Positions 1-64,000 of a DNA stretch of 64,000 nucleotides are shown piece after piece. The notes below the pieces were generated by a model that was not told where the DNA came from, searched no databases, and saw nothing but the letters and a program-made list of their open reading frames with translations. The position numbers were made by a program, and so were the translations under genes. The stretch lies in assembly GCA_947568835.1 (NCBI GenBank), contig OX387607.1:8069201-8133200 (forward strand), in the 5' to 3' direction. Each line of letters begins with the position of its first letter. Position 1 is the first letter of the stretch. Source of the DNA: Protonemura montana. Lineage: Eukaryota; Arthropoda; Insecta; Plecoptera; Nemouridae.

Positions 1-800
1 ATGTGGTGTTGAAACTCATTCCTGTGTTCTGCACAAGCTGATTGATTTAAGTGTCTTTGTTTCTCCAACAATGCTAGAATGTTTTGCTAATCTTACGTGT
101 CTTTCGTGTTCCTTGATTCTTGTGCTAATTTTCCTACCAGTTTATCCTATGTTCACTTTTCTAAGCTAACAACTTCATCCCTGGATCCTGCGTTCAATGG
201 AACCTGATCCTACACTGGTCTTACCATTGTACCACAGATACCAATCTGTCAATCAGATACAGATACCATTGTACCAATCTGTGATTGTACTTATTTTTCT
301 ATCTGCCCTAAATGCTGTAACAATCTGATTTTTCGACTGTACTTTGTTAATCTTCTCTCCTATCTTTGGTACATATGGTAAAACTGCGATTGATTTGATT
401 TCTTTTAAGTTGCTTTCACTAATTACCCTTTCAATTATTTCTGCATTTATTTCCCTATTTCCTTTATTTTTTAACCTGTCAATTTCTTTAGTTACTCTTC
501 TTATTTCTTTGGTTTTATAACCACTCAGTTGAAACATTGTCGAAAGTGTTTCCTTTTCTCCCGCATAGTGTTCCTCATCTGTTAATCTCGCTGATCTAGT
601 CGCTAATGTGTATAGCACCCCGTGTTTTTGGCTAGGATGATGACATGAATCTGCGTGTAAGACCCTGTTTGTGTTTGTTTTCTTTCTGTCGATGGTGTGC
701 CCTAATGAGCCATCTTCTTTTCTAATAACCAAAACATTAAGAAAAGCTAAACATCTATTCTTTTCTACTTCCACAGTGAATTTTATCTTATCATGTTGTC
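1..800 (-). mobile_element. Penelope-like retroelement, C-terminal RT part plus GIY-YIG part (cut by window edge)
   Basis: Reading the minus strand from about 800 down to 253 gives an open frame with the block LAFLNVLVIRKEDGSLGH followed by a segment with HADSCHHPSQK and LPYVPKIGEKI. These are characteristic of the palm/thumb end of Penelope-like reverse transcriptases (family knowledge: LPFLDVLVTR, HHPSQKRG, LPYV). Below 250, in another frame, the minus strand encodes KISTRIKEHERHVRLA, which resembles the GIY-YIG endonuclease region that lies C-terminal to the RT in these elements. The copy runs off the left end of the window, and its 5' part is missing to the right of about 800. The change of frame between RT and endonuclease parts suggests a decayed copy. 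It is not part of KDM2. Orientation and family are fairly sure; subfamily is not. Confidence 0.8.
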
Positions 801-1730
801 TATTGTAAAGTTATTGGTAACCTAAACTTCTTACTATTTGTATGAAATCTTATTTAAATTGCAAACGCTTGCAATGCGCTGGGTTGATAATAATAAAATC
901 TTACTATTTGTCTTCAAAATTACTTTCGTTTCGTTAAACGGAGTGTTACCAAATAGTTTTAGAAGATAAATAGTTTCAATTTAGAAAAAGGAGATATGCT
1001 AGTTAGTTTATTTGTTGTGGGACTATTTAGGAAGAAGGAATAACTATTCCAAAAAAGCTCAGTCCTTGTTTCGATTTTTCTGATCAAACGTGTATCGTTG
1101 AAATTGTGGCTCGACTCGAGTTAATCAACGAATAGGCTTCTCTTCAAAAATGTACCAACGATTGAAGGCAAAACAGTGAACGGTGTTAGAGATTTTATTC
1201 TGTGATTATCGCCGGGTGGTGACATTCGAAATTCGACACTTTCAATCGATAGGAAATCGAGTATCGATCGAAAATGATAAATATTGAGGGAAAAGTACAA
1301 AAAAATCTAGTGCATCTGAGACGAGCGACTGACTATCGGCGACGAAATCCCACAAATGCATGTGTCGGCAAGCTCAACAATTCCAATAGCTCTAGTTTTA
1401 ATTATTTGTATACTTACATTTTGTTTACCTCTGGAAGATATCTTGGCATACCTATGGGGAGATGCAGATATTTGGAGTATCAGTTCTTTTTCGGATAGAA
1501 AACGTCAGGAAACTCAACATTGTAACACTTTTTTTTGGTATTGTTCTTATCTAGAAGTTACATTTGGGGTTCGTACATCGGGGGCAGAAATCAATCGATC
1601 ATATGAATCGAAAATAAGCAAATTCCGTATTTCTGATTAATTTATAAAAAAAAATGAAACTGCGGATAGTTACTGCAATGAGAGAAGTTTGAGGTAATAC
1701 CCCACCCCGATCCTTTGTGTATCGCCTGGT

Positions 1731-1751
1731 CCCCCCCCCCCCCCCCCCCCC
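1731..1751. repeat. C homopolymer, 21 nt
   Basis: An uninterrupted run of C in a C-rich setting. It is the complement-strand member of a set of long G/C homopolymers in this window (others at 45896, 48099, 57255, 61286 and 61994). Confidence 0.9.
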
Positions 1752-2187
1752 AAACACCTAGGATATTTTGGTCAGGACCGCAACTTCCAAGGGTTGAAAC
1801 AAACCGATCAAGAATGAAGCTAGTTTATTTTATGTTTACCTTGGGAAAGTTGTCTTGACGTCTAACAGCAATGCGGCGATGCAGATATTTGCGACTTATA
1901 AGCAGTGGTGAGCGTTTCTTGCTAATCTACATTTGAATAAAATTGAGAAAAGATACATAAAGTCTACGTTTTATTAGAAGCACTTCTAATAAAACATAGA
2001 TTTTGTTTCTTTAAAACCATCTGTATGAATTTTGTTCCACGGCTCTAAGGCAAACTTTGATCTAGAGGTCTTTGAAAAGAGTATTCCATAAAAATGATAC
2101 TATATGACATATTTAGGAATAGGACCTCATGTCAGAGTAACCTTTTAGTAACGTTCACTCATAAGAGCTCATTTCCATAGCCATTAT

Positions 2188-2215
2188 TTCAGGCTTTTCG
2201 GGCGAAAAGCCTGAA
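2188..2215. repeat. Perfect 13-bp inverted repeat (hairpin)
   Basis: Arms TTCAGGCTTTTCG and CGAAAAGCCTGAA are exact reverse complements separated by GG. No gene overlaps it. It may be the end of a small non-autonomous element or a Helitron-type 3' hairpin, but no partner end was identified. Confidence 0.75.
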
Positions 2216-2281
2216 GCGGCGTCATATATTCTTGAAAAAAAAAGCAATGTATATTATATATACAGATATGTATATTACCTG

Positions 2282-2332
2282 TCCATACAGTACGAGACAC
2301 CATACAGTACTAGACACCATACAGTACTAGAC
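2282..2332. repeat. Tandem repeat, three 17-bp units
   Basis: The unit ACCATACAGTACTAGAC occurs twice exactly (2299-2315 and 2316-2332), preceded by one copy with two changes (2282-2298). It lies in non-coding DNA. Confidence 0.85.
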
Positions 2333-3499
2333 AAGCCATTTCATGTGCTATTTAAGGTTAAGTCTTCGTCTTGACACTAACACCAAAACTTGTAGTGATC
2401 TGGAGAAGTTTACGTAGTCATATCTACGCTTTCTCAGGTCCATCAATTAATGTTAAGAATTTTAGACATTTACTTTGATTGTTCGCTTGGGCCACTGCGC
2501 AGTAATTATTTTGAAGTCTTTGTGAGAAAATGATTGGAGCTCTAGCCAGGCTTTATAAATCTGCAGATATCCATTCTTTGTAGGGGCGCCCAATTATTAC
2601 TCGAGTCTAACTTATTTTTTTCCGAAAAATAACCGGTATAAAATCTAGAAAGGACTTCAGAAATGTTTGCTACTTGCGTTTTATCCTGTACTGAAAGAAA
2701 AATAGGGGCGCTCAGGGCGCCGTATTCTTCAGCACCCTCCTCCCATGCTCTAAAAAATACAAAACAATGCGTGTCATTTTATTTTATTCTCTTTGGTTTG
2801 TTCGCACGCTACTTGCCAAACTGTGTCTGGAATTTTATGAAATTTGCGCGTTTTTACAGCAAAATCGATACAAAACAAAAAAAAAAAATCCAAATTTACG
2901 AAAAGTTTTGGAACTTCCTCAAATGTTTTCACTCTTCACGCTCTAGAGCCAAAGGGTTAGCCCCGAACTTTCCACGTTTGTGGAATGAAAGTTTAAAAAT
3001 TAAAGAATAAAGTTTTCAAGTGGCAATTAGGGGGTCGAGTGTCAACATTTCAACCTGCCGTTGACTGGACCATCTAAGCGCATATTTGATCTAAGCTGTG
3101 TTGTTAGCTCCCACATCTACACTCGTCCCATCCCATTGGTTAAACACCAGTTTAAAACAATGGCAAGGCGATGCAACACATTCGATAAAGAAGCCCAACC
3201 AATGACTGTTTACTCGTTTACTCTTTACTCGTATTTGGGACACACTATACCTTCTCGTTCTTGGTGTGTTCACATTTTTTGGGGCAAATTTTGGAGTAAT
3301 TCTGACAGTTTAATTTTAGTCAATACATTACATCAATATTTTTAATTCACAAATAAAAGGCTACGCTCATTTACAAGGCAACTAAAATTTCGTTGGCAAA
3401 ACCCTTGTATGTTATGGTTTTTAGACTCGTGTCTACTTCCCTAATGCCTTCATGTTCATGGTGTATCTTAATTGCAATTGTGTATCATTTGGACTCTTG

Positions 3500-3981
3500 A
3501 AAAGACCTAACAGTCCGAGGACGCTAGCGCCATAAAATCACCTGAAAAGTAGCTGGGGTTTGTGCTGGTTCGGTATGTGACCTCTGCACCCCTTGAAAGG
3601 ATCGCAGCCTCCGCTACACATAAACACACCCCTAACAGATCGGACGACCCGTCGCAAGCAGTGGCCATCACATTCGACCGCCTCACGCACAATATCGTCA
3701 CAATTTCCAACCAGACTGTACCATCACACACACACACACACACACTCTTCACCTCACTCGCACTCGTGCCGTCGCCCAATCTCTCGCTCTGTCCCACTAC
3801 CGAATCGGCCTCCTCACCAACCCTCTCCGTCACACCTGCTTCAACCAGCTATCCACCCTCTCACTCGCTCGCTCGCACGCCTTCGCCTATCTCCTCTCTC
3901 CGTCACTCTCACGGCCGACCCGTGCCGCCGTCTAGCGACCCAACTTCGACTGCGCACAACGCATAGGCAAACGGAGTTAAG
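3500..3981 (+). promoter_or_regulatory. Likely KDM2 promoter and 5' UTR region (CpG-rich)
   Basis: The sequence changes from AT-rich to CpG-rich around 3500 and stays so to about 4640. It covers the proposed first coding exon of KDM2 at 3982. No clear TATA box is seen, as usual for housekeeping chromatin genes. A (CA)n microsatellite lies at 3725-3745. The transcription start is not placed; the assignment rests on base composition and position. Confidence 0.4.
3725..3745. repeat. (CA)n microsatellite
   Basis: Uninterrupted CA dinucleotides, about ten units, inside the putative KDM2 promoter/5' UTR. Confidence 0.9.
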
Positions 3982-6900
3982 ATGGCGTCGACAAGCAGGA
4001 AGCGCGGTGTGTCGCGCTCGGTTCCAGCGCGCGAGTATAATACGCGTCCGGTACGTACCTTGGAAAAGTGCACGCAAACTTTCCGCGTAGATTTTACGCA
4101 CATTTCGGTGCCTCTCGCCGGCCGGTGGGCGGCGGGGGAGAGGCGTTGTCGACCGTCAAAGTGGGTCTCTGTGTTATGTGCTGGTAAAATTCACGCCCGC
4201 CCGTTACCGTGCGCCAGTCTCGCGGCGGCGGCGGCGGCGACGACGGCGGCGGCGGCATGCGCTGTCTATGGAACTGGGCCGTATCGCGAGGCTTGGACAT
4301 CGATGGCTTTTCGACGCGCGGAATGTCAAGACGTTGACACACTGACGTCGTTTGGGATTTTAATTTTGGGTGGCTGTTTTCGCAAGGGCAGTGTCTGTTT
4401 GGATATTTTATTAAGTCGACTCTCGGTATTGATTATTGCACGGCGAGAGTTCGTCAGCTCGTTAGCGGGCATGCACTCGCAATGCCGACGCCGACGTCGG
4501 GTGCACGGGGTGCACTCGACGCGGCGTCGGCGTCGATCTTGGTGATCGCGCGCTTGGCGCATCGATCATAGATTACGTGCTCGAGATTTTGACGTCGGAG
4601 CTGACGCCTCCGGAGGACAATGCCTGGCGATGGAAAGCGATTCGCTATAGTCTGCATCTAACTTGGCGCGTGTCTCGATGGTTTTTTTTTTAATTGATTG
4701 TAGGATCGATTCATTCGTTTGATTTCTTATTCATAAAGAAACCAGAATGAAGTTAGATATTCTTGTGTTTCAAGAGTTAAGACATGGTGTTTGATGTTGG
4801 TGGCTGTAATTTACGATGATTTCTTACGACTGTTTTATAACTTTGCCATCACCGAACAAAAATAGAAGTTTATATAGATTCGCAATTCCAATACCCACCT
4901 ACCCATTTTCTAAGTTAATTTACTTCTAGAAGTTAAAAGGCTTTTTAACATAGCAGTCACCAATCCGGTGCAGAGACTTTCATTTGCTGAGTTGGGTAAG
5001 CTTGTAGAGACTGAACAATCACTCAGAATATAGCATCTTGCTACTCTATAATATGTACATTTGAGCGCATTATTCGTCCTAATTGGACACTCGCTCTGGT
5101 CTAAGTGAGATCGATGTCGATTCCCCAATACGGCGCCTCCACCTGTCCTGTCGTGTCTACCTGACCCGGTTTCCTGCCTCACCACACGCGTCCCGCCGGT
5201 GCAAATTCTCGTCCGGGACCAGGTAACTCGGCGGGGAGGCCGAAGCCCGTACCTGATCCAAGCGTAGAATAATAATCGCATATTTGAATGGTTAACTAAA
5301 CTAATGCAAATGTAATGCATTCTTCATGAGAATGGTATATCCAGGACCAAAGCAGCATTTTTACGTTTACTCACGGTTGTCAACAATTGCATTCTTTTTG
5401 CCGCTGGGCCGAAAAATTTTTGCAAAATTTGCAAATTTAGGCCCAATCCCAATCCTAATCGAAATTTAAATCCTAAATCCCTATCTTGGGCGCAATCCAA
5501 TCTAAACGATCTAATCGTTTAGATCTTACCAATCTAAACGAATGGTCAGAATGAATGGCATGGAGTGCCTAGTGGTTCTTTTGTAACTTATTAAAAAGTG
5601 GGTAAGTTCATGAGTTACTAATTTAAAAAAAGGATACACGAAAATATTCCATTTTAAATTCCGCACTTATCCACATGTTTTTATTGATTTGGGACGTCCG
5701 ATTAAAATGTTGGTCTGGCTAATATTTGTTTGATTTTTGACCCAGCAAAGTTTTTACCACAGAACAACTCTTTGACGGTTACTAAAGCAAGGGAGGTACG
5801 CATGGTGGTCCTTATCTTTGCAAGTAGGCGGGAACACGGGTACTTTTTTCACGTCATCCCAAATTAACCAGCTAGGAACAAACAGGAACCAGGAAGTGTT
5901 TGCCCGCGATTATCGCGAGCCGTCCTTCGGCAGCCGACAATTTCACGGCCAAGGTTTGGCGAGCGCGAACGCGAACGCTAGCTGTACGGCGCCGCGTTGT
6001 TTGACATCCGCCGCCGCCTCTGCCGCCGCCGAGTTCCCACCCCCTCTTGTTGAACGCCGGCGCCGCCGGCGGCCGGCCAGACGGCACGGCTAGCATTGTA
6101 GAAGCGAGCAGGTGGCTGTAGGTTGTGCACACAGTGCGAGCCAGACGGTAGACTTCCGATTGCCTGGAGTATGATCTTAGCAAATTAAACGATTCTTTGG
6201 AAACTTTTTGCACGAGCTAATCAGCCGTAACGATCGGGGCACGGATACTCCATCGTTTGGGAAACTGCGGATCCTTCGCCTGACTAAACGGCGGTGGGTG
6301 CTTATTTTGGATTTGTGCGGTTACGCTCTTCTGCAAATTGTTTCGAATCTTCGTGGAAACGCCTTATTTATGAGCATGTTTCATATTGCTGGTGTTTTCT
6401 TCGAGATGGAATATCGCGGAATATTTTACTGAAACGTTTTCCTCTTTCGGGGAAAATGGGCGCATACATAATTCAAATGTTTCTTTAGTTAGGACCAGGT
6501 TCTTTCTTTAGCAGAGACCTTCGTTTGCCGTGAAAACCCTCGTTTCACCCGCCATGTATTATTACACAAGGTACCCTACACTACACTAGGGCACTAGGGG
6601 CCTCCTGGGCGCAGGGGCATTGTTTCACTGAGTGACACTAAAGGCTGACAAGCCAAGGGAAACATTCTGTAGTTCGATTCCAGCGGCGGACATGTAGTCA
6701 CCATTGTTAACACGGCGCTCAGGGGCAGAGCTGTGGGTGTCCACTGGATTTTGCTAGCTAGGGAATGACTGTTTACGTGTTTATTGTTTTTGGCTGGACG
6801 TCTCAGAAGCTGAGAGTAGGTGTCAGTGGGGAAGGGCAGGTTTGGGTTGGAGGTGGTTGCGACCTTTTGAGTGGGAGCAATCCCACTCACTTTCTCTGAT

Positions 6901-9900
6901 ACGTGGAGAGAAGGCGTCTGATGATTTTAAGTTGCAACTTTCGGGACCAAGTCACCGAAACGATGTCTTGTGATGAGAAGGGAAAATGTTCTTGGATGTT
7001 TTCTCACCATTCCAAACCCTCTCGCTTTCTCTTCAATATGCCATCCGAAAAACCCGTGCACTTTCTAAGACTGGAAAAATATCAAAACAAGTGTCCAGAG
7101 TGAAGAATATGCACCAAGATGTCTATGTTGGTTTCCAGCGGTTAGAATCCCCTTGAAACTGACTAAGGTTTGAATGAATAGTGGGGTTTAGAGGCGCGTC
7201 AACCGCAAGGTCATTTTGCGCCTGACTAAGGTTTTTTATCTATGCCTAAACTTCACGAATTTAAGCTTTATAAAAAATTCATGCTGCAATCTTGCAGCCC
7301 TGCCAGCATATTTTCAGAAATTTGCTTACAAGTAGGCAGGTACCATCTGACATGCACACTATGTGCACTTGAATTTAGGCTTGAACCATCTTGCCCTTGT
7401 CCTTAAGACAGTGGACAATTTTAGGAGTGCCAGAAATTTGGGGTAAATGAGGAAAAATGTGATCAATTTGTTTGCATATGAAAGCAACAGCAAAATGTTG
7501 TAACAAAAAAGCCAAGAGTTTTGTTTTTATTTATCACTGTGCACCAAAAAACCTTAAGCCCGTAATTGGTACATTATGCAACGTAACGTTAGATGTGTGC
7601 CTAGCTGTTGTGTTCCCAATCGAGAGTTCCCACGATTGCGTTTCATCGTTTGTTCTTCGTTTTGTTACAGCGCGATCGCAAGGAGCGCAAGCACTACACG
7701 GAGGACTGGGTGCTCGGCGATGAGGAGATCGAAGGTCGCCGGACGTTCCGGCTGGAGGACAAGATCGAGACGGACCGGTTCCAGTCGTTTTTCGTCAAGG
7801 AGATGGCCGGCGCCGACTTCAGCGTATCGTACATCCAGCGGCATGGCTTCAACACGCCAATTCTGTTTAAGGAGAAGGCGGGGCTGGGTCTGCGTGTTCC
7901 CAGCTCGAATTTCACTGTCACTGACGTTAGGATGTGTGTAGGTAAGTGGGACAACGGCCTCGTGGTGGCTCAAGAATTTTACATACTTAAGTTGTCGTCT
8001 TTGGAGTAAATAGACAGTATCCATCTTAAACTAGGTCATTAAAATATATTTGAGAGCAAATTGTATTGAAGACTGATGAGTGGATTTTGGTGGAGAATTG
8101 AAGGTTATGGGTATGGCTTTAAAAATATAACGTGGCGCATGGAAGAATTATTCGCGAAAAATTATCATACTAGATATTACCAGAAACATGGATGAATTGA
8201 CAGTATAAACATAGCATTCAGGACAAGATTTCAATTATGATAACTATGTAATCTAGCAAAAAGCAGGAAAGGGAAGTGGCTGGACTGGAATGATCAATTG
8301 AAAGTTAAATCCAACAGTGTAACGCTAACAGTTGAATTGAAGTCAGTAAATGCTGGTCATTCTAGACCAGCAATAGACAGTCGTGTCTTATTCGTGTTAA
8401 ACCTAAGAGATGGGTAGCATCAGTGTAATATTTCATTTCAGGGTTTTATTACTTGAAACAGACAATTTGTAACATGAGATGATAATGATATACGATATGT
8501 GCATAAAGGTACTTAAATGGTCTGTGAAAGACGATTCCAAAACAATTTACATCGTTTTACTAACGTGGTGTAGTCTTCTTAATTTTAGATCTTCCTTATC
8601 CTGAAGGTATTATGTGTTGCATTGCTCTCTACAATCTAGCTCGTTTATGTTTCCAAACAAAAATACATTTTAAAATGGGCATTTTTGCGGCCTCTACGCT
8701 TTCAGCCTAACACACCCCTGTTTGGTTCTCAGGCTCGCGACGACCGCTGGATGTGATGGACGTCAACACGCAGAAGAACGTGGAGATGACGATGAAGGAG
8801 TGGGAACGATATTACAACGACCCTGAGAAAGACCGGCTGCTCAACGTCATCTCGCTCGAGTTCAGTCACACCAAGCTAGAGAACTACGTACAGGTGGGTG
8901 GGACTTAAAATGTAGTGACATTAAATTCCGAAATTCAGTTTTTCAGTAAAATTGAACACCAAATCACAATTGTACTGTCTATTCAGGAGAGAGAAAATCA
9001 ATTTATTTAAAAATCGACAGCTATTCAAATATATGGTGCACCATTAAGGTCTAGCTTACTTATCTATATTACCAACAAAAATGTTAGGTGTTGTTAATAG
9101 TAATAGGTTGTGTGTCTGCTGGGTTTTTTTTGTGGTTCTTATCCTTCAAGAAGTTACTTGCCCTTGGTTTGCACCGCAATTTGCAAGCTGCCTGAATTGG
9201 TACTAAGCTGACTACAGAGCTAATTACAAACCTCATGTTTTGTGTTTTGATTATAACAATTAAAAAAGTTCCATTTGAATGGGATAAACTGGCATGAAAC
9301 AAAAATTCGTTTGACAACAAAGAACTTAATGAATCTTTATGATGGTTTTTAGACTCATGTCTACTTGAAGAATCTGTTTCACTATGCAGGTTTCAGTACT
9401 TTTAGCTGTACTTTATCAACATAGCATTGAAGTAGTGATTGGTGGTCAATGTATGTGGGTGGATTGAGTTCATTCGCAGTTTATTTAAATAATACCCATA
9501 TTATTTTCTCTAAGGGAGATGTACCCCCATTTTAACAACTTCAGGGAGCGATGCCTAGAGATTTCTACATTCTGAAAAAAAATGCAAATAAGTCAGCTAT
9601 TTGGAATTGCTGTAAATTTTACCAACATTCAAAATTTCTGAAAATTGAAGAAATTCTTTAGATACCAGGTACCCAGCTTTTTTCTGCTGCTGTTTTATGT
9701 TCAGCACTGCTGGATGAAATTTCATTCATGAGTTGGTACCAAGAGCCTGATGTTTTCTCTTGTGGGCTAGTCTGTAATTTACTTTTGACGGGAATGCTTG
9801 CTATAAATGGAGGAACTACTGGATAGTAGTTTGGTTAGGAAACAAATTCCACACTAAAAATGCCCAAGAAAAACATGTTTGTGGCAGAGGTTTTCACCGG

Positions 9901-12900
9901 TGGCACTTTCACTTGGTTGCAGACTCCTAGCGTGGTGCGACAACTCGATTGGGTGGACTGCGTTTGGCCGCGCCATCTCAAAGAGCAGCAGACCGAGTCT
10001 ACCAACGCAATCGACGACATGATGTACCCCAAGGTGCAGAAATACTGTCTCATGTCAGTCAAAGGCTGCTACACGGACTTCCACGTAGACTTTGGCGGCA
10101 CTTCCGTGTGGTACCACATACTTAAGGGTGGCAAGGTGAGTGCTAGTTGTTATCGGATTTTGCGAGAAGGGAAATCAACAAGAAAAATATTAGTTAGTTT
10201 TGGTTTTTCATTACAAAAAAAGTTATTTACTGTCATAACATTATTTACTTGTTTATATGTTTGTCAAGACCAGATTTTACTTTTGTGGACACAATCTTTC
10301 TGATTTCTTACATTTTTGTCCACGTGGCCATAAAGTGATTTTTCCAACCATGAAAGCTCAGCACGTTCAGGAGAAGAAAGCTTAACATTAATGCTGGCTC
10401 TTTGACTATTTCTATACACTCGTTGCTGATAGGCAAGAAGGCTGGGTACCGGCTAATTCTAGTTGCGGTTCCCTGGGAACACTTCAGCGGTGTTGGTTTT
10501 CCCTCCTTGGTTTTCCCGCCTTGGTTTTCGCACCTACTGTCATGCACGGCTATGCATCAGGCTTGAGTGTCTTCGAAAACAAAGCAACCACTCCATCTGC
10601 ATTTCTCCCAACCTTGACCATCTCTACGCTTTCCGCAGATCTTCTGGCTGATCCAGCCGACAGAGCGCAACATGTCGCTGTACGAGCAGTGGGTGCTCTC
10701 GGGCAAACAGGGCGACGTCTTCTTCGGCGACACGGTGGACAAGTGTGCGCGCGTTGTGCTTGCCGCCGGAAACACGTTCTTCATCCCGACCGGCTGGATC
10801 CACGCCGTATATACCCCTCAGGACTCACTTGTCTTTGGTGGCAACTTCCTGCACTCGTTTGGCGTGGAGAAGCAGCTTAAGGTGGCGCAGGTTGAAGACT
10901 CGACGCACGTAAGTTCATTGTTGATTTATGTGGTCGTTTGGTTCGCCCCTCGATTGTGTCGAGTGGCACTGCATTTGCTTGTTGTCCATCGACAGTTGGT
11001 TGCAATTTTTTAAATGCACAATACGATGCATTCATAGCTTCTTATATGGTGTATATACTATAACGCAGTATAGTAAAACTTAAACAGTATACTGTTTACT
11101 AAAGGGTAATTGAAACAGAAATTGCGGTATCCTTATTCGAAAGGCTAATTAAAAACTTCATTTTGCTGTCAATTGACCCTACATTGAATCAAGTTATCTG
11201 ATAGGTTGCTGTTTTTCAACTGGCAGCTGTTGGTTGGATGTGAACCGCTGCTTGGTCTTGGAATTCCTGATAGCTGTATTTCTAGTTGCTTTGACCTCTC
11301 TCTTAGCGTCAGTTTTTTAGTAGCCAATCTTCTGATTGGCTGTTGCTAAGCAAGTAACAAATTAACGGTCTGCTAGATTCTTATCGAACCACTGAAAGAC
11401 CGGCCCTTGAAGTTATTTTTTTACCTGATCAATTCATAGTGCAAAGCATATAACACAGACAATAAGGAGGTAACTTAAAGTTCTAACTGTATGATTTGAA
11501 ATATCAGCTTGAATTTTAGCCCCAACCCCTAGGGGACTCGTGTAACTAAATCTGACTTGATGGCCAAGGTCCACGCTCATGTTTGGACAAATTCTTGGCA
11601 ATTCGTTCGTTGTTTGTGGCAATTTGCTTTATTGTGGTGACTCAAATAAAACAAACCTTGCAAAACTAAAATAATAAATCCTAACCAAAGCCTTTCTGTT
11701 GCACAGGTTCCGCAGAAGTTCCGATACCCGTTCTTCACGGAGATGCTGTGGTACGTTCTGGAACGCTACGTCCACTGCCTGCTGGGTCGCTCGCACCTCT
11801 CCAACGCCGAGCCAGACTCGGACCGTCCGATTGACAAGAACTCACATGTGCATCTCACCTCGCAGGAGCTGCATGGACTCAAGGTAATGACTGCCTTTCA
11901 GATGCTATATCGGTCGCTATAGAGACCCACAAGGCCATGCTTATTGGGGGAAAGAGACCAATCTGCAAGAAAAAGGTTTGGTTCAAGGTTGCAACCAACT
12001 TTAAAAAGCTTGGCCCGAGTCTCTGTTCGGTATGAAAAATAAAAAATGCACGTCCCTGACGCTGGACCCTTTTGTCTGCAGGCGATTGTCATGTTCCTGC
12101 ACTCGCTGCCGACCAACAAGAAGAACGTGCCGGAGCTGCTTGGAGACCCAATCGCGCTGATCAAGGACGTACGCAACCTGGTGGAGCAGCATCGCTACGA
12201 CAACGCCGAGGACGCCATCACAGGCACGTCGATCCTGCGCTCGGGCGACGAGCCCAGTCGTCGCGTGCCGCTCGCCAAGAACAGCGGCAACCGCAGTGCG
12301 ACGCCGCACAAACATCGCGTGCACCACAAGGACAAGTCCGGCGGCAAGGGTATGTGACCGGAATGCACCTTTTTTAATTCTACAGGACCCCTGTGTCCCA
12401 TGCAGCACAATGGCTGAATTTGGGTCAAATCTGAAGGAAATTAGCCACTAAAAACCCACAAAAAACAAACAATAGCATTTGCAATTAGTAGTGGTGCCAC
12501 TGACATTAGGTTTGATAAAGTTTATTGCATTTACATTTGATTGGAAGATCATTTCATTTTTTAGTTTTTCCAAACCTTCCTTTTCCAAACACGATTTTTC
12601 GCCTTTTAGCTTCGTTGCCCTGAGTAGAGTGTCGTGAGTAGAGTGTCTTGTTGTAGAGTGTCTTGTTGTAGACTGTCTTGTTGTAGACTGTCTTGTTGTA
12701 GAGATAGTTAATTGCCCTGCTTTCGGAAAGTTCCACAACTTGTTATTTCACCTCCTCCGAAACATTACCAGTTGTTGTTTGTAGGTGCTGGCGGTGGCGG
12801 GCCACGACGGAGACGCACTCGGTGCAAGAAGTGCGAGGCGTGTCAACGGTCCGATTGCGGCGAGTGTTCCTTCTGCCAGGACATGGTGAAGTTCGGTACG

Positions 12901-15900
12901 TAGCCTTATGAGATTCCGCCTTCCTTTGGTTGCGTTGTTCCAGCACCGTCAGGGCTCTGATGTTGCTTTCAACTTCTTTACAGACATGCTTACGTAGCCG
13001 GTTTAATCTGGTGACTGCGTGAATCAATTCTGTACGTTCCGAGACTAAATGTTGATTAAATTAAAAGATCATCTAATAATTATAGTACCAATAAATGTGG
13101 AGAAATCATATACCATTAGACAGTGTCAACAGAATCTATAAATGTGACAGTTTCTGGCTTTAGCTTCTATTCTAAACAGCTTTTTGAAAACCTGAATTGT
13201 TCACTTTTATCATTCGTTTATAAAAAACAATACAGAGCATCAACTGCAAGAACTGGAGAACCAAGGTTCTTACTTACATGAAAGAGATTTCAATTAACAC
13301 TGCACAACTATAAAATCAAAACATTTGAAGCCAGGAAAGAATACCTATCATAATTTTTCCTTTGGTTGCAGGCGGTCCGGGCAGGGCCAAGCAGACGTGC
13401 ATCATGCGGCAGTGCTTGCAGCCGATGCTGCCGGTCACTGCCTCGTGCTCCACGTGCAAGCTAGACGGCTGGGGACAGGCCCCGGTCATTCCGATACAGA
13501 AAATGAATCGCGAGGTGCCAAGCTCGCTTATGGAGTGCAGCGTTTGCTACGAGATCATACATCCTGACTGCATCGCCAAAATGGTGGGCAATAAATACTT
13601 CGAGTGTAATGTGCAACAAACTTGTATTTGGGTTTTGCAATTGATTTCAAAAAAAGCTTATATTTTTTTTTATTTATCAAAAAAATATCTTACAAGCATT
13701 CAATTAAGTACAGTGGTAAGGTACATATTTAGTCATTTCTCATTTCTCAAATTTTTAGGTAGCTTATACTCTGTTGTGTTAAAGTCCTTCTCAAACCTTT
13801 TTGACAAGAGGATTTTATTATCTCCCAGTAGTGTTAGTATCAACAGCTCAAGCCAATATTTAGTAGTTGTTTAGTGTGTTCAGATTTAATTTTCTCCGCT
13901 TACAAACTTAAAAGAGCGTATACTTCTTTTGACCTTAGGTTCTTTGAACTGAAGTTACATTATATCTTTAAATTTAATTAAAGTATTTACCCAGTACGTT
14001 TTGGCAGTGCTCTTGACAGCTTAGCATGCAAAGTTGCAGTTAAATGTTTCTAACTTTTAATGTTATCGTTGCAGTGCCCGGGTATGGAGGGCGTGGTGAA
14101 TGAGGACCTCCCCAACAGCTGGGAGTGCCCAAAGTGCTGCAAGGATGGCAAGAATGTGGAATACCGGGTAAGTCTTTCAGCGGCCACTTGCAGTTAGCTC
14201 TAAAGGCTAACAACTCCCTATGCTTGCATGTTCAAGAGAGAAGTGGAGGAAGTGGGTCAGATTATTGGTCACTCAGATCCTAGCTATGTTGAGCCCCTAA
14301 CTTTGGGTCTTTATTTCAACTTAAAAGATGCTGACAAAAATTGAGATCCTGATGATAATGATGTAGCTGGTGCTAAGAACCTCGAGGTTCAAAAACAGCC
14401 AGGGTTTGCGTGCTGTTGCAAAATTTTTTAGACGTCATGCAAACCAACTTAAAGTCACTATCAACATCGTATTAGTCAGATTATAAATCCCACTTAGTTT
14501 CCAGCAAGTTACTTCCAAGCAAAAAGCAGACCACGTCACCACAACTGACAGTCGTTTACCTGTTTTGTTCAGCCGCGACACTTCCGAGCGCGTAACAAGT
14601 CAACGGATGTTGGTCGTCGAGTGTCTGTCAGCTCGGACGCGAGTTCGTTGCCTGGCGACCACGCTAGCGAACGGCACGAACGCGCCATCAAGCACGACAG
14701 CGATGGCGAGGAGTTTGGCAGACCCGTGTCACCGCTCCCTCCGCATAAAAGGGTCAAGCTTGAGCCTGAATCGCCCACCAAGGAGGTGAGTTCCCTGACA
14801 AATAACAGTGTACTCAATATGCCCTGAAGATGAAAACCTAGCCAGGAGATATGGCAACCATATAAGTTATACTTACTGTCATGTTCCAAATTTAATGGCC
14901 AACAATTTAATTAATTATCCAGTATTTTCTTTAACCTTTATTGGGGAGTAAGGAAGTAGGAGGAATGCTATAAAATGATTTATGATAAATGAAAATGTAC
15001 TATACTATAATACAAGATATGTTGGGGTGTAGTGTGCCAAAAAGCTGCAGATATGTAAAGGGAAGAGGAAAGTGGAGTAATTACAGAACTCCATTTCCTC
15101 TCCCAGTTAGGTGTACAAATATTCCAAGGTGCCCACTCAGTTGTATTTTTTTTTAACTTATTTATTTTTCATCTATTATTTTATCAATTGGGTAGAAATC
15201 TAACAATACCAGCAAAAGACTTCTTAAAATCTATTGTGGTAGACATGACTGTGATAAATGATAATCATCAGTGGTATTAACAGAAATATTCACAGCAAAT
15301 ACTAAATTTTCCTACACACCACCTTAAAAGATTTTTGAATGCAAGTTGTAGGAAGGAGAAAGTACATGTGAGAAGAGGTAAAAGAAGAGGGAGGGCCCAG
15401 AACGTACGCGGAGGTTGAAAGCAAGTCTCTCCGAATTCCAAGTTGCTTCAAAAGTGTGCAGCTTCCAAGACGAAAGAATATTTCCTCATTTTAAGTTCCA
15501 TTGTGTATGTAGACAACATTTTTTAGACTCTTTCTGAAGAATAAAGTGGAAGTGTTTAGTCCATCTTTTGGACTGCCTGCCAATTTGTTACGACAGTAGA
15601 ACCTTTGGCAAGAAAGTAAGGGATTTAGAAAAAAATCGATAAAATTACATGAAACGATAAAAAAAACGTTTAAGTAAATTAATTTGAATAAAATCCCGGT
15701 TCATCACAGGCTTCACTCATTTCACATGTTCATTTATTTCTAACCTGCAATTTCCAAGAAAACTGACTTACACATTTCATACCAACTAAACGTACCTTAT
15801 TTGGCCCTTAGCGTACATCGTGGGATCACCGCGTCACCTCCCCACCGGACCGCACCCCACCCCCCGTCGCCCTCATCAAGCGTTCCCCCAGCGCCGATGA

Positions 15901-16957
15901 CACTCCTGCCCCCCTGCCCCCACCCCTCACCGCGCCTTCCACACCCACCGCAGTCCCCACCGCCGCAGGCATCAACGGTACCGCCACGGCCGAGCCACGC
16001 AAGCTCGCGCTGCGAACGCAACTCGCGCACCAGCTCTCCGGCAACTCGACCAAAGTCCTCAAGAAGCCGACGTATGTCGTACGCCCCGCCCCTGCCCCCA
16101 AGCCGGCAATCGTAGCTAAGGACGCCAAGATCGTGGGCAACGCTGTGGAACGCACTTGCGTTCTACCTGTGTTCGCGTACCTGACCCCTGCCGAAGTCGC
16201 TCGGTGTGGCAGAGTCTGCAAGACCTGGTACGGTTTCTCCATGGACCCGTCGCTGTGGCGACGAATGGATCTGTCGCACGCGCGTCTCACCGCAAACCAC
16301 CTGTCGGGCATCGCAAGGCGCCAGCCCGAGACGCTGATCCTCGACTGGTCTGGTGTTGCCAAGCGACAGCTGTTCTGGCTCATTGGACGGATCTCGCAGC
16401 TGCGGGAACTGTCTCTGCAGGGCTGTACTGCGGCAGGAGTGGCTGCCCTGCGAACGTGCGTCTGTCCTCCGCTGAGCTCGCTGGACTTAAGCTTCGTGTC
16501 GGGTCTAAATGACGCAGCGCTGCGAGACATACTGAGCCCGCCACCGGACTCGCGTCCAGGCCTTGTCGACACCAAGTCGCGGCTACGGAACCTTCGCACG
16601 CTCCGTCTCGCCGGCTGCGACCTAACTGATATCTCGCTGCGGTACATAACGCAGCACCTGCCGCGGGTCTCACTGCTCGACATCTCGTCGTGTAATCGTG
16701 TGACGGATGCAGGCGTAGCGCAGCTGGCCACGCCCCCTGCGACGACCATTGAGACACTGCAGACGCTTGACTTGTCGAGCTGTCGGCTGCTGACGGATGC
16801 AAGTCTTGAGCACTTGGCACGGTGCGAAGGGATAGCGAGGCTCGACCTGCGGCACACCCCGCACGTTACAGCAGCTGCGATCGCCAAGTTTGCGGTACGC
16901 TCGAAGCACGAGCTGAAGGTTATGGATGGGAAGCTGATCGGCAAACGGAATCCATGA
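3982..16957 (+). CDS. KDM2: KDM2 histone H3K36 demethylase (JmjC-CXXC-PHD-F-box-LRR), 12 coding exons
   Basis: Exons: 3982-4050, 7671-7941, 8733-8893, 9923-10135, 10639-10908, 11707-11883, 12082-12349, 12785-12895, 13372-13583, 14075-14167, 14573-14785, 15812-16957; total 3204 nt, 1067 aa. All junctions are GT-AG and in phase. JmjC: DFHVDFGG and GWIHAVYTP give Fe(II) ligands H221, D223, H293, with K238 for 2-oxoglutarate, at the same spacing as vertebrate KDM2A. The CXXC finger (about 484-530, eight Cys, basic RRRR lead) binds unmethylated CpG in this family. PHD is about 538-612, F-box about 799-840, leucine-rich repeats to the end. F-box and all LRRs sit in the single last exon. The family removes H3K36me2/1 and acts in a Polycomb-type/SCF context in the nucleus. 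The first exon is the weakest call: a CpG-rich ATG with donor GTACGT and matching phase 0, but no homology. From 7671 on the model is very sure. Confidence 0.93.
4051..7670 (+). other. KDM2 intron 1 (proposed), no other gene seen
   Basis: This 3.6-kb stretch holds a GC-rich block at about 4100-4640 continuing the CpG island, a small GC-rich block at about 5100-5270, an 11-bp inverted repeat at 5500-5524, a second GCC-rich block at about 5900-6100, and a SINE-like segment at about 6585-6895. Long ORFs in the GC-rich blocks are low-complexity Arg/Pro reading frames without homology. An alternative KDM2 first exon in the 5.9-6.1 kb block is possible but not shown. Confidence 0.5.
6585..6895 (+). 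repeat. Possible tRNA-derived SINE
   Basis: A B-box-like AGTTCGATTC at 6671-6680 lies about 60 nt after an A-box-like TGGGCGCAGGGGCATTG. This pair is the mark of a tRNA-derived SINE head. No second copy or A-rich tail was found in the window, so family and ends are guesses. Confidence 0.3.
8986..9072 (+). repeat. Dispersed repeat, copy 1 (partner 46020-46105)
   Basis: Begins with GAGAGAGAAAATCAAT and continues through blocks such as CTATTCAAAT, ACCATTA and TCTATATTA, shared in the same order with 46020-46105 in a NUP88 intron. It lies in KDM2 intron 3. This is a diverged short interspersed or MITE-like family of unknown class. Confidence 0.65.
11329..11403 (+). repeat. Dispersed repeat, copy 1 (partner 39624-39692)
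   Basis: CTTCTGATTGGCTGTTGCTAAG and following blocks (CAAATTAA, GGTTCTTA-like, GAAAGACCG) match 39624-39692 in order with scattered changes. It lies in a KDM2 intron. Class unknown; it may be a MITE. Confidence 0.6.
12623..12704. repeat. Minisatellite, 15-bp units
   Basis: About five tandem copies of GTAGAGTGTCTTGTT with a G/C variant at the sixth base. It sits in the KDM2 intron about 80 nt before the CXXC exon at 12785. Confidence 0.85.
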
Positions 16958-19000
16958 GAGGGGTGGAAGCCGGAAATGCCGGCGAATGCTAGGAAACGGA
17001 GGGGGAAGGCCAAGTAGTCGGCCGGTGTTAAGCATTGAAAGTCGGTGATCGTTTGTTGGAGACAGAGATGAATTCGTTGCAGTTAGTTGTTAATTATTAA
17101 TGTTCAAACACTTGTTTTGGGCATGTCAAAAAGCTGGGAACATTCCTAGATTTTTTTTTTCAAATTTTGTTACACTCCTTACCAAAAAGTTAGATTGGTA
17201 CTGGCGATTGTATGTAGAGTAACACAATTTACTGGCCTGTAACTTTGCCATGAATTTTGAATTTTTCAGCATCCAGCATGGCACTCGGTCAAAAAGACAA
17301 TATAGCTTCGTGCTTGGGCAGCCGATTTTGTGTCTTGTTGCAACCATAGAGTACGCTCATGCAACACAGTTATTACTCATTCGCTTCAAGGGCCTAGTGA
17401 TAAATATACTCTGCCTCTATAGACCGGTAATGGGAAGTTTCCTTAGAAGGGTTTTTGCCTGGGATAGAACTCTCTTCAAAACATTTTTAAACCTATGGTA
17501 TAGTTAAACATTCTATACGTACTATGTAGTGTTAAATTTACAGAAAGTCAATTAATGCCGGCTGGGTTCCTTATTACCATCTGCCAGAACCACTTTCATG
17601 GTTAATAAAATTTTGATGGCAACAACTAAAAGACTAAGGACCAAAATAGAGACAGTCAGCTTGGTTTCCAACAAACGGTTAGCGAAAGAGAAGCCTGGAA
17701 CAGAGTGACGATATCGTTGTGAACTCTTTGACTGACCGCAGGGGTGAGCCCTTTGAGATTTTAGTTTGGCATCAACAATATATTAGCCTGTGTCGATGTT
17801 CGTCGGACAAATGCAGACGGCGAAATGGCCAATGAGCTATATCCGTGGACGTTTATATTATAGTAGCTGGACAGATCGTAATGAATCCAGCCTGTCTTGT
17901 CGTCGTTGAGACTTGTATTATCGTATCGCGATCTCAACCAAGCCAAAATAATTTATAGTTGATTGATTTGTATCGTGTCTCCTTTCTCTTCTTTCGTTGC
18001 CGACCTTTGTGATAGGTGTGGTTCTTTTACTAGTGGTTCTCTGCCTTTTTGTCTTGTGTTTCTTTCCTATTTGAGATTGTGAGTGTGCAATTTGTTCTTC
18101 AAGTTCCTTCCTGTAGAATAGAAAGTGGGTGGTGCAAGAAAGACTAAAGATACTGTGTTTCTTATTTAATCGACAGCAATACGTTTTGGTTTTCATAAAA
18201 ACTGCCATTGGGTTTTACTGATTCAAGTGTAATGCTGAATCTGTGTAAAGACTTTCGTTGATGTGGAAAGAAATGTGGGTCAATATCCTTGCGAGTTGTA
18301 TCTATTACGAACGAACGTTAAAATGATGAAAAAGGAAACCTCTGAATTTGAGCTCCTGCTAGAATTGATAAAATTTCAGAAGTTGGATGAAAGTTTTGGA
18401 ATGGTTTCCTTTGATTTTTTCATTGCGTCAACAACTTCTACATTTTTTAAAAACTGTTGCAGTTGCCAATTCACAAATTCATAATCTTTTTTTAATTTTC
18501 AATGGAGAAAAAACATTATGTAGACCATATTTTTCCATTTGGTTGATGAAAATGTTACCTATTTGTTTTCTTTTGTATTTTTTATCATGGTATATCATCT
18601 ACATTTGATTCTTGCCATGTTTGTTTCTTCCAGCATTGTGTCCTCGTGTCGTGGCAAATGCATGTATCTATCTTAGTAGCTGTAACTCGTATGTGATGAA
18701 CAGAGAAAAGACAGAATAGACCAATTCACCGTTTATTTAATTTCAAATTTTACTTAGGTACTGATTATTCACAGATTATTATTTCTCGTTGTAGTACGAA
18801 TATAGTTATTGAATAAAGAGAGGCTAAGGCACTAGCGAAAAAGAACACGTACATACATCTTAATTTCCATGTACTGCAATTTGTCTAGCCGCAGTATTAT
18901 ATTATAGAGAATGTATTCGAGTTGCAAGAGATGTTTGCTAGCGAAATGTGAACGTAACAAATATGGAATAAATATTTAATTAAACAACACAATATGAATG
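16958..19000 (+). other. KDM2 3' UTR and convergent intergenic region
   Basis: No coding ORF is supported. Plus-strand AATAAA hexamers occur at 17604-17609, 18812-18817 and 18967-18972, any of which could end the KDM2 transcript. A minus-strand AATAAA (TTTATT at 18732-18737) could serve the CUB gene that converges from the right. If the distal signals are used, the two 3' UTRs would overlap. Poly(A) use cannot be told from sequence. Confidence 0.4.
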
Positions 19001-19306
19001 CGTTGTATCTCTTAAACAAGCACATTGAATTGAGTTTCACTTGAAAAATAAACTTTCTATATTATTATAGACTAGTTACAAATAAGGTAACCAAATATAC
19101 TTAAAAAAATAGCAAGAAAGTATTAATTCAAAATTCCTATTTTCTAATCGTTTCAAAGCTTCCAATGATACGTCTACGGTATTTTCTATAAACTCAACTC
19201 AAACTAATTGCATGCAAAATGCCATCTATTTACAAGTATTCAGTTCACTATTTAAACCATTTCTTACCCAGAAAGCCCGCAGGAGTGAAATCGAATCAAT
19301 CAATCG

Positions 19307-20843
19307 TCAAGGATTTTTTGCATTCTGCTTAGAATTTGTCTTGACTTTCTTTGATTTTTTTCCACTTCCCTTCAAATCGGTTGCTTCAACAGTGATCGAA
19401 TCGCCAGTGATCGATGGTCGCTCTCCTTTTGTTGATTTGTTGCCACCAACAACTGCTAGTTCATCGTTTTCGAAAACTGGGATCTCTTCTTCCAATGTTA
19501 TTGTATCATTCTTTAATATGCTCTTCTCCGAAGTGTCAATGCTTGCTATCATAGTATTGTTGTCAACATCCATATCGTTGTCAACCTCCGTAGCGTTGTC
19601 GTCTTCATCGGTGGCTGAAGACAGGGTGGTGGTAGTTAAATCCTCAAAGACATCGTCTGCTGTTGGATCATAATCTGGATCGTCGGCCTCCACGACCTTC
19701 GGCACCGTGGGGATCACGCCAGGTACCACAGTCACCGTCAAGTTAAACTTGCCGCTAGTGATTGTCGAGGTTACGACCGCAACATTGTAGGTGGTGTTAA
19801 CTTCCGTGGAGCTGGACAATGATCGGCAAACCCTGCATTAAGAAAATGGGGGTTAGAGTGTGCATTTGCTTTAGGGCGTGCATTGGCAAGGAATATGAAG
19901 CGATAAAGGCAACAATTTCACCAAATTTGCTTAGACCTAAGAGACAGAAATTTTAATTTTAATAAATAAATCATAATTTGAATTTGATTAGTTCAATTTA
20001 TATTTCTGCTAATAATATGGGCCATTAATTTTTTGGCCCTTCCTAGCATGCCCTATTCGTTGATAGACGAAAATCGTTCTATCGCTGTCGCCTTCCACTG
20101 ACCATCAGATCAGTATCAGATACTGGAGACCCAAATTTGTCAGTTTGAATTAGATAATTACAAATGTAATGCCCAAACGAACATGTTTAAGAAATCACGC
20201 TTATATTGGCCGGTAAAGAACCACGGAAAGGTGTCTAGACTCTAGAGGCTCTAAAGATACCTCGTCAATCTTGAAAAATAATCTTTATGGTAAAAATGTT
20301 CATTCAGGAAATCTCCTGGCACAAACAGCTTTGGCGGATAAAGATTATATATTCCTTTTCAATGAAGCTACTCTTAGCAGTTAATCTTGGCTCCCCGTAA
20401 TTTCCCACTTTTGCAGTTTCTAGACAAGCCCGTTCTCCGTTCCTACAACACCATGTTACGTGGGCCAATCAACTAACCACACCACCGCACACAAATCTGT
20501 TGTAGACTCACGCATCCGAGATGTAGAGATCCCCATCTGACGTCATCTCGTAGATCCTAACCGCGCCGTCAATGCAAAACGGCTCCGTCATGGTCGCCCC
20601 CGTCACCGGGTCCTGCTCGACGACGTCGTGGAAGAGCAACTTCAGGCTCGAGTAGTTCGGTCCTAACAGGGTGAACACACAATCTGACAAGTTCGTGCCC
20701 GCTGTGCTCAAGGAACTGTCAAACTTAAACTCCTGCTTCAAGTCCTTCAGGTAAAACACTGAGTGGCAAGGAGTTAGAGCGACGTCCACGGCTACGACGG
20801 TTGACGACGCAAAGACGACCAGTAGCCAGTAGACTAGCGACAT
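19307..20843 (-). CDS. Secreted CUB-domain protein with acidic Thr/Ser-rich tail, 2 exons
   Basis: Exon 1 is 20843-20512 and exon 2 is 19832-19307, 858 nt, 285 aa, with one GT-AG intron in phase 2. I chose the Met at 20843 because it is followed directly by a hydrophobic signal peptide (SLVYWLLVVFASSTVVA); an upstream in-frame Met at 20900 would put a polar leader before it. A CUB-like domain follows: Cys pair, hydrophobic strands SLKLLFHDVV, then after the intron VAVVTSTI and FNLTVTVV. The C-terminal half is acidic, rich in Thr, Asn and Asp with several N-glycosylation sequons, and ends in a basic Lys-rich tail. No transmembrane segment is seen. Function unknown; CUB domains mediate extracellular protein or glycan binding. 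The gene is tandem to and homologous with the next one upstream (21670-23473). Confidence 0.8.
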
Positions 20844-21669
20844 GTCTGCGCTCTTCGGCCATTGACGACTGAATGAGTTAATATGTTGTTGATCCAACAA
20901 AAGGACTGCGATATGTATGCTGGTATCTGACGTGTATTGAAAATTGATAACATTGTACGAGTGAGAGTGACTGCTTCATTTCTTTCGACCCCCATTGCTA
21001 TATTAGCGATACACAACTAATGAAGTCATTAATTACGCTTTCCAAAAATCTGAGTGAATATTTCACGAGAGTTGCGCAATTTTTGTATGATTGTCTCGTT
21101 TGACGACAAAAGGTTTGCACTGCCAGCTTTGTTTCAATGTCTTAATGCTGTTTTCGGTGTCTTCATCTTGTGAAACGGCGCGGTCGCCCGCTCGAACGAT
21201 CGTTTCACCGATTTCGTAGGTTAACGACGCACTCAGTAGTCAGCATCGTGTGCCAACTTAATTTATGACACTCGATAGAATCAGTATTTTTAATAAAGTG
21301 TGTCTTGGAGGTATTTTTTTATATGAAATTGTCGGAACTTTCTTCTATTATATATATCATATTATGTATCTTCATACGAGAAAAAATTACCACAGGCCCT
21401 GGAATTTCACAAATTCCTCCAAATTCCCTCACGCAAATGTACTACGAGATCATGAAGATTTCCAGGGTGCGTTCTCTTCTGTAGAAATCGTCTCATGGAA
21501 ATATTACTGGGATTTTTCATGTTCTATACTTTGCATGGTGATACCATTGGCATCGATAATCGACGCCATGGTCCTGGGACTAGGGTGCATCTAGAGCCAT
21601 TCCATGGTAACTTTGTTTGGTAACTAAGCTCCATCGTGAAATCTCTAGAGTGTAGACCCGCCACTGGTT

Positions 21670-23473
21670 CTAGGGCCAGGTAGTAGTTTTGGTTTGCAAC
21701 GCGTAGGTGAAGAGTTGCATGTTGAAGCTGACGGCGAAGGGCGCGGTGTTGTTCTTGGTGGGTGGCTGGTCGACGAAGGTGAGGGTGATGAGTGGCGACT
21801 GGCTGTCCGTCAGAAGGACCGCCGAGTTGCGTTCCAGACCGCACAGTCTGTAGGGATAAATAAGCAATAAAGGTAAATCTGGTTGGTGTGCATATAGCTC
21901 TCACAGTTAAATATTTCTTTAAATGAAGGAACCTTAGGTGTCAGTGCTTGAAACAAGACATCGTTATCAGTAAACATTTGATGCACGTTGAGGCGTAAGG
22001 TGTGGGGCGCTCGAAACGAAAATATATTTATTGTTCTAGTCTATATAATCTATTTTTCCGACGCTGAAAAGTCTTTAAAAGGTGCTGTGCTCATAAAGAT
22101 TGTGCGTTTACACATTGTGAAAAGTGTTCACTGTTAAAACTGTAAAATAATCTTAATGCAACTCACTGTTCCATCTTGAAGAGGTTACCGGCTTTGTGGC
22201 TAAATATTCCCAAGGACTGTTTATTGCAGTCGATCTTCGTGCCGTTGTCCTTCATCAACGTCACGTTCGATATCTGCAACGCGACCTTTAACCCTCCAGA
22301 CGGCCCATTGAACGTCAACACGCATCGCCCGGTCAGGTTTGACGCGAAGCTGAAGCTAAGGAGCAACTCGTCGCTCTCGCTTAGAGAAAACACGTTCGAG
22401 CAGTTGTTGTTGTCTAAGAAGACTCTGTCGAAGACGTCGTCGTTGGCAACGACCACGGAGACGTTGTTGACGGCGAGGGAATTGTTATAGATGGGCGCGA
22501 CCGTTGGCGGGAACGTCCTAGCGGGAGCTGGAGACGCCGTCGTCGTCGTTGTCCGTGTCGTGTTCATCGAGAACAATCTAAACGGTGGGAGGTTAGTTGT
22601 CGCTGAGGACGGCGAAGGGATGGATCCTGAAGGTAGCCAGAAGTCGATCGGTGATGAGGAGGGTTGATTTGGAAACTGGGGGTCTAGGTCGAATGGTAAA
22701 CTCGCCGCTGGAATCGCGGGCTGGAAGTCGAATATTGGCGCAAGATTGGCGGGCAAGTTTGCGGTTGTCGAAGCGCCTTGCGGTAGATTTGAAAAAATGT
22801 CGAGATTTTGATTTGGCTGGTTTGAAAATGACGATAAATCTTGTGGATTGTTTGGATATATCGGAGCTAGGTTTGCGGGCGTCTGGGCATACATGGGCGA
22901 CGAATAATCTGGTCCCTGTCCTGAGAAGACCGGTGGAACCATATTGATAGGCGGCCTGGCAAAGAAGTCTGGCCCGGTGTAGACTTGCTCGGAGGGGTTA
23001 AACGTCGGCTTGTAAGGCGGCCTACGGTGGTTGTTGTAATACGAATGACCAATGTACGACGGATACGACGGATACGAGTGGTCATCGTGCGACGAAGAAT
23101 CTGAGCTCACCGGGAAGTAGGAGGACACAGTTACCTCTGCCGTGCTGGGATTTCCGAGTCCCAGCGATTGGAATTGGTTGTCGTCTTTATACCCTTGAGA
23201 TTGGTAATCGTAGTTGTTGTCTTGATTCGGATCTTTCGGCCAGTAAGGACGGTAAGTATCCATCGGGGGCCGATTACTCGGCCGGTTATAGCCGCCTCTA
23301 GGGGGGCCACAGCACGGACGCGGGCTGCCTCTCGGCGGGCCAAAACTTTGCCGGTATCCTGGTGGTGGCACGGGACGGAAACCCCGATTCGGCGGCGGAG
23401 AGTGGTGATGGTGATCACACGAACACAACGGTGAAACCGAAAGAAGCGCAAAGCACAACAAAAGCTTCTCCAT
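21670..23473 (-). CDS. Secreted Pro/Asn/Tyr-rich protein with C-terminal CUB domain, 2 exons
   Basis: Exon 1 is 23473-22167 and exon 2 is 21847-21670, 1485 nt, 494 aa, with one phase-2 GT-AG intron. It starts with signal peptide MEKLLLCFALLSVSPLCSC, then a His/Pro/Gly stretch and a low-complexity region of about 300 residues rich in Pro, Tyr, Asn and Ser (repeats of ANLAPI type), a Thr run, and a CUB domain over roughly the last 130 residues (Cys at CSNVFSLSE, RCVLTF, IDCNKQ and LCGLE; many sequons). It could be an extracellular matrix or cuticle-associated protein, but that is inference. The intron falls at the same CUB position and phase as in the downstream gene at 19307-20843, pointing to tandem duplication followed by gain or loss of the N-terminal region. 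Confidence 0.82.
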
Positions 23474-24149
23474 CCTCAGATTTGAAAGAAAAATAAACCG
23501 AAATAAACTACGTCGGCAGGAGATACCCTCTGGCTACTGTTACGGGGCACGAAACGCAGCAGACTGACGCATCGAAATAAAGCTCACAAAATTGCTTCGC
23601 GTTATGATAGCTTCATATCCCACTGTTGCATCAACGAGCATCGTGGCGTTCCGTGATACGGGTCATCATGTTCGCACAAGCATCACGCGTGGACGATTAA
23701 TTCCTTTCGTCCCTCCGACGCCAAATCACCACTTTCCCAGCCCGCATGCGGCTTCATATTCTCGCCTCTTTGAAAATGAAAGTGATGTGATCCGCCCGCC
23801 AATCCGCAAAGCAATTTCATCGTAAACGGGAGTCTCAGTAATTGCATAACCCTTCGAAATGTCTTCCCATGCGACGTCAGCCGAGGTAAACGACTGAAAC
23901 GCGACATTTTTATCATCTCTTGCGGCCTGTCGTGCCAGCTGCGCCCGAAATCGGCCGCCCGTGATCGATGCTCCCCGGCAAATCGGCCACTGCGTTCGCC
24001 AGTCGACGCAGCCCGCTACACGCGCGGGGCGATCAATACGCGATTAAGCAGACACAGATTGCCTGGCAGTCCGAGAGGCACAGACCCGGCGGGCAGAGTG
24101 TCACTTCATCGTCGTCGTCGTCGTCGTCGAGACAATTTCAACGAAAACA
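23474..24149. promoter_or_regulatory. Shared divergent promoter interval
   Basis: The minus-strand CUB gene starts at 23473 and the plus-strand membrane protein gene at 24150, leaving 676 bp head to head. The right part is CpG-rich and includes a TCG triplet run at about 24109-24130 just before the plus-strand ATG. No TATA box is obvious on either strand. Bidirectional use is inferred from the arrangement only. Confidence 0.4.
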
Positions 24150-27100
24150 ATGGCAGCAGGGACGCCGAGAGCGACGCAGCCACAACGTGTCACGAGGAAA
24201 CAAAAAGAGCTGGATCATGAAGAGAAGTTGAAGCTTCTCGACGACGAGCTCATGTCGTTTTACCAGTACTGTCAGCAGGTTGGTTTTTCGGAGGCTGAGA
24301 TGGACGTGATATGCGTACCACTCGTCTCGGCGCTCAGGAGGAATTACATGAGGAAGGCGCTGAAGATTGTAGGCGTGCTGATGGTGGTCGCTGCGTTTAT
24401 TTATGGGCTGACACAGATCACTATGGTTACTGTGCATCTGACGGCCGTTGGGAGGTTGCTTATGATCAAGGTAAGAATGGGGTGTGCGTTTTGGTTTAGT
24501 TGATTTATTATTTAAAAATTTGCACGGGGATTTTTCACTGGATATCTTCGCCTCTCTGGCCCAGGTGGGCCATCTGACTCAATGTTTCCAAATGGATAAT
24601 TTATAAAACAGTGCACTAGATCTAATTTTCGTAATTTTTCAATGAATTAATTTAGTTTGCGTGTTTATTTGTATGTTTGTTTGATTAAGTTTAGGGCAAC
24701 TGAATTGTATCTTTATGGGCATTATTACGGTAGAAATAGGATATGCTAATTTTTTCAAGGTTCAGTTTCAAAGACAACTGAAGGTGGATATGCAAATTGA
24801 AGTAACTGATTGGCTGTCCAGGGAGTCTTTAGCTGGTAGTTATAATTTTGACCGTAAATGGTATTAATGGCAAGTACTTTAAAATTTGTAGGGTGCTACA
24901 TAAAGTGAAGTAAAATACTTTCAGATAATTTTTCATTTTCCTAAAACTTTTGTGATTACCTAAATTATCAAGAAATCAAACTAAACTTTCAATGGAAAAA
25001 TTGGCCAAGAAATGCGCGCTTAAAATTTGAATGTTCCACGTACTAATTTAAAGAATTTTGACAGGCCCTGAAATTCAGGCCTAGAGTTTTCACATGTTTT
25101 TCAATGTTCTGTGCTTCAGATGTTACCGTTCTGGGACTGGACGTCGATGTTCTACGAGTCGTGTCTCGTGACCAACCCTTTCTACGGCGAGTACACCATC
25201 ACCGAAGAGGACTGCGTTGTAAGTTATGCACCTTTCGATCATTCACTCAGTGCTCTTTCTAGGTGCATGCAATTATCTGACTTGTAACGATTAAACGATG
25301 TCGTATTTCAATAATTTCTACTCTATATATTTGTAGTTGTAATTCACTGAACAATCTGCAATTAAGATGTTTTAGCTGTAAGAACCGTGCAAAGCAGACA
25401 TTATAGATTATAATGTACCATTTTTAGAGCAACCAATATTCACAGTATGCAGAAAAATGTCTGTTTATCTGTTTTCAAAATATGTTTATTAAGTTTCTAG
25501 TTGATCTTTGGAGCTTGAATCCCTCCTCTTTGACTTGGAAAGTTTCTTAAAAGCACGTTTTTGGTCATGCATGTGATTTTCAAACATTTTTATGTTTACC
25601 AAAATTTAAGATTGTCTCTAATATCCCTTGACCTTGCTATGAAATAAAGTCCAGTCTTTGAAAATCAAGGCTTTGGAAAATCCCTGAGAGAGTTTTCTTT
25701 GCTGGTTCCAGTCCTGTGAGGCCCTGGAGAACGTAGACCGTTTGAGCAACGTTGGTTACGACCATCTTCTCGACGGCTACCTCCATCGCAACGCCCCTCT
25801 CATCGTTGCCGATGCCATGGAGGCATGGTCTGTCATGAACACCGACGACTTCTGGTTTGACAACATTACACAGGTGAGAAGATCGATCAAGAGGAACTTA
25901 ACCTTTGGCCAGTAGCTTGCGAGATTTTACATGCACTTTATACGTTTCGTTACATTTAAAATGATTTTAATTTCTGCATAAAAACACTGTTTGGGATATC
26001 CTAGTTCATTCAGTGACAGAAGGTACTGTTTCAAATAAATTTGTGTCGAATGACCTAGAAGAAACAACTCCAAAAAGAGCGCTTCGATATGGTATCTTTT
26101 TTCATGGGGATTGATCATTCACAGCTGTTCATTAGGTACTAGATAATTTTATGGCAAATATTTAAATTAAACTAGTGTTATGATATCATGCATAACAATA
26201 TTTATGCATTAAAATGAGATGTTTTTGATATTATTTTGAAAATTTTGAGCTACCGTAATTATTTATGTTTTATATGCCTCTCTTATCTCTGGGTTTCACA
26301 TCTCTTAAGTTTGATGGAAACCATTTTAGTGGTAAAATATTTCACCACTTTGCTAACACAATTTTTTACGTGAAGAAAAACATAAATATATAATTGAAAA
26401 CATTAAAACCATCCGATTTCTCTGAAATTTTGTAAACCAGTCATAGCAAATATGCTTGAAACAACAAGATGTGACTGGCTAAATAAGTAAATAGTACGGC
26501 AACTCAAGCCGTCAGTTTTATCATTTTTCATAATTTTTCTTCGTTTGTTCGTTGTGATGTTGACTTAACTCGATTCCCTGGTTTCAGGTGTATTCAAAAG
26601 ATGACAAATTAGCCGACACGGTACCCTGTATTTTGACGACAAATCTTAGACCAGGGTCTTCTGATCTACACTCGTTCCTAAAACGCATCCAAAACCCAAA
26701 GGTCGACAAGTGGTTTGTCCACTGGTGAGTACCAGAAAACCAAAATTCCTTTTGAAAGGTCGAAATTTGTATGGGATTTTAAACGTTTGAGAATTTGCAG
26801 GCAAAACTGCGATATTCACGCCGTAAAGGCGCTCCGCAAGTTTTACCAGCGACCATACTTCCTCTCAAGCTCCGTGTCGCCGGCACATTTCAACTGGGTG
26901 CTAATGTCTTCTGACTACAACACGAAGGTCTACAAGAAGGTGAGGGCTTATTGACGATTGATTTTTATATGTGTACTGGCAGAAATCTGACAAAGTAAGT
27001 GGCTTAGAGAATCCAAGGGGTTTCTGAGGTGAGGGCCGTTTCTTTTTGATACTTTACTAGTGGATTTGACTCTCTGCTTACTGAGTTACTGCCAGTTGAG

Positions 27101-30100
27101 TTACACAAACATTCTTTGGTGTTTGGTTTTTGGTTATTTTGTTATAATAATAGTTTTACCACAGGTTTAACCAGCAGTGATTGTGAATGATTAATTATTT
27201 AAAAATATTATGCTTTTTGACCAGTTTGTTTTCAACTAGTTAATTTAATAAAATATAATAACATATTTTGGATTGGTTGAAAAGCACATGGTGATGACTA
27301 AAAGTTACTTGAACTTAAAACTTTGCTCAAACTTAAAACTGCAAAAAGCAGTATATATTTACTGAGTTAACAGCATTGTGCTTTGGGGAAATCAGAGAGT
27401 CAGTAAGCATTTCTTGGAACATAAAATCGTGTTCTTTAATTTTCAAAGTGTTGTTCTTTTTTGAAACTTGTGACACCATTTGACCGTACAAATGACTAGA
27501 AGTGTGAAATTAAAATATTAATTCTGACGGAATTGTACCCAAGATCTTTCTGAGAACTTTCGTTTCCTTGGCTATCGGATTTCTTCTAGGTAGCAACATA
27601 TTCATTGAGAATTTTTCCCACCTAAAAGACGATGAAAGTTGAAAATTCCTTGGTCGATGATCATAATAGTACTTGCAGGGCAGCTGAGGCCCCTTAGTTA
27701 GGACGCCTGCAGGTTAGGCAACGCATTGTGTTTATCAGCACGCAGGGAGTGCCTACGTGACAATCCCGCGAGATGTGGGGTACGAACCGCCCATGTGCTC
27801 AGTCCAGCCAAGATGGCCGCTTTGCGTTTGGTAAGCGACGGGTCGTGGAATAATAAATGGACGATTGCGCTATTAGTAGGTGCTCCGGTTGCGTTTGGGG
27901 CGGGTTATTGGTATTTCAGACATCGGTCAAAACGTTTGACCAAAAATCGGGACGCTCTCCTTGATAAAAAGTCATCCAACGACAAGAAGTCGGCCGCAGG
28001 CAAGGTCGACGATAACCAAACTCTTGTAGACACGCTATTTCAGAAGGCGTTATCTCAGAAGGACGAAGGTAATAAGTTGTTTAAATCTAGTGCCTATGAA
28101 GAAGCGATAACTTGTTACAATAAAGCAATAGAACTTTGTCCTGGAGAAAGAATACACGATTTGGCTACCTTTCACCAAAACAAAGCTGCAGCACACGAAC
28201 AACTCAAGCAGCACGACAAAGTGATCGAAGACTGTTCAGCGGCACTCACTCTTAATCCGAAGTATGTGAAAGCGTTACTGCGTCGTGCCAAGGCCTACGA
28301 AGTCACCAATGATTTAGTGAGCAGTCTCGAAGATCTCACTGCTGCCTGCATGCTAGAAGAATTTCAGAACCAGACATGTCTCTATTCAGCTGATCGAGTT
28401 TTAAAAGCCTTGGGCCGACAGCGAGCCAAGGAGGCAATGGCACATCGGGAGCCTGCCCTTCCATCAAAGTACTTCATTCGCACATACTTTGCATCGTTCT
28501 CTCGGGACCCACTCGGACAAAGCACTGACTCTGAAAGCGATGTGCCAGAAGCTGATCTCAAGGGTTACGCTCGAGCACGTCAACTATTCAAGGCACAAAA
28601 GTATGAAGAAGTGGTGGCAGCATGCACAGAAGAGATCGAAGCACCAGGTAACGCTGCAGACGACGCCCTGGTGCTGAGAGGAACTTTCCGACTCCTCACT
28701 GGTGACCACACTGGGGCTTATGAGGATCTGAACACCGTCATCAATAAGGAGGGCGTCGCTCCTGGGCTTCGAGTCAATGCTCTGATCAAGCGAGCATCGC
28801 TCAGCATGCAGCTGGAGAAACCGGAAGACAGCTTAGAAGACTTTCGATTGGCTGCCGAATGTGATCCTGAAAACCCTGACGTTTACCACCACCAAGGTCA
28901 AGTTCATCTTCTCTTGGAGAAGATTCCGGAAGCTATGGCCGTTTTTGAACGTGCTGTTCAGCTAAACCCAACGTTTCCAATTGCGTATGTTCAGAAGATA
29001 TATACCGAGTACCGCCACGCTTTCACCACCCGCGACATGGATAAGCTGCAGAAGGTCCTAGCCGCATTTGGCGAGGCAATCGAAAAGTTTCCCGACTGCT
29101 GCGAGTGCTACACACTGTTTGCTCAGGTGCTGAGCGACCAGGGAGACTACGAGGAAGCTGACGTACTTTTCAAGAAGGCGGCGATGATCGAGCCAGAGAA
29201 CGCAACAATATTCGTGCATCGCGCCGTTGTCACACTGCAGTCAAGCGGGGACTTCGTCAAAGCCACCGAGTTGATACGACAGGCGATCTCCGTCGATGGC
29301 AAGTGCGAGTTTGCACTCGAGACTCTTGGCACGCTCGAGGTGCAGCAAGGCAATCTGGAAGGCGCTGTCGAGCTCTTCGAGCGCGCCATCCCCTTGGCCA
29401 AGACTGAGGTGGAGTGCGCTCATTTATACTCGCTACGCGATGCATCGCTGACGCAGGCGCGAGTGGCTGGGCGGATGGGACTAACCGTCAACGGGAAGAA
29501 CACCGCCGTTTAAGGTTCTAGCTGGCGGAGGCCTGTTGTAGCTGTGTTGTAAGTGCGCACTAATCTCGGTAACACAGTGGCCAAGATGTGATTGTAAATA
29601 GCTGTAATCAGCTACTTATGCCTCTAGTGATCTTTTTATCCCTTCCTGATATAGATCTCCCTAGTAATGGGACTAGGCAAATATGATAAATTTAGGTTCA
29701 TCTATTTGATTATATTTTTTTCAATTTATTGGTCTTCGAAATTCTTTTATGACCTAACTGCCTCAGTAGGTTGTATGTTGTGGTTTTTATTTTGCGTGTG
29801 GGTATGTCCAGGTTTGCATTGAAATCAACGAGCAAGTGTTGATTCTCTAGTGTGGCAATTACAGACCTGCTAACCGCAAGTGAAATCATGCAGCAAGTGT
29901 GAAGAATTATCACTAATTAATGTTGCGAGGAATTGATTAGTGGATGCATATCTAGATTATCCAGTGACTTTCTGGTGAAGACTTCTGCATTTATAAGTCT
30001 CAAATTTGATCTAACTTAGAGATGAACATTTTTTCTTTGTGATAAAGCAAAATTGATAGTCATTTGCAAAGTAATATGTGGTTTGTTATATTATGTAAAA

Positions 30101-31381
30101 TAATTACACCCTGTGTAATTAGTTTGATCTATAAATGTCAAATAGGCATCACATTAAAAAAAAAAACTAACTTGACTGATAAAATACTATTCAATCTTAT
30201 TGAGATGGTTCCTATCCTTTCTTTTCACTGGTTTTTTAAGCAATTTATGATTTTTTGTGTGCAAGTGTAAAAAAAAAAGCTTGAAACTTAATGCTAGGTC
30301 CTCATAACTTACGAGGAAAGTGGAAAAAAATCTAAAGCAACATGTTGACTGCTGTTAGTTGATAGGTAACTTTTTTACGTATGGTGTTAACACCCACGAT
30401 ACCTCGTTAAAATCAAAGATTACCATGAACTCTCCATGCAGTTAATGTACATTTATCACTTATTACTATCATCATGCAATAATAAAATAATGCCAAGACA
30501 AGAACATAAGTTTAATCTTGGAGAAAGGAATAGTTTCTCCCAAACCACTCTTTTCTCTAAGGTTTAATGTTAAAGGAATATGACTAGCCATTTATGCAGC
30601 ATCACATCTTATGCTAAACTATGTTAATTCATGTGGCCATTCTCCTGGCAAACTTTCCATCCTCTTGAAGGTAGTCCAGTGAACGATGGACTGTGTTTTT
30701 CTCTGCTAGGTGGAGCTGGATTCGGGACTAATCATGCTTGCCCAGCTTCGTGGGTCCACATCGTTGAAGCTTACTCCGCACAACCCCTGCAACTCGTCTT
30801 GTCCAGAGCTCCGTGCAGAACTGCATGAAGGGGAGATGCGTGAGTCCTTGCGCTAGTTCTTCGTACTCGAGCTGCATGTTTGTGACCATACTGACAAGTT
30901 TAGCTGCAACCGCTGATACAGCTTCTCTTTAGGGAGAAAATAAATTAAATAACCCAGTATCTGAAAGTGGATACACAGAGTAAATTAAAGGTGCGTGGGC
31001 AAAAGAACGGTAAAAGATTTGAGCAACGTAAAGCATTTTTAAGGTAACCTATTTATACCTTCATCAGTTGATGAATGTTTTTGTTTTGTTTAAGGCTTGG
31101 TCATATTTCAAAACACTTATTTATTTCTGTGTCCTGGCCTGCTGACATGGGATTGGATAGGGCTAGGATATTATTGAACTGTGATAAAAAAAAGCATTCA
31201 ACAAATATCAACATTTAGTAAAATTGAGCTTAAACCATAAGTCGAATTTCAACAATAATTTCCACTTTTGTTCCCAGTGGTGTTTACCAACTACCTCTGG
31301 ACATTCGAGTATCTTCCTGGCCGCAACTTGGACAATGTTGCAATTCTCACCGAGACAGTCTGGGAAGAGAACTCTTCATAA
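24150..31381 (+). CDS. Type II membrane protein with divergent JmjC/cupin-like fold, 7 exons, host of nested TOMM70
   Basis: Exons: 24150-24470, 25120-25218, 25712-25873, 26588-26724, 26801-26939, 30710-30839, 31278-31381; 1092 nt, 363 aa, all junctions GT-AG and in phase. A basic cytosolic N-terminus is followed by one membrane segment at about residues 70-90, so the bulk is probably lumenal or extracellular. The order APLIVADAMEAW, SPAHFNWVLMSS, LIMLAQLRG, ELHEGEMLVFTN and NVAILTE recalls cupin_8/JmjC proteins. However, the usual H-x-D is H269-F-N271 and the distal His is not visible, so Fe/2-oxoglutarate activity is doubtful. I know this as an unnamed conserved invertebrate protein; no function is claimed. 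Intron 5 (26940-30709) contains TOMM70 on the same strand. Exon structure is sure; the fold call is inference. Confidence 0.85.
27813..29513 (+). CDS. TOMM70: TOMM70 mitochondrial import receptor, intronless, nested in an intron
   Basis: A single open frame of 566 aa starting at an ATG in good context (CCAAGATGG); an upstream in-frame Met at 27726 only adds a Cys/Arg-rich leader. Residues about 14-34 (WTIALLVGAPVAFGAGYWYF) form the N-terminal outer-membrane anchor. A linker with Lys/Asp runs follows, then TPR repeats: the first cluster (KDEGNKLFKSSAYEEAITCY, NKAAAHEQL, YVKALLRRAKAYE) has the residues of the Hsp70/Hsp90-binding clamp, and more TPRs fill the C-terminal two thirds. Length is close to animal TOMM70 (about 600 aa). 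It docks chaperone-bound precursors, such as carriers, for the TOM complex. The gene lies inside intron 5 of the 24150-31381 gene on the same strand. Absence of introns and an A11 run at 30156-30166 fit an old retrocopy that remains intact. An AATAAA is at 30481. Confidence 0.95.
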   Translation: MAALRLVSDGSWNNKWTIALLVGAPVAFGAGYWYFRHRSKRLTKNRDALLDKKSSNDKKSAAGKVDDNQTLVDTLFQKALSQKDEGNKLFKSSAYEEAITCYNKAIELCPGERIHDLATFHQNKAAAHEQLKQHDKVIEDCSAALTLNPKYVKALLRRAKAYEVTNDLVSSLEDLTAACMLEEFQNQTCLYSADRVLKALGRQRAKEAMAHREPALPSKYFIRTYFASFSRDPLGQSTDSESDVPEADLKGYARARQLFKAQKYEEVVAACTEEIEAPGNAADDALVLRGTFRLLTGDHTGAYEDLNTVINKEGVAPGLRVNALIKRASLSMQLEKPEDSLEDFRLAAECDPENPDVYHHQGQVHLLLEKIPEAMAVFERAVQLNPTFPIAYVQKIYTEYRHAFTTRDMDKLQKVLAAFGEAIEKFPDCCECYTLFAQVLSDQGDYEEADVLFKKAAMIEPENATIFVHRAVVTLQSSGDFVKATELIRQAISVDGKCEFALETLGTLEVQQGNLEGAVELFERAIPLAKTEVECAHLYSLRDASLTQARVAGRMGLTVNGKNTAV

Positions 31382-34300
31382 CTTGATCGTTTCACGGCTC
31401 AGAACACAGGGTTTTCTTTAGACTCCAACAAAAATGCAAACTTCATACTGCTGTTGAGGGTAGGTACATAAAGTCAGAGCTTACCTTTTATTGTAAATAC
31501 CACCATTCACCATCAAACCAAAAATTGATATCATTATTCTGTACCAAATTAGAGCAAGGATAATTTGCTTATTCTATTATGAAACCATTCATAATGTTTT
31601 TTTTTAATGTGTTGTTTTTTTTATTAACCTGTCATTTGTTAACATTAAAATTGACTCGGACAGGAAATCTCATGCATGTGTCGATTCCCATTTGTCATCT
31701 GGGAATGTTGACATACACTAACAAATGCTTCCCAAGAAAATAAGTTCCAAATTTATTACAAAAAAAGAATAGGTTTCAGCTCAGAGGTACATTTCAGTGA
31801 TAATTATTTTGATTGTTTTCCAATTTTTTATTGGCGTTGTACGCAGATGAAATGTATAAAAGGGGACATAAGACCCTCTCATAATTGACTACTTTCCTCT
31901 CTTTCTACCAGTGTAACACAAATGCATAGGTTGCAGATTGTTTTGGTTTGAAGTATGCACGTCGAGCTAGATTAGTGGGTTTCCCATAGATCTTACTGTC
32001 AACCAAGAATAAAATGTGACGTTTTTGGAATTTCAATATTTTTTATGAAGCCAATCGATTGGTCTCATTACACAGATAAACCTCGGTGTTAATTAAAAAC
32101 CGAGGGATGCAAATTGGACCGTACAGAGAGGGTCAAAGCTCGCCAAGGTTGTCAACAAACTGCTCAGCCGGCCGAGCTTTTTTCTTTATCACCACAGACA
32201 CATACATTCATTTATAACAAGTCTCGAATTGAAACGCAGAGATTTTTAGTCTAGGATCGAGTTACGTGCAGGTATTGGTTATGTGGGATAAATTAAAATA
32301 CCAATTAATTGACAAAAACCACTATCACAGGTAATCAAAAATTTGGACCACACTTCAATCACAACATTCCACGTGCTTAGTGGTATTAAACTCTTTCTAT
32401 CTCAATCTTAGGCCGTGTTTTCAGAGGTTTCCACAAAAAAAATGCAGAGGGCGACGGAAAAAATTTCAGGGAACAGCCCTTGGCTCAGAGAGAAAGGTGT
32501 TGACTATATTGAATACGAAATTGGTTTCCCTATCTTTTGTCATAACTTCTAGAAAAGGCCTGAAATCCAAAACTTTGTTTCAAAGTTTCTAAAACCCCGT
32601 TAAAATGCGTTTATCTCAGTGCGATTTTTCCTAAAATTATTTTTGGAGAATTCCTGTTGTACAAATGCTAACTTTCACATTTCATTAAAAAAACTGGATA
32701 ATTTTGTGTTCATTCTTATACATAGCGTCTGTCTACAACGCCCTTAAGGATTTTGCACTGTCAAATTTCCATAAGATATTTCAATAAAAGTACCAAGTTC
32801 TAATAAGGTAGCAGTATGCCAATAGTAAGTGCAACTGGCTCATTGACAAAATGCTGAACCTGTGAATACAAAACTGAAAAAGAATATTAATAACAAATGA
32901 AATTGAGATAAAAAAAAAATTAAAACAACATGCTCTAGCTAATGATGTATAGATAAACACAATTTCTTCTTTCATGATTGCTAAATTAAGATCATTGAGC
33001 ATATTTGGATGGTGTTATGAACAATGAAGTTTCATTCCGTTTTCCTTGTAGCTGAAAATTATTAAAGTTCAAGTGCAGCAAATAAAGATGGCTAATGGAT
33101 AGTAATTGTTGTTATTATATTGAAAAAAGAGGTAAGAAGTAATGAGGTAAGACATCCCAGCAATTTCTTATATCAGGACAATTGCTTTTATACCTTAGAG
33201 AAAAGAATGGGTGCCAGAGGCTTACTAAGTCACACATTCTTGGGGGCATCCTTTGCTGTTCAAGTAGGTATTTGTTATTTCCCTCCATCTGTCGTCTTAA
33301 CTTGATGGCAGGTTGAAGAGATCACTTCTCCATTATGATCATACGACCGTACCGAGTTCGGATCCCACAGTATTTTGGTCTTCATAAATCGGCGAGTTGA
33401 CTGAATTAATATCGACAATTTTCATCACATGTTTAGTAATAAATCCTTCTACACGCACTGGTCCACGTACCTATATTTGTTGTATGGTTGTCGATCTCGG
33501 TGCCAGTGGTCTGCAGTTTGATTCACAACTTCTGCAACTTTTGTGACCCTAAAAACTTCATCTGGAACATATTTCTTTTGGAGGGATGGCATTAAAATAA
33601 TCCAAGGAATACTTTCGATTTTTTTTATCAAGTTATTTATATATAGAATAAATATACGGTCTATACCTCTGAATTTGTATGTTGGCTGCTTGGCTTCAAA
33701 ACCTATCGAATTTTTTTTTGTGGCCAGGATGGTAGTGAGGGGTTTTCTGATATTTCGAGTAAAACAACGGGGGTCTGTGTCAGGATGGCAGAACTCGGAT
33801 CAAACCGAGCCAGTGTGATGACGAGCATCTGGCGGCGGCGGTGGCGGTGGCGGTTGTTTTTAACTACACGTGGTTATGTTGGTAAAGGCCAAGACTAATG
33901 AGTCGACCAATTTCGGGACACCAGTTTCGAAACCCGGCGCCACCACTAGACGGCAGTTGTTCTGCTAGATGAATTATCTCGGAGCTTAGAGTAATCGAAA
34001 ATATAAAATTCCGAAAATATCTTCGATGCTGCTGATTCGGATTCTGCCGAAATAGGTCATTCGAGCAGTGAGGCCGTCCGGTCGATGTGGTGAAGGGTCC
34101 ACGATCGAATCCCGGCCAAGGAATGAGAGCTTTATGTAGTTTTTTTAACATCAGGCGTATCAATATCCAGGTTACCGACCAAAGTCCAGCCTTGATTGAT
34201 CGAGTACATTTGATATCCAACAGAATGCGCTGCGGGTCACTGTGCGTCTTAACACGACTGCGTGTTCGGTAAAACTGAACAAATAAAAGAAAATAGGGGG

Positions 34301-34964
34301 ACTGCGATCGGGCATCGGGCTTAGACTGGCGTTCCTCTTATCAGCCTCGAAAGATTGCATCATACGTTAGCTTGTTGCAAATGGTGAAAGCCTTTTAGTT
34401 GTCGAGAGCTTTTGCACTGCTAGGTGTGGCGACCTAGTACCTACCTCTGCACTGGTAGGTATGTTAGTAGTTCTTGCTTGCGAGGACGAATAATAATTGT
34501 CCGTGATATTTTAATAATCTTAAGAAATGGATTTCCAAACTGCCCGTTGTAAAACGAACTATACAGAGCGTGCGGTCGATGTCATGCAGTAAGTAAGCCG
34601 GGTTTAAATGATGCAATTCATATAATCTCATCTTTTTCCGTAACGTATGGTCGTCTGCGTGGCACAACGGTATAGTCGCTGCTTCGGTATCATCAATGGT
34701 GCCCGCTACCTGGATCGAATCCGTACGTCGGAGGAACCGTTTTACTGTTGGAATACGACATCCAACATCCACCAGTTGTAGCTGGAGTCACGAGACCTGT
34801 ATCTAAAAAATATAATAGTATATAATGTAACCACTTGGTCGTGCGGTTAAAGGCATCGAAACCGTCGCTATCATACTCTATGAATTACTAGATTCGAATC
34901 ACGTGAGTGCCACGACGCAGATTCACATTTTTGTCTTATTTTTGGGCGTGTGATTTAGACAGTA

Positions 34965-35019
34965 GCAAAAATGCCGGGTGCTCCTGGCGCTTCGCGCCAG
35001 TCGCGCCCGCCATTTTTGC
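34965..35019. repeat. Long GC-rich hairpin, 55 nt
   Basis: Outer arms 34965-34981 and 35003-35019 pair at 15 of 17 positions (both carry the GCAAAAATG/CATTTTTGC end). Inner arms CTGGCGC and GCGCCAG (34984-34990, 34994-35000) pair perfectly around TTC. It lies among the tRNA-like segments. It could be a structured RNA or a terminal hairpin of a mobile element; no Helitron CTRR end was confirmed. Confidence 0.7.
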
Positions 35020-35606
35020 GGGCCGTTCCCACGACCCCAAACCCCACCTATACCCCGTGTGCAGCTCCTAAGTCTAGCATCAAGTATATAGGAACATGGG
35101 AACTAGAGTTAAGTACAAAACTAGCATTAGAGCCACCTGTTGGCAGAAATTGGTACTACACTCAGGACTTAAGATCATTTTTCATATTTGGTCAAGTGTT
35201 ATCTAGTTCGATGGTAAGTATTATCTCACACAATTGGTTTTGTCAAGCCAGCTTGATACTGATGAAAAGAACGGTTGCTACCTGTTTCTAAAAATAGCAC
35301 ATCGTTTTCGCTACCTGGCAATCGCTGGCCCACAAATACCGCATTTTCCGACAGCCTGAGGCGAGTCAGTAACGTATCTCATGTAGTTGCTTGGTGTGCA
35401 ACTAAATCCAGCAATCGCTACCCGCTAGTACCCCTAACGACTGCTGCGATCATGATGTGATTCTAAAGAAGGTCCAGAAAAACCGGCAGAAAACTTAACA
35501 TAGACTATTTGGCTCTACCCTATCCATTCTTTTCTTTAAGCTTAAACCTTCTTATACTTATTAAAAATGTTCATCAAAAACACGAGAATCCTCTCAAAAA
35601 TGATGT

Positions 35607-35679
35607 GTCCAAGTAGCTCAATTGGTTAGAGCAACACCTGCAACAGGTGGAAATCGGGGCTTGATTCCCCGTTTAGGCA
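35607..35679 (+). tRNA. Degenerate tRNA-like gene (best cloverleaf of the cluster)
   Basis: Acceptor GTCCAAG pairs with TTTAGGC at 6 of 7 positions counting wobble. D stem GCTC/GAGC is perfect with loop AATTGGTTA. T arm CGGGG-CTTGATT-CCCCG is perfect. The anticodon arm is abnormal: CACC/GGTG with loop TGCAACA lacks U33, and the same bases also form a tighter CACCTG/CAGGTG hairpin. No identity is assigned. It is more likely a tRNA pseudogene or SINE head than a working tRNA. Confidence 0.35.
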
Positions 35680-37270
35680 TCAATTTTTGAGGGTTATTGG
35701 TTTTCCTAATAATAAAATCTCCTATCCCATACCTTTTCCCATTCTGCGAGGCTGGAGTCTTTTGTTTACATATTGCTCAGTTGGTAGAGATCCCGAACCA
35801 ACGGAAGTCCTCCGGTTCATATCCTGGTTTGGGGACTAGAACGACTTTAAAGTGAATTAACTGAACAATTTTAATTATTTAAAAATCAAGTGTGCATCAG
35901 ACTCTCCTAAAAATTCTATCTGTTTTGACACCCTTCACAAGTCAAAATTTGTCACTCAGATTTCCGTTTGAAATTTTGAAAAAACCAATGAACCAACTGT
36001 TTTTTCTTGATTTTCGAGATTCGCCTCCATACTGGGGTCCAAGAGGTAGTTTGCACCCTCCAACACGATGGACTGTTTAGAACACGCATGAACTTTCTAT
36101 TTTAGCTGCTAAAAGGACTTGCAATGTTTTAATTTTAATTAAATTTTTTTTAAATTTCACTAGCTTCCTCCTTCATGGTGAATCAGCGTCAACTGAGTGA
36201 AGACGTCTTCAAAAAAATTTTTTTTCCGCTTCTGTAAGGAAGCAATGCGTAACACTCTTGTGAGCTGCAGAATTGTCTAGTCTCTAGCCATTCGGCCAGG
36301 AAAAGCTCCAGCAGAAATATTAGCACTTTCTGAGTTAGCTACAATCGTAGGGGATATATCATGCGTCTTTATTTAGAAATTCTGAGCGCGATAGCATGCG
36401 CCTGTTAGAGACTTTGACCGGCTGTCTACCTGGGCCTATGTCGTCCTCGAGGATGTCTTGCTCTACGGACTCTACGAGCTGAAAATTAAATTCAGTCCAT
36501 GTGCAGAATTATGAGCGGGTTGTAGCTGAGCTGGAGTTTGAGTCCGCAGTTGGTCACCAATATTTGAGAGGTTTCTAATAATAAAATAGTTTGCCCTTGG
36601 CAAGCATTTGTTATTTAAATTCACAAAAATTTCACAACACACTGACAATTCCTGTCGACAGTTTATTATCAACAAAGTATTGTCATCCACCAGTCTACAT
36701 ACAATTTTCAGAGCAACAACTCTATTACTCGCTCTCGACTTACCATCACACACTGCGTGCACAGCGTTCTTCTTTCAGGGGGGGGGGTGCCCCGTGAACC
36801 ATTTTTCGCTTCTTCAAGTTCAAATTTCGATTCGATTATCAATTCAAGTACTTCAAGGAATGGCTCGAAAGTTGGGGCAAAAGGAACTAGTCAAAGGCCC
36901 ATGGTTATCATGAGATCGATGAGATGTTAAAATTTAAAACCAGTGATGTAGGAAAAACGAAACAGTGAAAGTTCCTGATTGCTGGCAACATTACAGAAAA
37001 AAACATAAATGTTTGTTTATATTTTAATATTCACAATTTAATTTAGTAGTTTTTTTTAGATAACAAAATTGTGTAAGAAAACCAGGTGCCTGGCTGGTGG
37101 CTTCCAAAGGTTTAGAGCAGTAACCAAACAACTGTGGATAAGGGTTGTTTCTCTGAACTATGTATTGAATTTTGCAGGACTCTTACCCTGGTATAGTTTT
37201 TTTTAGCCAAATTAGCAATCCTTAGTTGTTTTTTAATGTTAAATAGAACAGCTTCAATTTTAACAAGTCC

Positions 37271-40200
37271 TCAAATGCCAAGGTCTTCTTTTGTCATCAC
37301 CACCACATGTTTCATGTCGGCGATCTGCTCGGAGCTGGAATCGGAGAACAAGAGAGTTTGACACAGATATTCCAAAAACTTCGCAAAAAAAAAAAAAAAA
37401 AAAAATTGGTGATAAAACATAAGAACTTTGTTGAAAGAGTGATTCCTTAAGTTGACAGAGAGGCAGCATGAGTGAGACAGACTAAATTTCTATTACAATT
37501 ATCCCTTTGACTAGACTTGCGTGGCTCACAAAATTCTAAGTAGCCAGCCAACCAGGATGGACTGGTGTGTACTCTGTTAACAATTTCTTTAGATATCAGT
37601 AAATTCTAAATGTAAAGGAGAATCACTAAGTCTGATATAGATGTGTGGTTATACCAATAAATATCGTAAGAAAACACTAATTTTAAACGTTGTACAGCTT
37701 CCAGCTCGTAACAGTCTCAAAGACGAGAAATGTGCGAGTAATAGGTATTTAAATGAAGTTTCGTAATACTTCAAATGACACAATTTTTAGTTGGTATCAG
37801 TTGGAAATTGGCACAAAGACTGTATCACATTAGCGCTAAGACTCTGACTAACTATAATCCCAATGTCGAGATGCTGTTGAAAGAGTGCACCCACCATTGC
37901 AGCAGTATGGCCTTGGTGTTGTTGACCTTTGCCGGAGCCAGATAGACCTTGCGGCGGTCAACTGTTGCTGCGTCCTTGGCGGCCTGTGCACGCTGCACCG
38001 CCACGCGGGATCGAGCCTGCGCCATGGCGCGCTGGAATCCTGCCACCTTGAGCTCTGCCTGCGCGATCTCTGCAGACAGCTGCCGTTCTGCCTCGGACGC
38101 GATCGGTTCGCGCTGGCTCAGCAGCCGCAGCAGGCGCTCGGCCCTTTATGAAAAGTACAGCTGGGTCACAAGGGCTTTCAATGGGCAACCACAGATGGGT
38201 GGACTTAGTATGAAGATTGTTCGGAAAACATTTTATGAACCGTCATAGACGACTTAACATCGGCGCACAGCCTATACTCACTGACTGCCATTTTTGTAGT
38301 TCTGATAGGATGAGCATAGCAAGCAAAGCAAAGAAGTTATTTGACAAACTAGAAGAAAAAGTACAGAATGTTTATTTTTTTATATTCAAGAGTGTTTGTT
38401 TGCTCTCTACTGGCCAAACTGTTGAACTGATTTAAATAAAACTTCCAGATCACTTTGAAGATCTCTGAACTCAGATCTGCTGCATTTTGTTTTTAATGAT
38501 CGCCTTGACACTTGTTTTCAATCAAGATTTACAAAATTTTCTATAAAAATGTTTAAAAAATACCAAACATTTTGTTTGGTTGAAGTTTGTTGAACTATTG
38601 TGCAGTAAAATTTTGAAAGAGATTTTGGTGAACTGAAAGTACCAAAAAATGCATGAGGAAAAATGTTCAAAGAAAAATAAGTAATAACTAATAACTAAGT
38701 AATGAAGAAAAAAAAAATGCTCATCTACAACGTAGCTCAAATTGCATTGCAATATGTTACAGCTGTATGGATGCTGCTAGGACTGACTTCCTATGTAAAT
38801 GAACAACGTAAATGAACAAGATGGCAGGAATACTTTAGAAAACTAAAACCCACCAATCGCGGTCATCAATCTGTTGATTGATAAAAATATCAAATGCTAA
38901 TAACTTTAGGATTTCTTTGTTTTTGAACATATTTAACTTTGACTAACAGTAAAATAATAGACATAGAGGGAGATAACGATATGTGAAACTTTTTTGCCAA
39001 AAAGAGTGTGTGTTTTGGTTGTACGCCGAAGATACTAATTAAGAATACTGTAAGCTGATTGATTATTTCATCAACTTTGTACACGAAGCCAACATTAACT
39101 TCCTTCATTCATCTACTTCAAAATATTCATACCTTGGTGTTGTGGTATCAAAATAAAGGACCTTTTTTCTGGCATTATTAAGAGATGAATTCATGACAGG
39201 GAAATACTTATTGGCCTGTGAAGTGGATTCAAACTAAATCGAGGCATACCTGTCTGTGAGTCGCTGCTGCTTGTCCTTTGCATCCTCGTACTTCTCAGCG
39301 AGCCGCGTGGCATTGAGCTGCAATGGAGCGCGGGCGTCGCGCAAAGCGGCCAGGTCGGCGGCGTGCGAGTCGCGTAAGGCTTGCAGGGTGCGCACGCGGC
39401 GCTGAGTCTCGTCGCGCGCTGCCTCGTGCCGAGCAAAGTATGACGTACGCAGCTGTTGTGTTGCGCGATTTACTAGCTGCGAGAGAAACGGCCGGTTAGT
39501 TGAGTTTGCTTGCTCTGATTTTAAGAAAGTTTCAAGAAGTTTTTATTTGTTGTTACCATTTAAGTGCCGGTTTTTCATGGTGACACGTTATGTAATTAAC
39601 AGGCTGTTAACAAACAAAAAACATCTTCTGACTGGTTGTTGCCAAGTAAACATCAAATTAATAGACTGTTAGGTTCTTAACTGAAAAACCGTTCCTCAGA
39701 TCCCCTTTGTTTCAAAATAGACCAGAAAGAATTGTAAATGAACAAATATGAACAAATATTTTAAAAACTTCGAACAACTCCCATTACTACCTAATGATAA
39801 GGTGATGATTACAGAATTTTCATAAATGCAACATTATTATAAAAAATGTATGCCAAACTGTAATTTTTAACTCTACCTAAATATTGGAGTCCCATGTGAA
39901 ATGAGAACGGACAGTGAAGTGAACCATTGTCTAATGAGTTGCAAGGGACATCAAAACCACAGCGAATTGAAATACATAAGCAGAGGAAAAGATTACGGCA
40001 GTTTCAATGACAAGGTAAACAACCTTTTCTTGTTCTACGTACCTATAGCTTTTGTTATGATATTTTATGTTCATTTTATGTTTTTGTACCTGCTTACCGG
40101 CATGGTTGTATACTCACTTAAATACTTTACAATATTCTCTGCTTGTTAACAATAGCCACTCTCACTATAAAGCTATCAAACAGGCTATAAAATCATGCTT

Positions 40201-43200
40201 AGTTTATAGGTAAATTTTTACTGATATCGATAACATTAAATTTTTGTCCAGCTGCGTTGCAATTCTGTGGCTAACTTGAGATCGCTGGATTTTAAACGCA
40301 TTTGTTTAACCGAAGCAAGCAAAGTGTACACTTTTCCACTAGCCCCAACACTTGACTCTATTTTAAAATGTTTCATGTATACTTCAGCAAACCTTAAACT
40401 GTACTTTGCCTGGGACTGAACCAGTGTATTTAAATAACAGCCTCCAGATAGATTCCTGGAGCCGGTAAGATTTTTTGAGAACACTTTTTGCATAATGAAC
40501 TGCCGAATACTATGATTGAAGGCAATTTAATTTGAAATTCCTAGGCAGAGGGTTTCAGGTGAAGTACAGTGTTTAAGTTAATAAATAATTCTTTGGAATC
40601 TAGCTTCATTGTCAAGTTAAATAACCCAATTACTAGCTTATTTAAACACAGCTATATAAATTAATGATATATTTAGTTGATGTTTAGCATTATTAACATA
40701 TGTGGTGTATTTAGATTTCACAGTTCTACCTGTGATTGTCTAGATCATTACTAAATGAGTTTTAAGTTTTACTCTCCATTGAGCAGGCCAGTTTGGGCAA
40801 CCTGTAACTATTGCAACTCTGTCTAGGTTAGATGGCAAGTTTTTTTTATGGCATGTTATCCCTGTTGATGTTATCAGTAACATACAAACACTGTGGTTTT
40901 CCTGTGGTCTCCAAAGTGAATTGTTTATTTCATGCCATAATTGTCAGTATAGCAACTGTTATAGCTGCAAAACAAGCTAAATTGACTACAATAGCACTGC
41001 TTGGTTCAAAAATGAAGTTTTTCTTAGCTCTCAGTGCTCTTTTTCTAGGTAAGGAGGACATTGTTCCATGGCAAATGTTTCATCACAGATATTTCGTCTT
41101 ATAATTACAGCTCTGCAACTGTCAAATTCAGCTGGCCTACTGGCAGTTTATAAATAATATCACAAATACCTACAAATATTATGCCAACAACTAAAGCAAC
41201 ATGCCAAACACTAACACGCAAGTTCATCGTTAATAGAGGAAGTTAAGCAAGCGCTGTAATCATGACAATACTACTTAACGTTGCTCGCCTATTTTTCTCC
41301 AGCCAGCGGTGTGTTTCACACCAAAGGTGATAAAGTTGCTTCGGCAAACTGTATCGCCCCCTGCAAGTGGACCTTTAAGCCTCTTTGTGCTGGGTTTGTT
41401 CAACGTCCGCCCACCACATATCTCAGTCTCTGCGATTATGAATTTGCCAATTGTCAAGCGAAAGGAAGTAAGTGCTTGAAAGCAAATCTACTGTTCTCAG
41501 GTTGGTTAAATGTATCAAGGTAATCAGACTTAAGATCTCTGTTATGTTGCAGAGCTGAAAGTAGTTCATCTTGGTTCTTGCACGGAAAAGGATTCAAGGC
41601 GGGGCAGTGATTAAAGAACTACAAATGGGGCAGCGACCATATGGCCCACATATAATGTATTACAAGAAATAGCAACCTCTAGGTAACTGCTAGAAACCAT
41701 TTTATATTATGGAACTTATTCTTGTTAATTCGTAAAATCTGTTTATCTTGGCATTTGGATACTGATTGATATCTTTGGGTATTTTCGGCTGGCCTGGACC
41801 AGGACGGGTATGAAACTGATTTGAAGACGTCATGACACAGGGTTTGCAACATATTTGTTTTTCAATAGCTCTGTCGCAATTCTCGGGGCAAGAAAAGAGA
41901 GCCGGGAGTGGCTGGACAGTGAGCATCTCTATCAATAAAAAACGTGGCAGTTGCACTGGGGTAGAGTCACATGTCCAGTCAGTGCACAACCTGGGCGCAC
42001 CGGTCAAATACACCATTATAGATGTATCTGTATTTACAAATAGCTCGTCTTGCACCATCCCAACTCAAAATGATGTGTCCATGCCTATTATTAAGTAAAT
42101 TTCTATTGCACAATCTTTATTTATACCATTTTCAATAAATGAAAAATGAAAACTGCATAATATGTTTATCATTTCGTTTCAAAATGTGTTACCTTACCTA
42201 CACAGACTGCCCATTATTTTACTACACTTCCTAGTTCCTAGTTGTAAAAAATATTTGACTAACCTTACAACTCATTGAATTGACCACTCCTCTGTACTTT
42301 TCCTAATCTTGGAACGCAGTCAACGGCACTATGCTAATCAGAGATTTCAACACCAGACACCTTGATCTCCACTTTCCAGAGACCCTAGAATGTGGCTCCT
42401 ACTTCGACTTACTTCAAGACACTGCTGGGGCTGAGTTCCAGCACCGGTGGCCAGCTTCAGGATAGGCTGAGAAACTCTTGGCGGCATCACCAGGCGGTTT
42501 CCGGACTCCTTCGGCACAACCTACAAATGGCCACAAGGCAACAATTATCATTAATAATTTGCAATGAACGCTGTTCCCCAACACTGCTTTTATGTACCTC
42601 ATGGCATGGAACTTGATTAGTTTTGATAAGAGCCTGGGGGTCGAAGAGGTTGATTACAAACAAGGCTTTGCAGAGAGTGGGGGCAAGGAACAGAGGAACA
42701 GGTCATGGAGAATTTTGATGAAGTACCTCAAGCTACAGGGAGTCGTTGTTGAGATTGCATTCATTCTGTCACTGCACGTAATTATTTAACTCTTCAGGAA
42801 CTTTGTGCCAGTGAGAAAATTAAGCACATCACAAGGTATGGGCTTTTTAAATTAGGCTTTTTACTTTTGAAATCAATACTTCCTTAACATTTCCTGTGGG
42901 TTACACATTTTGATTGTATTCTGGGCTCTGAAACGGTATTTTTAAATAATAATCACGATGATTGATACCAAAAGAATCCAAACTGCACACTGATTCTTCA
43001 CATATTTGGTTGGCTTCTTACCAAATTTGCCCCTTAATTTCCTTTTCATATCAAGTCGCAATCTGCCACACTGTCCATCGATGTAATTATCATGAATGAT
43101 TCGAAATAACAAACATTGCCTATCTAAACGGCGTACCTGGTCCTCGGCGCGTGTAGAGGCTTGAGTAAACCGCGGCCGCAAAGCTTGGGACACGACGGGA

Positions 43201-46200
43201 AGGCTGACTACCTCGCCGTCGCTCAGAAGCGCCACCAGGTGGCTCGGCAGTCCAGTTAGCGCCAACCCGAGCAGGGGTGAGAGCGCGGAGCCCGACGTCA
43301 GTGTGCAAAGCAAGTACTCGGCGTGGCTGCGTGTCGACAGCAGCTCTGACTCTGCATGGACGAAACGGCATCGGATTTGATATGCAAATATTCGTAGTTG
43401 TTATGTTATTAATATTCATTTATTTATTATGTTAACTAATTGATAAGTTTTACATTTACCTTAACCTATGTTATGGAACTTTACATCAATGTCGCAGTGT
43501 AATGAAACATGTACAAGTCATTATGTAATGAGTGATATCTTCATTTATACATATGACCAACTGCACAAGCTAATGAGTAATGATTCTATTACTTTTCTTC
43601 AAAGTAGATAATTTGTTTTTAATTATTTTTTATAATTATTAACATTAGTGGAGATCTCTTTTCACCTTTGGAGCTTTGCAAATTTTTACATAGGTTGTGC
43701 TCCAAAACATACGGTTACAGAACAGATCTAGAAATATTTTTCTACTTGAACAGTTTCAGTAAAGACAACCACCCTCGCACATCTATCGACATGCTTCTTG
43801 AGACTGAGGGCCCCGCGTGAGACTCACCTTCCATTTGATCGTCTTCAATATACGACTCGAGTTTCTGTATTATTGGCAGGGAGATGGCGTGTACGCCGGT
43901 GTCATGACTACAGAAGTACCTGCGTATGGAACAGATCAGAAAGTTGTTCAAGTAATGATATTCTTAACTAAATGTGTACACTACATGTTATTATTATTTG
44001 TGGTATTTAACGACGCACTGTTTTGACAACTGGCCCTGCGGCACTGATCTAATGGCGTCGGTGAATAAGTGGATGATGATGAGGATGATGAGGATGATGA
44101 TGAACCTAACCTAGCCTAGATGGGAGGAGGGGAAACCCGGTGCCGGCACGTAGCCTACTCCTGTCGAAGAGCACCAAGGGGACCACCGGCTTCACGTCCC
44201 TTCCGAAGGACGGTACAATTCGAACAGCAGGATTCTTCCACAAATCCATGCTGTTGAGAGGTTGATAAGCTAGGCAAATGAAGTTGCTGTACTAACTTTC
44301 ATCCCTTCACCCTCTCTCCTGGACAGAACTGGTCATGTGTATAATGGTCACCCATTCAATACCCGACTCAGCGCAGTGTTGCTTAACTTCGGTGATCTCA
44401 CGAGAACCGGTGTTTCCAACACGCCAAAATGTTCGGTCACTACATGTTCAGTACGGTAGGTTAGGTTAGGAAAATGAGTTGGAAAATGAGAGGGGCTGCC
44501 GGGGTTCAAAATGCATGAACGAATGATACTACATGAAGGATCGGTGCATGTATGTACAATAACAGTATTGATACATAGAAGAGTAACGTGAAACGGCTGT
44601 CATATGTTTCGTATAAAATTGGCAGGATGTTGCCCATTAGCAAGTACCAAATTGTCCGCTTGGAGTATTGACAAAAATGCCAGACAAAGTTAACAAGAAA
44701 AATAAAGATCCCAATAATTTTGATGCATTATTTGTGATGCAATGATGTGCAGGTAACTTGAATTGCAATGAATTGTCGGTAATGAATGAATTGCAGGTAA
44801 CTTTATTCCATTTGGAAATCTATGCACAATTACCACACAAAAGACATCCCTTCCTATATCTCTTAGACAGAGCAAATATCCACTATCTGTTCCTGTGGGT
44901 AAGATTCTAGAGTGTACCTGTCGTCGGAGGAGAAGTCGTGATGGAGGTAGATCGGACACGTTACAGAGCTCCCGTCGTCGGCACGCAGCGACAGACCCAG
45001 CTCCAACTCAACCGACTCGAAGACGTAGAGAGCTGTGTCACGGACATCGTCCTCTCCTTCCTGAATGTACCATGCATTTTGTTGAGCAAGACTAGGACAA
45101 CGTAGTTGCATTTGAGGAAGGTATAATGGTGCAGAGCATTGAGCAGCACCACATTTTCTTGCCCGTTTAATATTGTAGTAGTTTAGAAGTTTTGAAAGCT
45201 CACAGTTGGAAACATAAGTAAGCATTCAGGACATCAGGGAGATATTTTCAAACTTTTTATCTTCTTGATCTTCTCGATTTCTAGCTCAAATTTAATTTAT
45301 GAGTTCATTTGTTGTGTTCAATGACAACAGGCTCTGTGGCACTGGTCTAATGGCGTCAGTGAATGAGTGTTTGATGTTGAGGATGATGATAAACCAAACC
45401 TAGCCTAGAAGGGAGCAGGAAACACAGTGCAAGGACGTTACCTTCTTCTGTCAGATAGCACCAAGGGGAACACTGGCTTAACGGAACTTCAGAAGGACTG
45501 TACAATGCAAAAAATAGAATTCCTTCTCAAATCCATGCTGTCGAGAGGTTGATAAGCACGGCCAACGAAGTTGATAAACTAACTTTCATCCCTGCAACCT
45601 CTCTTCCAAACAGAACGATAACTCTGAGACTAGGGGACAATAAAAGGCTATTACTAAAAAAACGCACTTAATTTGGGGCACTTCGTCAATTTTTGAGCAG
45701 CTTGTGGATAGGCAGTTTTGAATGTTGAAATAAGATCTTCTGTGCTTATAGTCTCTATGCAAAAGAAACAATTCAGAACTTGCAGACCTATGCATTGAGC
45801 AGTGCATGGGTTTGGGTTTTACAAAAACCCATTTCAAAAACCCAAAAACACTTGGGTTTTTGAAATCTTATTTGAACTGCAAACGCATGCAATGCGGGGG
45901 GGGGGGGGGGGGGGGGGGGTATTTTATTATTATGAACACTTCTTCCGTCAATTTTTGACACAGAGGTAGTGTTCATAATAATAAAATACTTTTGGGTTGT
46001 TGGCAATAGCTAGTCAAGCACAGAGAGAAAATCAATGTATTAATAGAAAGCTATCCAAATACATGGTTGACCATTAGGATCTAGCGTACTAATCTATATT
46101 ATAAAATAAATTTCTTATTAAAATAGATTTTCTAGATGAAGTGCATTTCCTAAATGAAATGGGTAGCATCGTTCATACCAGCAACGAATCTTCTACGCCC

Positions 46201-49200
46201 AGTCCGTGGCTTGCGTCAAGCAGTAGGCAGTGGTAAAGCAGGCCGGAGCACGATGCAATGACTACAACGGGCGGCTCACTCCCGAGGCACAGCAACGAGC
46301 TCGAGTCTACGCCGTAGTTGTCGTCGTCTGCCGGGTACATGGGCAGCGGGCCAACCAGCTGCGCCTTCTCGCGGCTGATTTGGGATAGCGTCAGAGTTAG
46401 TTTTGTGTTGGAATGGACGCCACTTTGACGCGGAAAATGTACATTTTTTTCTATTTATTCTAAAAATGTGTTTTTAATGTAGCTGATTAAAGTTAAAAGA
46501 TTTTGAAAGTATCCTGAAAATGTAATGCAAATCGGTCCAGCGATTTGGTCAAAAGAGAGAGGACAAACACACATAAAAAACACAAAAATTTGCTTCGCTC
46601 ATCCAGTGGAGAACGCCAATGCAGAACAGTTTCTTTAAAATCCAAGCACATGTGAATTCCAAGGCTAAAAAACTGGACATGCTTTCAAAGGCCACTTTAT
46701 TGTTCAAAGAGGTTTGCTAATTTGGTCTGCAAAATTAAGCACATGTCAGAATCCTGATCACCTGACTCACAGTCCCTTAAAATGTATAGTTACTTAATAT
46801 AATTTTTAATTTCAGACATTTTAATTCATTTCATAACATTATTTCAAAACAAAAACTGCAAAAAAGAAACAGCTACAAGCCCCAGCAAAAGAATTTGCGA
46901 AGGTCAAACTTCCCGCGTAGAAGTTACCTCAGCGTGGATGCCGGCGTCGCGACGCTCCAGACGTCGCCGTTCCCATAGAGTACAAGCACTTGCCAAGTGA
47001 TGGCATTGGCTTCGGTCTGATCTCGCGCGCCGTCTGGCGACAACGCCGTCAACTGCAAGGCACACGAGAAAATCAGGCGGCGGTCTCCACAAGTCATATG
47101 GAATGGGATATAAGTTTTTTTTAAGTGAGGGAGGCACGCAAAGTTATCGGGAGAAATCGAGTTAACTTCCTGAAATAAAAAAGACCGTTTTTCATATCTT
47201 GAAGATTGTTACTGTAGAAAATTTCGGCCTCGTTTTAGGGTTCTTGGCTTCGCAATCAATTTCGCCGAGAACAATATTTTAAAGATTAATAACTTGAAAA
47301 CTAACGGCGTATGGACTTAATGGCACAGAAGATTTCCTTCGCTTCCGTTCTGCTCTTCGATGCAGCCCCTATCGAGGGAATTAAATCGCAACGCAGTTGT
47401 GCAAATTGGAAAATGACTGCTGCGATTCGGCGGGCCGTGGAGCGACCCTCTGTTCGTCGAACATTGAAGCCGGCAGCCGCGGAGCGATAGGGGGTGGGAA
47501 TCCGATTCAATTGCAGATGCTGAAAGATAAAAGGGGGTGCCGTCGAAGTGTCAAACCGCACCGTTCGCGGCAGAAACAAGAAATTCACGTGAAGCCTCTG
47601 TCTCAATTACTTGTTCAGGGTGAAAGAACGTTTTAAATAGAGTCCGGTGGGATTATTTGAGGACTATTTATTTGGGGGCTTTATTTGGGTATAAATTCGG
47701 GACTAACGAAAGCAACGCAATGAAAAAAATAGATTGAGCGCTTTGTTTAAGATGCAGATTTTGATTTCCATTGCGATGCAATGCTTATCTGTCTATATGC
47801 ACCTATAATATCGGCGAGAGAACATCTTATCCGGCACAGGACCACAGGTATTTTTGGGCTTACATGTGGTCCAACAGTCATTTGAAAAAACACTCCAGAT
47901 CGTCTTCGCTGATGTCCGTCAGTTCCTTTCACTCTAAGGCATTTTTTTTTGTGCCAAGATGTTTTGTTTCCGAGCTATTATAATCATTTTCTACCAATGA
48001 CAAGAAGACTGGGAATTATTTTGCAGATATCACAGATTTGAAATCCCGTCCCTGAAGTCATAACTGAAATTTAATGGACTTGAGCTAGAAGCAACGATGG
48101 GGGGGGGGGGGGGGGGGGAGGAGGAAGTTTAAAACTGGTATCTTTTCTTGCGGGCTACACTGTAGGTTTTTCCTAAGGTATAAGAAGAAATTTGGTAAGG
48201 TTTTTTGTCACAATAATTTAAATGCAAACTAGAATTTTGGTAAAATATTATCCGAACAGTTATTTTATCTTAAAACATTAGTAAACATATCGCAAAATAT
48301 CCCCCACTCGAAAGAGCCGAAGCATAAAATATTGCAATACCATTTATCGAACATGTAAGGATACATATACATTTTTTACTCGTCTGTTAAAATACTATTT
48401 TCAGCATGCAGGAAACTGACAGTGCGTTTCTAGCAAGTGTATGACTTGCTTTGTTATTCATCTGCCATCCAATGTCGCCATACGGACACGATCAAAACCT
48501 AATTACACGCCACATGATACAAGCGAAATAAAAATAACTGTCTACATCCTACGATAGCCGCACATAACCAAACATCCAATTCACATCGAAAAATAAAGAA
48601 AGCAGATTAAAAAAAAACACGCGAAACTTTTTCACGTATTAGTTGCTACCTATAGGAGCAAATACAACGTTATTTGAAAGGTGAATGAATACGTTTATAT
48701 AGCAATTTCAAATTATCCAGTACCGTTAGGTAAACAGGAATCATGATTGAACAGCCCGACTCAAACACAGACAATAATATTATGCGTAACGCGAAGAGGT
48801 GTCGGCCATGCGAGAAGGGACTCCGAGGGGGGGTGCACGGGGGTGTATGGGACGGACGTCGGGCGATGGTGATCCGAAAGAACAATATTTACGCGTCAAT
48901 ATTCGATACGCGATGCCGCCGGGGGAGAGCGTTAAGCGAGCCGTATTAGACGACCTGTTCCTAAGCAAACACGCTCCGTTGTCGGGTTTTAAAAACACGC
49001 GGGGGTTAGTCCGGTGCTGCTACAAAGCGATGGGCGTTTAGGTACATGATATGATACCGGCGTTAAGGTATTTTTCACTGATGGGGTGATCAATTTGTGA
49101 CGGGGAAAACGCTATTTTTATGGAAAATGGAAAGCCACAGGGACTGAGTGTTATATAGTCGTTAAAATGTACTGATTTGCCGAATCATAATCTATTTTAA

Positions 49201-50028
49201 GAGTTTGTAACGTCCGGTTTTACCACAATCTCAACTCCTTGTTGAAGTATTACTTGAAACTATTGCCATGGCGACTTGCAATCACATCAGTTAAATTCAG
49301 ATGTTTCGGTGAGTAAGAGGTCCAAAAATTATAGTTGATAATTTTGGTAAAACCAAACCTATGCAGAGCCGTTAAAAATAAAACAAACTCAAAGAAACAG
49401 CTATTTAATACATTTAAACCGTAGTTTTGCCAGCTCTGCTGCAGATGCAAATCCAGCTTTGGAAAAATTCTATCCGTTCACTTTCTTTAAACTTCCAGGG
49501 CAGACTATAGATACTAAGACACAGATTTATAAGAGGCGTTGAATACATTTGGCATGCAGTCTGAAGGTCAGTGTTCCGGTGATACGTAACTACATGACCT
49601 TGAACATAAACACATCATTTGATTGGCTGTCAATGACCTTGGAACAGAAACTGAGCATCCGATTGGCTGGCAGTGAGGAAACAGGGCGTTATGAATAACG
49701 AGCAACGCAGGAAAACTGTTGCATAAATGCATGCAAATTTGTAATCTGTAACTATAAAGCACTCACATTAGGCTGCTTTGGCAGCGCGCGTAGGAAGTCA
49801 AAGTCCAAAGCCGTGTCGCCGAGCGACGCGAGCGAGGGCAGCCGCTGCGCAGACCCACGTCCCAGAGACCAGACCCTGGGCCGCGAGTCTGCGCGCACCG
49901 TGTCGTGCAAGCGCAGCACATTGTCCGACGTGAGCAGCAGCAAGTGCTGTGCGCCGGCCGAGCCGGGGTGCCAGCGAGCTTGTAGGAGCTGCGCACTGGT
50001 GAACAGACGCTCTTCCAGGGCGCGGGAT
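37271..50028 (-). CDS. NUP88: NUP88 nuclear pore protein, nine exons seen, 5' end missing
   Basis: Exons (minus, 5' to 3'): 50028-49767, 47052-46928, 46374-46179, 45060-44918, 43919-43828, 43351-43137, 39476-39250, 38143-37895, 37334-37271; about 523 aa. All junctions are GT-AG and phases agree. Landmarks match vertebrate NUP88: RLFTS then LLLLTSDNVLRLHD (propeller); LVGPLPMYPADDDNYG; ALYVFESVELELGLSL; DTGVHAISL; LVNRATQQLR then RRVRTL and AEKYEDAKDKQ (coiled coil); SEQIADMK near the end. NUP88 anchors NUP214/NUP62 on the cytoplasmic face of the pore. The first exon(s), about 130-190 aa in relatives, were not found up to 64 kb. The sequence between AEDQ and LVNRAT is shorter than in vertebrates, so one phase-0 exon may lie unseen in 39477-43136. 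That intron holds an antisense Kazal gene. Confidence 0.92.
37385..37405. repeat. Poly(A) run of 21 nt (poly-T on the NUP88 strand)
   Basis: It lies in the last NUP88 intron, about 50-70 nt before the final acceptor at 37335. On the sense strand it is an extended T run upstream of the pyrimidine tract. It could be a retroposon tail or a simple homopolymer. Confidence 0.85.
39624..39692 (+). repeat. Dispersed repeat, copy 2 (partner 11329-11403)
   Basis: CTTCTGACTGGTTGTTGCCAAG and the following blocks match 11329-11403 in order. It lies in a NUP88 intron. Confidence 0.6.
41012..41614 (+). CDS. Small secreted Kazal-type serine protease inhibitor, 3 exons, inside a NUP88 intron
   Basis: Exons 41012-41048, 41303-41467 and 41553-41614 (264 nt, 87 aa), GT-AG junctions, in phase. 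Exon 1 encodes the signal peptide MKFFLALSALFL. The mature part has the Kazal order of six Cys: NC, three residues, PC, seven residues (KWTFKPL), C-AG, then TYLSLCDYEFANC, and in exon 3 the strand LKVVHLGSC. This spacing fits the family (C-x3-C-x7-C, Tyr before C4, K-V-x-H-x-G-x-C end). The reactive-site region sits between the second and third Cys; the P1 residue is not assigned. The gene lies on the strand opposite NUP88 within the intron 39477-43136. A hydrophobic upstream ORF continues in frame from 40832 but the 41012 Met gives the natural secretory start. Confidence 0.8.
41869..42098 (+). CDS. Candidate terminal exon downstream of the Kazal gene
   Basis: A pyrimidine-rich acceptor (TTTGTTTTTCAATAG) precedes an open frame to the stop at 42096-42098, followed by AATAAA near 42134. 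The entry phase (needs one carried base) fits either Kazal exon 1 or exon 2, so it could be an alternative last exon. The peptide (ALSQFSGQEKRAGSGWTV onward, several Cys and sequons) has no family I recognise. It could equally be chance. Confidence 0.25.
42318..42465 (+). mobile_element. Possible LINE endonuclease fragment
   Basis: The plus strand encodes MLIRDFNTRHLDL followed by YFDLLQD, resembling the GDFNARH...L core of LINE apurinic endonucleases, before the frame closes. The fragment is short, the first Gly is Arg, and it lies in a NUP88 intron. Weak call. Confidence 0.3.
44026..44330 (+). repeat. Dispersed repeat of about 300 bp, copy 1
   Basis: Starts with GCGGCACTGATCTAATGGCG, continues with a GAT-rich tract, AACCTAACCTAGCCTAGA, AGCACCAAGGGGA, AAATCCATGCTGTTGAGAGG and CTAACTTTCATCCC, and is matched in the same order and orientation by 45328-45620. 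The copies are clearly homologous but diverged. No ORF is shared. It lies in a NUP88 intron. Confidence 0.85.
44071..44101. repeat. GAT/GAG trinucleotide tract
   Basis: An imperfect run of GATGATGAG-type triplets inside the first 300-bp repeat copy; the other copy has a shorter version near 45378. Confidence 0.8.
45328..45620 (+). repeat. Dispersed repeat of about 300 bp, copy 2
   Basis: Partner of 44026-44330, shown by GGCACTGGTCTAATGGCGTC, CAAACCTAGCCTAGAAGG, AGCACCAAGGGGA, AATCCATGCTGTCGAGAGG and CTAACTTTCATCCC. The two copies flank the NUP88 exon at 44918-45060, so they sit in neighbouring introns as direct repeats. Confidence 0.85.
45861..45988. repeat. Repeat fragment with 24-nt G tract and a perfect 21-bp inverted repeat
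   Basis: 45861-45896 nearly duplicates 844-880 (shared GAAATCTTATTT and GCAATGCG). It is followed by G24 at 45896-45919. Then 45920-45940 and 45968-45988 are exact reverse complements of 21 bp (containing TTATTATTATGAACACT and its complement) around a 27-nt spacer. The similarity to the sequence next to the Penelope-like copy at the left edge hints at a related element end. Confidence 0.7.
46020..46105 (+). repeat. Dispersed repeat, copy 2 (partner 8986-9072)
   Basis: Shares AGAGAGAAAATCAAT, the CTATCCAAAT-like block, ACCATTA, TCTAGC and TCTATATTA with 8986-9072 in order. It lies in a NUP88 intron. Confidence 0.65.
48099..48118. repeat. G homopolymer, 20 nt
   Basis: An uninterrupted G run in a NUP88 intron, followed by AGGAGGAAG. 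Confidence 0.9.
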
Positions 50029-50135
50029 CTGCACGGGGGCGAAGGGACATGTCATTAGGACACTTAGTATCAGGTAGATATGTGAAAGAATTTAACCTAA
50101 AACTGACCTTGACCTGAAATTTTATTAGTTATATG

Positions 50136-51618
50136 CAGTGGCGGCTAGTGATATATTTTGAGGCCGGGGCAAAGATAAAAACCGATTATGGTAAAGGGCG
50201 GTCGAAGAAAAAAGGGGTTTGGTGGGCGTAGCTACCCACCCAAACAAAATGTTCTTTGAAACCTTATCAAATCAAGCGCCAAATCCTCAACTAATAAACT
50301 GTCCATAAATTCAAGTTTGCAGATTCTAACTTTATCACCCACAAAAAAATAATGTTACACTTTTTTTTTCAATTTTATAAAACTATTTTCTAAAAATATT
50401 CATTTCAGTTCAAATACTATATTCGTATTATAATCGAATGAATGCAACGAGCGGGGGTGGGAATGCCCTTGCTGTTTGCCGAGGCCTGCTGTTTGATGCA
50501 TGGGAGACGGCAGACGCGCACCCAGCTGGAAAAATTCAACATGTCTGCTATGAAATGCACGGTTTTTATAATTTTAGATTTACAGTATTTTAGCTAATAC
50601 TTCAAGCTTCTATTTGATATCAAATAAAATATATTTGGCTCATTGTTAACCAGGTATTCGGAGCATGGAAGGATGGATGCTAATTCAGTTCTTCGAATGC
50701 TTTGCGAGATTTTTTATATAAAGAATGGCGTATTTTTGGTAAATATTTTTAAATACATTTATTATTTAAACGAATATTATTATATATATTTTTAATATTT
50801 TTGGTAAATACAATGTGGAGTTGGTAAAATTTCCAGGTTTGTAAAACAGTTCAGTTCCTCTCGGTTGATATTCCTCGACTACCGCCGAGAGCCAATGATT
50901 TCACCAGCAGCCGACTTGGCTTACCCCGGAGGCCGGCACGAGCGTACACACGGCTAGCGTAAATTCAGTATCGAAAATCCTTGCTAAGGAATTTTAGTTT
51001 CTGTATTTTTAGATTTGCAGTTTTTTAGCCAACGTTTCAAGCTTTGATTCGGTACCAATTTAAATTTCTTCGGGTCATTTTTGCCCCAATATTCGAAGCA
51101 TTGAAGTCAAAGTTCGAGCATTTTTGCGAGATTTTTATCTAGCTCGATATAAAAAAAGTGTTTTGTGGTTTCATAGATAAAGCTTACACAAACGAATTTA
51201 TTTCTGGTCAAATATTTGGCCAAACACTTATAATTTAGATCATCTGATTTAGCAAATTCACCGCCTTTCTGTTGATGGTACTCAACTGCCACCGAGATCG
51301 ACGCAACTACCAGAACCACGGTCCTCGCAACTCCTCGATTTCCTATCCTTTAACTCTGTCGAGGGTAGTGCGCCGCCCGACGCGGCCCGGCAACTCAAAT
51401 AAACTCACTCTACGCAGCGGAAAGCGGCGCGACGGAGCGCGTTCATCAGTCGTGTATTGATACAGAATGCAATTTGGTCACAAGATGAATGTATATCAAG
51501 CCAAAAATAGAAAATTATCATAAATCTCAAAATTATCGTTACTTTCTTCCCTTCTTTCATTTCTCTCTCCACCCGCCAGGGCCGTGCCCTGGCTGCCCTT
51601 ATGGACGAGCCGCCCCTG
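50136..51618. mobile_element. Non-autonomous hAT-type DNA transposon, 1483 bp
   Basis: The left end CAGTGGCGGCTAGTG and the right end, read inward on the minus strand, CAGGGGCGGCTCGTC are terminal inverted repeats (12 of 15 identical), with a further shared GCC-GGGCA block inside. CAGTGGCGG-type ends are known from hAT elements. The flanking 8-mers GTTATATG (50128-50135) and GTTATCTA (51619-51626) agree at 6 of 8 positions, fitting the 8-bp target duplication of hAT. No transposase ORF is present; the longest ORF (70 codons, minus) has no hAT motif. Inside, about 50560-50900 and about 51000-51310 are diverged tandem copies of each other, offset by roughly 436 bp. The decayed duplication suggests moderate age. 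Confidence 0.8.
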
Positions 51619-54557
51619 GTTATCTACTAAGCAGGGCTGAATTTAGCTCACACAGCCAATCACAGACGGTGTTTCCAGATTTTCAAGGGTTGTCGCCATG
51701 GTGATAACAACACTACCCCCAAATGCTTGTGGGTTAAGCTTAAACTCTGCTTTTTAGATGCGGCCCAAAGATTTTATGAGTAATAACGGACAGTTAAATT
51801 TTTTTATCGTAGGAACCAGGATTCACGATTTGAGGTTAAACAAAAAACGGAATTACAGTTTTCCTTGAGCCAAACGTAACTAATATGTGGTCTATTGTAG
51901 ATCATTTTCACATAATAAAAATAACCTAGTAGCATGAATCCGGAGCAAGGACAAGTATAGTTAAGGGAATATCCTATGAAGTTATAGGAAATTCAACAGT
52001 TTTGTTCAACATCTGAGCTGAAAAGTTTGGTAGAACAGAACCCTTAATTTGTTTTCTGGTAGACTGACGTAGCAAGCAAACCTAAAGTATGATTCTTTGG
52101 TGTTCTGCTCTGGCGGGGTCCCAAAATACTTTACTGAGCCAGATTTCTGGTAGCCACCGACTTTGGTGCCATGGCGTCCGTGGAATTGGGTGGAACGGGC
52201 TGCAATTGAACGGTCAAGCTCGGTGTCCTAGTTACCAAAATTCTGTTAAAAAAGGGATACGTTTAAAAAAAAAAACGGAATTCCATTTTACGATCGCTCA
52301 TTTAAACAACAAAACAGCTGTCGTATTGCATGTCGACGGCTCACTTTGCGGCCAAGAGAGGGGGGTAATTTTGCACAGAGTTGCGTTTTGGCGGACACCC
52401 CTGGTCCACCCCCAAGAGCCATCCGGCTCCTTGCCGCTTCATTTCTTCCACGGTCGTATCCTCCCCAAACCCTAAAACCACCCTCGATGTCGCTACATCG
52501 GCCACAACTTGTCGCGCGCGAAGCCCCGTCCCGGAGACCTTCCCCCCGTGCCCCACCCCCACATCGCCACCAAAACCAGGAGCACGGTTGACTTTTTGAC
52601 AGCTACATAATTACTTCCCCTTACATCTCAACCATGCATTCGCTTGCATACACATCCACTGATCCGAGTCCCACAACTGTATTTACCAGCGAATATCTTT
52701 CCTATTACAATACGCCGGGTCGGCGACGTGTGCACAAATTTTAGGCCCCCTCCCCCCCTCCAAACCCCGCGCGAATTTAATATCATTTTAATAATTTCGC
52801 TCGACGGCGACGCTTGTAGCGGGGAGCGGGGGGACGGGATCGCGGGATGCTTGTGTTTCTGACAACAGGAATTAGTGGGCAACGAGGCGTGATCCGATCC
52901 GACCTCCTCCACCCTCCGCGCGGCACTCTTTACTTGCTACCATCCGAGACATGCCCGCCTAACGGCCTGGTTAACGCGCCGGCAAGATTACTATCAGCAT
53001 GCCAATCGGCTCGTTAACGGTATGTACCATAGCGGCTGAGTCAAAGGTTTTGGAATCAGCGCATCACCGTATTGATAATTGTTTGTAAATTGGTGGGTAT
53101 TATGTATTGGCGTACTTGCTCGGTGGGGTCGTGCAGATGATAGGGGGATGTTTTTTATTTTTCAGTTCGGAGTCCCTTTGTGGATAATTGAAAACGTATG
53201 GAAATTCATTTTGATAGGATGTCATAGGAATTAGCTGTGATTAAACCTTACTGTTTGAGGTTGTCCCGCTAGGGTGCACCAATTAAAAGACGAGCAATTT
53301 CAGAGCGTCTTTTGTTGCTTTTCAAACTTGAATCCGTTTTATTCGAATGTAAAAAAACCGTGGTGTATGCAAATTTGATTCGCGCCGAGACTAATGTACT
53401 CTGGTGAAGTCACGACGTACATTTCTGGCTAATTCGCCGAGTCTAAAACTGAGCAAGCCAAGTAACTTCAAAACACTTCTAAAACACGAAGTTAAACGCC
53501 CTCACCCGCTTGCATCTTTAGTGTAAATGGCAAACATGGATTATTTTTATTCTAGTTTTTGATGAAATAACGAACAAATAGTAGATCCAACTGTATCATC
53601 GCAGAAAACAGGTGCAATGACACAACAAAAGATAAACCATCATCCGGTAACCTCTTTTTTTTTTAGCTCAACCAGAAATTGACATATCATTTAACAGCTG
53701 ATACCCATGTACCCACACCCTCGAAGCACTCTCTCAGCTCTGCAGCGTGTTGTCGCCTCCCATTATCTCTGCATTGTGAACACCACACGGGACGGGCGGT
53801 CTGCCTTATCGGTTGCACACGAGACCAAACGTTGTATCTCTATAGCGAATACCCACGCTGCTCGCCTCGCCTCGCCTCGCGGTGGTTTCAATTAAAAATA
53901 AGCGAGAATGCTTTGAGCAAAAAGTTGAAATGTGAATTATTATCGACGCCGCCGCGTCTCTTTTTGTATAAGTGGAGGGGAACGTTAAGCCATCTGATCC
54001 CCCCTCACCCCCCCTCCACCACCCCTCTCAGCACCATCCCTAAAAACCCTATATATACCCTTATCCTATCGGGCGCCCAGCGATGCCACGCTAGCCCCGG
54101 CAAATAACCAATTTAAGTAATCTCTCTTTTTCCATTGTATAATTTATGATTCGTGGTTGTTTTTTGGTGGTTTGGTTTTCCCGTGTTATAGGAAGCCATG
54201 GCGGGCAGATAGCGGAAAGGGTAGAAGCTTTTTACATCGGCGACCTCCAGAAATGGCTATACTCTAGCTTCCCTCTTTCTATTTCTCTTCTCCTACTCTC
54301 TCTCCCTTACATTGCACACTCTCACTCCGTGGGGCTAATTCTCTGCGTTTCTCTTTCTCACTCTCCACCGCTCGCACTTGGGATAGATATATATACGAAA
54401 GCTGCAAGAGTTTTATACACAATTCTGAGCGCAAATCCAAGGAGGAAAGGGTGAATTTTACATCCGACTAAACCGGTGCGGACTGCATGGTACGAATACT
54501 GATGGCTGATGCCGAGGCGATTTCTGCGGCCGGCGACGCGCGATTAGCTAGCAGCGT

Positions 54558-54735
54558 TGTGTCGGCACAAGGCACAGTTGACACGAGGAAAAGTTGGCAA
54601 AATACAGTTGACACAATGAAAAGTTAACATAAGACAAAGGTGACATAAGGCACAGTTGGTTCGAGGCACAGGTCGCATAAGACACAGTTGGTTCGAGGCA
54701 CAGGTCGCATGAGGCGTGCAGTTGCTTAAGACACT
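54558..54735. repeat. Degenerate minisatellite
   Basis: Many copies of a GCACAGTTG/GACACAGTTG-like unit. The clearest part is two consecutive 32-bp units beginning CACAGTTGGTTCGAGGCACA at about 54652-54715. Confidence 0.75.
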
Positions 54736-57254
54736 GACAGGCGGTGGTCGTACGACAGTAACACAATTTATGGTTCCTTTATTTTGGAATTAATTTTTTT
54801 ATCCAATGAAAGATTTTTTTTTTTTTTTGGGGATTGTTAAATATGAAAATGTCTAAAAAATGTAATGGTGCCTCATTGGAATTCCTTAGCATCCCAAGGC
54901 CAGCATTTCATCTCTTCTTCCTTGTAATGTAGCGAATAATACCAGCACAATTGCAACGAAATCGCAAGAAAAATCTCGCACCCAATGCACCCATGAGTGC
55001 GATATCCCAATCCGACTTGCGATCCAACAAACATCATTACTCGGATAATCCCCCCCTCCCTCACCCCGCCCCCGCTCAATTGGAACGTGCACGCGAGGGG
55101 CAGGGGACAAGGGGTACGTGCCCAAACCTCCGCGAGGGGTTGAAATATGTCTTGGACGGTCGCGTCGCACGGCGTCGGTCATTTGTGTCCAAAGCACCAT
55201 CAATTCTTGTCCGAGCGCTCACGTACCACCGCGACAAAGACAAAAGCCAATCTAGCCGCATGCGTCCGAAAAGGACGGCAACACGTCACGTCCCCACAGA
55301 CCATGGACCAGCCATCAATAGATTATAGAATTAAAAATCAATCAATTTGTAGCGAACGCAAAGTTATTGGACGAGATACACCACGCCGGGCAGTCGGTCG
55401 CCGGGAATGATTGAAACCGTGGTGCGTGACGCGGAAATCAATAGATAAGGGATTTGCCCGACGGAGGCGACGCCTCGAATAGCAATGAGTCCCGGGGGCA
55501 GTCAGCCGTATGCCCCTTGGTGTCCCGGTCGAGCGTCCCGTGGGCGACATGTGCTCGTGAAGACCGATGGCGGTTGCCTGAGATGAGTGTTGTCTTGGGC
55601 TCATTATGAGGCTGATGGATTGCACCATATGTGCCCTAGGAGGAATCATGAATACAATCAGGGCAAGTGACAGGAGATCAGTCCATTCGATTGGTTTTCT
55701 GTCGATCGATAGAGGACCTAGTTTGAGAGATGAAATACTTTTGACTTTAAGTTGAGTTAGGATTCGCGGGGAAGTTTAGTCAATAAAGGGGATGGGAATG
55801 GACGTGGATATGAATGAGGCAATCAAAGATCAATCAACGCAGGTAATGCATATTGATTTATCTGTCGCATTTCATTATTATTGTTCCGAACTAGATCTAT
55901 TCGTCACTGGATTTCAACTTAAACCTGGCGTCCGTATGAATCAAATCAGGTAAGGGTTATAGGAATTACGATGGTAAATTGCTAACAGTTCCTTGGTGAT
56001 TAGCGATTCTATCGAACGATTTGCTATAAATGTCTGTAGCGGATGAATAGCATTACTAAATTTCAACTCAAAACGTGATATGAAGAGTAAAATCAGTCGA
56101 AGAATCGAAATCGAATTATTCGTAAACGCGCAGGTCAAAAAGCCCACATCGCTGCTACCAAAGTGAAGCCGAACGCAGGGGGATTTTAAAGGAAAAGCAG
56201 GTAATAACCAAAAACCCCCCGCTCCAGGTCAAAATCGAGCTTCAGTGCGGAAAAACCCATGATACCCCTTAAAGCGGCCTTCCCCGCGCTTCGTCGAGAA
56301 TTGTCTCCGGCGATGATAAACGGCGTCCAGGTCGGCGATCGCGCGTTTCTGGAATCGAGCCGTAACTTAAAAACATTTCTACATTCGGAAAATTTGGTCC
56401 GCGAGCGTCGACGAGTAATTAGAAATATGAGCCGGCCGCTCGCGGTAAATGGCGTGTGAGAGCAGCGTCGAGACCTTCTTGGTGGCGTCGGCGGCGTCGG
56501 CGGCGTCGTCTAGCGCCGATGGGGTTCATCGCGCCGTCACGACGCCCTCGGCGAATCGGATGCAACGATTTCGCGGACGCGCCCTCTTGGATTATCATTC
56601 CGCGAGCGAAAGAGCGAGAATGCACGGCGAGAAAGGGTTTATAGCTAAGTTTATTTTCGGTGAATAAATGAGTGAAATGTATTTTGAATGTGAAACGGTT
56701 TCCGCGTACCGTGATAAGTTATACGTTTAGTGTAATGGGCACGACAGAGGAAGATTACCAGCAAGGAATCGCCAAACGTATACACACATATACTTATCGT
56801 AGATGTTTAACGCTGGGCTTAGAAATTATACTACAGCTATCGGGGCGGAAAAATGCAATTGAAATTAAATAAAAAGTTGTTTCAAGCGAAGAGCAGGACT
56901 GAGAATTTGAAGGAAATTTAACAAGAAAACCAAGAAAGTGACATAGTTAAAAACCGACAATACTGTCCAGGCCGGTTCGTCCAAAAATCGTAACCAGATT
57001 TTAGGCTTTGGTTAGGCACCTATGTTATAATTGATAAAATTCAAAGCTACAATAAATTACCCGTTACCCCCATTCATCTCGATGATTGATAAACCATGCG
57101 ATGTTAGAATCGGAAAAGAGGTCATAAAGACAACGCACAAACACAATCCCTGCGATCGTCGCAAAAAGTTGGCACCTAGCGTTGGGCAACGCTAGGAGAG
57201 TGCATTGAAGTGCAAGCTAGCATTGTTCGGCAGCGTTGGCAATGAGAAGGGGTA

Positions 57255-57271
57255 GGGGGGGGGGGGGGGGG
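57255..57271. repeat. G homopolymer, 17 nt
   Basis: An uninterrupted G run following AGAAGGGGTA. Confidence 0.9.
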
Positions 57272-60200
57272 CGCAGAGGTTTTTCCGTCACACTAATCTC
57301 TTTCGCATCGCGGGCCGCGCCGGGGAAAAATTAGCAGCACCCATTCCCACTAACGAAAGGGGGTGGAAAACAAGAGATCGGCCGTGGTAGGTGCTACCGT
57401 AGATGTAATCGTAACATGCGTAAGTCTTTGCGCCGAGATGGGCGGGACTTGATGGATTTTGTAAAAAAAGGGTTCAGAGAGTTGCTTTGCTGTCGGGGAG
57501 ATAAACGGGAAATCTTTTCTAACATTTGATAATTTTTCCAAAAAATTAAATAGCTTTTAAGCATGAGACGGCCTCGACTGGTGCTGTTCACATTTTTGTA
57601 TAATGTCGCAGTGACATTACATCGAATTGGAAGTGCGAGGAGAATATTGCCCTGCGTAATAAGAAGATGTTATCAGTTGAAAAAAAAAATAGGTAGAGAT
57701 GGTATGAAGGATGTTAATGAACATGGTTGCGTTGGTTCGGTAGAGCGAAGATATTATCTTATAGCCTGGAATGTCAATTTAGCTGCTAGACAAGGGAAAA
57801 ATATATTAAATCAGGAACATAACGGCGTCATACATGCCTAAGAGCCTAGCATAAAAACAATCTTTTTACGGACAATGCTGCGGAACTTATTCAAAGTCAC
57901 CCAGGTTAAAAAAAACAGGTTAAAAAAATAAAAAAATAAAAAAAATACGAACAGAAAATAAACTTCGTAAATCTAGATAAAGAATCACAACTCATTCCTT
58001 TTATCGCCATATCCGAGGGCGTTTTAATCCGCAGAAACGTTATATCGAGAAATTAAGCGCGGACATTTCAATACAGAACAATCGTCGCTATAACTTTGGT
58101 CAATATAAGCCAAAGGGTCAAGCACCGCTTAACGCAAAAGCACGGGCGACCGAATGAAATGTCGCGGGCAGCCATTTTCTAATTGATACCGTCAACCGGT
58201 ACCGCCAACAAACTCATAAAACGAAGGAGATTAAAAACGGTTTTAAACAACGGCGAATTCGAAAAAGAAGAGCTATCAGTTTAAAACTTGTACCCCTCTT
58301 CTCTTCATGCCCTTGCTACCTAGGCGGCCCTTGCACGTTACCCGGGTGTCTAACGTGGCCCAGCACACGCATTACGCATAAATGGTGTTTTAATCTTATG
58401 ACCGAGAAGAGATTTACAACCGGGCAGCGCTGGCAGCTCACCATGCGGTACCACAACGGTAGATGGCGCGCTCCAGACCCGTTACAATTGGCGCCCGGTG
58501 GCGAGATGCCGAGCTACTACGATCGGCCGCACGCCGCGCTGATGACAATTCAATTCTCCTTTTTGCTGACTCACTTAGTTGAACAGTGTTTTAAAGTTAG
58601 CATGAAACCTGTCACCTAAGTGCAGTATTCAGTATGTGATCACGATGGTATTTAACTCGACATAACAAAGATTTACTGGTCAGTTTTATAATGTCAGATT
58701 AAAAATGATAACTGCTAGTTAAGGACTCATATCCATGGTCACAGCCAATCAGATATTTCCATTTTGATCACAATGTCCGGTTGCTTTTTAATAGAGCATT
58801 GTAAAACTGGCCAAAAATAACCCGGTATCTTTGCCTTATTCGATTTCATCTCATGGAAGTTTACAGTACCTTCCTAAATTTAACTTAGACTTTTAGAGAA
58901 CAAATTAAAAGACTAGCATCGATGTACTTATTTCTAAACAAACATTTACAAATTTATGTAAATTATTATGTTTCGAACGCTAGGATATTTGAGACATGAT
59001 CATTGACACAGTTCTATACACTTCTCGCGCGCATTTCCATCTCTGCTCATATGAACGAGCAGTTCTGTGGCATCAGGCTACGTGTACGTCTCTAGATGGA
59101 AGCCATCTTCAAAGAGAGTCATACGATTCGTCTTCAGTCATTTGTCGAGTAATGTCCCACGATTAGATGCACAGACAGCAGGCGAAATAGGCATGCAAGA
59201 CTCAATCTTTCTCCCACTTTGTTCATGATTGTCCTAGAAAGCAACAACGGACAAAGCAACAAACGACGCGCGATGTCGCATTAAAACAGCAAACACGTCT
59301 TACCACCTAATGGCAGAACAATGTAACCATCTTACTCACTTAATTAGCGGTCCTCTCTTTAATTGTGTTTCGCAAAGAGTCGTGATATTTCATTATACCA
59401 GTCAACTCTCGCGGAGAATTCACCTGTGCGTATTATACAGAACAGTGTGTGTGTCCTCTAGCAAACCGACGAAAACTTTACACTTAAATAGTTTGTAAAA
59501 TAATAAACAAAGTGGGCTTCGCCAAGGCATTTAACGAGGTCTTCCCGCCGTGTCAAGACGTCCATTAAACGTGCCCGGTAGTAATGGAAACGAGTGGCGT
59601 CTTCCGAGTCACTCGACGCTGATTACGAAGAATGCACTCGCGGGAAAGAGGCGTCGGCGTCGTCTAATTGTTATTTAGTCATAGCGCATAACGAGCTAGA
59701 TGAGAATGACTTCGGTAAAGGGTTGCTGGGTGATTTGCGGAGAGTGGTTGGGAAAATGGAACAAGGTGGTTGGGTTTATGGGTATTTTAATATGATTCTT
59801 TTGACGGGAAAGTTTGGGGTTGTTTGAAAATAATTTAACATTAAAAAAACACGCTCAGACTGGAGAAGCTAATTCGTATATTAAGAGATGTTCACGTGTT
59901 TATGCACACACCAGAATCATGAAATTCACGAACGATTCATCAACGGTTTGGCGTGTTGGAATCACCAGTTCTCGTGATATCACCGAAATTAAGCATCACT
60001 GCGATGGGACAGGTATTGGATGGGTGAACTTCATATACATGACCAGTTCTGTTCAGGAGAGAGGTTGAACGTACCTACATCAACATAATTTGCTTTACTT
60101 TTCAACCTCTCGACTGCATGGCTACGTGGAGAACTCATGTTTTTCACGTTGTTCCGTCCTTCAAAAAGGACGATTGACCTTGGTCTCCTTGGTGCTCTTC

Positions 60201-61285
60201 GACAGAAGGAGCTTCGTGACGGCAACGGGTTTACCCTTCTCCCTTCTAGTCTACGTACGGTTTACCATCATCCTCATCATCATCGACTCAATTACCGATG
60301 TTATTAGATCAAAACAACAGTGCGTCGATAAACCCCGCTAATCAATCTATCAATCAAGACTTGAGATTGGCTCTAAATATGTGTAAGATAAGCAAAAAGG
60401 AAATAACACAGCACACAATAATATAACACGAGGAGAAACCCCGTTGTCGACTAATTAGCCTGGTATCACCGCCAACTGATGCAAACCAGAAAATCCAAAA
60501 GCGAACTGAGGGAAAGCAAGCAAGCAAGCACACACACACATACATCGGTTACCTCGGCGTTGGCACTAAAACCAAAAACGAGTTCCCTTGTTGCTAGGAG
60601 GAGGAAGACAAAGCAGTCACCACAGAGCGGTGAGTTATCCAGAGATGCGGTATCGTAGATTTGCAGAAACATTTAATATCTTCGCGTGTATTCGCTCGTG
60701 GCCCCTGGAGACGACACGGCGCTCTTACTTCACAGGAGTCGTGTTGTTGTAAAGAAGAAAAGGGGGTAACAAAGGTGCCGGTGGTATCGCTGAATTGTAC
60801 ATTCTAACTAGGGTGGGAGGGGGGAGGGGGCATGACAAGGTGCACATGAACGCGAATCTTTACTTTGGAGAGAAAGTCTGGTGTGAGATTTTGGGGGTTA
60901 TAGAATTTATTTAAGATTGGACTACTGTTTACTGAACGGCACGCCCACTTGAGGTGAGATAGGGGTTAACTTGATCTTTTTTTTACTGTGTAAGCTCACC
61001 ATTATAAACACTTTTACCCTATGTATTGAATCAGATTCTCTGATTGGGTACGCATATTGGGGACGGTAATTTGAGAGCATGTCCGAAATGTTTCAAGCCA
61101 GGGTCACCGCTGTGTCTTCGATTAGGGGACAAAAGCTTGCACCGCATTTCGGCAAGAGGGGCACCAGTACCTAGTGTCCGAGAGGTGCATACTAATTGCA
61201 TGCTTCATACCTCCCCGTTTCTACCGTCGTGCGTTGAGTTCTGCGTGGATAAGCTGAGAAAAAGGGGTGCGGGTGGACGTGGTGA

Positions 61286-61309
61286 GGGGGGGGGGGGGGG
61301 GGGGGGGGG
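61286..61309. repeat. G homopolymer, 24 nt
   Basis: An uninterrupted G run following GGACGTGGTGA. Confidence 0.9.
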
Positions 61310-61993
61310 CAGAGCTTTTAACCAACGATGTTAAAACGAAGTCCTAAACTTTGCGCGAGTGAGAAAGTTTCTTGCATAATTATCAAGACGCGGAAAAATA
61401 TATCACCCATTTCTGCTTAAATAATGTTTTAAAACGTATTATATATTATATAAGAATTTGGTGAGATGTTGAAAACTTAATTAGTTTAAAAATATACATT
61501 CAAATCTCGAAGATTTTCGCGGTTGACCGATCATGGGTAAAGTTTTGTCCCGCGATAATAGGAACACTAGCGCTGCATTAATGAAGCGATGAGTGGGGTG
61601 AGAATGGTGGAATGGGGGCGGGGGTAGATTGGACCAAATATATTGCCGAGTTTCTCAAGAGGAATGAAATGCCATTTGCATTCTGACCACCCCTTGATTC
61701 GCACGAGGATATTTTAACTTTTCACAAATAGATTAAAAAATCCCATTGTTGCTAGCGAGTCTTACGCACGCGTGGTAACAAAAGACAAATTACAATTTTT
61801 GGATGATAGCTAGGTGGGAGTTTGATAATCTTAAAAAATGATTCTCAAGTCAACGATGTTTCCATTATATTCTTTAATCCACTTCTCGTAGTTAGGATGC
61901 AAGATACCATGGGATACAAGCACGAATGCCCCGTAGAACGGGCGCTATGGTCGATGGTGGTATCGTCCCGCTCTACCAGCTCATAGGTCGCCC

Positions 61994-62014
61994 GGGGGGG
62001 GGGGGGGGGGGGGG
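61994..62014. repeat. G homopolymer, 21 nt
   Basis: An uninterrupted G run following GGTCGCCC. Confidence 0.9.
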
Positions 62015-62453
62015 TCTCTCCTTATTACAGATTTCCATATTCGTGAGACTTTACTATGGTCGATGTCTGCAGGACTAGAGCTGGTCTAGTGGCCAAAGGC
62101 GAAAGTTCTAGTAGCCGAAGAGTGGTTAACTCTAATCATGGACTCAATTATACGTCTGAAAGATCTAGCAAGAATCGTGGTCTTCTGGCAAGATGGCCGT
62201 AAACTACGACAACGAATTACGACAACGTAAGTACACACGAATTATTGCCACAGATCTCCGTTGAAATATTGTTAAAAGCTACTTGTCTGTTCACGCCAGC
62301 ATTAAAACGAAAGGATAGGAATTAGGTCTTGTGCAAGGAAAATAACCCGACATACAAAAGCGGCCAAAGACCAAGGACCACGCATTTCAACATTCGCTTC
62401 ACATTCTATTCCAATCAAGTGTCGTTAAACACAGAAACGTTTAAAAAAAAACT

Positions 62454-63200
62454 TTAAATAGGAATAATTGTGAACCCTCCTTCCCGCGAGCTGATAAGCG
62501 TTGTGATAGCTGAAGCGAAGTGCTCGTTGAATTTATTTGCTACCAATTTGGGAGAGGTGAACTCTACATTATTATCTTCCAGCGTGATAATTTCTTTCGG
62601 AGCTCTACCGTTTAATATGCGACATTTCCCGATTAGGTTCCACGCAGCTCTGGGTTTGTTTGTGGCTTCGTCAATATTTCGTGCGAACTCGTCCCGCTTT
62701 GATTTCTTTATGGCGAACGAATAGCCGCATTTTAACGCTTTGTAATCCCTATTTAACACCTCTTTAAAGCCCGATTGTACCACTTGGGCATAAGCTATCT
62801 TCATGCGCTTTGAGAGGTCGTTAAGTTCGGGGGTGAACCACTCTGGTTGTCTGCGGTTACCTGTCGTCGCACGACGCGTCATTAGAGGAAACGCATGGTC
62901 AAACGCCTCCTTAAAAATGGCTGAAAATGCATCATATTTACCATCCATGGTGGATTTGTTGAATGCATTGTCCCAACTGCATTCGTTTAATACTCGCAAG
63001 AACTTGTCTGTGGTATTCTTCGAAAAACTCCTTTTTGAAATTAACTCGCGCTTCTTTGGTTTGTTTCTTGGTTCCTTGAAACTAAATGTTAAGATTGCGG
63101 TGATCATATAGGTCCAGGTCCATCACCGTGCAGTTTGATATTTCATCGTCGATGTTGGTAAATAGATTGTCTACGCAGGTGCTTGATCTCCATCAATTTA
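62454..63200 (-). mobile_element. LINE fragment: end of endonuclease domain and linker before the RT
   Basis: The minus strand from about 63190 encodes TCVDNLFTNIDDEIS then a DH motif, the typical C-terminal end of LINE apurinic endonucleases (DNIFTN...SDH). After one frameshift near 63107 it continues as ILTFSFKEPRNK, CSWDNAFNK, PEWFTPELNDL, AAWNLIGKC and VANKFNEHF, the usual linker before the reverse transcriptase of Jockey/CR1-type LINEs. The copy ends at about 62454 before any RT motif, so it lacks both the start of ORF2 and the RT. Clade is not settled. Confidence 0.8.
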
Positions 63201-64000
63201 TACCTCAACGATTGATATACACGTAACGAAATTCAAAAGCGATTTAATGATGGAGATCATTTGAGCGTGAAAAGTCTCAAAAGCGAGTAAGCCTACGAGA
63301 AACATCGAAATTAAATTTCATACGACAGTGGCACCATCTAGCGGGGTGTTCCGGTACTCTGCATTTTTGTCGGTAAAGAAGCTGTTTGGCGGCCATATTT
63401 TACGCAGAAAGTTTAACATTAACGTTCTGCCTCTACCTATAACCTGCACACTCAACGGTATAACATGAATGTTTAAAAACCTGTAGATAATTGCAGCGCC
63501 TCACGCTCGTAAAGTCAACTTTCTTGATAGATTCTTGAACGCGATATGTCGAAACAGCAATAAAGACTTCCCTGCCTCCCAGGATTGTGACTGGAACCAT
63601 CGTACGAGAAACAGAACTCCTCTGGGGTGCTGATTCGGAGCCAGAGGCCACTCAACAAGTGCGTAACTCCCAGGAAGAGTTCAGCACGCCACGGGCATCG
63701 TGGCTCTTATCCCCGTGCATTGATCAATAGAAAAGACAGGGGTTGGGGGACATCGCATAAGTCGGGTTATCTGCATAGAAGGACATCGGTAGTCGAAGAG
63801 CGGTTGCATGCGAGTGAAATCCAGATTTTTTGATAGATCATTTTGACAATGGTAGGTACTGCCAGTTGTACTTAGGGCCACCAAAAGCCAATTGCTGTTT
63901 GAAATAGTTATTTACGAATATCTGTGCAAACTAAATATCATTTTTTATTTTGCTGTGAAGATAAAGGCCCGAAACCATTTGATTGGTGACACAGTATTCT
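63201..64000. other. Right-edge stretch, nothing recognised
   Basis: Short ORFs on both strands show no homology that I can name. Earlier endonuclease sequence of the LINE at 62454-63200 would be expected here on the minus strand but was not recognised, so the LINE copy is probably 5'-truncated. Confidence 0.5.

Follow-up and report, generated by a model that had tools for sequence, protein, structure and literature searches.

Mcts2 of the mouse lies in the same orientation as H13. In this arrangement, one of the closest described, Mcts2 is a retrogene in the fourth intron of H13 whose ancestral gene lies elsewhere; it is imprinted, has a CpG-island promoter, and its transcription drives intronic polyadenylation of the host (PMC13309782). 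Drosophila and Anopheles likewise have functional retrogenes, described as retained intronless copies with an intron-bearing parent elsewhere, and a large fraction of those in Drosophila are reported to be testis-expressed (PMC2413143, PMC9222922). In yeast, one genome holds two TOM70-type receptors, Tom70 and Tom71, which are thought to stem from whole-genome duplication (PMC7583919).

We analyzed a 64,000-nucleotide stretch of DNA (C5:8069201-8133200, here called the window) from a 258-Mb genome of 34 contigs, in which an intronless TOM70 gene lies within an intron of another gene, which we call the host gene. This locus resembles Mcts2/H13 in having a retrogene-like copy in a host intron, an ancestral-type gene elsewhere, and poly(A) signals in the host intron, whereas Mcts2 is mammalian and imprinted and has a CpG-island promoter (PMC13309782). 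It shares with the insect retrogenes the retained intronless copy and the intron-bearing relative (PMC2413143, PMC9222922), and with yeast the presence of two TOM70-type receptors in one genome, although the yeast pair is attributed to whole-genome duplication and not to retroposition (PMC7583919). We consider it very likely that the nested open reading frame is an old but functional TOM70 retrogene, inserted in the sense direction into a pre-existing intron and encoding a second import receptor. Functional nested retrogenes are a known kind of gene; the novelty lies in this instance, in which a probable arthropod has a second TOM70 under constraint. Among the papers listed under the names Tom70 and TOMM70, none showed a TOM70 retrogene, which does not prove that none has been published. 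Should both copies be expressed, this would be an animal with two TOM70 receptors arisen by retroposition, and a natural test of promoter gain by a retrogene in a busy intron and of import-receptor specialization; if they are not both expressed, it is one more nested retrogene. The features of the locus, in window coordinates, are as follows.

24150-24470, 25120-25218, 25712-25873, 26588-26724, and 26801-26939, forward strand: host exons 1 to 5 (splice model); residues 24-278 align with the paralogue on contig C11
26940-30709, forward strand: host intron 5, 3,770 bp, phase 0; its counterparts in paralogues measure 255 bp (contig C16) and 166 bp (contig C11)
27799-27804, forward strand: initiator-like TCAGTC, which would give a 12-nt 5'UTR; a weak motif, spotted post hoc
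27809-27820, forward strand: TISU/YY1-like context CAAGATGGCCGC of the start codon, differing from the consensus at one base
27813-29513, forward strand: nested intronless TOM70, 566 amino acids plus stop, with an anchor-like N-terminal segment and clamp-type TPRs
29514-30486, forward strand: probable 3'UTR region of the nested TOM70, with hexamers ATTAAA (30153) and AATAAA (30481)
30710-30839 and 31278-31381, forward strand: host exons 6 and 7 including the stop (splice model); the 130-nt exon 6 and exon 7 also occur in the C11 paralogue

The splice model of the host gene (24150-31381, forward strand) has seven exons that join in phase into 363 codons plus a stop, with GT-AG borders at all six introns. 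An earlier note on this DNA had described a seven-exon gene joined in phase from 26939 to 30710, with a full intronless TOMM70 of 566 amino acids on the same strand in between, and both descriptions held. The open reading frame at 27813-29513 has no internal stop, and residues 15-557 of its product match residues 38-603 of human TOM70 (phmmer E 1.4e-145). Both the gene models and the host paralogues place it wholly within a single host intron.

Against Pfam, the nested protein matched TPR families, and its repeat array is homologous to TOM70 almost from end to end; the N-terminal membrane anchor was assigned from the alignment only. The motifs KDEGN at residue 83, QNKAAA at 122, and VKALLRRAKA at 152 align with KNKGN, QNRAAA, and VKALFRRAKA in the human protein. 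These are carboxylate-clamp motifs of TPR 1 to 3, which we take to contain the binding residues. Given the predicted anchor, the TPR array, and the clamp motifs, the nested gene most likely encodes a TOM70-type import receptor, which would function at the mitochondrion. Matches to the TOM20 family were found five times at four places (C1:31301680-31302334, C2:19077255, C1:8806250, and C14:7589112); TOM20 may also be multi-copy in this genome.

Two whole-genome protein searches found one other full-length TOM70, at C16:12544007-12546988. Six GT-AG introns divide its coding sequence into seven exons, and its 582-aa frame is intact. The remaining matches (4 of 12 in one search and 7 of 15 in the other) had 29-40% identity and covered only residues 77-231 of either query, in the N-terminal TPR region, a pattern that would be expected of other TPR proteins. 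A possible acceptor (tttcag) precedes the start of the C16 gene, so a further intron in its 5'UTR is possible. The earlier note had called for a genome-wide check for a second, intron-containing TOMM70 and had suggested that the nested gene, as a retroposed copy, either replaced or supplements the ancestral one. With an intact intron-bearing TOM70 on C16, the nested copy supplements it, and replacement can be set aside.

The two copies are identical at 308 of 561 aligned residues (54.9%), and their identities to human TOM70 are similar (243/543, or 44.8%, for the nested copy and 255/544, or 46.9%, for the C16 copy). Among sites at which exactly two of the three proteins agree, the nested and C16 copies agree at 101, C16 and human at 53, and nested and human at 41. 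The counts of 53 and 41 indicate no significant difference in rate between the copies relative to human (binomial p 0.26). The simplest reading of these three unrooted sequences, from which the age of the nested copy is judged, is that the duplication came after the split from the vertebrate lineage. In a fragment search for yeast Tom70/71 outgroup alignments, the matches listed comprised only four human TOM70 entries and SPAG1, which leaves the duplication without a root. Comparing 561 codon pairs, we found identities of 65.1, 74.9, and 34.9% at the three codon positions; the NG86 dN was 0.388, and the dS estimate returned -1, which we took as saturation. Together with the intact frame, the codon-position identities point to purifying selection, and both copies look constrained as coding sequences. 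The nested TOM70 has a third-position GC content of 0.536, compared with 0.365 for the C16 TOM70 and 0.659 for the host gene. Drosophila retrogenes are often testis-expressed (PMC2413143, PMC9222922), whereas the pair described here is known from sequence and has no significant rate difference.

An intronless copy in one place and an intron-bearing, parent-like gene in another (C16) is the configuration of a retrogene. All six C16 introns are missing from the nested copy, and the copy lies on a different contig, within an unrelated gene whose intron is older than the copy; from these two observations we infer retroposition, in agreement with the earlier note. The mRNA of an intron-bearing TOM70, either the present C16 copy or its ancestor, would have been reverse-transcribed, and the cDNA would have been inserted in the sense direction into a cupin/JmjC-like gene, within its existing phase-0 intron 5 and without damage to the host splice sites. 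The nested gene would now supply the mitochondrial outer membrane with a second import receptor, anchored at its N-terminus and docking chaperones through a TPR clamp, and would be under purifying selection.

The absence of introns is the sole hallmark of retroposition found at the locus. The longest word common to the two flanks (27313-27812 and 29514-30709) is 9 nt, giving no sign of a target-site duplication: 200 shuffles in 2-base blocks gave longest words of 7 to 15 nt, with 9 the most frequent. Repeats sought inside each flank did not exceed chance, and a scan of this within-flank kind cannot reveal a target-site duplication. A-runs occur 3' of the nested gene, at 30156 and 30269, and are unproven as poly(A) relics. 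Loss of both a poly(A) relic and a target-site duplication is expected at this age. As for an insertion carried by a repeat, both intron flanks matched only themselves genome-wide; the search passes over very common words, and a repeat is therefore possible.

This scarcity of traces leaves some room for a different history, in which a TOM70 duplicate landed at the DNA level with its introns and then lost them, or in which the C16 gene gained its introns after the duplication. Copies with 55% identity have had time enough for many changes. This history nevertheless requires that six introns were lost, singly or together, or that six were gained, and the same word-skipping search found no second genomic copy of the flanks; we regard it as unlikely.

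Returning to the retrogene reading, the nested TOM70 would most likely be transcribed from a short promoter directly before its ATG and would terminate within the same intron, and host transcripts would remove the entire 3.8 kb by splicing. The 123 nt before the ATG have 57.7% GC, whereas intron sequence farther upstream has 32.5-35.4%. This stretch includes TCAGTC at 27799-27804, which resembles the arthropod initiator consensus. The TISU consensus is SAASATGGCGGC around the ATG, with transcription starting no more than about 30 nt away. The TISU pattern, relaxed after we had seen the site, matched once in 64 kb, where 0.06 matches were expected, and 6 of 100 shuffles contained a match. No TISU-like context was present at the start of the C16 TOM70. 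TISU was described from human promoters, for mRNAs whose 5'UTRs are very short, and genes with mitochondrial functions are among those in which it is enriched; the main text of that paper makes no mention of Drosophila (PMC2518114). In this one gene, with motifs that were noticed before testing, the initiator/TISU-like arrangement and the GC-rich stretch are only a suggestion of a promoter of its own. We propose only tentatively that the retrocopy made its own minimal start, from an initiator and, 12 nt on, a TISU-like ATG, so that a second receptor is made independently from within a working host intron and shares import work with the C16 copy.

At the other end, the hexamers ATTAAA at 30153 and AATAAA at 30481 could mark the ends of the nested transcript. 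Upstream of the nested gene, the intron also contains AATAAA at 27247 and ATTAAA at 27509, which could shorten the host transcript by analogy with H13/Mcts2. Because the nested TOM70 is on the same strand as its host, it might instead be transcribed from the host promoter only, in retained-intron or read-through RNA, with no start of its own. The GC-rich 123 nt and the initiator/TISU-like arrangement before the ATG suggest otherwise, and we consider such dependence on the host promoter improbable.

That the intron preceded the nested gene is indicated by the paralogues of the host. Searched against the whole genome, the host protein had nine matches, of which seven fell on its own gene and two on paralogous places, one on contig C11 (27% identity, E 3.2e-6) and one on contig C16 near 15.0 Mb (38%, E 1.6e-4). 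In the C11 paralogue (L035:3346-5140), an uninterrupted frame aligns with host residues 24-278 (22.7% identity, E 3e-10, local tblastn) and ends at a phase-0 GTAAGT donor; 166 bp on is a 130-nt exon, the length of host exon 6, and a last exon ending in SSEYG follows 369 bp after it. Two joins passed our filter for the C11 exon 6; we chose the one with a GTAAGA donor, which gives 130 nt, over the alternative with a GTGTCG donor 21 nt earlier. In the C16 paralogue (L050), one segment resembles exon 5 (39% identity over 46 residues, E 3e-9) and another exon 6 (39% over 33, E 0.005); their in-phase join over an intron of 255 bp was the sole one to pass the filter. A single motif scan of this stretch gave no exon-7 match, and support for exon 7 comes from C11 alone. 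The junction of exons 5 and 6 reads MH/VD or MH/ID in the paralogues and KK/VE in the host. The paralogue introns, at 255 and 166 bp, are too short for a TOM70-sized gene, and intron 5 is common to the host and both paralogues; it is thus old, and the TOM70 gene entered an intron that already existed. The age of the intron is judged by comparison with these paralogues.

The case that the earlier note had named against itself, in which the exons at 30710 and 31278 come from another gene and TOM70 lies between two genes rather than nested in one, draws on the exon 5 to exon 6 join being known from genomic sequence alone, and we rejected it as extremely improbable, since the seven exons join in phase, exon 6 follows exon 5 in both paralogues across an intron that matches in place and phase, and the C11 paralogue also has the 130-nt exon 6 and exon 7.

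The host protein matched no Pfam family at E up to 10, and three PDB sequences matched it, none usable (best E 0.73); it has, by eye, a hydrophobic segment close to the N-terminus. We judged the host gene to be of a cupin/JmjC-like family, an assignment made entirely through its paralogues by way of the weak Cupin_8 match of the C11 copy (E 0.015, 15.7 bits, below the cut-off of 27.4). The paralogues carry H-I-D and H-V-D, forms of an HxD motif that we take to be the likely iron-binding one; it is interrupted by the intron after the H, and the host reads K-V-E at the same place. The host gene may, on this reading of its residues, be a catalytically dead member of the family.

Elsewhere in the window, a proline-rich 436-aa ORF in a single frame lies at 22163-23473 on the reverse strand; its start resembles a signal peptide by eye, and it had no Pfam match at E up to 10. 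Rfam matched a 5S rRNA (53.1 bits) at 44322-44437 on the reverse strand and a tRNA (37.2 bits) at 35607-35679 on the forward strand, whereas ARAGORN found no tRNA.

Translation with the invertebrate code works well for the mitochondrial contig of the assembly (C34, 15,885 bp). Gene names read from its translations place COX1, COX2, ATP6, COX3, NAD3, NAD2, NAD6, and CYTB on one strand and NAD5, NAD4, NAD4L, and NAD1 on the other, which we take to be the arthropod ground pattern. COX1 had seven matches in the genome. One on the nuclear contig C4 equals the C34 match in score and in the span of the model matched, and another C4 match, though long, is incomplete (5760925-5762262 and 5776811-5777755; L029 and L031). 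Either mitochondrial DNA was recently copied into the nuclear genome, or the assembly is at fault there.
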